DNA of 64,000 nt, taken from positions 2,177,501 through 2,241,500 of the forward strand of contig NC_091673.1 of the NCBI RefSeq assembly GCF_042453785.1. Reading direction: 5' to 3'. Both the position numbers and the translations under genes were made by a program. Shown piece after piece: positions 1 to 64,000 of the stretch. The notes beneath the pieces were generated by a model. That model had not been told where the DNA came from, ran no database searches, and saw nothing but the letters and a program-made list of their open reading frames with translations. The DNA is from Malus domestica (taxonomy: Eukaryota > Streptophyta > Magnoliopsida > Rosales > Rosaceae). The number at the start of each line of letters is the position of its first letter. Within the stretch, counting starts at the first letter, position 1.

Positions 1-370
1 GATGAGCACACGCTCTGTGTGTGTGAATAATTTTTTATTTTTTATTTTTATTAAGGAGTGTGCTTAATTTTTAAAATATTAAAATAAGTATGAAAAATAT
101 AATGATGGGACAACTTCTTTTAATAAGTGCATATTTTATTTTAATATATACATAATTACTGTTTTACCCTCCTTGTGTAAGTATTGTGTATAAAAAAATG
201 AGGTTACAATTGGAAAAAAAGGGTAAAAGATACAAAATTACTATTTTGTAAGTATTGTGTAACAAAATGAGAACAAAATTGGAAAAAAAAATTGATAAAA
301 ATTTGACAAGGAGGGTTCCCCTAGTAATAGTCTAGATTAAAAGAGAAATATCGTTTGTCATTTTGAAAAA
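1..370. other. AT-rich intergenic DNA with a dispersed direct repeat
   Basis: No gene is visible. The segment at about 238-337 recurs with few changes at about 577-661 (both read through an ATTGGAAAAAA tract into GATAAAAATTTGA and end near TAGTCTA). The two copies flank the first miniature element at 371-516, so this is a local duplication or two copies of an unknown repeat. Confidence 0.5.
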
Positions 371-516
371 GAGGTGTGATATCCACGCCCCATTTTACTT
401 CTCACACGCCTTTTTAATTTTTGACCGTCGGATTAGATAAATTGAAGAAGATCAACGGACATAAATTATCAAGGAGTATGTGAGAAATAAAATGGGATGT
501 GTGGATAACACATCCC
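371..516. mobile_element. MITE, family A, copy 1
   Basis: About 146 bp with inverted ends (left GGTGTGATATCCAC, right read inverted GGGATGTGTTATCCAC) and an internal inverted pair built on the TTACTTCTCACAC motif. The core GACCGTCGGAT...GAAGAAGATCAACGG is shared with copies at 1970, 2905 and 8940. No coding capacity. The superfamily is not clear because no clean target duplication is visible. Confidence 0.75.
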
Positions 517-804
517 TTTGTAAAAATAGTAATCATTTACTAACAAATACATAGAAAAAAAAAACAAAAAAAGTTTCTTGTATAACAAAAATGAGGACAA
601 AATTGGAAAAAAATTGATAAAAATTTGATAAGGAGAATTCTCTTAATAATAGTCTATATTAAGTAATATGATAAAAAAAAATATCATTTTTATTAAAAAT
701 AAATAGTACAAAACTGTTTTGTTATAACTTTCAAAAATAAAAAATTTTAGGCAACATGAAAAAAGAACAAAACTTAAAACAAGTCTAGCATTAGAACATT
801 CAGA

Positions 805-1032
805 GGAGGCAGATTGTCCGTCCTACTGTTCTACTGTTACCGTGTTTTTCCTATCATTTCTTATTTATGCCGTTACAGTTAAAACACGTTAATATTTTAT
901 ATTAATTTTTTAATTAAAATAATAAGATAAAAAATAATAAAAATATAAAATGTTAACGTGATTTAATCGTGATCGCAAAAATAGAAAGAAATAGAAAGGT
1001 CACGGTAACAGTAGGCCATACAATCTGCCTCC
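805..1032. mobile_element. MITE, family B (Mutator-like), divergent copy
   Basis: About 228 bp bounded by GGAGGCAGATTGTC and its inverse, with an AT-rich middle reading AAAATGTTAACGTGATTTAA. The layout and core match the better copies at 48164 and 49166, which have 9-bp target duplications. Here the flanks ACATTCAGA and AATTTCAGA agree at 7 of 9 bases, so this is an older insertion. Confidence 0.65.
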
Positions 1033-1565
1033 AATTTCAGATCAGTCGTTAGAAAGCGTTTGAACTTAATAAGAAGCTCCACAAGCTCTTGAATATTCAT
1101 TTGGCAAACCTATCAGCGGTAAAATTAAGCCTTCCAGTAACATGCTGTCAGTTCTCTATGAACAAACTTCTTTACTCCGAGAGAACCGTAGAGAAGATGA
1201 TTAAAGTCGGAAAATGGGCAAATCAAAGTAAGTAATAACCAAAAACATAACGAGCAAAAAAGGTATTCTGCAAAAGACACATGTTAAATCAGGGCAAACA
1301 GTAAAAAAGAAAATGAGATCTCATCACATACAAGTACAGAGCAGAAGCTGATGGAGGATAAGTTGGGGAAAGAGAAAGAGATGCAAGGGATCATTATAAT
1401 AAGCAGTTTTGGGGATAGCTCTTGAAATAATTTCGTGTTCTCCCCAAAATCTCCGTTCTTACAGATTTATGCAACTCATCTCACGCTTGCTCTCTCAACC
1501 AAATAAACGATTTGCTACTATGTGTGTTAAAATCCGCAAGAGGGGAAAGGAAAAGGGATAAACTT

Positions 1566-1676
1566 TAGGAAATTGAAGGAATGGGAGGGTTAGGAAAGAA
1601 ATTCGATCTCCAGAATTTGAGACCAAAAAAGGAAGTTACTTCTTTCCTACCCTTCCACTCCATAAACCTCCTCAAA
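1566..1676 (-). ncRNA. MIR482: MIR482 microRNA precursor
   Basis: On the minus strand this folds into a long hairpin. The 3' arm holds the probable mature 22-nt RNA at 1578-1599. It begins TCTTTCCTAACCC and ends CTCCCATTCC, which is the miR482 consensus: antisense to the codons for the P-loop GMGGVGK of NBS-LRR resistance proteins. The 5' arm (about 1639-1661) begins GGAGTGGAAGGG and pairs with it almost throughout. miR482 family members are 22-nt RNAs that target NLR mRNAs and can trigger phased siRNAs; that is family knowledge. A TATA box lies about 70 bp upstream (1740-1748). The plus-strand reading frame over this stretch has no support as a protein. Confidence 0.85.
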
Positions 1677-1739
1677 GCCTTCCTATTCCACCCCTCTTTT
1701 TCCATGGCTTTAGGGTTCGCCGATGTCGCTCACCCCTCC

Positions 1740-1748
1740 TTTATATAT
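1740..1748 (-). promoter_or_regulatory. TATA box of the MIR482 gene
   Basis: Reads ATATATAAA on the minus strand, just upstream of the hairpin, in the usual place for a Pol II pri-miRNA promoter. The transcript would start near 1710-1715. Confidence 0.6.
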
Positions 1749-1969
1749 GGGAACTGGGAGGTAGAAGAAAGGCCAAGGCTATTTTTTGTTTCCCTTTTTA
1801 CCCTTTGTTCTGTTACTACCCCCGATCTAACCCTACCCCTCAATTTAACCTTTTAAATTTTTATTTATTTTTAATGTGAATATTAGCTTTTTGAACTTTC
1901 TCTTTTGCGTTTCCATCTTTCCCTTTTTTCCAACTTGACTAATAATAGATGTGAATAGCTCTTTATCTA

Positions 1970-2116
1970 GGATGTGCTATTCACACACCTTATTTTACTT
2001 TTTACACACATCTTGATAATTTATTTTCGTTGATCTTCTTCAATTCATCCGATCCGATGGTCGAAAATTAAAAAGATGTGTAAAAAGTAAAATGAAGTGT
2101 GTGGATATCACACCCC
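1970..2116. mobile_element. MITE, family A, copy 2
   Basis: About 147 bp, inverted in orientation relative to copy 1. Bounded by GGATGTGCTATTCACACACC and the inverse GGGGTGTGATATCCACACAC. Carries the same GATCTTCTTCAATTCATCC core. Confidence 0.75.
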
Positions 2117-2904
2117 TTTATCTAATATCTAATGTCAAAAGAGAATCATATATGTATATAACAATGTGACACTTATCATCTATTTATTCATAATTTAAGT
2201 TAGGTAACATTTACTAACATATATAGGTTTCATCTTTATCACATAAATAAAACAAGTGATGATACGAATAACATTTTTTATCTATACATCTTAGTTTGAT
2301 TCTTATCAATTTTTTTCTCTTAACAACTGATAATTTAACTAAAGTAATTTATAATAAAAATAATACATGATGAGTTTGATGATAGAACTAAGTGTAACTT
2401 GTAGAATTAGAACTAATGTGGAGACATAAAATGGCTTGCTTTCTCATTCAGTGGAATCATATCTACCGTGACACAAATTTTGCGGCGAATGCCATGACCT
2501 TTTTAGAATATAGTTGCAACAAATCTGTATATTTGGGATGACTGTATTCCTTATCAAGCTAAAAATGATCTGTCATATGGCTAAAGTCTCGGGACACTTT
2601 GCAGGTAACCCGTGAGAGGTGTCTCTGGTAAATCCGCAATAAGATATAACTGAAAATAAAAATGTTTTTGGGATAAAGGACATTGAAAGAAAGGTTACGA
2701 TTTGGATTGGAATTGGAATCCGAGGCGGATGCTTTGGTGTTATTCTTCCTCCACCAAATTATAATAATAAATGGTCTATAAAAAACCAAGCAAATATTAA
2801 AAAATAAATAAAAAGCTCAAGAGAAATTGTGAATTTTAATTGACCAAGATGAAAGCACGTCGGGACTCTAAACAAAGCACATCTCTCGCATGCAGCAAAA
2901 ACAA
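2117..2904. other. Intergenic, no gene seen
   Basis: AT-rich sequence. Short frames on both strands have no recognisable domain, no clean splice signals and no codon bias that would support a gene. Confidence 0.6.
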
Positions 2905-3052
2905 GGGGTGTGATATCCACACACCCTATTTTACTTCTCACACACCCTTCTAATTTTCGACCGTCGGATCGGATGAATTGAAGAAGATCAACGGATAGAA
3001 ATTAACAAGGGTGTGTGAGAAGTAATTTGGGGTGTGTGGATAGCACACCCCC
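2905..3052. mobile_element. MITE, family A, copy 3
   Basis: The best-preserved copy, about 148 bp. Ends GGGGTGTGATATCCACACAC and its near-perfect inverse. The centre holds CGACCGTCGGATCGGATGAA. It folds into one long hairpin. Confidence 0.8.
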
Positions 3053-3667
3053 AAAAACAATTGTTCACTTATGTATTTACCCATAAATATGGGTAGGTTC
3101 AGTTTCAATCTGTTCGATTTAAATTTGTTCAGTTTTTGTTCGATTCGATTTTTTTTTAATTTGATTTTTTCCTGTTTGATTTCAATTTTTTCCTTTTGGT
3201 TCAGGTATATACATTTAATTTATCGACCTAAGAATGCAATTATGCTTGCCTTTTCAGGGATTACATGCATGAAAATGTGATAAAATTTTAGTGTGAAAAG
3301 GAAGTAGAAGATATTCTTAGCTTTTTACTTATTGATCTTCCCTGTCTAGGGTTTATAGTACATCAAATCTTGAATGCTGTCTCTTTTGCCTTCAGTAATT
3401 CTTTGTATAGTCTTTTGATTATGGGTGCAATGATTTTGATGGGTGGCATGGTGTCCACCATGTGATGTACCTGCTTATCCAAGAATGAAGAATCCATGAT
3501 CCATGAGCATGCTGCTCTGGCTACCAAAAATATTTGAAATAGGAAAATTGGCAAAGGTATCCGGAATAGAAAATGTGGTAATTAATTTCACACACATACA
3601 TATATATATATAAGTTCGGTTTGATTTGGTTCAATTTCCAAACCACTAAAATCGAAATCAAACCAAG
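3053..3667. other. Intergenic with GTTCGGTTTGATTT-type low-complexity tracts
   Basis: Contains imperfect repeats of TTCGATTT/GGTTTGATTT at 3100-3200 and 3615-3665. A 63-codon minus-strand frame at 3363-3554 looks faintly protein-like but matches no family I recognise and lacks splice context. Confidence 0.5.
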
Positions 3668-4643
3668 TAATTTTGGAAAAAACTTATGATAGGGTCCCAA
3701 GAGACATTCTTTGGAGGATTTTAGAGAAGAAAGGAAAACGAGTAGCATATATCCAAATTACAAAGGATATGTATGATGGAGTAAGGACTCCCGTAAGAAC
3801 TCATGAAGGACAAACCGAAAGGTTATCCATAACTGTAGGGTTACATCAAGGCTCATCTTTAAGTCCTTATCTTTTTGCATTGGTAATAGATGAGTTAACG
3901 AGACATATTTAAGATGATATTATTTGGTTTATGCTTTTCGCAGACAATATAGTGTTGATAGATAAAACTCATGAAATAATAAATGCGAAGCTTAACATTT
4001 GGAGATAAGTGTCGGAATCTAAAGGTCTTCGCATAAGTCGGTCAAAAAATAGTATATGGAATGCAAGTTCAGTGCAAATGGAGGCTCAAATGAGTTATGG
4101 ATAAGGATTAGAGATTAGGAAGTACCAAAGAGTGACTGCTTTCGCTACCTAAGATCTATCTTGCAAAAAAACAGATAGTTGAAGTGAAATAGTGCATTCG
4201 GCGTGTTGTGTGACCGTCGTATGCCACTGAAGCTCAAGGAAAAATTTTATAAGATGACAATAAGGTCGGCAATGCTTTATGGCCTGGAATGTTGGGCGGT
4301 GAAACATCTACATGTACATAAAATGGGTGTAGCAGAGATGAGAAAGTTTCGTTGAATGTGTGGGCACACGAGAAATGATAAGATTATGAATGAGGATATC
4401 CGAGGTAAAGTAGGAGTAGCCGAAATTGAAAAAAAAGATGAGAGAAACTCGGTTACGGTGATTTGAACATATGAAACGAAGACCTACTGACGCTCCGGTT
4501 AGAAGATACGATTACGAAACAGAAGTTCAAAGCCGAAAGGATAGAGGAATACCTAGAAAGACTTTAGAAGAAACTCTAAGAAAAGATCTAAAGTATTTGG
4601 ATGCAAGAGAAGGCGTGACACATTACCAAAAGTAATGACTTTC
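3668..4643 (+). mobile_element. RTE-type LINE, 5'-truncated, reverse-transcriptase part
   Basis: Translation gives LEKTYDRVPRDILW, then DMYDGVRT, then GLHQGSSLSPYLFALVIDEL (reverse-transcriptase motif with the SLSPYLF block), then MLFADNIVLID in place of the usual FADD box, and later GVAEMRKF/MCGH-like and RRPTDAP segments. This is the non-LTR reverse transcriptase of plant RTE elements. Several stops and frameshifts interrupt it, and the catalytic FADD reads FADN. The 3' tail is cut by the Harbinger element starting at 4647 and resumes at 8018. Confidence 0.85.
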
Positions 4644-4646
4644 TAA

Positions 4647-7600
4647 GCTCCCGTTTGGGAGTGAGGTGCTTTAAAAAAAAGCACCTATGAAAAAAAGCCC
4701 AAAGGGATTAGGTGTTTGGTAAACTTTGAAAATCAGCTTTTTTTTCAAAGTTTGAGATCAAAATAAGCCAAAATGGGGAAGCTGCAAATAGCAGCTTCCA
4801 AAAGCCCAAAGCGGCTTTGAAGAGAAAAAACACGGGTGAACAGTAAAAAAGTTAATGAAATTTTTGAATAACCCAAAATTACCCCAAGACAGGTCTCTCT
4901 CGTAAACCCTAAAATTTTCTCGCCTCAGCTCTCTCTCGTATGCAGCCGCTGCACCTCTTCCTCCTCACTGCCCTCTTTTAGTGAAGAAAATGTTGCGGCG
5001 TCGACCACCTTCTCAATTTTCCCAAGACCAGGTAAAATTGCTATAAATTTTGCATCTTTGTTCTTCCCATGTATCCAATTAGTATATAAAAAAACATCAT
5101 TTTTAATGTTAAAATTCTTTCCTATATATCATCAGTTCGTGTGATTCGTTTGGTTCTGTTTTTCTGATTGGTTCCTCGTACTTTGTCTATGTCTTGTGCA
5201 AAATTGATTTAGTTACTTAAGGAAATCATGAAAGAGAGGAGATTACCTAGTTAACATTTGTTTTTGTGTTTTTGGGTTCAATTGATAGGGCGGTGGTTAC
5301 ATTTGTTAATGTTCTAATGTTCTAATTTTCAGTTTTGGGGTTTGAATTAATTCTCTAAATTTCAGTTTTGGGGTTTGAATTAAGGTTTATTATCATGAGA
5401 TCCATGAAGCACTCTCCCCTACCTTTTGAGCAGCAAAACCACTCTCCCCTGCCTTTTCTATCTATTGATGTTCCGTTGAGAAGATTTGTGTGTTGTTGTT
5501 GGATCTGCATTTTTGCATATCCATTTTTAATCCTCTCTATTTGTTGATGCTTGCCAGTACACTGCTTTTAATCCTCCATCTCATGTTGCATTTTCAGACT
5601 GTGCTTCCTCCCGTCTATTAATCTCCACCGCCACGGTTTCATCTTCTCTGTCTTGCTCTAGGTATTGTTCGTTCCTATTGTATTGTATTTATGGTTTTCG
5701 TTAATATTTAATTGTTTCCTGGAAAGAGAAAGAATAATTGAAAACACTTGATTGTTAATTTTGGAAACTTGCAAATAAATTTTTGATTTTGTTGTGATTA
5801 CTAGTATTAATTGAAATCAATGCTTTTGTATGTGGTTTATTTGCTTTTGCTTCTTGGTTTATTTGTTTAATTGTTTGTTTGGTTTCTTACTTCGAATTTA
5901 CGGATTTGTTTTTAAGGTGTTATGGGCTGATGATTATTATAGGATGCTGCTTGTTTTTGGGTTAGTAGCTGTCTAGCATCATCATCTTTTGATACTTGAA
6001 AACCAACATAATTGAAAATACCAAACTTCAGCAGTGAGAAGCAGATTGTATTTCTAAGTTCTCACATTTTTACGTGCAAATTAATGTCCCATGGAAATGA
6101 TTTATCAAATCTGCAACTCTGTAGCTGTGCCCTGATTGTGCATTTTATTATTAAAGTTGCCCAGTTTCTTATCATTTCCATAATACATGCGGAATATTCT
6201 GGATACCTAGCTAAATATATTTCAATTAATACATGCGGTTTATTTGCTTTTTCTTTTGTTTTTATCTCACCAACAAAACCCCCCATCTCTCACTTTATAT
6301 ACCCTCATCACATTTCACTCTTTAATTGCATTCCCAACCTCCATTTTCTCTCTAAGTTCCTCTGCTCTGAGAGGTCAGTGCCACTATTTTTTTCAGGATT
6401 TTGTGTGTTCAATTACACTTCTTTGGGCTTCTGAAAGTTTACTGCTTTACTTCATTATCTGTTGTATTAAGTGTTATTGTATGTATGTGTGTGTGTGTGT
6501 ATCTCTGATATGTTGTGATGTATTATTCTGATTTGAGTGCTACTGAAATATTAGCAATGTTCTTGCATATGTTGGGACATGGTGTGAAAAATAGATTAGC
6601 GCAAGAGAGATTTCAACATTCTGGTGAGACTATTAGTAGATATTTTGGTGCTATGTTGGATATCGTATGTAAGATGGCAATAGATATTATCAAATCGATG
6701 GATTCAGAGTTTCGTGGCATTCCCTAAGAAATAAGGAGAGATACAAGATACATGCCTTATTTTAAGGTAAATTTTGACTCGTCTTCTAACTTATTTGCAA
6801 ACTATAAGTGTAGGTTGACGGTTTTTTTCAATGTTATTATTTTTAGGATTGTATTGGTGCCATAGATGGAGTACATGTTGAGGCTTCAATACCACCTCCG
6901 GATCAAGTTCCATACATTGGTAGGAAAGGAATACCGACTCAAAATGTTATGGCTGCATGTAATTTTGACATGCAATTCACATTTGCTTGTGCTGGATGGG
7001 AAGGCACTGCACATGATACAAGGGTTTTTCTATCCGTGCTACGAAATCCAAATTTAAACTTTCCTAAGCCTCCAAATGGTAATCTTCATACTTATATTAT
7101 AACATTTTACATACTTGCTTTGTATAATTAATACAATACAAAACAAAATTTTCAATTGTCAGGAAAATATTACTTGGTAGATGCGGGATACCCACAAATG
7201 AGAGGTTATTTGGGACCATATAAAGGTGAAAGATATCATCTCCCAGACTTTCGTAGGGGTGCCGAACCAACGGGTCATAAAGAGGTATTCAACCACACAC
7301 ATTCTTCTCTTAGGAGCATCATTGAACGAACTTTTGGGGTATGGAAGAAAAAATGGTCAATTTTAAGGGATATGCATAATTAGCCGTTCAATAAGCAAGT
7401 GAAGATTGTCATTGCTACAATGGCTCTTCATAACTACATACGGAGGTATTCTGAACGTGATTGTCATTATGATGACCCCAGAGACTATTGTGAAGAGAGC
7501 GATAGTAGTGATGATGATGATGAAGAATATCGAAATTATGAAGTTGAAGGATCAAATGAGATAGAGGCATTAAGAAATAGAATAGCGGCAAGTTTGATGA

Positions 7601-8017
7601 ATGCATCTAATTAGACTACTTTCAAGTACATTAACAATATTGTACTAATGAATTCTAGCTATTTAGTCTAAAATATTTCAATTGAAATAGTTTGTCATAC
7701 TAATTAATATTTAAGATAAAGTTTATAAATATTTTTCTTTTAAAAATAAAGTATATTTAATAATTCATCTTTATTTGTTAAGAAAATTAAATTAATAGCA
7801 CATATAGTATTATACCCTTTTGGTCATTTCACACAGCCACAGCTGTTTTACATAAAAGTTTACCAAACACTATCATACTGCTTTTTTTTCAAAAGCACTT
7901 TTACAAAAAAATTTACCAAACAGTCTGCTGCTTTATTTCACATACGCTTATTCTCACAGCAAAGCCGTTTTTTTCACAGCCGCTTTTTTTTAAAGCACAG
8001 CAATACCAAACCAGCCC
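4647..8017 (+). mobile_element. PIF/Harbinger DNA transposon inserted into the LINE
   Basis: A 3.4-kb element flanked by the 3-bp duplication TAA (4644-4646 and 8018-8020), typical of PIF/Harbinger. The ends are imperfect inverted repeats: left GCTCCCGTTTGG, right read inverted GGGCTGGTTTGG, each followed by GTGCTTTAAAAAAAAGC-like sequence. Inside is one multi-exon DDE transposase gene. No Myb-like second gene is seen. A short possible first exon opens at 4990 (ATG, then MLRRRRPPSQFSQDQ, donor GTAAAA). Confidence 0.85.
6518..7614 (+). pseudogene. Harbinger transposase (DDE_Tnp_4/HARBI1-like), broken
   Basis: Exons about 6518-6766, 6847-7078 and 7163-7614 join at GT/AG sites. The product reads HSGETISRYF, DCIGAIDGVHVEA (first catalytic D), GWEGTAHDTRV, YYLVDAGYP (second D), HSSLRSIIERTFGVWKKKW (E) and MALHNYIRRY, which is the DDE nuclease of PIF/Harbinger transposons; all three catalytic acids are present. 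Two in-frame stops break it: TAA at 6725-6727, where relatives read GIPxEIR, and TAG at 7381-7383, where relatives have an aromatic before PF. An acidic Ser/Asp-rich tail ends the protein. The 5' end is not resolved. Confidence 0.85.
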
Positions 8018-8060
8018 TAAGATTCATACTTCCCACTTGCAAAATAAAACTTTGTTGTTA
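8018..8060 (+). mobile_element. 3' tail of the interrupted RTE LINE
   Basis: After the TAA duplication the sequence GATTCATACTTCCCACTTG...ACTTTGTTGTTATT is the usual 3' end of plant RTE LINEs, with a short TTG/TTA tail. The LINE therefore predates the Harbinger insertion. Confidence 0.7.
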
Positions 8061-8549
8061 TTTCGATTTGGGTTCGATATACGGTTCGCTTTTTTGAAAC
8101 CACCCTTACAAGTTCGGGGTTGTAGGGCGACCACCGCTCGGTAATTAAAAATGTTTTCCAATAACAGACGTTATTTTAGACCAGTTTCTAATACATGGAA
8201 AGATCGTTGTTTCTATATTTCCGATTAGATCCCTTTTTTTTTTTTCCATATTTCCGATGGCCTCGGAAATTCCATGTCAAAATATTGCTGGATATACAGT
8301 TTGCAGCATAACATAAAATAAAACGAGAAACAATTTCAGGGAAGTGAAACGAAAATGATGCAAACTTAATCCATTTCATTTATGATGGAATCCAACATAT
8401 TTATAACTAATTAACAGAAAATAAAGGAAAAACAGAGGAAATTGAAAAGGAGAGGGTAAGAGAGATCTGACGACTTTACCAGCACCCCAAAACGCATAAA
8501 ACAGTGAGAATTATTTATTTAGAGAAAAGGTGGGGAAAAGAAGGAGGGA

Positions 8550-8640
8550 GAGGAAATCATGGGACTTAGTGGCATCGGTAGGAGAAGGACTCCAGATCAT
8601 CAGGTTTTCTCACCGAGCAACTAAGTCCTATAACTTCCTC
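8550..8640 (-). ncRNA. Divergent MIR482/2118-like hairpin
   Basis: A 91-nt inverted repeat of about 38 bp per arm with few mismatches and a short loop (around ACTCCAGATCATC). On the minus strand the 3' arm at 8562-8582 reads CCTACCGATGCC then ACTAAGTCC. It lines up without gaps to the miR2118/482 consensus (CCGAT.CCAC....TCC). Its complement translates as GLSGIGRR, close to the NLR P-loop. The 5' arm (GGACTTAGTTGCTCGG) pairs with it. A TATA box lies about 105 bp upstream on the same strand. No protein is supported here. Since the arms are near-inverse, plus-strand transcription cannot be excluded, but the TATA box favours minus. Confidence 0.65.
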
Positions 8641-8744
8641 AACCTCTTTCTCCTTTTCCCCTTCTCTCATATCATATTCTTCCCCTTTTTTTCTTATTCT
8701 TTCCTCACCAGACGACGAAAACAACGCTGGCCTCACTTTCTCCC

Positions 8745-8753
8745 ATTTATATA
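8745..8753 (-). promoter_or_regulatory. TATA box upstream of the 8.6-kb hairpin
   Basis: Minus strand TATATAAAT, with a GCCACGTCA element (ACGT core) about 20 bp further upstream. Confidence 0.55.
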
Positions 8754-8939
8754 CCCACACAGCGTGACGTGGCCCTAGTTTCATATATGGGCCGAGTTTG
8801 TTGACCCAATGAATATTATTCATGTTTGGGCTGAGCATAGGCCTTCTTTCTTATTTCATGTTTTTATTGTCTAATATGCTCTAATTTTTTTGCTCCATAT
8901 TTTCAATCTAGAAGTTTTACGTTTGAGCAAAAATAATAT

Positions 8940-9083
8940 GTGGTGTTATCCACATATCGTCTTTTACTTCTTAAGCACTCCTCTCATTTTTCGATGGTCA
9001 GATTTAACAATTGAAGAATACCAATGGATAAATATTAATTTAACAAGAGTGTGTAAGAGATAAAACTGAATGATACTACTACC
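8940..9083. mobile_element. MITE, family A, old copy 4
   Basis: Weakly conserved version of the family: GTGGTGTTATCCACAT at the left, the TTTTCGATGGTCAGAT core, and an eroded right end near 9083. Confidence 0.5.
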
Positions 9084-9744
9084 CAAAATAAATTCATCGG
9101 GTCTAAAATTCATTTGGTGGGTGTATGAAAGGGCTTCTCGTTGCGCCCCCCCCGGAAAAACACATTTTACAGAATAAATAATATAAATAAAAATATAAAT
9201 AAAGAAGTTGTAGTATCATATGCAGGGAAACAAAATAAATTCATTGAAACAAAAGAGAATGTGCGGTTTAAAAGATACATTAACGTGCAAAATTCATTCC
9301 TTATAGAGGAACAATATAACAATATTTAAAAAAAAAAAAAAAAAAAAGGAGGCTTAAGAGCTCATATCTCTGAAGAAACACCAAACACCTCATGGATGAA
9401 GAAGTATATATGATGATGCTTCCAAATGTTCAATTTAGTTGAACCCGAATCAACTTATACAAAAATGAGATAGGAGCTCATATCTCTCTGGCTAGAAACC
9501 GTGTCTTTTCTTCACCTTTTCAGGCCATTTTCCTTTGCCTTTTACGCCATCGCCATTAAGTTTTTACACATTTGACCTAAACATGTTTATTACTTACCGC
9601 ATCGTATCATATGAGACTAATTAGTTTTTATTTTGTTTAAGTCCGTATTTATACTTACTTCATACCCGATATATATACGATATCTTCCGATGGGAGGCAT
9701 ATGTAACATAAACATTTGGCTCTCCATCATCATACTCATTTATT
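9084..9744. other. 3' flank of the CCCH gene
   Basis: Holds a C8 run near 9148, an A-run near 9330 and AT-rich sequence that probably includes the 3' untranslated region of the minus-strand gene ending at 9745. No other gene seen. Confidence 0.5.
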
Positions 9745-11005
9745 TTACCTGTCCCGATTGAACTGCCTTTGCCTGGGCTTGTTTGGAACCATCAGCTTCT
9801 CATTCTCGGTGAGGGCGTGGCGGAAATGGCAGCGGTGACCGTACGGGCAGACAGCACCGGAAAGCACCATCCTGCAGACCTCGGTCTTGTAGCGCGGGTG
9901 GCGGATCACAGGGCGGAGCTCCTCAATCCCATGTGCAAACTGGCAGTGATCGCCGTAAGGACACTCTCCGACCTCCTGCCACTTGTTGCACAGCTCTGTC
10001 TTGAACATGCCTTGGTTGTAAACTTCCAATTCCAGCGGTGGCTCCTCCTCTTTCACCCCTTTCGGAACGAACACTTTTTGCTGCACCAACCATCGTCATC
10101 ATCAGTTCCCACCACCATCATTACACAAAATAAAACTGAAAGTTGATGCACTGTTTATTCAACAACTGTTTGTCCGCATCGAAATTAGATTAAGAATTAC
10201 GCAAATTAAAAAAAAAACTAAAGTAAAATAAAAACCGCATTAGAATTAGACTGAAAATTATAATTTTGTGAATTAAATTAAAGAAAATTCAATAGTGAGG
10301 ATATAGGAAATGGCTTACCGAAGCATTGAATGCAGTGGCGGTCACAGTCCGAGTGGCAGTGCTAGCACCGGCTTGAGCGGCCTGAGCAGCCTTCACGTAT
10401 CCGTTAGACCTCACAGAAATGCTCTTAGGCAGCGAAAACCTCTCCACATCAATATTCTCGGCGTCGCCGCCTTCGCTCTCAATCACACTCGTAGGGCTCT
10501 TGTTGGACACGTCCCGCTCTGCTCGCTTGTCATCAATTCTCATGTCGCGAAGTCCGCTAACGATCCCAAACGGCGTCGTTGTCTGCACAGAGGAAGGGGA
10601 ACCGAACTGTTTCTGCACGGAGGCGTGGATGAGTAGACTGAGTTGCTTGTTGAGCTCGAGATTGAGAGAGCGGAGATGAACGTTCTCGCGACGGAGAGCG
10701 TCGGCTTCCTCGGAGGTTTCTTGGAGGCGCTTGAGGCAGCGGCTGTGGCGGTTCACCATCTCCTGATGATCTTGAACGAGGATCGAATGGTAGAGTTGGC
10801 GGTGGCGGTGAGCTGAAGACGAGTCGTGGTCCGATTCTTCGACGTCGTATCGACTTACCGAAGGCTTGCGATCGAATATAGCGGAGTAGAGGGAAGCGAA
10901 CACGGCATTATCTTCGCTAGATTGCGATTTAAGTGGCGATTGCGGCATTGCAGATGTGGCGTGGCCGCCATAAGCGGTACAGGAAGTGTCGTTTTGCATC
11001 TCCAT
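9745..11005 (-). CDS. C3H14: Tandem CCCH zinc-finger protein (C3H14/C3H15-like)
   Basis: Two coding exons, 11005-10319 and 10080-9745, joined in phase 0 (donor GTAAGC, acceptor GCAG), give 340 aa. Near the C-terminus are two C-x8-C-x5-C-x3-H fingers (C260-C269-C275-H279 and C298-C307-C313-H317) 18 residues apart. Each is led by FKTEL or YKTEV, the tristetraprolin-type tandem zinc finger that binds AU-rich mRNA. Residues about 85-130 form a predicted coiled coil ([20 protein letters not shown]). Arabidopsis relatives C3H14/15 act in mRNA turnover, anther development and secondary wall formation; that is family knowledge. The 5' leader seems to contain introns: splice-like sites near 11133 and 11363, acceptor just upstream of the ATG, and a TATA-like TTTAAA near 11465. 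Confidence 0.93.
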
Positions 11006-11449
11006 TGTCTTCGTTTCGCTGCACCTGAATTACAGAGCCAACGCAAAAAAAGCGTTAAGTTCAATTCGCGAAAGAAAAACAAGAAATCTATCGCTTTATA
11101 ATCAAGAAAAGCACGTAAGCGAACAGGAATTGTACCTTTTCTCGAAATTCCGGTTCAATTTCTTCAATTTTACTCTGAAATTTAACAGAGGAGCAGTGCT
11201 CTCTGAAGCAATCTAATTAATGAAAACAGATCTAAATTTAATTTCACATATATTGAAAAATAAATAGAATTGTCAAAAAAATTGAGGAGAAATCGATCGA
11301 ACAAAGAATCAAAACAGAGACTAAAAAGCTGTTTGGATCGAGAGAAAAAGAAGAGCAGTTGTTTACCTTCAGAAGCAACAGAAGATCTTCTCCTCTTTCT
11401 CCTCCTCCTCCAGTTGGAGTGAGAAGAGTAACGAATGGAGGTGCTCAGG

Positions 11450-12987
11450 TACGGTGGCTGGTTTTAAAGGCGTGGCGGTGGAGGAGAGATTTGGAGGGAA
11501 AGGGGAGGAGCAAAACGGATTCGAAACTGTTTTAGACAAGCGCTTAGCTGAATGCCTTATCAGCTTCTCAACCGAGGCATCCTAGTGTTTTTTACCTGAT
11601 CTGTCCTCATTGTTAGACCAGCTTTGTTGTATTATGCAGGGTTTTTTGGTCATTTACTATCATCGGTTAGTTAGAACTGAACTACTGAAGAGCAGGAAGT
11701 TATATCTTCAGTTCCTTTGAGCCATTGGATTTTGATGGATTTGATCGAACGGTTTTCAAACCTTTCCGGCCCGTCAGATATGGGGCATGATGAGATTCAA
11801 CATACAAGCGCCCGCAGTAGATAATTTACTCAGTGTGTTCACCCACGAGGTTAGAGTGACTGAGTGAGTGCCAACTGGCAACTAGTTTGCAACAAATGTT
11901 ACAAATACCAAAAGGGTAGAGAAATGCCTAAATAGACTTGAAAACAGATATGAAATATTTAGAGTTAATCGAAGATTTGATATAAAATGAGCGCAATAGC
12001 GTTTTAAGATTCATACAGTCGATCATATTTAATAGGATAAAGCTTTATTATTGTTGTTACTTGTTTTGGGTCAACCAATGGGTTGATCAACCCTCAAATT
12101 GTTACCTAAAATAATCCAATCACTCATATTTTTACTTAGAAGATTTAGAAATGTTATTGTGTTCTTAATATAAAATTAGCTTTATTTGGCCTTTTGGGTA
12201 AACCGGTTTTCAATTAACTTTTAATTAAGGTGGTTAATTATTTAAAAAACCGATTAGGACATGAGTAGCATTCAAATGAAAGACGGAATACAATCATCGC
12301 TTTCTATCGGTTATGGTTATGGGGAGGAGGTTGCTTGTTTAACACATCCACTGGTATAACAACCTGCCATCAAAATCTACTATCCGATGTTTGGTAAGAT
12401 CGATCCCGAATGCCTCCCTCCCAATAGCATGTTTTCTCAGCATAATTAAGCTTCTTCTTTATTCAAACAAACTGCTAAATGGTTTTACTGTCTTTTTCTA
12501 TGCAGTTTGGCCGTGTTTTCCACGTAGCTTCTTATGATTCAAACATTATCTATGAAATCAAATTGGAAATCATTAGTCTTCCATATGTAACAAATCAATG
12601 GTAACAAATAAGATTCTCATGATACTGATGATTAAAATATCTTCAACTTGATTGTTTTTTACAAAGTTGATCTTTAAATATGAATTAAGAACTCGATTAT
12701 AACATGTGTATGGTGAAATCCGTTATTAAAATTGGGTGGACAATGAGGCACACTCACGTAAGTAATTCCTTAATTAAGGCAGTGAACTTTGTACAACCAG
12801 TATGTCACGTACCCTTTCATATGTTGTGTACATTATACTAGTACATAAATGAAAAACAAACACTATCTCCTATTTTTTATTCATGGAATACTCGTCACTA
12901 AGATAGATAACGAGAAATGTGTTGGATCTTATAGCTTCTATGAATGGTAAGAGCAAATACTTAACTTCCGCCCAAGAGAATAATGGA
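11450..12987. other. Intergenic; promoter of the CCCH gene and 3' flank of the B-box gene
   Basis: No gene seen. About 12025-12063 (GGATAAAGCTTTATTATTGTTG) resembles the 3' tail of the RTE LINE, a weak call. Confidence 0.45.
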
Positions 12988-14151
12988 TTATCTTCCCTTT
13001 GAATTTGCAGCATAACTTTCATGAATTGCGGCTCTGCATTTGTAATCGTACTTCTGCTAAAAGGAAAAAAAAACACACACAATATATACGTTATATTTAT
13101 TTAAGAAAGAAACAAAAGAAATGAATATGATTGATGTTCAGAGACCTCCTTTGCTCTAGCATGGCCCTCATATGATACATATTGATCAGCTCCAAATGAC
13201 TCCTCGAAGTTTCGGAACGTCGAATCAACGTCAGGCGTATTGAGATCAGCATGATCGTAAGTTTGTTCTTCACAAACCCCGAGATCTTGCATATTCTGAG
13301 ACCACAGCTGCAAAATCAATCAATTGAGAATTCTTCGGTGCATATTCAGCCGATTAATTCATAAATGTATGTCATGCATTGATCTACTGCCCGTAATTTC
13401 TGTCATTTACCTGACTATTTTGCACTGGACTTCTGCAATGCCAAGATGATTCTGTATAAAATGGAAGTTCTTCATTACATTCGAATTTCCGGCTTGAAGT
13501 AGCACTGTTGTGATGATGCACTGAAGAACGTTTATCATGACTTTGTTGATCATGAGCAGATACCAGAAATGAATTAGGGTTATTCTCCTCACTCAGCTGA
13601 AGCCTTTTCAAATCAAGAATCTGATCCAGAATAAAACTGTTACAAGAGCTTTTCTGATATTTACCTCCATCTCCATGGGAAGATATCTGCAAAAGATATT
13701 AATACCAAAAAAAAAAAAAAAAAAAAAAACCCTAACTTTTAGAGATCGAAATGTAAAGTTTGGCTCGTCATAGAAATTCCAAGTTTACCACATTTCTGCC
13801 AGTACTGGTGGACAGATTCTCATTCAGTTGGAACCCCCAAAATGCTGCAAATTCCTTGGCGGATGGGCAACCGGTATAACTGCTGATCATGGTCCGTTTC
13901 TGATGCGGCCGTGAAGAGTGCCGGTGCAGGCTCTGGTCGCATACGCGGCACATAAACATCCGGTGATCCAAACACTGATCGTCGGCTGAACGGTATTTGC
14001 ACGAATCGCATAAGAGGGTTCGCTGATGGGAGTCGACAATTGGGTTAGCAGAATGGACTTTTGCATCGCAGGGAAGGCAAAGATGTGCAGCGTCGGCTTT
14101 ACAGTACACAACTGGCCTTAAATCCAAGCACAAATCACAACTTTTCTTCAT
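12988..14151 (-). CDS. B-box zinc-finger protein (CONSTANS-like, BBX27 type), no CCT domain
   Basis: Exons 14151-13789, 13686-13411, 13307-13146 and probably 13053-12988 (donor GTCTCTG is weak, so the last exon is tentative) give about 288 aa. Residues 5-33 are the first B-box (C5, C8, C17, C25, C28, H33) and 48-76 the second, less regular one (C48, C51, C60, H63, C68, C71, H76). Later come FILDQILDLKRLQLSEE and LWSQNMQDLGVCEE...FRNFEESFGADQ, motifs of the At1g68190 group. Such proteins are nuclear transcription co-factors in light and flowering networks. No CCT nuclear-targeting domain follows. A related copy lies 5 kb upstream at 19.2-21.1 kb on the same strand, so the two are tandem duplicates. 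Confidence 0.85.
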
Positions 14152-15584
14152 TGGGTTTGACCTCTATATATATATATATACTTCACCAAATTCCTCCAAA
14201 GATTCAAATTGCTGCAGCAGATATTCATCACACCAGTGGTCACTGGACTTGAACTGACCTGTTTTGACTTAATTAAACAACGTATTAACTTGCTTCTCTT
14301 TTTAATTAACTAGCAGTTGTACACATACTATGCTTATTAATTCAACATTTATAAACCTCAACATACGAATTTGTTTTTGTTAACTCATCGTCACAAAATT
14401 AAACACTTTACTAATCATTATACGTAATTTATGCAGCAACGAAATGCTCTTGCAGACAAATAGAGCATTATTTGTTCATAAAAACAACAGCAGCATTTTA
14501 TTAAAGTCAATCCTTTAAAACGAACAAAGACAACTCTCCCTACGCAGCGTTTTATTAAATTCAAGCCTTTAAAATGTCGGCGTGTTGAGTTTCAAAAGAT
14601 AAAGCAAAACAACTCCTCTTCTTCGCGAGTTGTAGCCACCGTGCCGCAGACATTGCATCTAAATTCAGCCAGCACAACCTGCACATATAATTGGGGAGTG
14701 CTCGGAGGTCCTCTCAAGCCTTTCTCCCGTGGCTCCCGGGACCACCGAGTCCCTCTGTAGATCCGGCCCTAACCCAATCGATGGCTAACGTAAATGTGTA
14801 AATCTCGAAAAAAAGCCTAGGAAACTTCCGAACAAATTGAAGGAAAAAAAAAAGGGGTAAACAGCAACCTCAATTCGTCTTAGGCGATCCAAAGATTCCA
14901 AACTAAAAGAAAACACTAAAAAAGATCCCCTGTATACGTACAAATTAATCCCAAAAATAATTGTAGTTTAAAATTCAGAAACTTAATTAAAAACCCTAAT
15001 AAGTAAAGATAAACTAAAACCTATCATCTTATTTCCTGAGAAAGAAAAAAAAAAAAGCAGTCTCAGAACGTCTACTGCGTAGAATTTTGCACTAAGAAAT
15101 ACAATTTTTCCGGGGAAAAAAAATCAAGGCTCATGAGGCTGACCTTCTTCTCTTCTGATTCGGAGGAGCTGCCGCTCAAATGTTCATGGCCTCTTAGAAA
15201 TCATCTTCTCCGAAACTTCTTTGGCTATATGGGGGGACGTGTAAAAGTGAACCTTTTTTATAAGCGTAATATTCCGACATGGATCATGGACAGCGGGTCC
15301 CACCGGCGGTCTGAAGGGATGTTCTTATTGGTGGATGAAGAGACCTTACCTGCTTCCGCCAATGGGGGTTTGACAGCACTTGAGCTCTGTTAGGTATTTC
15401 GGCGCGGGAGTTAGGACTGAGTTGTGGAGTCCATATACCCAACCACACGAATAGCCAGCTGCCAAGTACGGATTTCCGTACCTCCATTATCCATACTCCT
15501 CTTTTGTTGATCTTTTAATTTTTTTTTTCAAATACAAATAGTTGATGTCACATTCACTTTAATTCGTGAGATTTAAAATTGTTA
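14152..15584. other. Intergenic, upstream of the B-box gene
   Basis: TATATATATATA lies at 14165-14180 on the gene's 5' side. A 29-bp segment (GCATTTTATTAAAGTCAATC) is loosely repeated at about 14490 and 14546. At 15255-15263 the minus strand reads CTTATAAAAAAGG, a possible TATA box, but no hairpin or protein follows. Otherwise nothing seen. Confidence 0.4.
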
Positions 15585-16193
15585 GACCTACTCCAACTCT
15601 GAGCTAAATGCCAAATATTTAGCCCAAAATTCCCCCCAAACACCCCCCAACCCAAGCTAAAATATTGGGCTAAAAGGGGAATGCTAAAATTGGGCCAAAT
15701 TCCCCCCCCCCCAGCCGCGTGGACTCGCCCAGTTTTGGGCCACTCTCGGCCCGTGGACTCGCGCACGCGCCCCACGCCCACAGCTTGCAACCGGAGCCCG
15801 ACAAGAGGGGGTCCCACCGTCAGGCCTTGTCGGCCACTCTTCAGAGCCCCAACGGCTCTTTTCGAAATCAAACAGGCAGGATTTAAGGACCGTTGGTTGA
15901 TCCAACGGTCCAGATTCAAACTTTATTTTTAAAAAATATATTATTTTAAAATACATTGAATCTAACGGTTCAGATTGAATATACTCAAATCTAACGGTAA
16001 AAAAAAGATCTAACGGCCCAAATTTAAATCCAACGGCTAAAATAATTAAATAAATTTATTTAACACAAAATTTACCCAAAAAATCTATAAATACCTATCT
16101 ATTTGTTCAAACATCCACACAAAATTCAATTTTCTCCTACAATTCTTCCAATTTATCTTTCTATCATTTCTTTCCATTTCCAAATTGTTCAAC

Positions 16194-16737
16194 ATGGCAA
16201 GAGAGCATGTTAGAGGTCGTAATTGGACCTTTGAGGAAGATGTTTCTTTATGCTTGGCATGGGTGTCTGTTAGTGAAGATGGTGCAGTTGGCACAAATCA
16301 AAATAAAAAGGTTTTGTGAGATAAAATCATTGCAAAGTTTCAAGAAAACTGCAACGGCAGCGGGCGAGACGGTGGTGGTGTTTATGATCAGTGGAAGACT
16401 ATCAACAAAGCATGCACTTTATGGAAGGGAAGCTTAGAGAGAGCCATGGTTGGCATGCCTAGTGGAAGGAGCGCCATAGAAATTGTGAGTTTTTTTCTTG
16501 ATATTTTATTTGTCATGTACATAATATTATTTTGCAACTAATTATTTTTATGTATTTTTTGCATAGGGTGACAAAGCAATGGAAATTTACAAGACAAGAG
16601 TAACACCAAAAAATCAAGTTTTTAAGTTGCAACATGCTTGGTATTGTGCCATCTCCATTGCCCTGCTACGCCTTCTTCTATCACTCATTGATGAGATATT
16701 GAGAATTTTTAGGAAACAAAAACTCTTTGAAAGTTGA
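16194..16737 (+). pseudogene. Harbinger ORF1 (Myb/SANT-like, 'glutathione S-transferase T3-like')
   Basis: Exons 16194-16484 and 16567-16737 join at GT/AG. The product reads GRNWTFEEDVSLCLAWVSVSEDG, a trihelix/SANT start, then YDQWKTINKACTLWKG (helix 3 region), AMEIYKTRVTPKNQVFKLQHAW. This is the DNA-binding partner that Harbinger transposases need. One stop, TGA at 16317-16319, replaces the Trp expected in KVFWDKI. It is a broken host-unrelated transposon gene. Confidence 0.75.
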
Positions 16738-17000
16738 AAGATTGGTGAATATAGAGGATGATTGAAGGTTGAAAGATTGTGTGATCAACTAATATTGGAC
16801 CTGTGTTTATATAGAGGATGATTGATGGACGGTTGGTGAAAGTTGAAAATTTTGTGTTGAACGGTTGGTGAAAGTTGAAAGTTTGGTGTTGAAAGTTGAA
16901 AGTTTGGTGTTGAATGGTTGGTGAAAGTTGAAAGTTTGGAGTTGAACGGTTGGTGAAAGATGAACGGTTGGTGAAAGTTGAAAGGTTGGTGAAAGTAGTT
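16736..17000. repeat. Minisatellite of GGTTGGTGAAAGTTGAAAG units
   Basis: Imperfect units of roughly 20-45 bp built from GTTGGTGAAAGTTGAAAG and TTTGGTGTTGAA repeat about ten times inside the Harbinger element, downstream of its ORF1. Confidence 0.75.
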
Positions 17001-17273
17001 TGCTTTGTAAAAAATTTAATGATTTTTCAATATTTATCGGAATTTAAATTTTTTTAGATTAAAATGTTCATAAAATTAATTTACAATAATCTACATATTT
17101 ATTTTAAAAAAAAATATTGATTTAAGAAAAAAATTAGCCTAAGTTCATTCTTTAATAATTCCGGGCTAAAATTTTAGGCCAGAAGGGTTGGAGCAGAAAA
17201 GATGTTTCTGGGCTAAAAGCCAAATTTTCCGGGCTAAAAAATTTGGCTTTTAGCCCAAGGGTTGGAGATGGTC

Positions 17274-18191
17274 TTAGAAGTGGTTTATGAAAAATTACCC
17301 TATTCAATGTGCGACAAAAATCTGTTAAATAAGACGAAAATATTCTTAATTTTGTCAAATCATAATGTGCCACAAAATTATCCTATTCAACTAATAAATT
17401 TAGTGTTTTTTTTAAAATAATACATTCAGTAATGTGCGACAAACCTACTCTACAATTTTTTTTTATCAAATCCAATTTTATCATGTGGTAACGTTGCCCA
17501 ACTCTTTGTAAACATACCAAAAAGCCCCTTATCGCTCTCACATTTGAATACATAGTGACAAATTTTATTTAAAAAATAGTATAAATATAGTAAGAAAAAA
17601 TATATATTAAATATAGCAGTTTTGAAACATATTTATTCACCACCCTCGTACAAATTATATTTGCACTAATCCGAAAATAAAGGAAAAGAAGCGAAAAGAT
17701 GAATTTGATATTGCCATTAAAGTCTAAAGCTAGCATAAGGAGTCGAGCATGACTAATCACACAACCAGCCGGGAGTGGGAACTCTTGTGCGGAAGCACAC
17801 CAACAAGCTTCACACACAGGAGTCGGTATTGCCAATATTCTCCCACCTTAGCCACACAAAAAAACGGATATGAAATTTTACCAAAAGACATCGGCAGTAT
17901 ATGTGGTACTATTCCTTGTAAACCATAGATGGCTCACCCCACCCACGGATTTGGGACTCAGTTGTGGCTCTAATCTCAGCCACCAAACCCAACAGGAGCT
18001 ATGATTAATTAGGCAAAACCTAGTACTTGATACGATAATAGAGGAGACAAGTTGAAAAAATATCCTACCTAAATTCTATAAATTGACATTTGACATGACA
18101 TAAGCTTGTTCATGCTTTCATTTGCATCAAAACAATAACTTTACCAACAAGGAAATCATATTGCATTAACTCAAAGTAATTTTTTATTTAT
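17274..18191. other. Intergenic, no gene seen
   Basis: AT-rich with no protein-like frame. The element at 15.6 kb ends here and a LINE fragment starts near 18192. Confidence 0.5.
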
Positions 18192-19052
18192 GAACGCATG
18201 CAAGAAATGAATGTAGCAGAGATGAAAATGATGAAATTGAGGTTCCACCATAAAACCAATTGGTAATATAGGGTGTAGCCCAAGATCATATAAGCACATA
18301 GCAAACCTTGTCCCTCACCGATGTGGGACAACTCTCAACACGCCCCCGCACTTGTGGCGGATTTTCAAGCCTACATGTGGACAACAACTGGGTGACGTGG
18401 AGCGCGTGTGGCCGTTTGACTTCACACGAGGACAACCTGCTCCGATACCATGATGAAATTGAGGTTCCACCATAAAACCAATTGGTAATATGGGGAGTAG
18501 CCCAATATCATATAAGCACATAGCAAACCTTATTGAAATTGAGATTCTACCATAAAACCAATTGGCAATATGAGGAGTAGCCCAAGACCATATAAGCACA
18601 TAGCAAGCATTATCCCTCACCGATGTGGAACAACTCTCAACACGCCCCCGCATGTGTGGCGGATTTTCAAGCCTACACGTAGACAACAACTGGGTGATGT
18701 GGAACGTCAATTTCATCAGAAAATATTTCGTACACTTTTGGGTAGATGAGAAATGACATGATTAAGAATGAGGTTATCCGCAATTGAAGATAAGATGGGA
18801 GAAAATCAGTTAAGGTGATTTGAACATGTGAAACGAAGACCTACAGATATTCTGATTAGAAAATGTGATATGAGATTAAGACTCAAGGCAAAAGGGGTAG
18901 AGGAAAACTTAGGAAGACTTGGACAAAGACTTTAAGAAAAGACATGGAGTACTTAGAGCTAACAAAAGACTTGCCGCAAAATTAAGTGGCATGGCATTCT
19001 AAAATTTATATAGCTAGTGAGATACGACTTTATTGTTGTTATTGTTATTGAT
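18192..19052 (+). mobile_element. RTE LINE 3' fragment, split by a TRIM element
   Basis: Positions 18192-18228 (ATGAATGTAGCAGAGATG) and 18720-19052 continue each other and match the 3' part of the LINE at 4330-4640 (AGAAATGA..GATTA.GAATGAGG, GTGATTTGAACATGTGAAAC, GAAGACCTAC). It ends in TTTATTGTTGTTATTGTTATTG, the family tail. Decayed by stops and small gaps. Confidence 0.8.
18229..18719 (-). mobile_element. TRIM-like LTR retroelement (fossil)
   Basis: A small LTR-type element, 491 bp, flanked by the 5-bp duplication GAAAA (18224-18228 and 18720-18724). Ends TGATGAAATTGA and TCAATTTCATCA. Two long terminal repeats in the same direction (about 18229-18400 and 18451-18719, the second with an internal partial duplication) surround a very short middle with a primer-binding-like site, TGGTATCGGAGC, as for initiator Met tRNA on the minus strand. 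No coding region. It sits inside the LINE, so it is younger than it. Confidence 0.75.
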
Positions 19053-19204
19053 TACTGTAATGTGAGATGATATCAAGATTTTCAAACGAAGCATGAATTG
19101 TGATGTATTTTCCAACCAGAAAATCAAACTGTACAGTTATATATGCACAAGACCAAGATGCATCCAAAGCAAAAGTTTAATCAACTTCTTCTTGTGATCG
19201 GAAG

Positions 19205-21117
19205 TCACGGAGAATCCATGTTCTGTTGATGGTTTTGAGGTTCGTTACAAGCCTTATCGTTGTCAAAGTCAGGTGACTGATTAATGAAAACAGACGAAAC
19301 CTCAGATGCATCATGTTCCTGCCAAATGATCATATAGGAACAGAAATGAGAAGAGAGTATAAGCCACAAACCAGAAGGGAAGGAAAATCAAAATTCACAC
19401 CACGACTGCACTTGCATTGCCATTATCTGATTTATCAACGGATATGCCCTTTATAACACATCTTTATCATGAAGCACTGCAGCTCTGATAGGATCTTGAT
19501 CACCTCCGAATAGTTCTTCGAAGTTTTGAAATGTCATATCAACATCAGGTATATTGAAATCATCGGGACAAACAAGTTCTTCACAAACTCCTATGTCTTG
19601 CATATTTTGAGGCCACAACTACAAAACCAATACATGACCATATGGTAAAACAAAATGAAATTTGTTCTAATTTCTAACTAACAAGGCCCTGGGTACGACC
19701 CTGCGTAAAGCGGGAGCCTTGTGCACTGGGTATGACATTTTTCTAACTAACAAGGCCTAAAGTTTTCAGTTGTTGTTGAACATAATTAAACCTTATTCTT
19801 TCTATCGCGGCACTTCTAAATGGTATCAGATAAGTGTTTAAATGAATAACAAGTGATAAATAACTACATATGATCCCAAGAATCCAAATAAATCAATTTC
19901 ACTGGCATTAATCTAACCTGATTACTTTGAACCGTACTTCTGCATTGCCAAAAGGATTCTGTATGCAATGGAAGTCCAGCAGTTGAAGATGGTTGCATAA
20001 GCTCCATTTGAGAAAATGGAAATGATAAATGATCAACTTTCAGCTCCTGAACTAGACTGTCCCTTTGCCTAAATTTAGTGCCGGAATTCTGGGAATGTTG
20101 TAAAAGCCGATCAAGATGAACATTGAGCCGCTTTGATGTCTGAAGTACTGAGGAAGATAGGTCAATTTGTTCTGTACCGCGTATCAGCAGCGAAGGTGTA
20201 TTCCCCTCAGCAAGCTGAAGCCTTTTCAAGTCAAGAATCTGGTGCAGAATGAAATTATGCTCCTGACCTTCATGAGATATCTGCAAGATAGAACAAGCAC
20301 TGACGTACACTTTAACATGCGAAATTACTGTGAATTCTCAAACCTAGTCACAGAAGACTGCACCTCTTCCATAACGGCGGATGTTCATTATCAAGAGAAA
20401 CTCCAATTCTGGTAGTCTGATCATGTTTTTTTTTAAGTGCGGCTAAATAAAACTAGACAATGAAGATTTACATACCATTTTCACATTGTATATTCAATAG
20501 TGCCAATTACATTCTCAGCCAAGTTTAAAGATAACATATAAATAGTTCCTGCATACCTTGTATTGTTGACTGCTTCAGATTCAGCACCTGGAATCCAGGT
20601 GAGAGAATTTACTGCCGGAAGGCTTTCGGCTCGAGAGCAAGACTGTTCTAGACCATCCAAGTTTACTGCACTTGAGTCACAAGAAGAGCCACAAGAATTG
20701 GACAAGTCCTTAGCAAGCGGTGAACCTGTGTACGAAAATTCTACAATCCATCAATATGTATTGCATACATTGCTAAATCTAGCAGTCGAGTTGGGTTACT
20801 GTTGATTGCATACATCAAATCATACTAGGAAAACTCAACTGACCTGTGTAACAGCTGATTGCCCTTTTCTGATGTTGGGAAGGGATCATGTGCAAAGCAC
20901 TCTCACAGGCACAGCACATAAACATCTTGTGATCCAAACACTGGATATAAGCTGGGCGGTATCTGCACGAATCACACAAAATACTGCGCATATGCCGGTT
21001 AAAGAGTGTGTTTGCCGAATGGACCTTCGCATCGCAGGAAAGGCAAAGATGTGCTGCATCAGCTTTACAGTACACAACTGGCCTCAATGCCAAGCAGAAT
21101 TCACAAAATCTCTTTAT
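19205..21117 (-). pseudogene. Second B-box (BBX27-type) gene, probably decayed
   Basis: Exons follow those of the neighbour: 21117-20844 (B-boxes, FCEFCLALRPVVYC...CDAKVHSAN), 20725-20557 (GSPLAKDLSNSCGSSCDSS), 20280-19918 (FILHQILDLKRLQLAEG), 19618-19401 (LWPQNMQDIGVCEEL...FQNFEELFGGDQD) and 19318-19205 (ending QQNMDSP, stop). Three things look wrong. The codon that aligns with the neighbour's ATG reads ATA (21117-21115), with a stop upstream and no in-frame ATG before the second B-box. Exons 2 and 3 do not join in phase. Exon 4 is 218 bp, not a multiple of 3, with a stop at GTGTTATAA; one missing base in that T/A run would explain it. A spliced 5' leader may exist (donor at 21554). It could still make a truncated protein. 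Confidence 0.65.
19688..19739 (+). mobile_element. 5'-truncated Au-type SINE, 52 bp, with 17-bp target duplication
   Basis: CTGGGTACGACCCTGCG...GTGCACTGGGTATGAC is the 3' end of the SINE seen whole at 58375. It is flanked by perfect copies of TTCTAACTAACAAGGCC (19671-19687 and 19740-19756). It lies in an intron of the second B-box gene. Confidence 0.85.
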
Positions 21118-23077
21118 TTTCCGTCCTTCAAAACTTTGAAACCCCAATTCTGCCAAGCCCTATTGCTGTCACAGATAACCAACATTAAATATACAATCTT
21201 TCTTGCACGTATGTGTGTGTGTGTAAACATACTATTTGTGATTTTCCATTTAGATCTTAATAAGATCAGGGCTTCATGTTTCTCAGCTTTTACTTTTTAG
21301 ATCAGATACGGATGGTTGAGAGACAATTCACCAGTCCTTATGCACTAACCGAATGACTAAATGATTTCCGATTTTCGGTGAATTTTTACAAAGACGATCT
21401 TTGAATGAGAATCTAGAAGATAAATCCATCTTATCGTATCGTGTGATTATACTGTGATGCGTTCTTAGCAAAGTTTGAAATTTTATCATCATATAGAAAT
21501 TCAATTATAATTAAAAAAAAAAAAAAAAGTAGACAAAATTCGGAGAAAAAGTACCTCTTTACGTAGAGCGGGTGAATGAGAGCATTAAGCTCTTTGTTTT
21601 GGATATCTTCTACTTCTTCCTCCTTTTATCACTTTTGAAACTTTATGGGTCTGACGTGGACATTTAAAAGCGGAAACTTTTCCAGCGTGGATTCGGATAC
21701 GTGGTTCGTGGCAGTGGGATCATCATCCACGTCATCCAATTCCCATTGACTGAGAGACAAGTGTGACTTCTTACGCGATCCATGTGATCCAAACTCTCAC
21801 CTGGTTCCGCCGATGGCTGTTTCATTTTCTCTATTTTTTTTTCTTTCGGTTTTTAATCCACCCACCAATTTTAGGGAGATACTTCATTTTTTTTTTATCA
21901 AAACAATAAATTTATTAAATCAAATGTTAAATTAGGAAGCTAGCAGGATTCAAAACTACACCGTAATGCAAGAACAACACTTCTCTCAATTATTTTTCCT
22001 TATAGATAAATGAGAATTTGAACATGTAATTTGTTTACGGGTTAAACATGTAATTTGATTACAGGTTAAATTATAATTTACATGTTAGTATAAACGACTA
22101 GCATGTACGGAATCAAACAATGTCCAAAAATTTAATTATCAATACACTTGACTTTGCACTGTGAAGAACTTCCACAAGGCAGAAATGCCCGATGTTGCAT
22201 TATTGGTTTAAAACACTACGACAGTCACATCGCTAACATAGGTAAGTTTTTCTTATCATATCACAAAAAGTTAGGGAATACTCTCAATCAGGTCCACTGT
22301 CGAAGCTCACATAAGATACGTGAAGGGTGTTTTCTTTCCCCAAGTCCAAGTTCTGTACTTTGAAGCTTGCTTCTAACATAATTTCAAAATATAATGGCAT
22401 ACTATACAATTAAAATGCAGGTACTGCACAAACTATAAACATGCACCAAAAGACGACCACCTACGCCCCTTCTAGTCCCCATCAAAGATTCATCAAGGTG
22501 ACGGTTTTAGTGCATCTGTCGAAGAAAAAACTGAACTCAAAGAAGCAATATTCAAAACACTGCAAGTTAACAAATAAACATCCATAAGTTAACAAATAAA
22601 CATCTAAAACAAAGATCAATCGACAGCAGCAGTAACTAAGAAAGTAAAATGAGGGTGAATCTAGATTAAGGTTTTCCTTCCCCAAACAACGCACGCAAAT
22701 CAGCTAGATTCTGTCAACTGCTTCTTTTGCCACAAACAGCACTCAGTTTCTACTTCCTATATATCCAGGGTAGTCCCCTTTCTGAATGAATTCGTCAGGG
22801 ACTACAGCAGCCCTTAGCAGACCCACCTAACTGCTCAAATGTTGTCAATTTTTACAACAAAAAACAGGTCTAACACTAATGGAGATCAATACTTCGTCTT
22901 TCCATTCTACATAGTGAGAATCTTCAAACTAGTATAGTAGCTACTTAAATTGCACGTCTAAAGAATTTAATGTGGCAACATATTTATATCATTCCCCCAG
23001 TTCTGAAGTAAGTAAAACAGGTTCTTGCTCTTAACCACCCCAAACCATGTCCACCCTTTCAAATTTAAGCATAGCCA
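21118..23077. other. Leader and promoter of the second B-box gene, then 3' flank of the next gene
   Basis: A donor-like site (AAAGAG|GTAC) at 21554 suggests a spliced 5' leader. A-rich run near 21510. No gene seen between 21.6 and 23.1 kb; part of it is probably the 3' untranslated region of the minus-strand gene at 23276. Confidence 0.4.
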
Positions 23078-23092
23078 AGGGGCAAGGCTTCT

Positions 23093-23107
23093 AAAAAGGT
23101 CGTACCC
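23093..23107 (-). mobile_element. 15-bp SINE trace between 15-bp target duplications
   Basis: AGGGGCAAGGCTTCT occurs at 23078-23092 and again at 23108-23122. Between them lie only 15 bases which on the minus strand read GGGTACGACCTTTTT, the very 3' end of the Au-type SINE plus its T-tail. This is the signature of an extremely 5'-truncated retroposition. Confidence 0.7.
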
Positions 23108-23275
23108 AGGGGCAAGGCTTCTGCTCCTAATTTTTTTGTTTCCAGTAAATTTGATGTATTTATACTTCTATACCTAAAACGCTAATATCATGAGTGTAAG
23201 GATATACGCTAAAGCCAGAATGTAAAAAGGGATACGAGTGAAGAAACGGATTGCGAAATCATGATTGATACCATG

Positions 23276-24726
23276 TCATCTTGAGGTAACGTGCACTTCA
23301 ATAATGTCATTTTCCTCCATCCCAAGGGCATCAGGCGTAGCAGCTGGACCTATTTTGTCACCATCAAAACAAAACACCAGACTCTGAAGGTCAAGCTTAA
23401 CATTATCTGCATACATTTTGAAGAGGCGCTCAAACTTGTCGTCCTGTTGAAGTAGAAGGAAACATAATTAAAAATATTACAATGTTTAATATCACATAGC
23501 CTGTATATACATCAGAGATTAGGCCAAAGAGTACTAGACAAACATTGAAAGTTAATACTTCTGGCACAACATACCGCATAAATACGAAACTGCTTAACTC
23601 CATCTTTGTCTTGAATAGATACAACTATTTTGTTTCTTTCAGGGCGGGGCTTTGGAGGTTGTTCTTCAACAGCCTCAGATAAGATACTAAGTTCTTTTAT
23701 CACAGACTCCTCTACCGATCTCAGCACATTTTCAGCAGATTGTGCATACGATGCCAGCTCTTTCTTCTTTTTCCTACATACATAGACCACATTTAATTGG
23801 AAAATTTGAATTGCAACTGAAAAACCAAAACGATAAAGGGTAAACCAATATCAACAAGCATACCAAGCCATCACTATTTATGAGACCCAAATAAAGCCTT
23901 AATGTTCTAAGATAACCGCCCTCATTAAACTATACTTCCTTCATAACACGATAAAAGCGTAAAATTCCAGTTACCAACTGGAATCTAATGAACGGGAAAG
24001 CGCATGCACTAGCCACTAATCTGTCACAAATTTCTTCTCGAGGGAAAGATATATGTCTTGATAGATATAATAATTACAATAAAAACCCAAAATTCAAATA
24101 CCTCAGTTCCTTTATGGTAGAATCCTCACCCTTCCGCTTCGTGCCGGCAGAAACCTTGGGTGGAGGAGGTAACCAGTCCTCCTCTTCCTTATCTTCACAA
24201 CTAATAACACTCACTACCTTCACAGGTTCATCAACCTTCTCAACCTAACCACAATATTATCCAAAATATCAATGTCAACAGAGACTGCAATTTACAACAA
24301 TTCCTCTTATCAAATGGAATTTAACACACACAGAGCACATATGAACTTCAATAACAAATTCGGTACCGCGGAATCCGAAATTTCCCTCCTTTTCGGAGGA
24401 GAAGCTGACGGAGCATCTAATTCATCGTCTATACAAACATATAAACAAAAACAAAAATCAAATCAAGTTTTTTTTATGAAAAAAGTTGAATAATTGAAGT
24501 TTCCTATCAACTGAATCGACTGAAATTAGCAGGAAAGAGCTCACCGTCGAGGAAAATTAGATTGACGGGCTGAACGCGTCTGTAATCGAATAAGGGCTCG
24601 AGCTCTTCGGAAAAATCCTCCTGGAAAATCAGAAATTGCAGTCAGATATGCTTCCGCTGCTGAATATAAAAAGTGAAAATTGAACAAATTAAAACCCTAA
24701 TGAGTATGGAGTGAGCCTCTCACCAT
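23276..24726 (-). CDS. Rad60/ESC2-type protein with C-terminal SUMO-like domain
   Basis: Six coding exons (24726-24724, 24620-24545, 24428-24367, 24244-24102, 23773-23575, 23443-23276) give 216 aa in an unbroken frame. The first coding exon is just the ATG. The N-terminus is acidic (EDFSEELEPLFDYRR...FLDDDELDAP), followed by EEEDWLPPPPKV, a Lys-rich helix (KKKKELASYAQSAENVLRSVEES), then KIVVSIQDKDGVKQFRIYADDKFERLFKMYADN...LVFCFDGDKIGPAATPDALGMEENDIIEVHV, a ubiquitin-like fold of the Rad60-SLD class. Relatives (yeast Esc2, fission-yeast Rad60, mammalian NFATC2IP) support SUMO-dependent genome stability. There is no di-Gly end, so it is not itself conjugated. The plant role is inferred from the family. 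Confidence 0.9.
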
Positions 24727-26452
24727 TGCCGACCCGAAATCAGACTCTGCGAAATTTCGATTCAATTTAATTCGAGAGAATTTTAAGCGTCCCGCCGAAA
24801 GAAGAAGCCTAAAAATCAAACACAGATTGCAACAGAAAAAGGGAAAGAACAAAAAATATCTAACACAGATCGGGTTAGTAATTTGTTGTTGGGTTTGGTC
24901 CAAGCCTAATTCCTAACATGGGCTTCATTTGGGCTGGGCTTTATCCATCAATCCAATTACCCAACATATCTTAAAATGAGTCAATGGTCAAGATATACAC
25001 CAAAATATATACGCGAAGCGGAAGAAAATAAATTTGTATCATATCTGCCGTTCATGATATTCAAGTCAAGAATATTTCATTTAAAAGTAAAGAAAAAATA
25101 TCATTAAATCGTAATACTAAGTAGTGAAAACTTAAGGATTTTAGAGTAATGACAGGATTTGAAAAATCACAGCGACACCTCCCTTAATCATTTCTTTAAA
25201 GAATTTCTTAAAAAGATAATCATAAATTTTTATTTTGGTAAACTACTTAAGACTACCCAAATTGTTGATTTCAAACAAGTCTAGGAAATTAGATGACTCG
25301 TTGACTAATAATGTATCTAAGTATCGGGTTTTCGCGTGTTTCGTATGAATTTGTTGAGATCAAAGTTCAAGGAACAGTTTGAAACTAATCCTAAAGTTCG
25401 AATAATTTTAGGTCATTCACCCTTTGCATTTTTAATATGGCATATAATGAGAAGTTTCTTTTGTAAAACAGGAGGTTATGTTGAATTAGTAATATTTGGA
25501 AGTTTTTACATTTTTACTCCCCAACGGACAACGGACAAGTAGCAAATCATCTTGTGTAATCAAAATATATGAACGTTTAACAAATTTGAAAAATCGTTGG
25601 AGCGCGGGAGCGCCTACCAAGAGGCTCGAGGCTAGTCCCGTCCGCGCCAAATGCGCAAGCTTAGTTTAAATTTTAATGAAACGAGTTATTCCTACCAGTC
25701 ATGGCTAAACTAATTGCTCAAAGGTTTCTTTGTTTTTATTTTATTTTTTTTGTTTTTATTTTTATTTTTGAAGTGTTGAGTAAGCTGACTCTAATTGATG
25801 TTTAATTTCCAGATTTAGTAACATTATTTGGCACTCATGAATAATCAGCTTCAGTCGCAGCATGATTTTTAATTTTTTTTTTCCCGCTACATAGGAATGG
25901 TAAAAACATGGTATGCAAAGATATAATTATTTTTATTTTTTTCAAATAAAACTAGTCAATTCTAAATATTGCAAGAAATTAAGTTAAAAAAAACCTCATT
26001 AAAACCCAAATAACTAACTCATGTACTCACCATTAGAGGAACTCTATCTTTTTAAAAAAAGTCGGGATTGGGTTTGACCAATATGACACTATACGGTTAG
26101 CCGGTGCTGTGATATGACTCTCAAATATCCAAAAGATGTGAAGCGACGACATGAATCTTCATTGTAATGTTTTCTATTTTCAAAAAAGAATAAAAGAATG
26201 ATGTCAAAACTTAAAAGGCATGAAAAATAAGAAAATAATGAAAATTTTCTCCTTCATCTTCTTATTATTTTACTTTCAAGTTTTAACCATGTCACGTTGG
26301 TCAACACTCCGTTGACCAGAGTGTAACCATTTCACTTACAATTTCACAGTTTCACGACCATTTCTTCAGTTTTATAGGTAAATGTGAGCTCCCCTAACAA
26401 ACAATTTCAATTTTGCTTAAGCACCTCAGAGTGCATGCTACTGGTAACTCTC

Positions 26453-26455
<3 letters not shown>
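24727..26455. other. Intergenic, no gene seen
   Basis: Contains the 5' leader of the minus-strand gene and AT-rich spacer. No recognisable repeat family beyond short T-runs. Confidence 0.5.
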
Positions 26456-26519
<64 letters not shown>

Positions 26520-26526
26520 CTCTCTA
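26456..26526. repeat. (CT)n microsatellite
   Basis: About 35 CT units with a single G interruption, in the presumed 5' leader region of the response-regulator pseudogene. Confidence 0.95.
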
Positions 26527-26686
26527 GGTTAAAGGCTTAAAGCTTCTTAATCTATATCTAATCCTTTTTTCCATGACATAAATCCCCCTAATCTGAATTC
26601 TAAAATATTTTTCTTTTCTGATTCAAGCTTCTAAATCTCATACTTTCTCTGTTGCACTTAATCTTGTTCTAATTGTTTTGATATCC

Positions 26687-29600
26687 ATGGAACACATGAG
26701 CCCTAAAAAGACTAATGGTCTCCCTAGCTTTGCACATGACCTCCAAATCTTGGTGGTAGATCATGATACATTGTCCCTCATGTCCACAGCGGCAACGTTA
26801 AAAAACATACTCATTCAAAGGTATATCATTCCAGAAATTGCACACACTAATATATGGTGTCATGCTGATCTATGAGATATGACTTATATGGATACAAAAC
26901 TCCACCTATATTTTATGTGTACACATATAACGAATTAACTGATTTTAGATGGAAAATTTGAACTTGTTTGTGTGGATCTAAAGGTCGAGGCAATCCATGA
27001 AAACAAAACCAAGATTCAAGAATAACAAGGTTATATGATGAACAATGAGCCATTAAATGATTAAGTAGTTAGGCAAAGAAAACGGTATAAGATTTATCTT
27101 GATTTTGTCTGTTATGCTGTACAATTTTTTTTTTGGTCTTTATATTGAGCTAAATCTTTCTTGACATAAGATATGTATTAAGATAAAATGTCTGTTATCT
27201 TTTCTGTTTATTTGCATGTGTCATTTTTGTTACGTTTCTTGTTTCTATGTGTTTGTATAATTTTCTTTGATATATATAATTTGTCTGCACATAAAAGGGC
27301 AATCTCAAGCCAACAAGACTTCAGACTCTGTTAAAGTCGGAGGAATGTCTAGCCTTACCTTATTTTGCAAAGAGGTTGTTTACACAATTCGAACTCATGA
27401 CATTTGGGTCACAAATGAGCAAATTTTCGTTTAAAAAAGAATTATCTTTATTTTTCACAACCTGGTTAATAACTCTCTCTCTCTCGTTGCTCCTCTAGTT
27501 ACCACAACCGCTCTGGCTTCTGTTGCATTGTCGATGATTCGGGAACAAAAGGATCATTATGATCTAGTAATGGCTAACATCAGTATGCCAGATAAACACA
27601 GATTTTCGCTTCTACGGGTGCTGCATAAGATCAAGATTCTTGTCATATGTAAGCTTCAATGTATCTAGAACTTTTCCTATTTGGATCGATTGGCTTATGG
27701 AAATTCCTTCTGGTTGTGTACTAATTGTTGCATAACTCATATTTCAACGCAGTCATGTCCTCAGAAGTGAATATTAATGTAGCCAAGAAGGCCCTAGCTG
27801 AAGAAGCATGCTTTTTTCTTTAGAAACCAATCTCCTTAGATGATCTGAAAAACGTGTGGCAACACGTTTATCGGAAGGTAAGAAACCCAAGGAAGGACAC
27901 ACATAAACCAAATTATGCAAAGAAGATTGATGAGGCCGGTAATGTGCTTAGACCTCCCACTGGAGGTATTAGAATCCATGAGGTTCGTGGTGTGTGTAGG
28001 CCTACCGCTGTACACGATTTGCGCAAGACACTCGCTCATTGAGATGCAAATCAGGTAAAGTTAGGAGAGGTGAGGGAAATCGTCAGAGAGAACTACAGTG
28101 CTCTCGCGCTGAACAGCAGATAGCCACAGAGAACCATACAAAAGGAGCATTTGGTATAAAGAGACCAGTCGATGATAAGGAAGAGCAAGAAAAAGCAAAG
28201 AAAGTTAAACTAAACGCGAGCAAACTGTTTCTGGAAGTAAAAACAAGGAAGAGGAAGGAATGGAAAATAAGGATTGCAATGGCAGCTCCGAAGATAGAAG
28301 GTGCCGCACCATTTGGACTCCGGAACTTCATCTCAAGTTTACAGCAGCCCTAAGTGCATTAGGAGATCAAAGTAATTGTTCCCTTCTCATAAAACAATCT
28401 AGTTTTCTTTTTTTTTTATCTACACCTTTAAGAAGTGCTAAATTATTTTTGTTTCTTGTTTTCTTTTGGACACAGATGCTCGTCCTAAATCGATTCTGAA
28501 ATGGATGAATGTGCCTAATATAACGCTGCGCCAGGTTGCAAGCCATCTACAGGTTTCTCTTCAACTCATATCTTAAGAACTTCTTTTCACATTTGTAATT
28601 GTTTTCAGAAGGATTTATGTCAGGTTCTTTTTCCTTCTAGAAATACAGGAAACAAGTACAAGAAATTCAGGAGGCTGGCACAACGAGCTTACCTTCATTA
28701 AGTAGACCATACAGTTGGAATAGCAGAAATGAATTTCCACCAGCAAGGAAAACTTCTCTAATATGCCGCCCATACGAACAAGGGAGTTCAACTTTTGGAG
28801 TTCAAGGCAATCCAGCGCAATTAACGACTCCGAATTCTTTCACCAGAGTCAGTGACTACAGAAGCCAGAATCCGTATTCAGAACACAAAGTCATGTCTCA
28901 CAACACAAATCATCAAAGCGAAAGCCTCTTTGACTTTTATTTGAGAACTCATGGAAAGTTTCAGAATTTGGACCAGATAATAGAAACAAACAGCTTCACA
29001 TTAGGTGCAGGCATGAATGAAATCGAGAAGAGAAACCACCCGCTTGGATTAGAAGAGACAAGGTTTAAAGTAAGCAAAACAACCTTACCGAGTACGAACT
29101 ACATGACTCCAGAGTTTGCTTCTCCCTACATATCAGCAAATACTTTTCAGCTCCCAAATGCGTCTACCAGCATGAATCAAGCGCAGAGTTATTGTCCAGC
29201 ATCGACTGCTCCGTTCCATGCCCAAAATCAGAACAATAGCAGAAGTCACCGGAACAACTGAAGTAGGCATGAATCAAGCGGAGCTTTATACTCCAGCGCC
29301 GACCACTTCCATCAATTCCCATAATCAGAACCACTTTTTTCGCAGAAATCACGGGAACAACTGAAGTTGGCATGAACCAAGCACATTATTACACTCCAAC
29401 CCCGACTACCCCTATCAATTTCCAAAATCAGAACCACTTTTCAGCGGAAGTCAGCGGAACAACTGAGGTACTTGAGGTTGGGCCGGAACACATAGCTTCA
29501 GGCAATGCAGCCAATGCGGCCAATGCAGAAACATTTCCAGCAGACTTCAATGGTGGAAGCCAGTAGCAAGAGAGGCTTCTCCAGCTAGTTCAAACAATAA

Positions 29601-29736
29601 CCAACCCATGTTGGAGTATGATGATCTGTTGAAGCTGCTTGAAGAAGATCCAGAGGAGTTCAACTGGTTTGACAGTGCACCAAATGCAGGTGATGCCAAT
29701 GGTTACTGTGAATTGCTAACGGAAACTTCAATATAG
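26687..29736 (+). pseudogene. Type-B response regulator (ARR-B), decayed
   Basis: Exon remnants: 26687-26820, 27499-27648, 27753-27877, about 28100-28371, 28476-28552, 28641-29736. The receiver half reads LQILVVDHDTLSL, YDLVMANISMPDKHRFSLL and KPISLDDLKNVWQHVYRK; the phospho-acceptor Asp of the usual SDVxMPD is Asn and one acid-pocket Asp is His. A GARP/Myb domain follows: RTIWTPELHLKFTAALSALGDQNARPKSILKWMNV...LRQVASHLQKYRKQVQE. Defects: TAG at the codon before KPISL (about 27822), loss of phase at the first intron, an interrupted linker near 28.1-28.3 kb, and frame changes in the C-terminal repeats, with a stop at 29259-29261. The tail still reads LEYDDLLKLLEEDPEEFNWFD up to the TAG at 29734. 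ARR-Bs are cytokinin-signalling transcription factors. This copy is unlikely to work as one. Confidence 0.8.
29172..29465 (+). repeat. Three tandem repeats in the ARR-B relic
   Basis: Units start at 29172, 29269 and 29372 (97, 103 and about 94 bp). They encode MNQA..Y.PAPTT...NQNHF..E.TGTTEV. The first two unit lengths are not multiples of 3, so each changes frame, in line with decay after duplication. Confidence 0.8.
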
Positions 29737-30080
29737 CCCGAATTCACCGTAGTTTATCAGTTCCAAATACAGGGTTTCATTCAAGCATGCATTATATTTC
29801 CCTTCAAGATGGTAGTATTAGTTTCCTTTTAAACAAGACTTCCTGTCTGTATTCCATATTTTATGTTGGTTATAGTTTGTATCAAATCAAATATTTGTAG
29901 CCAAATGAGACTTCATTTCTATAATCTGGAATTTTACCATACAATGAGTAATTTGTACAAATTAAGCCAATCAGTTTTTGTAAAAAAACAAAAAAAAACA
30001 AAACAAAATAGTAAATTGCATGGGTAGATGTTCTTAAAAAAATAATGCTAGTCTATATATGATTGCAAGAAATGAAAATC

Positions 30081-30880
30081 TTTTTTTTTTTTTTTTTTTT
30101 TTTTGGAAAACCTCGACGGTACGAGAGTAATTTTATTGATAACGAAAAAACAAGTTACACCTAGTCAAGGGGGACATAAACCTTACCCCTAAAAAAGGAA
30201 TACACTAGAAAGAAGGGGGGACATAAACTTTACCCTTCTAGAAACAAAAAACGAGAATGATACAAAGAAAAAAGGGGGGGACATGAAACCTAACCCCTCT
30301 AGAACCAAACATGAAGGTCTAAACTTGCAAAACAAGTCAAACAACACCATAAAGATAGGAGAAAAAAAAAAGTGAGACAAACCTGATTGCCCAACATGCA
30401 CATTAATTTGAGAAGCGGTAACCAGGCAAGCCAACATAGTCAGAAAACAAAGCAGCACGAACCGCCATCAGTGGAGAATTGTGCCATGTTAAAGATGGAG
30501 AAGACAAGCCCATGTTAGCAAAATTGTCCGCAACAAGATTTCATTCGTGATATATGTGAGATGCGTAGAAAGTCATTTTCCGAATGCGATCCAAACAAAT
30601 AGACCATTGCGTATGAAGAGGCCAAGGATGATCAAAATCAGACGATTGAAGAGTAGAAATAACACTAGAACTATCACTTTCCAACCAAAGACAATGTCAA
30701 CCCCGCTGATAAGCAAACTCAATACCAATAATAATTGTTGATAACTCTGCAAAAAAAGAGTTGCAATGACCAATCCGTTGACAGAAACCTCCAAGAAAAC
30801 GACCATGGCAATTCCTGAAAACTCCTCCACATGCAGCAGGACCGGGATTTCCTTTAGACAAACCATCGTTTTGGACCGGG
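30081..30880 (-). mobile_element. L1-type LINE fragment with RNase H domain
   Basis: An 800-bp 5'-truncated copy with the poly(A) tail shown as a T-run at 30081-30102, flanked by ATGAAAATC at 30072-30080 and 30881-30889. The minus strand encodes QNDGLSKGNPGPAACGGVFRNCHG, CNSFFAELSTIIIGIEFAYQRG, SDSSSVISTLQSSDFDHPW and ERNLVADNFANMG: the C-terminal RNase H of plant L1 elements with its D/E/D residues. One or more stops interrupt it. Confidence 0.88.
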
Positions 30881-30906
30881 ATGAAAATCATTGAATATAC
30901 ACAAGT

Positions 30907-32194
30907 TCATGCTTCAATGTTTGTTATAGGACCTTTAAACCAGTGTTGAGCGCTGAGGATCCAAGCTAAAACTGTGATGACCAACAAACCGCCAACAGGT
31001 TACGGGAGTATAGTTGAGTGTCTCGTTGGTAACTGGATAGGCCACGAGGATTGAGAAGAGGACGGAGATGGTTGCTACCCAAATAACTGAAATTCAACCA
31101 ACAAAAGCACCCCGTAGTGTCCCAAGTTGAAAGGTCCTGAGACAAAGGATTTGCGTGTTGGAGTATGTGGTCAAGTGGCCAACTTTTGGGTATAAAAAAT
31201 TATAAAGAAAAAACTTTCGGTGAATATAATAGTGAAAGACAAAATGATGAGAATGAGGCATCATGATGATGTTTTCTTCTTTTGTGGTTTTTTAAAAACC
31301 ATAATTCATTGTTTTGTTTCGGTAGAAGAGAAGAAAAGGAGAGCTCATTTTTAGATGAGAGCAGAAGAGAGAAGATTGTGCTGCCGAGAGCAAGAGAGTT
31401 GCAGAGAGCCCAAAAAGAAAAAAAAGAAGCTGCTGCTTCATTTGGTTAGTAATCATTCACCAAAGTAATTGTTGTTGTAATAGCTTTGAGCTATATGTAT
31501 AGAGAATAAATTATTCATTATATTTCTTTCTCTATTTGTTTATGTAGTGTGTGAGAGCTATTGGGTGTATTGGGTTATTTGGGTTGTGAGATTGCCAACA
31601 TTTTGTAAACTCCCATTTGGTTGACAGTGGATTCTTGGGTGAGCTCCTACTGCTCCGAGGACGTACTCCAGTTACACTGACTGTTGAGGAACCTCGTTAA
31701 AATTTTGGTGTCTTTAATATTTTGTTCTTGCATTTTCATTTGGTAAATTTCCTGTGGGTTAGCTTAAGTTGGTTCCAACGGGTTTGGTGCTATCCTAGCA
31801 CAACATTGCGTGCCAAGGTCACCCTAAAGAAGATGGGTAGGGCATAAACAATGTACAGTCCGACGGTTGCTATAGAAACCATGGCATTGTATGCCACAAG
31901 GCTTCCGAGAGACTGCAAAGATATCGAAACAAACATGGTTAGCAGTTGCCGAAGAAAGCAGAGAAAAAATCTTGCTGCAAGTGATCATGTGATTACTGTT
32001 ATTTCCATCCAAAACGATATTAAAATTATTCATGTTATTCCGTATTTAAAAATAAATAAAAACCTTTTAAGTGCAATAACCACGCCAAGTGAAGCTGAAA
32101 GCCAAACAGCGTTTATGAGGACTTTGGTTTGTAAACTTTATGCCGAAGTGGTGAAATTGGCATGGCTCCATCTCTAGAGAATGCATACGCCATC
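30907..32194 (-). pseudogene. BAT1-like amino-acid permease, 3' half only, broken
   Basis: Minus-strand pieces: 32194-32064 (MAYAFSRDGAMPISP...LINAVWLSASLGVVIALK), 31912-31806 (VSIATVGLYIVYALPIFFRVTLARK) and 31155-30907 (SFVSGPFNLGHYGVLL...ISVIWVATISVLF..LVAYPVTNETLNYTPV...ending PITNIEA). These match the last transmembrane segments of the plant bidirectional amino-acid transporter BAT1 (APC superfamily). A solo LTR splits the ...LARK|SFV... exon, a stop replaces a Trp in VGWVSV, and a frame change follows TPV. The 5' half is absent. Host gene relic. Confidence 0.82.
31156..31805. mobile_element. Solo LTR, copy 1 (fossil)
   Basis: 650 bp, TGTTGGAGTA...CTAGCACAACA, flanked by TTGCG on both sides (31151-31155 and 31806-31810). 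No internal region remains. Superfamily not certain; the TGTTG...CAACA ends and 5-bp duplication suit Ty1/copia or gypsy. Inserted in the permease relic. Confidence 0.88.
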
Positions 32195-32421
32195 CTGAGA
32201 ACAAAAATGTAAAATTTGTTGCCGACTCCCTCCCCATTATCAAAAAAATCACAAATTTATACAATTCCAAACTCTTTTGTTGTTACAACATCACTGTCTC
32301 AAACAGCCCAACTTCCAGACTTCTGATAAACTGGAAGAAAAGTGAAGTAAATGAAATGAAACTAAATTTATATATGAATTCGAATCAGCAGGCAGCTACT
32401 TGGCGAGAAGCAGCCAGCCTC

Positions 32422-33084
32422 TGTTGAATTATGGTCAAATGACAAAACAACTTTCGGCTAAATAAAATAAACAAAAAAAGGTAGAAAACATCATTATGTT
32501 TGTTGAAAAGATAAAAAGGGTCATAATGATGTTTGTAGAAAAAAGGTAAAGGTTAGCAAGTAGTCTTATTATTGGTTTTGTTTTTGGGTGTTTTCTGATT
32601 GATGAAGGTGTGCAACCGAATGTGAGAGAAGGAAGAGAACACCATTTGTTTTAGTAGCCCATCTTTGAGAGAGCAGCAGAAACGAAGAAGACTGCCTCAT
32701 CTCTCATTGAAAGAGAGCTCATCTATTTGGTTAGTAATCATCCACCAAAGTAGTTGTTGTTGTAATAGCTTTGAGCTTTGTATAGAGATGAACTTATTCA
32801 TTATATTTCTTTCTATTTGTTTCTTTGGTGTGTGAGAGCTATTTGGTATATTAGGCCTTTGAGTTGTGAGCTTGCCAACACTTTGTAAACTCTCATTTGA
32901 TTGATAGTGGATTATTGGGTAAGTTCCTACTATTCCGAGAACGTACTCCAGTTAAACTGACTATTGAGGAATCTCGTTAAAATCTTGGTGTCTTTAATAT
33001 TTTGTTCTTGCATTTCATTTGATATATTTCATGTGGGTTATCAATAGTTGGTTCCATAAGGTTTGGTGTTATCCTAGCACAACA
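32422..33084. mobile_element. Solo LTR, copy 2, same family (fossil)
   Basis: 663 bp, TGTTGAATTATGG...CTAGCACAACA, flanked by GCCTC on both sides (32417-32421 and 33085-33089). Its second half (from about 32725) is very like copy 1 from about 31444; the first third is less alike. The different flanking duplications show two separate insertions. It splits the pseudogene listed at 32390. Confidence 0.88.
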
Positions 33085-33239
33085 GCCTCTTGTAAATCTC
33101 CATAACCAATGTGCTGTCAACTAATTTGTCACCACAAGAAGCCATTGTAATCTGGTCATGAGGTTTAGCAATCTTCTTCGCGGCAATCCTTCCCACACCG
33201 CGGCCTTTCCCGCCATCCGAATCATCATGTCAACGTAAC

Positions 33240-33604
33240 CACTGGCGGATCCATTAAGGGGTAAGGAGGTCAGCTGACCTCCGAATTTGGATGAACTTCC
33301 ATAGGTACCTTAGGTGCTGACCTTTCAAACTTCGATGAATGTCCATGGATACCTTGAGTGCTGCCCTTTTGAAGATTAGAGTTGACTTCATACATGCCCT
33401 CCAACCGACTTCAGGCCTACCAAAACCCGATGAATGTCCATGAATATCTTGAGTGCTGCCCCTTGCATACATTAACAGGTATGTAGTATGCACCAAGACT
33501 CGATGAAATGATGATATCCATACTATTTCTGGTATAAAAAAATTTGCATGCTACGCTCACTATTCTTACTGACCCCCTAATATTATTTCCTGGATTCGCC
33601 ACTG
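33240..33604. mobile_element. hAT-type miniature element with 8-bp duplication
   Basis: 365 bp. Ends CACTGGCGGATCCA and, inverted, CAGTGGCGAATCCA. Flanked by perfect AACGTAAC (33232-33239 and 33605-33612). The uninterrupted sequence GTCAACGTAACC survives in the intact gene at about 34738, so the empty site is known. Carries degenerate sequence of no clear coding value. Confidence 0.92.
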
Positions 33605-34512
33605 AACGTAACTGTTATGCAACTTAGCCAAAAAGCTTTATGGGGGAAACAAACTTCAGCAACCTCAGCTTGGTCTCGAGCTTCCAACTCCGCCTAGGAA
33701 TGTTGCTCCCTTTAGATCCGCCACCGAGCCTCACTACCCTCATCTTCTTTCTGGTCTCACCATTCAGCCTCTGGTACCTTCTCCTCCTCCAGTACCTCTT
33801 CAAGTTGTCGTATTAAGTGGTCGAAACAATCTCCATTTTAATTGATTAATTTCTATTAGTACTAGGGTCTGCACTCAGTTTCTTAATTTGTGTGACTAGA
33901 AATGGCTCGAGAGAGGTGTGTGAAGAGAGGAAGTCAGAGGGGGTTTTAATTGAGGAGGAGAAGACTTGTGTGCCAAGTCAAAGTGGTAGGCTAGGTCTTA
34001 CGGTTTCTCCAGGAATGAATGAGCTGGCCATTACAAAAACAAACAAAACAAAAGGGTACAAAATTAACATCAACAAATTCACACCACATTCCGATGGAAA
34101 AACGGCATCAACAATATTCTCTAGTCAAATAATTTTATAAGCAAAAAAGAAGATTTGGCACATAGAACAACAGTTGGTACCTGAAATTAGCATGCGTACA
34201 GATTCTGACCATAACCCCTACATGTTTATGTGTTAAGAAGATTTCGAGTACAACATTTTCTACCAAATAGGATTGAGTTATAATTTCATAGCGGTGGTTT
34301 GACTCGCGAAGCATAATTAAGTTTTATTTCTAATCCAAATTCCAAAAACATAAAAATCATAGGCACAAATGTACGAAAAATTCAACCAATGTATTGAGTT
34401 TCTGTAAAGGCTTCCACGAGTATAAACATTTTACAATTTCTGTAGATGTTCAAACTTTTTAAGAATTAACAGATAGAATTAATCAAATCTGTGACACTGA
34501 AAGCGAAACTAA

Positions 34513-34971
34513 CTACATATCCATCAAGTTGAAGAAGTTGCTTTGGCTTTCAACTATCAATCCATGCTCAGCCAATTGGCGGGAAGCAGCCAATCTCTTG
34601 TAAATCTCCAAAACCAGTCTGCTGTCAACTAACTCGTTGCCACAAGTAGCCATTGAAACCTGATCTTGGGGTTTTGCGATCTTCTTCGCGGCAATCCTCC
34701 CGACGCCGCCGGCCTTGCCCGCCATCCGAATCGTCATGTCAACGTAACCATTATGCAACTTAGCCAAAAGCTTTATAGGGGAAACATACTTCAGCATCCC
34801 CAGCTTGGTCTTGAGCTTCCAACTCCGTTTAGGACTAGTGCTCCCTTTAGCTCCTCCGCCGAGCCTCGCAACCCTCATCTTCTTTCTGGTCTCGCCATGC
34901 AGCCTCTGGTAGCTTCTCCTCCTCCAGTACCTCTTCAAGCTGTCGTAGTACGTAGTCGGAACAATCTCCAT
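34513..34971 (-). CDS. Small basic plant protein of unknown function, 152 aa
   Basis: A single-exon frame starting at the ATG at 34971. It opens MEIVPTTYYDSLKRYWRRRSYQRL, followed by a Lys/Arg/Gly-rich stretch (KKMRVARLGGGAKG), RSWKLKTKLGMLKYVSPIKLLAKLHNGYVDMTIRMAGKAGGV and a C-terminal helix (DSRLVLEIYKRLAASRQL). It resembles small plant-specific proteins with the YYDSLKRYWRRRRYQRL start for which I know no established function. The N-terminal half is strongly basic, which would suit nuclear or nucleic-acid binding; that is only a guess. TATA box at 35112-35118. A dead tandem copy lies at 32.4-34.0 kb. Confidence 0.8.
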   Translation of the reverse strand: MEIVPTTYYDSLKRYWRRRSYQRLHGETRKKMRVARLGGGAKGSTSPKRSWKLKTKLGMLKYVSPIKLLAKLHNGYVDMTIRMAGKAGGVGRIAAKKIAKPQDQVSMATCGNELVDSRLVLEIYKRLAASRQLAEHGLIVESQSNFFNLMDM

Positions 34972-35111
34972 AGTAGGATCGAATAGCTCGCAGTGGTGTT
35001 TACTTCAAATCGTCGTAGCTAGCAACTGGAACAGACGAACAAGTTGAGAGCTGATGTTTTTGGGTTTTGAGGTTTGAGAGAGTTGTGTTAGAGAGAGGAA
35101 GCAAAGAGGGG

Positions 35112-35118
35112 TTTATAT
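35112..35118 (-). promoter_or_regulatory. TATA box of the 152-aa gene
   Basis: Minus strand ATATAAA, about 140 bp upstream of the ATG; the equivalent position in the dead copy (near 33945) reads ATTAAAACC and has lost the box. Confidence 0.55.
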
Positions 35119-35504
35119 GGAGAGGAGAGGAGGAGAAGAATTGGGTGCCAAGTCAAAACATGAGAGCTTGGTCTTAGTGCACAGCGTGTGATTGGTCAAT
35201 ATTGTCTGTCTGTGACAGTGTGACCGCGACCAGGCAAACGCTAATCTTTGATGCAATTGAATTAATAATTAATTAGGTTTGATTAAGTATGCTTCTAGTT
35301 ACTAAATTGAGTAATAAATCCAATGCGTGGTATCATTTATATTAAATGGTAGTATTCTCATGCTTGGCACCTTGGACTGGATTAAAAAGTCCAATCCACG
35401 ATAATCCAATCCATGGTCTAATCTCAAATAATGCTCCAGACCATGACTTGAATAGGACTCTTCCGTACATACCAAGGAAAGGCGATTATTGGAAATTAAC
35501 TAGC

Positions 35505-35760
35505 TTATTTAGAAGTACTTTTAAATTAGATAAACATGCTTTTAGTAAAAGTGTTTTTGAAATTAATTTTTAAAAAAATACAAGTAAATCTTAAAAAAAA
35601 TATTAAAAGTGTCATTTGTAAGAAGCACATAACTGGTGTTTCTTGCATAAAGCATATAACTAGTGCTTCTTGTAAAAAAACACTTCAAGTACTTTTGTAA
35701 TCCAAAAATATATTTTCTAAAAATACTTTCAATCATTTGAAAAGTACTTCCAAACAACAC
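35505..35760. mobile_element. MITE-like inverted repeat
   Basis: Left TTTAGAAGTACTTTTAAAT and right, read inverted, TTTGGAAGTACTTTTCAAAT frame about 250 bp of AT-rich sequence with further TTCTTG.AAAA repeats. Likely an old miniature DNA transposon. Target duplication not seen. Confidence 0.5.
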
Positions 35761-35827
35761 TAAAGTGTGAAAGATTATTCCTTAATCCGGTCTCCCATTA
35801 GAAGATTGGGGCCCATCGACGAAAAAA

Positions 35828-35982
35828 AAAAACTTTAACGAAAAACTTCAGATATTGTTTACTTTAACGAAAAATCATATTTTTATACTAAAAAGTCAAT
35901 TCTGGTACTATTCACTTTATCTTTTATTTTGTATTCATAGTTAAAACTCAAAAATTTTAAATCATTTTTATTAGTTTTCTTA
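35828..35982 (+). repeat. Dispersed repeat (ACTTTAACGAAAAA type)
   Basis: About 155 bp from CTTTAACGAAAAACTTC to AGTTTTCTT. An inverted copy lies at 51027-51175 (shared ACTAAAAAGTCAAT, TACTATTCACTTTA, TTAAAACTCAAAA). Confidence 0.7.
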
Positions 35983-36237
35983 AAAAAAAAAAATCAGGAA
36001 TGGCCCACACCATGCTTCAGGACACGCACACCTGCGTGTTTGGCACGGGTCCAGCGGTAGAAGCTAGAAGGAGAGCAAAGCACAGTTTGTGATGTGAAGT
36101 GTGAATGTGAATGTGAATAGCGTCTGGTGGGCGGGGAGTGTCGACGATGACAATACCTGGGCTTTGCTTCTTGAATCACCCATATATTTCAAACAAACCA
36201 CATCCAACATGTCACATCACAATTATCTTTTATTTTA

Positions 36238-36423
36238 GGCTCATTATCAATTATTTTGATCATTTTATAAAAAATTCTCTGTTAAATAAAAATAAAAAAT
36301 AAAAAAACTAAATTTAATAAACAATGACCAAAATAATTTCACAAAAGTTGAAGTTATTTTTGTCTATTTCATTTTTATCTAATAGATATTTTTACGAAAT
36401 GGTCAAAATAATTGACGAACACT
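36238..36423. mobile_element. MITE-like inverted repeat
   Basis: Ends TCAATTATTTTGATCATTT and, inverted, TCAATTATTTTGACCATTT, enclosing an AT-rich middle with matching AAATAAAAATAAAA tracts. About 186 bp. Confidence 0.6.
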
Positions 36424-36617
36424 TCTTTCAATTTTAAATTTCAAGGACCAGAGAAAGAGTTATATCAATCTCAATTAAACAAATCAATTAAACAAACTTA
36501 AGCAAAAAGGAAGGTTCATATTTCATCTGGTTTATAAATTCCGATATCCGTCTACGAAATTCACATGGCAAGATGGATCCTATGATATGAACATCTGCTC
36601 ATTAACTCTATTCTTAT

Positions 36618-38482
36618 CTACAAACACCCGACACTCTGGTGTCTTCTCCCGTTTTCCCTTCCATTTAGCATGGCGTTTCTGTCTCCGCTATTGCCTCTTG
36701 ACAATTCATCACCGTTCTGAGGTTCGACGTATACACTCGTAAGCTCTGTTGGCTGCACACTAAGATTGTTGGCGTTGTTAGTCGAGGACTCCTCACGATT
36801 TTGAGACTCCGCCAGCATCTGGAAGTATGCGTGAGGTCCCCAACCTACCCATCCAACAACATAAACAGAAAGAATCTTGTCAACAATGATTCCAGACTAC
36901 TAAAATGCACACAAGTTCAAATAAGCTACTTACACGGTTTAATGAACCGTAGAAAGCTTAGTTTTTCAATGCAAGAAAAAATGCTCATGGACTCAACGGA
37001 ATTAGTAAACCTCTACGAAGACGATAGTTATAAAAAAGAACAGCAAAGCTATACGGTGGGTAAAATTACCATCTGTGTCGTATGGAGGTGGAAAGAATTG
37101 CAGGTAACAAAATGAAGCAATGGTGATTCCTGAACAAAATAAATATACATATTAGAAAAATGGAAACTCGACGAACAACTTTTTTCTCAAAAAATCATGC
37201 CAATGATGCTAGAGGCAGACAAGGTACCTATAAGCCCGCCAGCAAAAACATCTTGCCAATGATGCCAATAGTCATCAACTCGAGAAACTGCCACCAGCGC
37301 TGCAGTAAGTAGTGGTAAAATGACAATACAGAGCTTTGCAACATGTCCCCTACGATCAAACACCCTAACTTTTCCCGATAAGTACCATGCAAGGAAACCA
37401 AGACCTGCAAAGGACCCTGCATGTTGACAACCGCACTGTCCTTTAAGCTACACGTACGGTACAAAGTCAAACATACATATGCACTAAAGAAAATATACAG
37501 GCAGCATGAAGCCCTTAAGAGACATTAAACACATCCCAGAACATCCCTAATCTTTAATCCTCTCTCATGTAGGGTTTCCCGAGGTATCAAAATGCTTACA
37601 TGAAGTATGCCCGCTTGGGAAGCTTTTATGTCCTTCCTTAATGACACTCTTGATTCCAGTACATATGACATCCTTTGTGGTCGGATCAAATCCCTGGACG
37701 TGGACATGGATCAATCGTATGTCATATATGTGTACAAGTGAGGAGGATCAAGAACTAAACAATGAAAAGTTCATTTCACGAAAAATCAAAAAGGTATAAA
37801 TAATTTTATGCACTAGAAGGCCCACCCCTTTTCCATCAGGGAAACAACGCCAAAAGAAGTCTGGACGAGGTCGACCAACACCATCTTTGATCGCATCAGT
37901 TAAAACAGCGGTTATGAAGACAGAGAATAGAAGGCCTGAATGAGCATGGATATAAAATGTAAGGGTTAACAAAGTACAACAACATGCAAACAACATTCAC
38001 CAATGCAAAAGTCACAAAAAGGAAAAAGAAAGAGAGGATAGCTACCCAAAATGGCATGGTGCAGATCATAGACATCCTTTCGGATGAAGTAGTACACAAG
38101 AATGACAGCAAGCGGCAACAATACCGCAATTATCTGTGCCAGAAGTATAACATAAGATTCTTCTTTTCCTTACGGTGTCATCACAAAAGCGAGACGAGAC
38201 CGATGCAAAAGTTAAATTATCAAAATTTTACCAGCATGACATTGTTTTCGCAAAACAAAAACGTACCGGAACAGCCCAGAAGGGAACTGTATTGTCTTTC
38301 AAGGGGTACTTCAGGTCTGTCATCATGTCCTCCCCAACAAAGCGGTGAAACGGTTCTATCAAGTTCAAACCGAGATCAATCCCGGCGAGAACCAACAGAA
38401 TCAGCCAATCATGCATATGAATCCTTACCACCTTAACTCCATGGGACCTTACAGTGTGGCAACCCAATTGAACTTCTGGCAT
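36618..38482 (-). CDS. Lipid phosphate phosphatase A (LPP2/LPP3-like)
   Basis: Seven coding exons (38482-38267, 38133-38046, 37935-37826, 37693-37600, 37416-37228, 37129-37070, 36844-36618) give 327 aa without a break. All three PAP2-superfamily catalytic motifs are present: K-x6-RP (KDGVGRPRP), PSGH (KSFPSGHTS) and SR-x5-H-x3-D ([12 protein letters not shown]). Six membrane segments are expected (for example [18 protein letters not shown] and [16 protein letters not shown]). Family members dephosphorylate phosphatidic acid and related lipid phosphates. The start [15 protein letters not shown] fits LPP2-type proteins. A 5' exon near 39090-38860 is probably untranslated, because its frame does not continue into the ATG exon. 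The tail after the last membrane segment is Asn/Glu-rich. Tandem partner: LPP B. Confidence 0.93.
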
Positions 38483-38858
38483 TTTTCACTAACTGGAAAT
38501 GAAAAACAAAAAGAAAAACATTCATATCTTAATCTCACTGACAATTCAAATTAAGGGAAAGAAAAAGTTGAAACAATAAGATTAAATTCAACATTTCCGC
38601 TTGAATGATATCGATCGAGTATTTCCACTTTATCTTTCTTCGGGGAAACAAAAGCGACTACATGGAAATCTAGTTTCTTTAATTTTCCTTCATTTTCTAG
38701 GCAACCAAACAGAAAACTTGAAGAAACAAACCACAATAAGCTACACAGACTCAGTAAACATTAAAAATTAAATGAACAATTTGAAACAAGAACGTTACAA
38801 TGTGCAAAAAAAAAAGTTACAAAAACTAACAGAGAAAGATAGAGAGGTACATACATGC

Positions 38859-39094
38859 AATTTCCGTACGACGGAAGCGAGTCTCCGAGCGCGTAATGGT
38901 GAGGGTGGGGATTTTACGGCGGTGGAGGGAGCAGCAGGGGGAGTAATTTTTGGGGAAGAAGAACGGGATGCAGAAAACTTGAAACGGAAAAGCGCGTCAA
39001 GTGAAAGAAAAACAACGGAGTTTCCAATTTTGTTACGGGGAGAGTGGATCACCGAATCCTTCTCTGCACAGAAGTAGGTGGATCTGACGAACAA
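38859..39094 (-). other. Probable 5' untranslated exon of LPP A
   Basis: Ends at a good donor (GCAT|GTATGT) and can splice to an acceptor (TTTCCAG) just upstream of the ATG at 38482. It holds an open frame from GTG/ATG-like codons that would not be in phase with the LPP start, so it is more likely leader with a possible upstream frame. Upstream frames in some annotations give an apparent 'chloroplastic' LPP extension. Confidence 0.5.
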
Positions 39095-40047
39095 AGAAGA
39101 AGAAGAATAATTAAAATTTTGGAATTTGGAATTTGAATTTGAGTTGGGGGATTTTGGATTAAATTAATTATCCTATTTTTAGATATTTACAAAAAGTGTG
39201 AAATCGCGGCGCGTTGCTGAGTGCTGATTGCTTGCAGTGTTCGGTGGGCACAGCGACCCAAAACTTAGAGCATAATTTGATCAAAAATAATCACAATTAA
39301 TTGTGATTTAGTTGTATGATTTATCCGAACGAAATGATTAACAATATGCTTAGGCGTCAATTCAGCTCCATAACTTGCAGTGCAGAAGAAACCATCCAGG
39401 CTTGAACTTGGCGAAGCTTTTGTAACTCGAGCAATTTAAAACATCAATTTTCAACTCAAAGTCTTTTTAAATTTTATAAAATTTACAGCTCAAATAATTA
39501 AAAATGCTTAGTATTAACTTAATATCATGCGTTCAAATCTCACGGCGCTCGGAGGTTAGTTGCAGGCATATTGGATACAAAATTCCAAAAGGAAACGTCT
39601 TTTTTTAAGAGATGCTGTTTTCGGGGCTTAATTGTTGTTCCATTCCAATTTCCGTGTGTAGTACAAATTATAACCACAAAACTGTGATTCTCTGTATTCT
39701 TTTCTTGTTCAACGTGCATGCGTTTTTCTACTTTTATATCTTTTCAAAAAAATTAACCGTTGAAGGAAAGAGAGTAGGTGGCAACACACCATTTGTGGAG
39801 GAGTTTAAGATAATCAAGATTAAGTTAATTATATTAGAAGACAACCTAGTTAAGCAAGATTAATTATTCAAAATTGGAGACGTTATTGGCCAGTGGTTCA
39901 ACGGCTCAGAAAGCAACTCAAATGTTTACAATAATTTAATCCAATCAGCGCGTGCCGACCAGCATGGAGTCAAGGTCCCACAGGATATACCTGTCCCAGT
40001 ACACAGATTCATCCTTGGACCTTGAGGTAAACCTGTCCCAGTAAATC

Positions 40048-40240
40048 CGATTTGTATCCTCTCCTGAGCAGACTGTTCGAATCCTGCTGACCAAACAACA
40101 CGGTTAGATCAAAATTCAACGGTTACAAACATGAAACCCTTTAAAAGTTATAATAATTGTAGCTTTTAAATTTTGATCCAACAGTCCGTGTTGCTTGGTC
40201 AGTAGGATTCAGACCCTCTGCTCAGGAGAGGATCCAAATC
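40048..40240. mobile_element. Mutator-like MITE with long inverted ends
   Basis: 193 bp whose arms match over about 60 bp (ATCCTCTCCTGAGCAG...CTGACCAA.CAACACGG and inverse). The direct repeat CCAGTAAATC flanks it (40038-40047 and 40241-40250), which suits a 9-10-bp MULE-type duplication. Confidence 0.8.
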
Positions 40241-40318
40241 CCAGTAAATCTACCTCAATCTGTCAGGTACACGATTTCGTAGAATCTACGGATTACTTCC
40301 CAGATATCGTATTATCCT

Positions 40319-40408
40319 TTAATAACAACAACAGAGTTTTTTCCCACAAAGTAGGGTCAGCTATATGAATCCTAGAACACAATTGCCCTCCGTTCTGTCA
40401 CGTCTTCC
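40319..40408 (-). mobile_element. RTE LINE 3' end, 90 bp
   Basis: On the minus strand: GGATTCATATAGCTGACCC, ACTTTGTGGGAAAAAACTC, TGTTGTTGTTATTA. This is the standard RTE 3' end with its TTG tail, heavily 5'-truncated. Confidence 0.75.
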
Positions 40409-40691
40409 GTAGATACCGTATTATACTCTATTTTTCATATTTTTACTTACGTGATGGAAAATAAATCTTTATTTTTAGTAACAACTGGATCAGAAAAAAA
40501 AATTAAGAGTTTGATCAACGGAAGCAATGTTAGGCCAACTAAACTTTCATAAATTCATCATTAGCAAACTAGACTATCTGTATATGGTACTAAAAACTAA
40601 TTAACCTGTCTACGCAAGGTGTCTTAAACCGGTATCTACACGAGCACAGGCAATATGCGGAGTACCTAGACGAAGCGCGGCATGTACATTA

Positions 40692-42689
40692 CTACCTTCC
40701 GCCTGATTCCATTTCATGCAGCCTAATGCTTGTGTATCGGTTTCCAGAGAATGCTGTAAATGCATCGCTATTCTGTATGTGTTGTTCGTCCACATTCCGA
40801 GCCCCCGTCACCTGCACACTCGGTGCATTGTTCGTAGGATTAACACCCAGATGTGAAAGGATACGCGTCTCCTCCAAAGCGGAGAAATACGCATAAGGAC
40901 CCCATCCTGAATACGTCAAAGAAATAGTAAGGAAACTGAGAAACAGAAACAACTAACAAACTGTGGCGACGGTATTTTGTGGAAGTATACAGGAAAAATG
41001 AGGAACAGATAGAAGATGTGACCTTGATCATGATAAGGGGAAGGGAAGAATTGCCGGTAACAAAATGAAGCCACAACAAGTCCTGCAGAATATGAACCGC
41101 GTATAAAGCTCTCACATCCTTACATTAGAGCGTTAACTAAAGAAAAGAGATCGTGAAGATCAGACCTAAGAGACCTCCAGCAAACACATCTTGCCAATGG
41201 TGCCAATAGTCATCTACTCTTGAAATGGCAACGAGAGACGCAGCAAGCAGAGGAAGCAAGACAATACATAGCTTTGCAACGTGCCCTTTGCGATCAAATG
41301 CTTTAATCTTCCCGCACAAGTACAACGAGAGAAATCCTAAACCTGCAAAGGACCCTGCAGAGCAATGCCAAGATGTATCAGTTGTATGGATTGGACATGC
41401 ATGATGAAATTTGAAAACTCAACGGATCTAGTAGACTTAAACAGCGTAACAGCAGGAAGCATTTCTTACATGAAGAGTGACCACTTGGAAAACTCTTATG
41501 TCCTTCCTTTATGTCACTGTCCTTACCATGGCACACTACACCCCCAAGCTGATCATAAACCTACACAAAGCGAAGAGATATTTAAGCATCAAATTTTACT
41601 CGATACGGAGCAGATTCCATATCACATTACAACAAATTTTCCACCAGGACATTAAAAGATAGATAAGGATATGGAGCCAATTAAAACATACATCTTTTCC
41701 ATCGGGAAAGCAACGCCAAAAGAAGTCTGGTCGAGGCCGGCCAACAGCATTTTTTATTGCATCCGTGATAACACCAGTAATCAGCACGGCGAACAAGAGG
41801 CCTGCTCTTGCAGATAGATATATAACCAAATTAATGCACAGAACAATAAACAAACAAAAGGTTCCGAGTTTGATAAAAACTAAGCAAACAGGAAAAGAAA
41901 TGCATTACCTAGAATGCTATGGTGCAGATCATGGACATCTTTCCGACGCATATAGAAAAAGAGGAAAATCACAACAGGCAACAAAACCGAGTACATCTGA
42001 AGACATCCCGTTAACTTTAGTACTGCTTACATCAAATCCATACAATCCAACAACCAAATGCACATTGATCAAAATGGAATTAGACTAAAAGAAGCAGCGA
42101 AAAACGTACAGGGACAGCCCACACAGGCACCGTGTTCGCTTTCATGGGATATCTAAGGTCTTCCATCATATCCTTCCCCACGAAACGGTAGAACGGATAA
42201 ATGATGTACAAAATGAGCTCTGTCACTGCAAGGAGCAGCAGTATAAGCCAATCGTACATGTGGTTCTTTGCAAGTGCAGCTCCATGGGATTTAATCGTGT
42301 ACCTTCTTCCCAGTTCGATCTCCGGGGTTCTTCCCTGCTCGCACAAATACACTAAATCACTTCCCAACAGAAACACATTAGGAAAGAGATAAAATTCGAT
42401 TTGGCTTGATTTGGTTTGAGCTTTGAAGTAAAAGATGTCTCCAAATCTTCAACAAACGAACAAAAAGAATCCAAAAGCTTACTGCTTTATGCGTCACAGT
42501 TTGAAGCTAACACAAATTAATCTTCCAAAAGATAAAAACTTGGTAACAGTTTAATCTCAATCATGTATGATAATAAATAACACTTAATAAAGCAATAACA
42601 AATTCAAAAAGCAAGAAAAGCAAAATTAATCTACCAACCTGAAGGATACCCCGGAAGTTAAAAAGAGATCCCAGATTCCTCCACGCCAT
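40692..42689 (-). CDS. Lipid phosphate phosphatase B (LPP3-like)
   Basis: Eight coding exons (42689-42639, 42334-42110, 41996-41909, 41801-41692, 41560-41470, 41354-41166, 41082-41023, 40906-40692) give 342 aa. Catalytic motifs are intact: [18 protein letters not shown] and [12 protein letters not shown]. Middle exon lengths (88, 110, 189, 60) equal those of LPP A, which shows a tandem duplication. Differences: an extra first exon [17 protein letters not shown], a one-codon shorter fifth exon ([21 protein letters not shown]) and an unrelated tail. Expected substrates are phosphatidic acid or diacylglycerol pyrophosphate at a membrane. Start chosen as the only ATG in frame with the next exon. 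Confidence 0.93.
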
Positions 42690-44319
42690 AACCAACAGAA
42701 CCCAGAAAATCTACAGGGAAAGTTGTCAATTTTCGAACTTTCAGACGCAGAAAACAAACCCCAAGTGAACAAACACAACAGAACAGAGGAGGGTATAGAA
42801 ACTCACAAACAGGAAAGCAAAAAAAAGAAAAAGATGTGTCAGCAACTTGGTCCGCGTCTATTACCTTAATACAAGAAGACTTCAAATTTTTTCCAGAAAA
42901 ATGTGAGAACTTTCGCGGAAATTTTCGGCTTGCTGCAAACTGTATAGACTTTTTTTTTGGGGAAACTAAGAGTTACTATGAACTTTGGAAAGAAAAGAAA
43001 GACCTTTGTGTGGACTTTTACCGGCGTATAAATGATCCGGCCGTGTGGGCGCCCATTTTGTAGTTTTTGGGTGCTACGGCGTCGTTTTTGGTGACTGCTT
43101 CCATGCGGTAGGGAGCATCGTGGGTGACAGCTGTGCTTGTAACATGGGCTTTTTTGATGGATGGGTAACTGGCGGAATGGAGGTAGTTGGTAGGACGGTT
43201 ACCGTCAGTTGGCGGGGCTATTGGTCCATTCACCTCACAACTGTAAGTAAAAGCGACTTGCCGTTTTAATTTTTCTTCAATTTTATTTTAATTTTTCTTC
43301 CTTTTTTTTTGTTTGTTTTTGTTTTGTTGAGCTTGTGGTTCGGACTTTACGTTGAGTAATGAGTTTCTTGACTTCAACATTTGCCGAACCTTTAATTAAT
43401 TTAATTTTTTAAATGGGAATTATCAGACGGTTTCGCCACTACAATCCACTCTCCACTAACCAATCATGTTATTCCAGCAAATATTAGGCACCTACAACTA
43501 GTCTCTCCATTAGGGTTTAGGGTTTAAGCTGGGAGACAAATCAAACTGTTTGGGCCGAATAAGGCTTTCGGATGTTTTGCATGGGCTATGGGCTATAAGT
43601 GCAGGACCAGATAGTATGGGCCTGCGAACAACTGCACACTGCAGCCCAATTTTTTTTTATTAAATAAAGTCCATGATGCAAACGTTAGCAAAGAAAAAAG
43701 TCCATTCTGCAATTATGATTTTATTTTATTAAACCAAACAATATTCTAATTTAGTATGAAGCAGAGAGAAATTTGGATTATAGCCAGTCGGTTTCCGGTG
43801 GGAAGAGGGATCCAAATTTGGGCCGTTACAGTGACGTCCTAGACTAATAACTTAAATACAGTACTTGAGTTCATCGCACAAGGTGTTTAAATTAGTTGAA
43901 ATGTATTAGTCTAGAACGTCATAAAAATTTTGTTTCCGTCATAGTTATTTTCCACGTACAAGAAGAGAAGACACTAATGCAATTAGGAACTAGAGATATG
44001 ACATGGAAATAGAATGACGTCATGACTGGCCATACTATGACGTCAATAAACCTCCACAGTCAATATAAACCTGTGTGGAAAGGAAAGTGAAATTGCTAGT
44101 GAGTGTTTAGGAAAGAAAAGAAAAGAAAAAGCAGGAGGAAGGGTTCCAAGTTTCCAACTTCCAAAATCCAACCTGGAAATCGAGGTGGCACTTTCCATGT
44201 GTAAACGTTGACGACAAACTGAAGACACAGAATCACAGAATGCTTGCCTCTATAGTCTTAGTCTCATCTGTGGTGAATGCTGACGAGGCTGTTGAGCACT
44301 TGAGCATGCACTCCAAAAT
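42690..44319. other. LPP B promoter side and spacer
   Basis: No gene seen. Contains an 18-bp-arm foldback at 43832-43921 (listed separately). Confidence 0.5.
43832..43921. repeat. 90-bp foldback with 18-bp arms
   Basis: TGACGTCCTAGACTAATA at 43832-43849 and its inverse (TGACGTTCTAGACTAATA) at 43904-43921 differ at one base. Either a tiny MITE or a hairpin. The arms start with TGACGT, a bZIP-type core. Confidence 0.7.
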
Positions 44320-44518
44320 GAAAAGGGATACTTTTCGGATCCTTTCCTTATAATCTAGCAAATCAGGAAATTCATGCTGTTGAAATTTGATCTAATGGTT
44401 AAAGTTATTATAACTTTTAAAGTTGATCCATGTTTGTAGCTGTTAAATTAAATTTTTACGATACAGATTCCCTGATTTGGTGGATTATGAGGAATGGATC
44501 CAAGGAGGATCCCTTTCC
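44320..44518. mobile_element. Mutator-like MITE with 9-bp duplication
   Basis: 199 bp flanked by CTCCAAAAT at 44311-44319 and 44519-44527. Arms GAAAAGGGAT...GGATCC.TTCCT.ATAATC..CAAATCAGG and inverse. No coding sequence. Confidence 0.85.
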
Positions 44519-44576
44519 CTCCAAAATATCCCAAAAGGGATTTCACTACCGCACATGCGGCCAACGCTAGCACAAC

Positions 44577-45832
44577 CAAGGTATTAAATATCGGTAATAT
44601 CGGAAATATCGGTAGTCCGAAAACACAGAAATATCGATGGAAATATCGGGATAATATCGATATCGATAAAAATTACATGGAAACCACGGAAATTGTAAGA
44701 AAAACTTGGAAATTTTTATTGAAACTTTGCAGGATGTTTATTTAGTCAATTATCTATTAGTTTATCACAAAAAAATTGGAAGGAAATGCATTGCATCATG
44801 GATTTAACATTATCAAGTTGATTATATAGCGAGCTGACAAACATTGTGAGTGTAGAAAATATGTAGTAATTAATGAAAGAAGTCTAAACACACCATAATC
44901 ATTTATATATAATGAATTAGTACAATATTTTACACTTTATAAATTGCATGGTAAGATACATGAGTGACTTAGTACCACATAGAGTTCCTATGAGGTTCAA
45001 AATTATATATTGACGTAAAATACTATGTCAAGAAAGTTGCCTTACAAGTTAGATGACTTTATCTTTATGTCTTTTTCTACCAATTTTTCATAAAGTAATC
45101 CATCAGTTGGTATATTTCTAGTTTAGAAGGGTCACATCTTCGAATAAGGCCTTAATGTAAAACCCCTCCCTTTAGTTTATAATTTTACTTTCTAGGTTTT
45201 TATTTTTTATTTTTTTAAAAAAATTATTGTTTTTGGATCTTAATTAGCGATCCCAGGGGTCCACCCCCTTATTTTTGTCCCCGAGGCTCTCATCTCTCTT
45301 CTCTCTCAGTCCTCTTTCTCTCCACTTTCCCATGCTCTCCCTCTCTCTGCAACTCTCATTCCTTCTTCGGTTCTTCCCCGAACTCACACGCACACACACC
45401 AGCACTCTCTCATCTCCCTCGTTCTTCTTCTCCCTCTGCTAGTGCAGACAAGGATGGTAGCACCATGGAAACCGGTGCAAAAGTTTGGAGAAAACCAAAA
45501 CCCAGTTTCCGGTGTGGACCGTGGGTTCCAAGGCGAAACTCCATCGAGCTCTGACCATGGCATGCCTTGAAAATGGTATAGATCTCTTCCTCTTCCCTTG
45601 GGCTTCATTTTCATACCTAGATCAGAGTATAGGGGCTGTTTTACAGTCGGCCGGAGCTATAGAAGCTCCGGCGTTCGTCTCCGACTTGCACAGTTCCAAA
45701 ATATTGCGATAATATCGATAATATCGCGATATTTTGACGAAAACCATTTGGATACCTATTAAAATATCGGTTCGGCGAAAAACCGATAATATCGGCGATA
45801 TATCGCCGATATTATCGGCATTTTGTTCCTTG
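44577..45832. mobile_element. Non-autonomous hAT element carrying gene-like sequence
   Basis: 1,256 bp flanked by the 8-bp duplication AGCACAAC (44569-44576 and 45833-45840). Ends CAAGGTATTAAATATCGG and, inverted, CAAGGAACAAAATGCCGA, then runs of AATATCGG/GATAATATCG on both sides. The middle at about 45290-45700 is unlike the rest: a CT-rich stretch like a 5' leader, then ATG GTA GCA CCA TGG, and a GC-richer part reading LDQSIGAVLQSAGAIEAP. No transposase. A captured host fragment is a reasonable inference. Confidence 0.8.
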
Positions 45833-46556
45833 AGCACAACTATAAGCAATAATAAGTACAAGACTTAATGTCCTAGTTTCATGCACTCACATATGATTTG
45901 TTCTACCACATCTCATCTAAGTAGCCTTCATATAATAAATTACTTAACACGTCTTGGTTATGACTTACTTTTTATTCATGCCAAATTACTTATTACATCT
46001 CAATTGCAAATGACAATCTTTTATTCATACGAAACCAGGTGAAAACAATTCATCCAAAAAGTCTCGACGTGATGAATTACTTTACTTGTTACGTTTTAAA
46101 TACAACTTACTTTTTATCTAGATCGCGTGTCGCATTGTTCACAATAAAAAGTAACAATCAATCAACGAAAATCATCTTCTTATTAAAAAGAAGTCCAAGC
46201 TCAGAGCAATGATACGCAATATTTAGGTAAACAATATTCCCCCATGAGAGGTTTGCCTAAACGCCAAAAGGACCCAAATTTTGCCACCTTTATTTTTGCG
46301 TCTAACACCTAAATTATTAGTCTACCTTATCCCTTGGAAATTAAGCATAAACAAAATGGGAAAAATACAAAAGCCCCATGAGTAGGTGGTTTCATGCTAA
46401 AATCTAGTGTATGTCTTGTGCCGTTTGAAATATTATCCGCCTCCAACTTTACCTTCCCCTACATCAATAATGTAACCTTCTAATTTGTAAACAAAAAGTT
46501 GTGGCCCCCTACCTAACTGTTGTTGGAGGCATTTTTGCTCGACACCCTCAAAATAT

Positions 46557-46795
46557 ACATATCTCGAAATTCAAACTCATCTAGAGGTGAAAAATAAAGT
46601 GTGAACATCATCATCGCTTAAGAGTGGTGAGCACTGTCACTTAGTACTATGATCTAGTGGTATTCATCTCCACTACACAGATCTTGAAATTCAAACTCAT
46701 ATAAAGGTAATAAATAAAGTGTGAACATCATCATCGCTTATGAGTGGTAAGCAATGTCACTTAGTAATATGATCTAGTGGTATTCCTTTTCACTT
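46557..46795. repeat. Tandem duplication of about 119 bp
   Basis: Units at about 46557-46676 and 46677-46795 share AAATTCAAACTCAT, AATAAAGTGTGAACATCATC and TATGATCTAGTGGTATTC. The second unit runs into the SINE at 46735. Confidence 0.75.
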
Positions 46796-46928
46796 GTAGT
46801 AAGAAGTCTTAGGTTCGATTCTCACCCAGGCTAATTTGAACCACATTATTGCTACAAATTGTGGTGTTTTAGCCCACTCCCCCACCTGTTAGTGTAGATA
46901 ATATCATTTGTTAAAAAAAAATGGTGAG
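46735..46928 (+). mobile_element. tRNA-derived SINE with poly(A)
   Basis: Internal Pol III-type boxes are visible: box A near TCTAGTGGTATTCC and box B GGTTCGATTCTC (about 46813). Then TTTGAACCACATTATTGCTA, TTAGCCCACTCC, GTGTAGATAATATC and an A-run. A family common in rosid genomes. Confidence 0.75.
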
Positions 46929-47793
46929 CAATAATTATCCCCATTACTACTATTAGCTTATTCAATATGGTTGTATGGTAGGTTTGGTTAAATTTCTAAT
47001 CCGTGTTCTTTATCAAATACCATGTTAGAATATAAACATCTAATTTTAAAAGTTAATAATGAATCAATTTTACGGGGGTGTGAAAAATTGTCTCATCTTA
47101 TAAAGGTATGAAACCTTAAAAAAATGAAAAGAAACTTATAAGAAATCGCACTATTTATATATTATCAATCCGTTTTTAGATTACGACATCAAGATACTTT
47201 CAGATTTAAGACGTTTGTTAGTTTAACTGTTATTATATTTTGGTTTGGAACAAGTCCGCAAAAGTCATTTGTGAAGCTTTCCAGTTCAAGTTTGTGCATT
47301 ATATTTATTTTTCTAACACCCACGATCATAAGAGTTCCAATCTTGCTATCTTCATTTTAGATTAAGAAAATTGCTTCCATTATCTTATAAAAAAATAATA
47401 ATAAATTAAGATGGGTAGTGTTATTATATTTATATGGGTAGGCTGGAGAGCGGTGCGATGCGCCACATTATCCACACTAATATGTCACATTTCATGCTAT
47501 AAATTGTTCTAGATGATATTATTCTCCTTGTATATGTAAAGATTTACTTCTTTTCACACGACAACGTGTCATTACTTATACATGTAAACGTTGGTATTCA
47601 AATGTTTATTTCTTTATCATCAATTTTAAATATTATATTTTAAAAATTATTTAATTAAAGTCTTTTCTAATGTATCAAACAAATTAACAATTATACTAAC
47701 AAGTAATATTGTTACCGTCGCCTGTCAAGCTGTTTGATACATATAAATTACTATCAATCTGTGAATAAAGTAATATTTTTCATCAAAATATTA
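46929..47793. other. Intergenic, nothing recognised
   Basis: AT-rich spacer with no protein-like frame. Confidence 0.5.
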
Positions 47794-48086
47794 CTGTTTG
47801 ATACGTGGGACGAGATGGAACGGAGTGGGATGAGGCGTTCCATCCCACGTTTGTGCGCCTAAAACTAGTGGAACGCACTGTACGAATTTTGGGTGAATTT
47901 TCGTTCCGCCTCACCCCCAGGAACGACTCGCTCCACATCCGTGGAACATAAAATTATAACCTCTCCGTCTCCTTCTTCTTCCTCTTTGTTTCCATCCGAA
48001 TGCATCTTTACTCCCTCTCCATTCCGTCTCGCCCTGTCTCGTCCCGTCCCATTCCATTCCGTTCCATCTGCATATCAAACGATACC
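47794..48086. mobile_element. Tourist/Harbinger-type MITE
   Basis: 293 bp flanked by TTA (47791-47793 and 48087-48089). Ends GTTTGATACGTGGGACGAG and, inverted, GTTTGATATGCAGATGGAAC, both leading into GGAACGGA.TGG. Plausible non-autonomous Harbinger relative. Confidence 0.75.
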
Positions 48087-48163
48087 TTAAGGAATGTGAC
48101 ATCGTCGTACGAGAAGTAAAATAACCTCCCTTGTCAAAACAACATGGTATGGTTCTAAACCCT

Positions 48164-48372
48164 GGATAAGGATTGTCTGCCCTTCCACTTCCAGTGCCTT
48201 CCCGTGCCCTCCTATTTGTGTGGTAACGGTTAAGCGACGTCAACATTTTATGTTACTATTCATTTTTGTCTTATTATTTTTATAAAAAAATAATATAAAA
48301 TGTTGACGTAACTTAACAATAACCACATAAAACAAGAGGGCACCGGAAGTAGAGGGCAGACAACTCTTGTCC
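48164..48372. mobile_element. MITE, family B (Mutator-like), copy 2
   Basis: 209 bp, GGATAAGGATTGTCTGCCC at the left and its inverse at the right, AAAATGTTGACGTAACTTAAC in the middle. Flanks CTAAACCCT and CTAGACCCT agree at 8 of 9 bases. Confidence 0.85.
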
Positions 48373-48534
48373 CTAGACCCTCATGGGTTACATCATCAAA
48401 GAGGGATTTCACTCAAGGTGGGTCCCTCTTATTCTTAACTGAATCCGGCTAAAGTAAGCCAAGCTAAAGAATTCTAGTAGAATTGTAGGGGGAATATTCC
48501 TTTATGCTTCACAATTTGTATAAAAAAAAGGGAA

Positions 48535-48705
48535 AAGGATATGGCGGAAATCTTAGGGATTCCGTGATCGTAATCGTAATCGTAATCGTTCATCGTATAT
48601 CGTGCGGTCAGTTTTTGTTAGGTACTATTTATATTTAATTTTAAAATTTAGACCGCACGATCACGAGATCGTAGGATCCTAGGAAATGGATCCGGCAATG
48701 ATCAT
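48535..48705. mobile_element. MITE-like long inverted repeat
   Basis: CGTGCGGTC and GACCGCACG frame an AT-rich loop; outer arms read GGCGGAAATCTTAGGGATTCC and, inverted, GGATCCATTTCCTAGGATCC. Includes four GTAATC repeats near 48570-48590. Exact ends uncertain. Confidence 0.6.
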
Positions 48706-49165
48706 TTTCCAAAAAAAGGGCTTAAATGTTAAAATGATTAGTCCTTATATTTATCTTCGTTAGTCAGCTAAGGACTTTTTCATCTAATTTTTTTATTTTT
48801 TATCAATTATTATAAATTAAAAGAAAAATTATTCTTCTGCCAACTCTTCGACCTCCTTCCTAACATTACTCCTTATCTTTTTTATGTCACAACCTTAATC
48901 ATTTTTCAGATTCAAAGTTTTATTTCTTATATGTGTTGTTTCTCATTGATTTGCATTTTTATGTAAAGATAAATGATAATTATTTATCATATGATTTTTC
49001 TTATGAATTTTTTAAAATAAATTGAATAAAATGTCCTTAATTGGATAGCAGAGACAAACACAAACTAAAATGGCCATATAACTATAACATATGGACCATT
49101 TTGATATTTAAGCAAAAAAAAAAACAATTAAAAGAAAAAAACAACTTATAGGGTTAATATTCAAC

Positions 49166-49385
49166 GGACAAGGATTGTCTGCCCTCCACTTCCGGTGCCC
49201 TCCCGTGCCCTCATGTTTTGTGTGATCACGGTTAAGCCACGTCAACATTTTATATTGTTTTTTTATAGATATAATAAGACAAAAAATAAATAGTAATATA
49301 AAATATTGACGTGGTTTAACCGTGACCACATAAATAGAAGGGCACGGAGAGGGCACTGGAAGTGGAGGGCAGACAATCCTTGTCC
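49166..49385. mobile_element. MITE, family B (Mutator-like), copy 3
   Basis: 220 bp with ends GGACAAGGATTGTCTGCCC and its exact inverse, flanked by perfect 9-bp ATATTCAAC (49157-49165 and 49386-49394). The youngest of the three family copies here. Confidence 0.92.
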
Positions 49386-49909
49386 ATATTCAACATGTGT
49401 AGTGTGTGGACTATATCTAAATAGAGTCAATAGACCAGTCATTTTACTACATATAGTCCTTTGGTAGGATAAATTTGACCCCCGGATTGGTACATAAAGT
49501 CTACCAAAATAATTTAGTAGTGTATGATTTAGAATTTGACTGGAAATAGTATGCCTATCCTCAATTATACAAGGCTAAGAAAAGAAGAAATGTGCAACGT
49601 CAACTACATCATGACTCATGAAGGTGGGATTAAGATATGAATTTCATTTTCATTACTCATACTCTACCTTGTCTTTATTGACAAGTTATTGTTGTTAATC
49701 ATTATTGTATTTTCTTGGAAAAATTCTTCCACTTCTTCTTGAGAATATGAGAAGGAAAAATGAATGGATGATCGCCGATACATGTATAATTGCTCTTTAA
49801 ACGTCTGATTGCAAAAATTTTAAGTTATTCGATTTTAAATTTGTTTAAATTTCATTAAACCCGACTAAAGTCAATGATTCAAAAAATTGATTTCCTTGCT
49901 TTTGAAAAT

Positions 49910-49987
49910 TGTGCGTTTGTAAAACAAATGAGGTGGTTCAGTAGATCTTGTGCGTTTGTAAAACAAATGAGGTGGTTCAGTAGATCA
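49910..49987. repeat. Exact tandem duplication of 39 bp
   Basis: TGTGCGTTTGTAAAACAAAT followed by GAGGTGGTTCAGTAGATC occurs twice in a row with essentially no change, so it is recent. Confidence 0.9.
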
Positions 49988-51026
49988 TACGGTGTTTGTA
50001 ACGTCTTGACAATGAAGGGAGCAAAAGTTTATCCTTGTAAAAGATAAGAAAGGATTGATTCTTTTTCAGGATTAGATTGAAAATATGAGTTTAAATATTC
50101 AATCATATGTATTTTTGAAAGAGATGAAATATTATTGGATAATAATATAAAATATTCGCTACAATTAGTTACTGGAACTTCCCATCAATTCTTTGATTAA
50201 GGATTAACCATTGATTAGATTATTAACAAATAAGAATACCGAATATTTTGAAGGAATTTACCATTTTAGTAGAACAAATCACGCTTTTTGCTAAACTTGG
50301 AGGGGTAAAACGCAAGCAAAAAGCTTGATGTGTAGACCCGGGAGCACCAGATTCTAACAGGCAAACATGTAAACTCCCTCTGGCAATTGCAAAACGTCGT
50401 CACTTTACAGCAGGGAGTCCTCATGGCTGCCCTTGGTAAAGTGAACCCTCACGTTTCTCAGCCACGCCTGCAAATAATACAAGGTTTTGCCAGCTGACGG
50501 CCAATCCCAGCAAGCGTTATGGCGCGTGCAACAAGGATGAGCGTGGTTCTCTGATTTCGGCCGATCAGTTATCGTTTTCAAGTAAGAAAAAGTGAGCATT
50601 GATTACGTCACCCGTGGGTGGTGCGTTACGAGATTTGCATTTAATTTAATTTCTTAATCACTTCCTAATCGGAATTAAGCCCGGGATAATTCAAGGCTTC
50701 AAATACGCGTTTAATACACTTGTTTGCTTTTGTGAATTGTGACTTTGTGTAAAAGGGAGCCACAAAAAAGTTTCAAAAGATTCTATTTGTGCAATTGCGA
50801 ATAATTTAAGTTTACGGCGTAAATAATTTGCTTTTCCAAATATGATTCAATCCATATCAGTTGAGGATTGATATAAAAGCATTTTCTGCCCACTATGTTG
50901 TTGCTGAGGTTTTAAGTTTGAATTACATAACCAGTCAATTAGACACATTTGTCTGGTGGTCTATTAAGTTGTGATAAAAAATTTGGTACGATCATTGCAC
51001 CACTATGCAATGTTATAATTTAAGAA

Positions 51027-51175
51027 AAACTAATGAAAATGACTTGAAAATTTTGAGTTTTAACGATAATTACAAAATAAAAGGTAAAGTGAATAGTACC
51101 ATGATTGACTTTTTAGTGTAAAAATATGGTTTTTCGTTAAAGTGAACAGTATATGAGTTTTTCATTAAAGTTATC
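51027..51175 (-). repeat. Dispersed repeat, inverted copy of 35828-35982
   Basis: Shares AAAATTTTGAGTTTTAA, AAAGTGAATAGTA, ATTGACTTTTTAGT and TTTTTCGTTAAAGTGAACAG with the inverse of the other copy. Confidence 0.7.
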
Positions 51176-51382
51176 TCTTGTGTTATAAATCATACTTTAT
51201 TTATTTATTAACACGATAATACCTAAAATACAATGACAACTGATAATACTATGTGACGGTCGTCTCTACATAAATTTCTAATTGGCTATTGTTGTCAAAA
51301 GGGCGTAACTATTCATTTTGTGCATTCATAATCATTTTAGAGCAAGCTCAACTGCTTTTCGCCAAAAACGATTTTGAACCAC

Positions 51383-51460
51383 ATTATTACTAGTTTATTT
51401 TGAGGCTTAAACTATTTTCTCGCGCCCTTAGCATATATAAAGTCGTTTGTTTAAAAAATG
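51383..51460 (+). mobile_element. 3' end of the SINE family seen at 46.8 kb
   Basis: TTTGAACCACATTATTACTAG, GAGGCTTAAACTATTTTC, CCTTAGCATATATAAAGTCG and an A-rich end line up with the SINE's 3' half. Confidence 0.65.
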
Positions 51461-52216
51461 GAAATAGTCAAGGGCTATGGGATTGGACATTCAATATGAT
51501 TTTCATAGGACTACTGTGAGTTTGGGTGCAGCAGATCCCACAAAGAGCTTCCTACTTATCGACAAGAGATTTTTCAGAGTGATTAGCACACGAAATGATA
51601 CATCACGTGTCACTATATAATGATGGGATATGTGTATTAAAAAATTAATAACTTAAAAAATAAAATTTTTCACTACTTAAATAAAAACACAAAATTTACA
51701 ATTTGTGTCCTCGTCATAATTAAAAAAATTTCCTCATCGACCCCAACCAAAGCCAATCAGTTTACTAGCTGTCAACCCATCTGGACTAGTACACAGTTTC
51801 ATTTCCAGCTTGGCCTTTTCCCCACAATTCCCTCCCTCTTTCCCTCCTCCCCATAAAAAAGTTCACAATTTTATTATTACCTAACATTTTTAATCCAAAT
51901 AATCAACCCAAAACCCCCTTTTAGTACATTTACCAAACAAATTAAACTAAATTAATGTTTAAAAAATAGAGGAAATATAAAAAAATTAAAATTAAAAAAG
52001 AAAAAGCAAACAGCTGGAATATTGAGGAGAGGAGAGCAGACCAGGTGTGGAGTAACTATAAGAGCATCCACTCACCATTCGTCAGCCCCTCTTTTTCTCT
52101 CTCCTCTCTTCCCCCGCCCCCAAAAGGAGAAGAAGAAGAGTGAAATTCTAAACCACCACCACCCACCAAAAAACCCCCCCACAATACTCTCTCACTCACT
52201 CCACTCATCAGCCGCT

Positions 52217-54620
52217 ATGGACCCACCACCAGCGGCGCCCCCGCTGCAATCCCACAACCTCAACTACGCCGACTCCCTCGACTCTTCCCCTCGCTCCCGC
52301 AACACCGACTCATGGGACGAGCCTCAACCCCCCACCACCAGGCTCCGCCTTATGTGCAGCTACGGCGGCCACATCGTCCCCCGCCCCCACGACAAGTCGC
52401 TATGCTACGTCGGAGGCGACACCCGAATCGTCGTCGTCGACCGCCAGACCTCCCTCTCCGACCTCTCCAACCGCCTCTCCAAGACCCTCCTCAACGGCCG
52501 ACCCTTCACCCTCAAGTACCAGCTCCCCAGCGAGGACCTCGACTCCTTAATCTCCCTCACCACCGACGAGGACCTCGACAACATGATCGACGAGTACGAC
52601 CGCACGGCCAACCACAGCGGCGCTTCGTCCAAACCCTCGCGCCTCCGTCTCTTTCTCTTCCCCCTGAAGCCCGAGTCGTCGCAATCGATGGGGCCTATTC
52701 TCGATATTTCAGCCAATAAGTCCGAGGACTGGTTCTTGAACGCGCTCAATGGCGCGTCCGGTATGCTCAATCGGGGCTTCTCCGACTCCGCCTCCGTTAA
52801 CTGCTTGCTGGGTCTCGACGACGATTCGATTTCCGGCGGTGCTGCCAATAATTTGGAATCCGGTTCGAGAGACGTGGAGGCTTCGGTTCCTGCGAATGGC
52901 AAGAATGCCAAACAGGGCGGGGGTGTCGGCGGTGGGAACGGGCAGGACGTTCAATCTGTCCCCGATTCGCCGATGCTTGAGAACTCCTCGTCGTTTGGGT
53001 CCACGTCATCGTCGCCATCGCTTGCGAACTTGCCACCGATTCGGGTCCACGTGGAAGATGGCGGCGGCGGTGGAGGTGGAGGCGGGATTGGAGTGCAGGA
53101 TCAGAAGATGGGGATTGAAGAGCAGTTCGCTCAGATGACTGTTGGTGGTGGTGTTGGGCAGAAGCAAGACGACGGTGCCTTCGCGGTCCTTTCATCACCT
53201 CCTCCGATGCCCACTACCATCGTGGCATCCGCCGCGCCGCTGAGCACGGCCACCAATTACTTGAATCGCGTAGTTTCGGACGATGAGCGATCCGATCACG
53301 GCGCCCCAGCTGGGCATCGGAAACCAGCGCCACCGCAGCCTCAGCTTCAGCCACTGACTCTGCCTCCTCAGTCTCAGCAGCCCAAATCTAGTGGCGTTCT
53401 TGATTTGCCCTCCCCAGATTCAGTTTCAAGGTATGCCTAATTGTTCTCAATAATTAGCCTGATTAATCATTTAGAACTTCTGTTTTTAGTAATCTGCTTG
53501 TTTAAATTGCTCTTAAGTTGTTGTTTGGGGTGATGATCAAGTGATTAATTGGGGGTTATAATTTCAATTCTGCAGTGACAATAGTTTATCAAATGCCATG
53601 TCTCGCCCAAAACCTGTAATTTATCAAGACCCAGTAGTTCAAATCCCCTCTGCAAACGCCAGGTTTCCAGCAAACCTCGTTGATCCGAAATTAAATCTTT
53701 CCGATCCAACCACTCGGATTCAGATGCAACAACAGGTTCACGATTCTGGGTACGTTTTGCAATCGCAATTCGATCATCAACAGCAGCAGCTGCAGCAACA
53801 CCACCAACAACAAGCACAACAACAACACCACCAACAAGAAGCACAACAGCAATACCACCAACAACAAGCACAACAGCAACACCACCAACAACAAGCACAA
53901 CAGCAACACCAACAACAACAAGCACAACAGCAACACCAACAACAACAAGCACAGCAGGCACATCAATTTATACACGCTGGAACACATTACATCCAGCACC
54001 ACCCAGGTTCGGTCCCCATTCCGGCGTACTACCCGGTGTATCCGCCCCAGCAGCAACAGCAACACCATCATCATCCCCAGCTTGATCAGCAGCAGCAGCA
54101 GCAATACCAAGTTTATTACATGCCTGCCAGGCAACCACAACCTTACGCCACTTTGCCAGTTCAGCAATCGAATATCAGTGATTCTGCCACTCCTATTCCT
54201 TCAAGCCACTCCCAAACGCCTCCTAATCCTGCCATTTCCTCCTCATCCACGGCTTACAGCCAAATGAGGAATGCCCAAATTGTCAAACCCGAAATGGCTG
54301 CCCCAGCAGGGGTGTACAGAACGGCAACCACAGCAGCTCCACCTCTAGTTCAAGTCCCCTCTGCTCAGCATCAGCAGCAATATGTCGGCTACCCCACCCA
54401 AATTCACCATCCGTCCCAATCGGCCGTTCCTTCTTCTGGGGGTAATGCCAGTTATGCCTATGAATATGCTACTGATCCCTCTCATGCGCAGATGTACTAC
54501 ACACAACCTCTGGCGCCCTCAATGCCTTCTCAGTACCAAACTATGACATCTGCGGCCGCCAGGGTGCTGCCAGAAATCTCTGCTCAGCTTCCCACCGACA
54601 ACATCAAGCAGCAGAGATGA
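52217..54620 (+). CDS. PB1-domain protein with Gln-rich C-terminus
   Basis: Exons 52217-53430 and 53576-54620 (phase 2 junction, AG|T) give 752 aa. The ATG at 52217 follows a CT-rich leader and is the first ATG of the frame. Residues about 42-135 form a PB1 domain: LRLMCSYGGHIVPRPHDKSLCYVGGDTRIVVVDR...FTLKYQLPSEDLDSLISLTTDEDLDNMIDEYDR, with the acidic TTDEDLDNMIDEYD (OPCA-type) motif used to bind a basic PB1 partner. Gly runs and Ser/Pro-rich spacer follow, then a long Gln/His tract (about 465-530) and a Tyr/Pro/Gln-rich tail that looks disordered. Arabidopsis has many such PB1 proteins of uncharted role; scaffold or assembly function is inferred. Confidence 0.92.
53778..53965 (+). repeat. 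Coding minisatellite (Gln/His/Ala repeat)
   Basis: About six imperfect 27-bp units encoding HHQQQAQQQ inside the PB1 gene. CAA/CAG/CAC codons alternate, so it is prone to length change. The valine-rich frame on the other strand is only its shadow. Confidence 0.9.
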
Positions 54621-57354
54621 GGGAAGTGAACAATGCCTGGAGAAGGAAACAATTTTGGGGAAGTGGGAGGCTTTGGTTTTTATGTTTAAAGTTTATATAT
54701 CTGTTTCTAGAGTCTTTGGCTTTGGTGTTGGTATAGTTGTTTGTGGTGTGTATTTGTGATAGATAATAAGGAAACTTTGGTGGTCTTCGTCGTCGTCTTC
54801 TTCGTCTTTCTTGTAAGGTCATATGGTTGCTGCTCCATTGCCGCCGCCGTCGTCTTCATACAAGAGAAGTGGATATGAATATGAAAAGGTGGTCTCTGGG
54901 ATTATAGTTATATACTGTAAAAGCTGGAAAACTCAACCAAACATAATAATGTGCTTGTGCAGATCGGTTTCTGAATAAATGTTTTATAAGTAACAAATAG
55001 ATCTCTGTTAATGTTGTGTTGCTTAGTAAATATTTGATTAGCATGACATACATGTTTCGTCACTCAATTGCAAATTTCTCAGCAGAAGCAAGCCACTGCA
55101 ATTCGCAGTTTTGTGATGAGAGGGAGAGGGGAAGCACAAGCAGAAGCAGTCACTTTGGTCCGTTTGCTGATTGTATTTGTAGGGAACATTTCTGCTTATA
55201 AGTGCTTTTGTTACAAGTAATTTGATGGTTACTGTTAGCATGAATTCAGCTGCGACTTCTTCCTCGAGTCCTGTCATGATTGCGACTTGATGAAAGAGCT
55301 TTACAAGCGCATTGCCCTTCGCTCACGGATTGTCAAGATTCCCCATTACTAGCCCCCGAGTCCGGGTCGTGTCTCAGTCCAAGTGCTACTAATTTTCCTC
55401 CACAAACTAAAGTCGCTTTTAAGTGTTATTTTCTTGTCAAACATATTTATAAACGTTTTTTTTATTGTTAAAAAGCACTTTACAAGTTCAAAGGAAGCCC
55501 TTAGTGATACATTTCCCACCACTCCATTTCAAAACAAGCCTTAGCTATTTTATAGATCAATGAATGTTAATTTGGACATATCCCCACCAATTGGTGTAGA
55601 ATTTGGCTTTAAAGTTAATGGAATCTGGTGGGATGAGGGCACAAATCTTATGTGGAATTGTGTAACATCAATCGACAATGACATTTGATGTTGTCAAATT
55701 TTGAAAACTTTGGCTCCCAAAACAAACAAACAAAAAATAAAATCATGTCGACCAAAAGAACAAAACATAAAATCCACCACAATCATCTAACCTCATCGGA
55801 TCGAAATTGACCCCTAGCAAAAAGTGCACGATATTCGGCAGATCACAGTTACACAGTGTGTTTTAGATTCTTCTTGTTTTTATTTAGTCGAGTAATTAAT
55901 GTGTTAATTAGTAATTAAACGGCCGGCATTAGTACAAGGTTTGTGGTTTGATTTTGGGATGGGAGAGCGATTTCTGAGTTACTTGTACTATTGTGATAAT
56001 AATTTAAGTTGACACTGTGCGAAAGTTGTTGTTTTCACTCCAGTCTTAGTGAAGACAAGTAGCTCAATACTTTTAGTAGTAGTTTGTGACTGCTAAAATA
56101 ACGGACAGAAGCAGATGTGAGTTAGGTGAGTTAGTTTGAGATAAGAGATTATGTCCAGCCATCCTTGTATTCGAATTTTCTCTACCAGTAGTTGAGATTG
56201 GAATAGCGCATTTTGCGACGAATATCAAGCAAGTCCATATAGAAAGAGGGAGGGACCATTTGACGCTCTCAATATTCAATGTTCAACATGAAGAATATGT
56301 GAAATATCGTATTTTGATTCCCAGTTTGGCAGACGGGGCATAAATATTTATTTGTGAAAGAGAAAGAAGGTCTGCCAGAAGAAATTGGCGCCATCAATTC
56401 TTCATCTCATGTCACATTCATATATTTGTTTTGGAATTCGATTTGGATTTGATCCGATTTGCAATGGCTCCCACTAGAGGAAGAGATTTATTTTATTTCT
56501 ACTTAGTATAATGCAAAGACAATAATGTGGATTAAGGGGCCCACTATTTTCAAAAGAAATGCAATTTATACCATGATTTTGTATCATATTTTCATAACAC
56601 CTTAGATGACATTTGAAATTGACAGCCATATTATTTGAATTAATCATATTTTTAAATTTAATTCATTATTTAATAAACTAATAATTAAGAAAAAACTAGT
56701 TCATTAAATTATGATTGTGGTATACGAGGAGTTTTTTCTTTCATTTCCTTGGGTTCTACAAATTTTTTAAATGATATGATTATCCACATCATATGCCACC
56801 TAAGGTGGTATATAAATATGATATAAAAATATGGTATGAATAACATTACTCTTTTCAAAAATGTTGTTAGATCAACTCATTTAAATTTAGTCGAAATTAG
56901 AGAAAAATTAACAAAAAAAATCAAAAGTTTGAAATTTACAATGGTTTCGGCAAATTTTATGTAGTGAATCAAAAAATATCATTAATATTCATTTGATTTT
57001 TCTATATCCAATGTTTAAATACCCACAAAATTATCAATATTTCCGTTGAAATGTCCAAAAATCAAGGATAAATATGGAAAGAGAAACTTATTCTTGTATC
57101 GGTGAGATATAGGAAAATCAATAAATATCCAGAACTTATATCTCGCCGATACAAGGTGAAGCTTCCATTTCACCCATCTTTCATATCGATCCTTAATTTT
57201 TTGGATATTTTGATGAAAAGATGGACAATTGAGTAGATATTTTAAACATCCGAGTATCACTAACCCACCTGTATTAAACAGTGCTACAACAAAGTTGCGT
57301 GTCTAAATAACATTTCTCGCTCTTACATTAGAATTGGTAAATTAATATTGGCCC
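54621..57354. other. Spacer between PB1 gene and ELP2
   Basis: Begins with the PB1 gene's 3' untranslated region. Apart from an organelle rRNA fragment at 55.3 kb, no feature recognised. Confidence 0.5.
55312..55390 (-). other. Fragment of mitochondrial small-subunit rRNA (NUMT)
   Basis: On the minus strand, GGACTGAGACACGACCCGGACTC, then a region like GGGGCT.GTAATGGGGAATCTTGACAATCCGTGAGCG, follows the conserved 16S-type block GGGACTGAGACACGGCCC...GGGGAATCTT. The GGGGGGCT and GAATCTTGGACAATGGGCG details are those of plant mitochondrial 18S rather than plastid 16S. Short and diverged. Confidence 0.6.
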
Positions 57355-60300
57355 TTACAAGAATGATTTTACATCTACAAAAAACGATAAATATGGTCGG
57401 TTAATGTTAACCTCGAAAACTCTCACACATTGATCTGCCCCGCAAGAAGCGAGCTGCAAGCTACCGGAATCTTCATTCTTGCAGTTTCTCCATGCCAAAC
57501 GGTTTACAGCAGAGACATGGCACATCAACGGATCAAGCCGTACGACGAGGGAAGCAACTGCGCCTGCTACTCCAGCATCAGATCTTTTAACGGAGAGATT
57601 CCACAATTCAATGAGTCCGTTTTCCATTCCAACTGCGAGGAGCCCATCGTTGCTCTTGCGATCAAGACCGATCCAAGAAAGGGCCATGACGCTGCTACTG
57701 AACTGGGGAAGAGTCGTGAGCAGCTTCACCGAAGACTCATTTTCCACCGTCCAGATCTTCACCGTCTTGTCCCTCGAGCCTGTGGCAAATTCGTAGCCAT
57801 GTGGATTCCAAGAGCATGCCCATATGATTCTTTTGTGTGCCTCCTGCTTAGCTACGAGCTGGTAACTAATTTCATCGGTGCCTAAACAGAGATATCAGAA
57901 GAACTACGTATCACGGAAAGTCTTAGCAATCTTTTGACAGGTGATCACGTGGTAACAGTGAAAGTACCTAGCTTAAACTAAAGCGTACCTGCTTTATCGA
58001 TTGAAAATACGGAGAACTGGCGATCCCTTGATACCGCCAACAGGAATTTGTCACCATGAGAGAATTCCAATTGTGTCACGGTCAAAGTATGAGACTGCAA
58101 GCGACCAACTGCTTTCCATGAACCAATTTGCCATAGCCAAATTTCTGCTACCGCTGCTGATTGAGCCTGCGACATAATCATTGTTTAGTACAACAATAAC
58201 TTATGAAACAAGTTATTCTTGTTACGCCTTACTTTCAAATGATTTACAATTCTTTCGGTACTATCAATACTGAAGAAAAGTACAGTTTCACTGATCTATT
58301 TCCTGTATCTGTAGATAAGAGCACATAAGTTATATGGGTTTTTTTATTTCTGGAGAGTAGATATACTGGTAAGAGGTCGCACTTGGTGCGATGGCAAGTG
58401 CCTTCGCCCATGAGCGGTAGGTCTCGGGTTCGAGACTTGGGAGCAGCCTCTCCATAAAATGGAGGTAAGGCTAGCCGACATTCACCTCTCCCAGACCTTG
58501 CGTAAAGCGGGAGCCTTGTGCACTGGGTATGACCTTTTTTTTTTATTTTTTATCCACCAGTCTAAGTGCGATCCATTCTCTAGAGCAATGTTTTGCCTAA
58601 GAAATTTTTAAGATTATCCATGTTTCCGTTATTATCACAGCAAGTACAATGACTCCACATACCTTACATGAAGAGGCAACAAGCTTCCCGTCATGATCAC
58701 TGCACAAAGCAAACAGTTCATTCCCATGACCGTAAAGTTTGTGCGACTCTGGCCATAGTGTATGCCATGCCAGTTGATCTTCAATGGGAGGTTCAGTCAA
58801 CACTACTGGAACTGCATCAGGAATGGTTTCAAGTGTGTCGAGGCCATCATTCACATTCTTGTCTGGGGTATGCTGCTCAGCTGACAAAAAGAAACAAAAT
58901 CAATAAATAAAGTAAGCCCTTAAAAACTATTCCTAATTTACAAAACTTAATTAAGAAAAAAAAAGAACGATACTTGCAAGAAAAACCACATTAATATTAG
59001 AAAAGAAAGAAAGGTGCGAGGAGAGAGAGTTACCGTGAACATAAATAGGTTTCTGTGATAGCCCAAGAGCAGACATATTTGCACCTAAAATCTGAACACC
59101 AACTTGGAGATCATCTGCAAAGTTAGACGTTTGTGAAATGGCATGACCCAATGTCTTCAAGAAAGACAAAGGAGCTTCAAACACTCTGGCAACTTTCTCA
59201 TCAGCTCCGCTGACAAATCGATGGTTCCCTTTTCCTTGGATGATGGCCACACAGTTAATATCATGACCATGAACTTGAGGGCGAGCAATTTCATGCCAAG
59301 ACTCCTCGTCCCTAGGAGACGCCTCATTTTGCCAAGGAGCAAAAATTCGAGTTGTCTGATCATGACTGACTGACAGCAAGTATTGACCAGATCTTCCCCA
59401 TGCCATATCTGTTATTGCTGCAAAATGCCCAGATGGAACCTTTTGTGGTTGCCAATTTTCATAGTCAGTGCCGACATTTTTCCAAAGATGGAAAGATCCA
59501 CCATATCCATGTGCTAATATTGAATCTCCATTAGGGCTCCAGTGGCCACCATAAAACCCTAGAGCACAATGACTTAATTCTCCAACAGTAACAACATTCA
59601 TCCAGATACCAGATGTCTTTTCAGGTTTCCAAATCATCATTGTCTTGTCCATAGATGCAGATAAGATGCTTTGGGGTTGACAGTAGGCAATCCCTTCGGA
59701 AGATGCATTTGATGGGGGTTGCCACTCCACTGAATACACCCAATCTTCATGTCCAATTAGAAGAGATTCCAACGATATCTGATATGATGTTGTGCCGGCT
59801 ATAAGTACAGGGCCTTCAATATAAGATGCTAAGCTCACTTTTTTTTTCTGGTAAGCACTCTGGTTGCTGTCCAAAGACTCCTTTAAAGCCATCTTCCATA
59901 TGCGTATGCCTCTGTCTTGAGATGAACTAACAAGTAGAACATTGCTTGCCTCACCATTGGTGCACATAGGTAGTGCGAAATCCAGACTTCTGATCCAATC
60001 TGTATGCCCTTTCAACTCGCACCCTTTAACAAACTACATGTACATATAAAAAGAATTCAAAACTTATTTAAGGAACAAAAATGTCAACAACAAAAAAAAA
60101 AAAAAAATCAGAAGATTGATTAATATAATGCTACATACCTTTCCTCTCCTCTCCCCGCTGTAAAGGTGAATTTTGTTATCCAGTCCTCCCATTGCCAGGA
60201 CTAAGTGCCCAGTACTTCCAGGCAACTCTGATAACGAAAGTGCTACCATGGGTTTTGTACCAACGGAGAGAGAATCCAGATGCAACAGTTCACAGTCACC

Positions 60301-61770
60301 TAGAAAAACTCAGAAAAGTCATGTTTCCAATTGATTTTGAAATTCTTTCATTTGATGTGAAGGGAGAACTTTTGGCTGTATCATTCATTACAAAAACATA
60401 ATATTTTTGTGCTTTAGAACGTTAAAACTTTTATATAATGGTTGTTTCAAATCCATAACATGAACCTAAGTAGATCGATTTAGCGGAAGAGTTGGAAGGA
60501 ATGGTGTTGCCACTTCATGAACTGTCTTGTACCCCTTCTTTGACATTGTCAGTAGAATCAAATGTGTAGAACTAAAGCAAACCAACTTAGATATCTATAA
60601 AACTTATAAAAGTTAACAATTTGCCTTAGTCCACTGAATTTTGGGCTCACCTCCACAAGTTGATGGAAAAACAACCTCCCATATATAAACGGTACCATCG
60701 GAAGACGTAGAGGCAAAGATTGCCTCAGTTTGAGAAACCATAATTCCAGTAATGCATGTGACACCCTTCTTGTGCAACTGAGGTAGCTGTTGCACATACC
60801 TCCACTGTAAAGGAAAAGCAAACAGAGTCCATGAAGATAACACATTTCAGCAGAAAACAATTCTTTCAAATATATTCGCAACTCAGACACAACTAACTGA
60901 TTAAGAAGTAAACAGACTTCCGAAAACTGAAATAAGTAACGAACCCTCCAACTAGCTAAGAGACATATGAGAGGGCCTAAAAACTACAACCTTTCACACA
61001 GTTTTAGCTAGCTAGAACCCTCCTACTAGCTAGGAAATAAATAAGAGGACCTAAAACTACAACTTTTCACACAGTTTTAACTAGCTATTCGCTACATTCG
61101 TTCGACAATTCAATGCAACCTACTGTACTGATAAGTTTCGAAGGAAACTTTAAGAAAACACCAACAAAAACAATAAGAATTGCAATAACACGAACACACA
61201 CCGGCAACGACAAGAGTATACCTTTCCTTCAAGAACAGAGTACTCCCACAAAATAATTGCACCAGCAGCATCTCCGGAGAGCAAATAATGCCGGTCCAAG
61301 TGTTTAGCTGTGGAAATCCGGCAAAATCTAGTCAGAAACCCAAATAACAACTTAAAAACAGTAAATTTGAATTCAGAAAACAAAATACTCTCTTTTTTCT
61401 TCATTTGTTTCAGAAAAACCCCAAAAAGTACCTCTATATGCAAACTTGTTACTTGGGAGCCACTGGGTGCAATTCACAGCAGCCTTGTGACCCGGAAGAG
61501 TAGTCCAAATTTGAGCAGTCTGCAGCCATTTTTGTAAAAAAATAAAAAATAAAATAGTTTGAATGGAAAACTGGGTTCATAAGGGGGGTGGGAGAGAGAG
61601 AGAGAGAGGACCTTCGGATTAAAGATAGCGACGGCGTTTTGGGCACCGAAAGCAACTAAATCACAAGCACCCCACGAGACGTTGTTGACGATTCTGTTGC
61701 AGCCTGCTCCTATGAACACTCCCTTGACTCCAACCCCACTCCCTCCTCTGCCACCATCTCCGCTAGACAT
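57355..61770 (-). CDS. ELP2: Elongator complex protein 2 (ELP2), WD40 repeats
   Basis: Nine exons (61770-61612, 61519-61432, 61307-61222, 60804-60651, 60299-60139, 60033-59034, 58880-58663, 58166-57989, 57881-57355) join in phase to 856 aa. WD repeats are visible along the length: HYLLSGDAAGAIILWEY, AIFASTSSDGTVYIWEV, LLVSSSQDRGIRIWKM, SILSASMDKTMMIWKP, YLLSVSHDQTTRIFAPW, FVSGADEKVARVFEAP, FLLAVSRDRQFSVFSI, EFATGSRDKTVKIWTV, LLAVGMENGLIELWNL and LQLASCGADQCVRVFEV. They form the two seven-blade propellers of ELP2, an accessory scaffold of Elongator, which modifies wobble uridines in tRNA and in plants affects growth and immunity. Length fits the family. One intron holds an Au-type SINE. It shares a 312-bp promoter with the hydrolase. 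Confidence 0.96.
58375..58531 (+). mobile_element. Au-type SINE in an ELP2 intron
   Basis: Full-length-looking copy: GGTCGCACTTGGTGCGATGG (box A region), CGGGTTCGAGACTTGGGAGC (box B), GTAAGGCTAGCCGACATTCA, CCTTGCGTAAAGCGGGAGCC, GTGCACTGGGTATGACC and a T-tail. Sits in the intron between exons 7 and 8, opposite to the gene. Confidence 0.9.
60943..61086. repeat. Tandem duplication of about 72 bp in an ELP2 intron
   Basis: GAACCCTCC.ACTAGCTA..A followed by GAGG.CCTAAAA.CTACAAC.TTTCACACAGTTTTA occurs twice in a row. Confidence 0.8.
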
Positions 61771-62082
61771 GGTGGAAGAACTTGCTGTGGTTTGGCAGAT
61801 AGACGGCGGCTTCAGCTTCAGGTGTTGGAAGCTCTCGTTCCGCTTTTGCTGGTCCGGGAAAAAGTGACGGAAAGGAAGAAAGGAATGTTTGGGCCGGAGT
61901 TAGGAAAATGGGCCGAGGCCCAAAATCAAAGACTTACTTCTTGGGCCTAAAAACGATATATTCAAGGCCTGTTACGCTTGGTAAAGTGTACAGGCGAAAT
62001 GTTCAACACCACACTTTACCGTCTCAACCGCTTGTACGGAGAAATGTTCAAACTGAAATAACCAGAAAAGACCAAACTTCAG
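61771..62082. promoter_or_regulatory. Shared divergent promoter of ELP2 and the hydrolase gene
   Basis: Only 312 bp lie between the two start codons, which point away from each other. Contains GGGCC/GGCCC motifs (near 61891, 61911, 61918 and 61945), the site II/TCP-like elements common in plant housekeeping genes. No TATA box is evident. Confidence 0.65.
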
Positions 62083-64000
62083 ATGGCGGCAATCCCGTAC
62101 GACATTCGCTGCGCGCTTCTCCTGAATCATCACGCATCGTCGTTATCATCACCATCATCGTCCACGTCATCGCCGTCGTTATCCACCATTCGGTCCCTCA
62201 GCCCCACCCTTCTCGGCTCGCGCGCCTCCGCGGCGCGTCGAGTCCTCTCGCTGTCGACCTCGTGCTGGACGACGTCGTTCCGGCTCAGAGCCTTCTCCAC
62301 CGACCCCGGAGAGGCCGCCGCCGTCAAACTTCCGGAGAAGCCGTCGATATGCACGGCCGATGAGCTCCACTACGTGTCCGTGCCGAACTCCGATTGGAAG
62401 CTCGCGCTATGGCGATACCTCCCGTGCCCCAAGGTACTAAATTTACTTTTCAAAAAGGAATTTATTTCTGTTCAATTTTAAAATTTTGATTTAAATGAAT
62501 CAATTCTTAGGAATTAATACTTATAATTTACGAGAAATTGAGGTTGAGTGAGTGTTTACTGAAACAGGCGCCTCAGAGGAAACATCCATTGCTGCTTTTG
62601 TCAGGAGTGGGGACCAACGCCATTGGATATGATCTCTCTCCCGAGGTAACATTACATTTGCATGAAATAATTGTATTAATCTCTCAATTAATCGTTAAAT
62701 TAATGTATCTAATTAAAAAAAAGAATCATTTTTCTTGTTCTTGTTAAAATGTTGTTAATTTATAGCCAGATGATAGAGAAAAATTGTAAAAAATCTCAAT
62801 TTCACGACTTTATTCTTAATTTTTGCAAAAGAACACTAGAAGGAGGGAGTTTTCAATGTCAATGTGTGCATTTGACTTGGTTTATTTGTGATTGCTGATG
62901 GAATGTGGCATATCTGCAGTCTTCGTTTGCGCGTTACATGTCTAGGCAAGGATTCGAGACCTGGGTTCTCGAAGTTCGTGGTGCTGGACTGAGCGTGCAA
63001 GAATCGGATCGCAAGGAAATTCAGCAATCTGCCCATGAAAGGTCTGAAGAGATGGAAGCTGTTTCTGAGAGTGCAACTGATGCAGCTTTTCCTGCTGCCT
63101 CAGCACCTGAGACTCCTGCTCAGGAAGAAAAAAATGAAAATTCAGCTTCTAAGAGTGCACCTGATGCAGCTTTTCCTGTTGCCTCGGCACCTGAGACTCC
63201 TGCTCGAGAAGAAAAACATGAGAATTCTTCTTCTAAGAGTGCCACTAATGGAGCATTTTCTGCAGAAAAGCAGTCTGGTGCCTCAGCACCTGAGGTTCCT
63301 GCTCAAGGAGTGATTTCAGCTTTCAGTGGAGACGTTACAAATATATTAACTGTAGGGGATGAATCAAAATCAGTGACAAAGTTGACAGAAAATTTTACGC
63401 AGCTGTCAGAAAGATTTTCTGGCATTCTCAGTGAAGGTCAATCGACGATCATGGCTGCTAAGTTGCTTGACCAAATTTCAAAACTGTTCGCTGGTTCTGC
63501 ATTATCTGAGCGTATTAATGAGATAAGCTATAAGATTTCAGGCCTGTTAGAGACAAGACAAAACTCAGCTATTGCTAGCCAGATCAAGGACCTCAGTCAA
63601 AGGCTTGTAAATATCATTGAAGAGGGTCAGCGATCAGTTTCACCTCCATTGTTTGACTTGCAAGAGCGTTTTAATTCTACGCTGGAAGATTTCCAGAAAC
63701 AACTTGAATTGATGGTGAAATATGATTGGGACTTTGACCATTACTTGGAAGAGGATGTACCTGCTGTGGTGAGGTGACAATTTATCTTGATGGAAGGCTA
63801 TCATATGATTGCCCTTTTTGAATTTAGTCTTTAGGAGAAGCATCCATTTGGATTACACGTAGTATCTCTTCTATTATATTGAATCAAATAGTTTTCCTTC
63901 CTTTTACATGATGAATTTATAGTCTTCAATGTTAATTTACAGATGGACTATATAATGGCAGAAAGTAAGCCAAAGGATGGGAAGTTGTTAGCTGTTGGAC
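62083..64000 (+). CDS. Alpha/beta hydrolase (At1g15060/At1g73750-like), 3' end outside window
   Basis: Exons 62083-62433, 62568-62645, 62920-63768 and from 63943 to the edge join in phase. The N-terminus (MAAIPYDIRCALLLNHHASS, then Ser/Arg-rich, few acids) looks like an organelle transit peptide. Then comes WKLALWRYLPCPKAPQRKHPLLLLSGVGTNAIGYDLSPE and SSFARYMSRQGFETWVLEVRGAGLS, the first strands and oxyanion region of an alpha/beta hydrolase fold. The catalytic Ser elbow, Asp and His lie beyond the window or were not found. A helical insert with coiled-coil-like repeats (QLSERFSGILSEGQSTI) and Ala/Pro/Glu repeats at 63080-63300 splits the fold. Substrate unknown. Confidence 0.88.
63077..63304 (+). 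repeat. In-frame repeats in the hydrolase insert
   Basis: Two full units and part of a third of about 33 codons: AAFP.ASAPETPAQEEK.ENS.SKSA. Lengths stay in frame, so the protein tolerates them. Confidence 0.8.

Follow-up and report, generated by a model that had tools for sequence, protein, structure and literature searches.

The window analysed here is a stretch of 64,000 nucleotides from apple (C13:2177501-2241500) that carries two hairpins of the miR482/2118 superfamily, both on the minus strand. The first, at 1541-1697, is the apple MIR482c gene, which is already known. Positions without a contig name refer to the window, and genome-wide searches to 651 Mb in 19 contigs. Published sequences and measurements are quoted from the accessible parts of PMC3446319, PMC6074755, PMC5328274, PMC11353999, PMC8453155, PMC8368212, PMC10875884, PMC8703471, PMC4791883, PMC6139297, PMC8098804 and PMC3542160. 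The gene comprises the following features:

1541..1697, minus strand: MIR482c precursor stem-loop, -70.9 kcal/mol over 157 nt (fold)
1578..1599, minus strand: mature miR482c-3p, 22 nt, TCTTTCCTAACCCTCCCATTCC, identical to pear MIR-482c
1639..1659, minus strand: predicted 21-nt star (5p), with a 2-nt 3' overhang on the fold
1741..1747, minus strand: TATATAA, likely TATA box, the sister gene miR482b has a TATA at the aligned position

The MIR482c gene and its duplex

An initial sequence-only reading had placed a MIR482 gene on the minus strand with its 22-mer at 1578-1599. Both proposals are borne out: the 22-mer has exactly the letters of pear MIR-482c (PMC6074755), it occurs nowhere else in the window even when three mismatches are allowed (0 expected), and the genome pattern search returned no other exact match. 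The minus strand of 1550-1690, whose fold had been suggested as a check, forms a strong hairpin (-59.5 kcal/mol, z -5.68; equalled by none of 200 shuffled sequences). The rules for plant MIRNA genes applied here, reportedly those of Axtell and Meyers 2018, ask for a stable hairpin of less than 300 nt, as found, and for a duplex whose 3' ends overhang by 2 nt and which has no more than 5 mismatches. On the fold just nucleotides 9 and 15 of the mature strand and nucleotide 6 of the star are unpaired, in line with the near-complete pairing of the arms seen earlier; the star ends were placed by the overhang rule, so that the mismatch count is the sole real test of the duplex. The star had been expected at about 1639-1661, which located the arm correctly, whereas the duplex taken off the fold ends at 1659 and is thus 2 nt shorter. 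The TATA box proposed upstream is present as the heptamer at 1741-1747, 65 nt above position 1676, and aligns with that of the sister gene; TATA-like heptamers are common in the window (77 + 71).

The Rfam model RF01911 matches 1541-1697 on the minus strand at 51.9 bits (E 3.8e-7), short of the 85 bits set as gathering score. The complement of the 22-mer translates as GMGGLGK, the P-loop codons by which the superfamily is recognized, and MIR482c is filed under the miR482/2118 superfamily, not under the RF01911 model.

We consider it very improbable that the plus strand is the active one, either as an antisense precursor or through a real product of the 91-aa ORF at 1581-1856. The plus strand does fold (-38.3 against -49.4 kcal/mol on the minus strand for the same 111 nt), is matched by RF01911 at 42.5 bits and carries the longest of the ORFs that overlap the hairpin; likewise, the relative at C16:2496569 (hairpin e below) scores higher on plus than on minus (47.5 against 42.9), contrary to its published strand. 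Yet at MIR482c both the fold and the Rfam score are stronger on the minus strand, the published letters and the aligned TATA are on this side, and the located published small RNAs of the cluster are all on minus. The plus-strand frame had also been called the only open one; it is the longest, but ORFs of 46 and 43 aa on the minus strand overlap the hairpin as well.

A sister copy, miR482b, is found 11 kb off at C13:2167957-2168113 and is 85% identical over 157 nt, its mature strand differing by one base (T for A at nucleotide 10). Identity is high in the star arm (22/23), the mature strand (21/22) and the lower 3' stem (17/18), and lower in the loop (27/39) and between TATA and stem (43/80). 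Judged from this alignment, conserved arms with a diverged loop and flank are the conservation pattern expected of a MIRNA. As for miR482c, the RF01911 score (58.8 bits) lies under the gathering score of 85. The miR482b 5p predicted from the fold, AATGGAAGGGTAGGAAAGAAG, agrees in every letter with miRC5, a read published by Xia 2012, and the sister copy is therefore backed by sequenced small RNAs; both strands are printed there, the 5p under the name of miRNA and the 22-nt 3p as its star.

MIR2118 and other elements of the window

The second hairpin of the window is MIR2118, with the following features:

8544..8646, minus strand: MIR2118 hairpin, Rfam RF04185 (MIR2118_2) 121.6 bits, above the gathering score of 120
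8560..8581, minus strand: mature miR2118, 22 nt, CTACCGATGCCACTAAGTCCCA, identical to miRC3 of Xia 2012, in a duplex on the fold
8608..8628, minus strand: predicted 21-nt miR2118 star (fold)
8747..8753, minus strand: TATATAA upstream of MIR2118

The minus strand of 8525-8666 folds with z -7.49. The mature sequence is named miR2118a in the accessible part of the honey paper. The anatomy is that of the same superfamily as miR482c; unlike the GMGGLGK of miR482c, the complement of miR2118 reads, by eye, as GLSGIG in the P-loop frame. The sequence-only reading had described MIR482c without this context: the gene is not isolated but has clustered relatives.

We note three palindromic stretches that by eye are of one kind, probably MITEs, at 2907-3056, ~361-510 and ~1966-2115. 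The first of these has the strongest fold of the scanned part of C13 (-80.1 kcal/mol) and a match to mir-253 below the cut-off. An inverted-repeat-like element at 44323-44515 scores 50.5 for MIR7533 (cut-off 230) and 38.6 for MIR5380 (cut-off 150), and is perhaps MITE-like. Sub-gathering Rfam matches to MIR7533, MIR5380, MIR530, MIR161, MIR2670, mir-253 and mir-202 were judged to be chance or MITE-like palindromes and were set aside.

A cluster on chromosome 16 and relatives in the genome

The region C16 ~2.490-2.503 Mb is partly collinear with the MIR482/2118 region of C13, and we take both chromosomes to be homeologous, given this partial collinearity and the known apple chromosome pairs. 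MIR2118 is kept at C16:2499746-2499852 (121 bits), where its star includes the sequence that Xia 2012 prints as the miRC3 star. For MIR482, C16 aligns to window 1338-1602 and then again from 1764 (remnant C16:2498102-2498396); window ~1603-1763 (~161 bp) is accordingly missing from C16. On this alignment the C16 MIR482 is a remnant that lacks loop, star arm, 5' basal stem and TATA, with a mature-like stretch kept at 17/22, such that one MIR482 homeolog has decayed by loss of the star arm and the TATA region.

Between C16:2492950 and 2496950 lie five divergent hairpins (d, e, f, g and h), three of them within 620 bp (C16:2496331-2496950) and two within 400 bp (2492950-2493348); both tight groups are possibly polycistronic. 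Hairpin e holds miRC26 and hairpin h miRC25 of Xia 2012, both on minus. The same source places miRC25, miRC26 and miRC3 on the same old contig, and its Table 1 gives normalized reads of 24 for miRC25 and 15 for miRC26, from flower only. A peach 'miRC26' (PMC3542160) is a different sequence and was discarded. Hairpin g holds pear miRn9 together with its star, and hairpin f the star of pear miRn15 exactly and the miRNA with one difference, again on minus in both cases. For hairpin d no published read was matched, and a literature search with its predicted 3p gave no match.

Alignment of nine superfamily hairpins (h omitted) yields a shared stem of 44 pairs, and 18 of these show at least one change on both sides. 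The duplex is 22/21 nt in eight of the nine folded hairpins and 21/25 in h. Among 36 genome candidates scored, a single one passes the RF01911 cut-off (C9:31688186-31688339, 90.3 bits); its 3p contains, by sequence comparison, the letters of pear MIR-482a. On C13, a hairpin resembling g is found at ~2161480-2161660, and a second stretch folds weakly.

Target sites in NLR genes

A whole-genome search with the antisense of miR482c at up to three mismatches gives 38 matches, against 12 for a reversed-pattern control. Of the 30 loci given for the 38 matches, 13 lie in open P-loop frames, two are the MIR482 hairpins, two are the arms of one inverted repeat on C12, and the remaining 13 are of another kind. 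The sequence-only reading had recognized NLR P-loop codons in the antisense, and the genome agrees: among these 30 loci, all 13 open-frame sites match PF00931 (NB-ARC), 12 of them above the cut-off and one (L027) just under it (22.4 against 23.5). Allen-type scores at the NLR sites range from 3.5 to 6 for miR482c and from 1.5 to 7 for miR482b. Nucleotide 10 of miR482c, which adjoins the expected cut, fails to pair in nine of the ten distinct NLR site sequences scored; over these ten, miR482b pairs better in six, equally in three and worse in one. The pairing of miR482c with NLR sites is only moderate. A search allowing wobble pairs was dropped (447 matches against 414 for the reversed control, those listed being mostly G-runs), and from a second 482-type pattern (49 matches against 19) just the places already found were used.

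The inverted repeat on C12 (C12:4619180-4619647, L013:1400-1867) has arms of 86 and 76 nt that are 93% complementary, are NB-ARC-like by eye and carry a P-loop site each. Its appearance is that of a hairpin that arose recently out of an NLR gene.

That MIR482c itself is a young inverted repeat or a fragment of an NLR gene, folding by chance and without a functional miRNA gene, is a rival explanation to which we give hardly any credence. The P-loop codons in the antisense speak for it, as does the existence of an NLR-like inverted repeat on C12 (C12:4619281 may be such a case), but it is at odds with arms that are kept between miR482b and miR482c more than loop and flanks, with a published miRNA of the same letters in pear, and with a stem shared by nine related hairpins whose pairs have changed on both sides.

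In apple buds, mdm-miR482c (MIMAT0026023) has been measured (PMC8703471). A study of apple roots, in its accessible part, reports expression of 'miR482c-known-3p', a degradome target of miR482c that is an RPM1 homolog with two cleavage sites, and phasiRNA phasing at an RPM1-like gene that begins at the miR482 cut. We infer that the letters of mdm-miR482c are those of pear MIR-482c, and that the miR482c of the root study is the 22-mer of the window.

The roles of DCL1, AGO1, RDR6 and DCL4 in this pathway are general knowledge. At this copy, transcription would start just below the TATA box at 1741-1747 and the transcript would fold into the hairpin, from which DCL1 would excise a 22/21-nt duplex with the extra base on the 22-nt 3p strand. 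With this strand as guide, AGO1 would bind NLR mRNAs at their P-loop codons and cleave or hold them; recruitment of RDR6 and DCL4 would then yield 21-nt phasiRNAs, and the NLR family would be damped. The hairpin, the 22/21 geometry on the fold, the conservation of the arms, the sequence match to a published miRNA and the NB-ARC sites are observed in this analysis, and the explanation as a whole (a MIR482c gene, a 22/21 duplex and damping of NLR genes via phasiRNAs) is the best one and, in our judgement, highly probable. The gene itself confirms known biology, namely a miRNA that restrains apple resistance genes.

Close-matching sites at loci without an NB-ARC match

A further set consists of 24 loci with close-matching sites for members of the cluster, at which NB-ARC was not found. 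Six of the 13 other loci of the miR482c search (two on C3, three on C7, one on C11) have a motif in common and reach scores of 3-4 with miR482c and 1-3 with miR482b, better than most NLR sites; a seventh, less similar site on C6 was excluded from this group and counted under 'other'. Between chromosomes these loci are similar over 28-55 nt round the site, partly beyond the 22-nt query. Site searches covered 482, 2118, e and g; by chance, at equal base use, ~0.005 matches per pattern are expected at up to one mismatch and 0.16 at up to two. For miR2118 there are 10 matches (two are hairpins) against 1 in the control. Hairpin e gives 17 matches (one self) against 12, no clear excess, its best sites being one with one mismatch and two with two mismatches. 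Hairpin g gives 15 (one self), three of its sites having one mismatch, against 143 in a control swamped by a repeat. From the non-self sites, best-matching ones and their close kin were chosen and fetched (7 of 8 for 2118, 5 of 16 for e, 6 of 14 for g), with scores of 2-2.5 for 2118, 0.5-4 for g and 2-6 for e. For miRC3, Xia 2012 lists a category-0 target at an alignment score of 2, the 'unknown protein' MDP0000485327; the C11 sites found here likewise have a score of 2.

A Pfam scan of 28 open frames through the sites, one or more for each of the 24 loci and the P-loop frame in 11 of the 24, found no NB-ARC at E <=1 and nothing above the cut-off; three weak, unrelated matches lie below it. 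Of the seven fetched miR2118 sites, none of which gave an NB-ARC match, two are P-loop-like by eye. Open frames of 30-104 codons cross each of the 24 sites. The pair C11:35.19 and C3:31.3 reads by eye as SILGVSGIGK and IPIVGVGGIGK in P-loop frames, and judging by these frames may represent decayed or divergent P-loop genes. The loci on C5 and at C11:38.1 have an upstream stretch in common by eye, which could be coding.

Splice-donor-like sequence, defined as a match of at least 6/8 to AGGTAAGT within 40 nt after the site, is found in 8 of 13 locus groups, formed from the 24 loci and represented by the group median, compared to 6.8% of random stretches (binomial p ~4e-7), the pattern having been counted after it was spotted by eye and the grouping of near-duplicates being our own. 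Local stretches show it in 20 of 240 cases, NLR coding sites in 1 of 13 and the seven other matches in none (0/7). Lowering the threshold to 5 leaves a weak contrast (9/13 against 30%), and five groups, including C11:2.77 and C11:38.1, fall below the threshold of 6. Sharing of the site alone between loci was not counted as evidence, because the loci were selected by that site. The lack of a partner arm was likewise set aside as weak evidence, with an ungapped count of 16/22 at real 482 hairpins and 11-15 at the 24 loci.

These sites suggest that the cluster might act as a trigger with two outputs: miR482b and miR482c would curb NLR genes, while miR482b/c, miR2118 and the flower-expressed divergent members would start 21-nt phasiRNAs from spliced non-coding transcripts, with the 22-nt site at the end of an exon just before the splice donor. 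In favour of this interpretation are the quality of the sites, the donor pattern, the two tight groups of hairpins on C16 and, for e and h, reads confined to flower; it is weakened by the selection of the sites, by the missing excess for e and by the chance that some loci code for protein. Its probability was set somewhat lower in view of the pair C11:35.19 and C3:31.3 with its P-loop-like frames, and we offer it tentatively, with more doubt than confidence. Named candidate target loci outside NLR genes are thereby supplied for the apple group: C3:2403730, C3:2416098, C7:33998921, C7:34039820, C7:34209800, C11:2767530, C11:35194040, C11:38100644, C5:28324685, C5:28356017, C7:26822152, C3:30861249 and C12:29857713. 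Among the papers listed by the literature searches, no title or abstract dealt with non-NLR sites of this kind in apple or with the C13/C16 cluster.

Comparison with known systems

With respect to mdm-miR482c and pear MIR-482c, the gene of the window has a 22-nt 3p identical to that of pear, and no difference was seen. The apple miRC26 and miRC25 and the pear miRn9 and miRn15 were published as apple- or pear-specific; here they are divergent superfamily members beside MIR2118, and several 'species-specific' miRNAs are thus re-filed as divergent members of one cluster. The comparative study of Pokhrel 2021 describes flax, where miR2118/482 triggers phasiRNAs from non-coding transcripts, and strawberry and rose, where the trigger is miR11308; the accessible part of its text contains neither 'apple' nor 'Malus'. 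That study also describes polycistronic trigger precursors, of which the closely packed hairpins in the two C16 groups are reminiscent. If the reading with two outputs is true, the cluster would serve the reproductive 21-nt phasiRNA pathway in the apple branch, where Rosoideae rely on another miRNA, miR11308.
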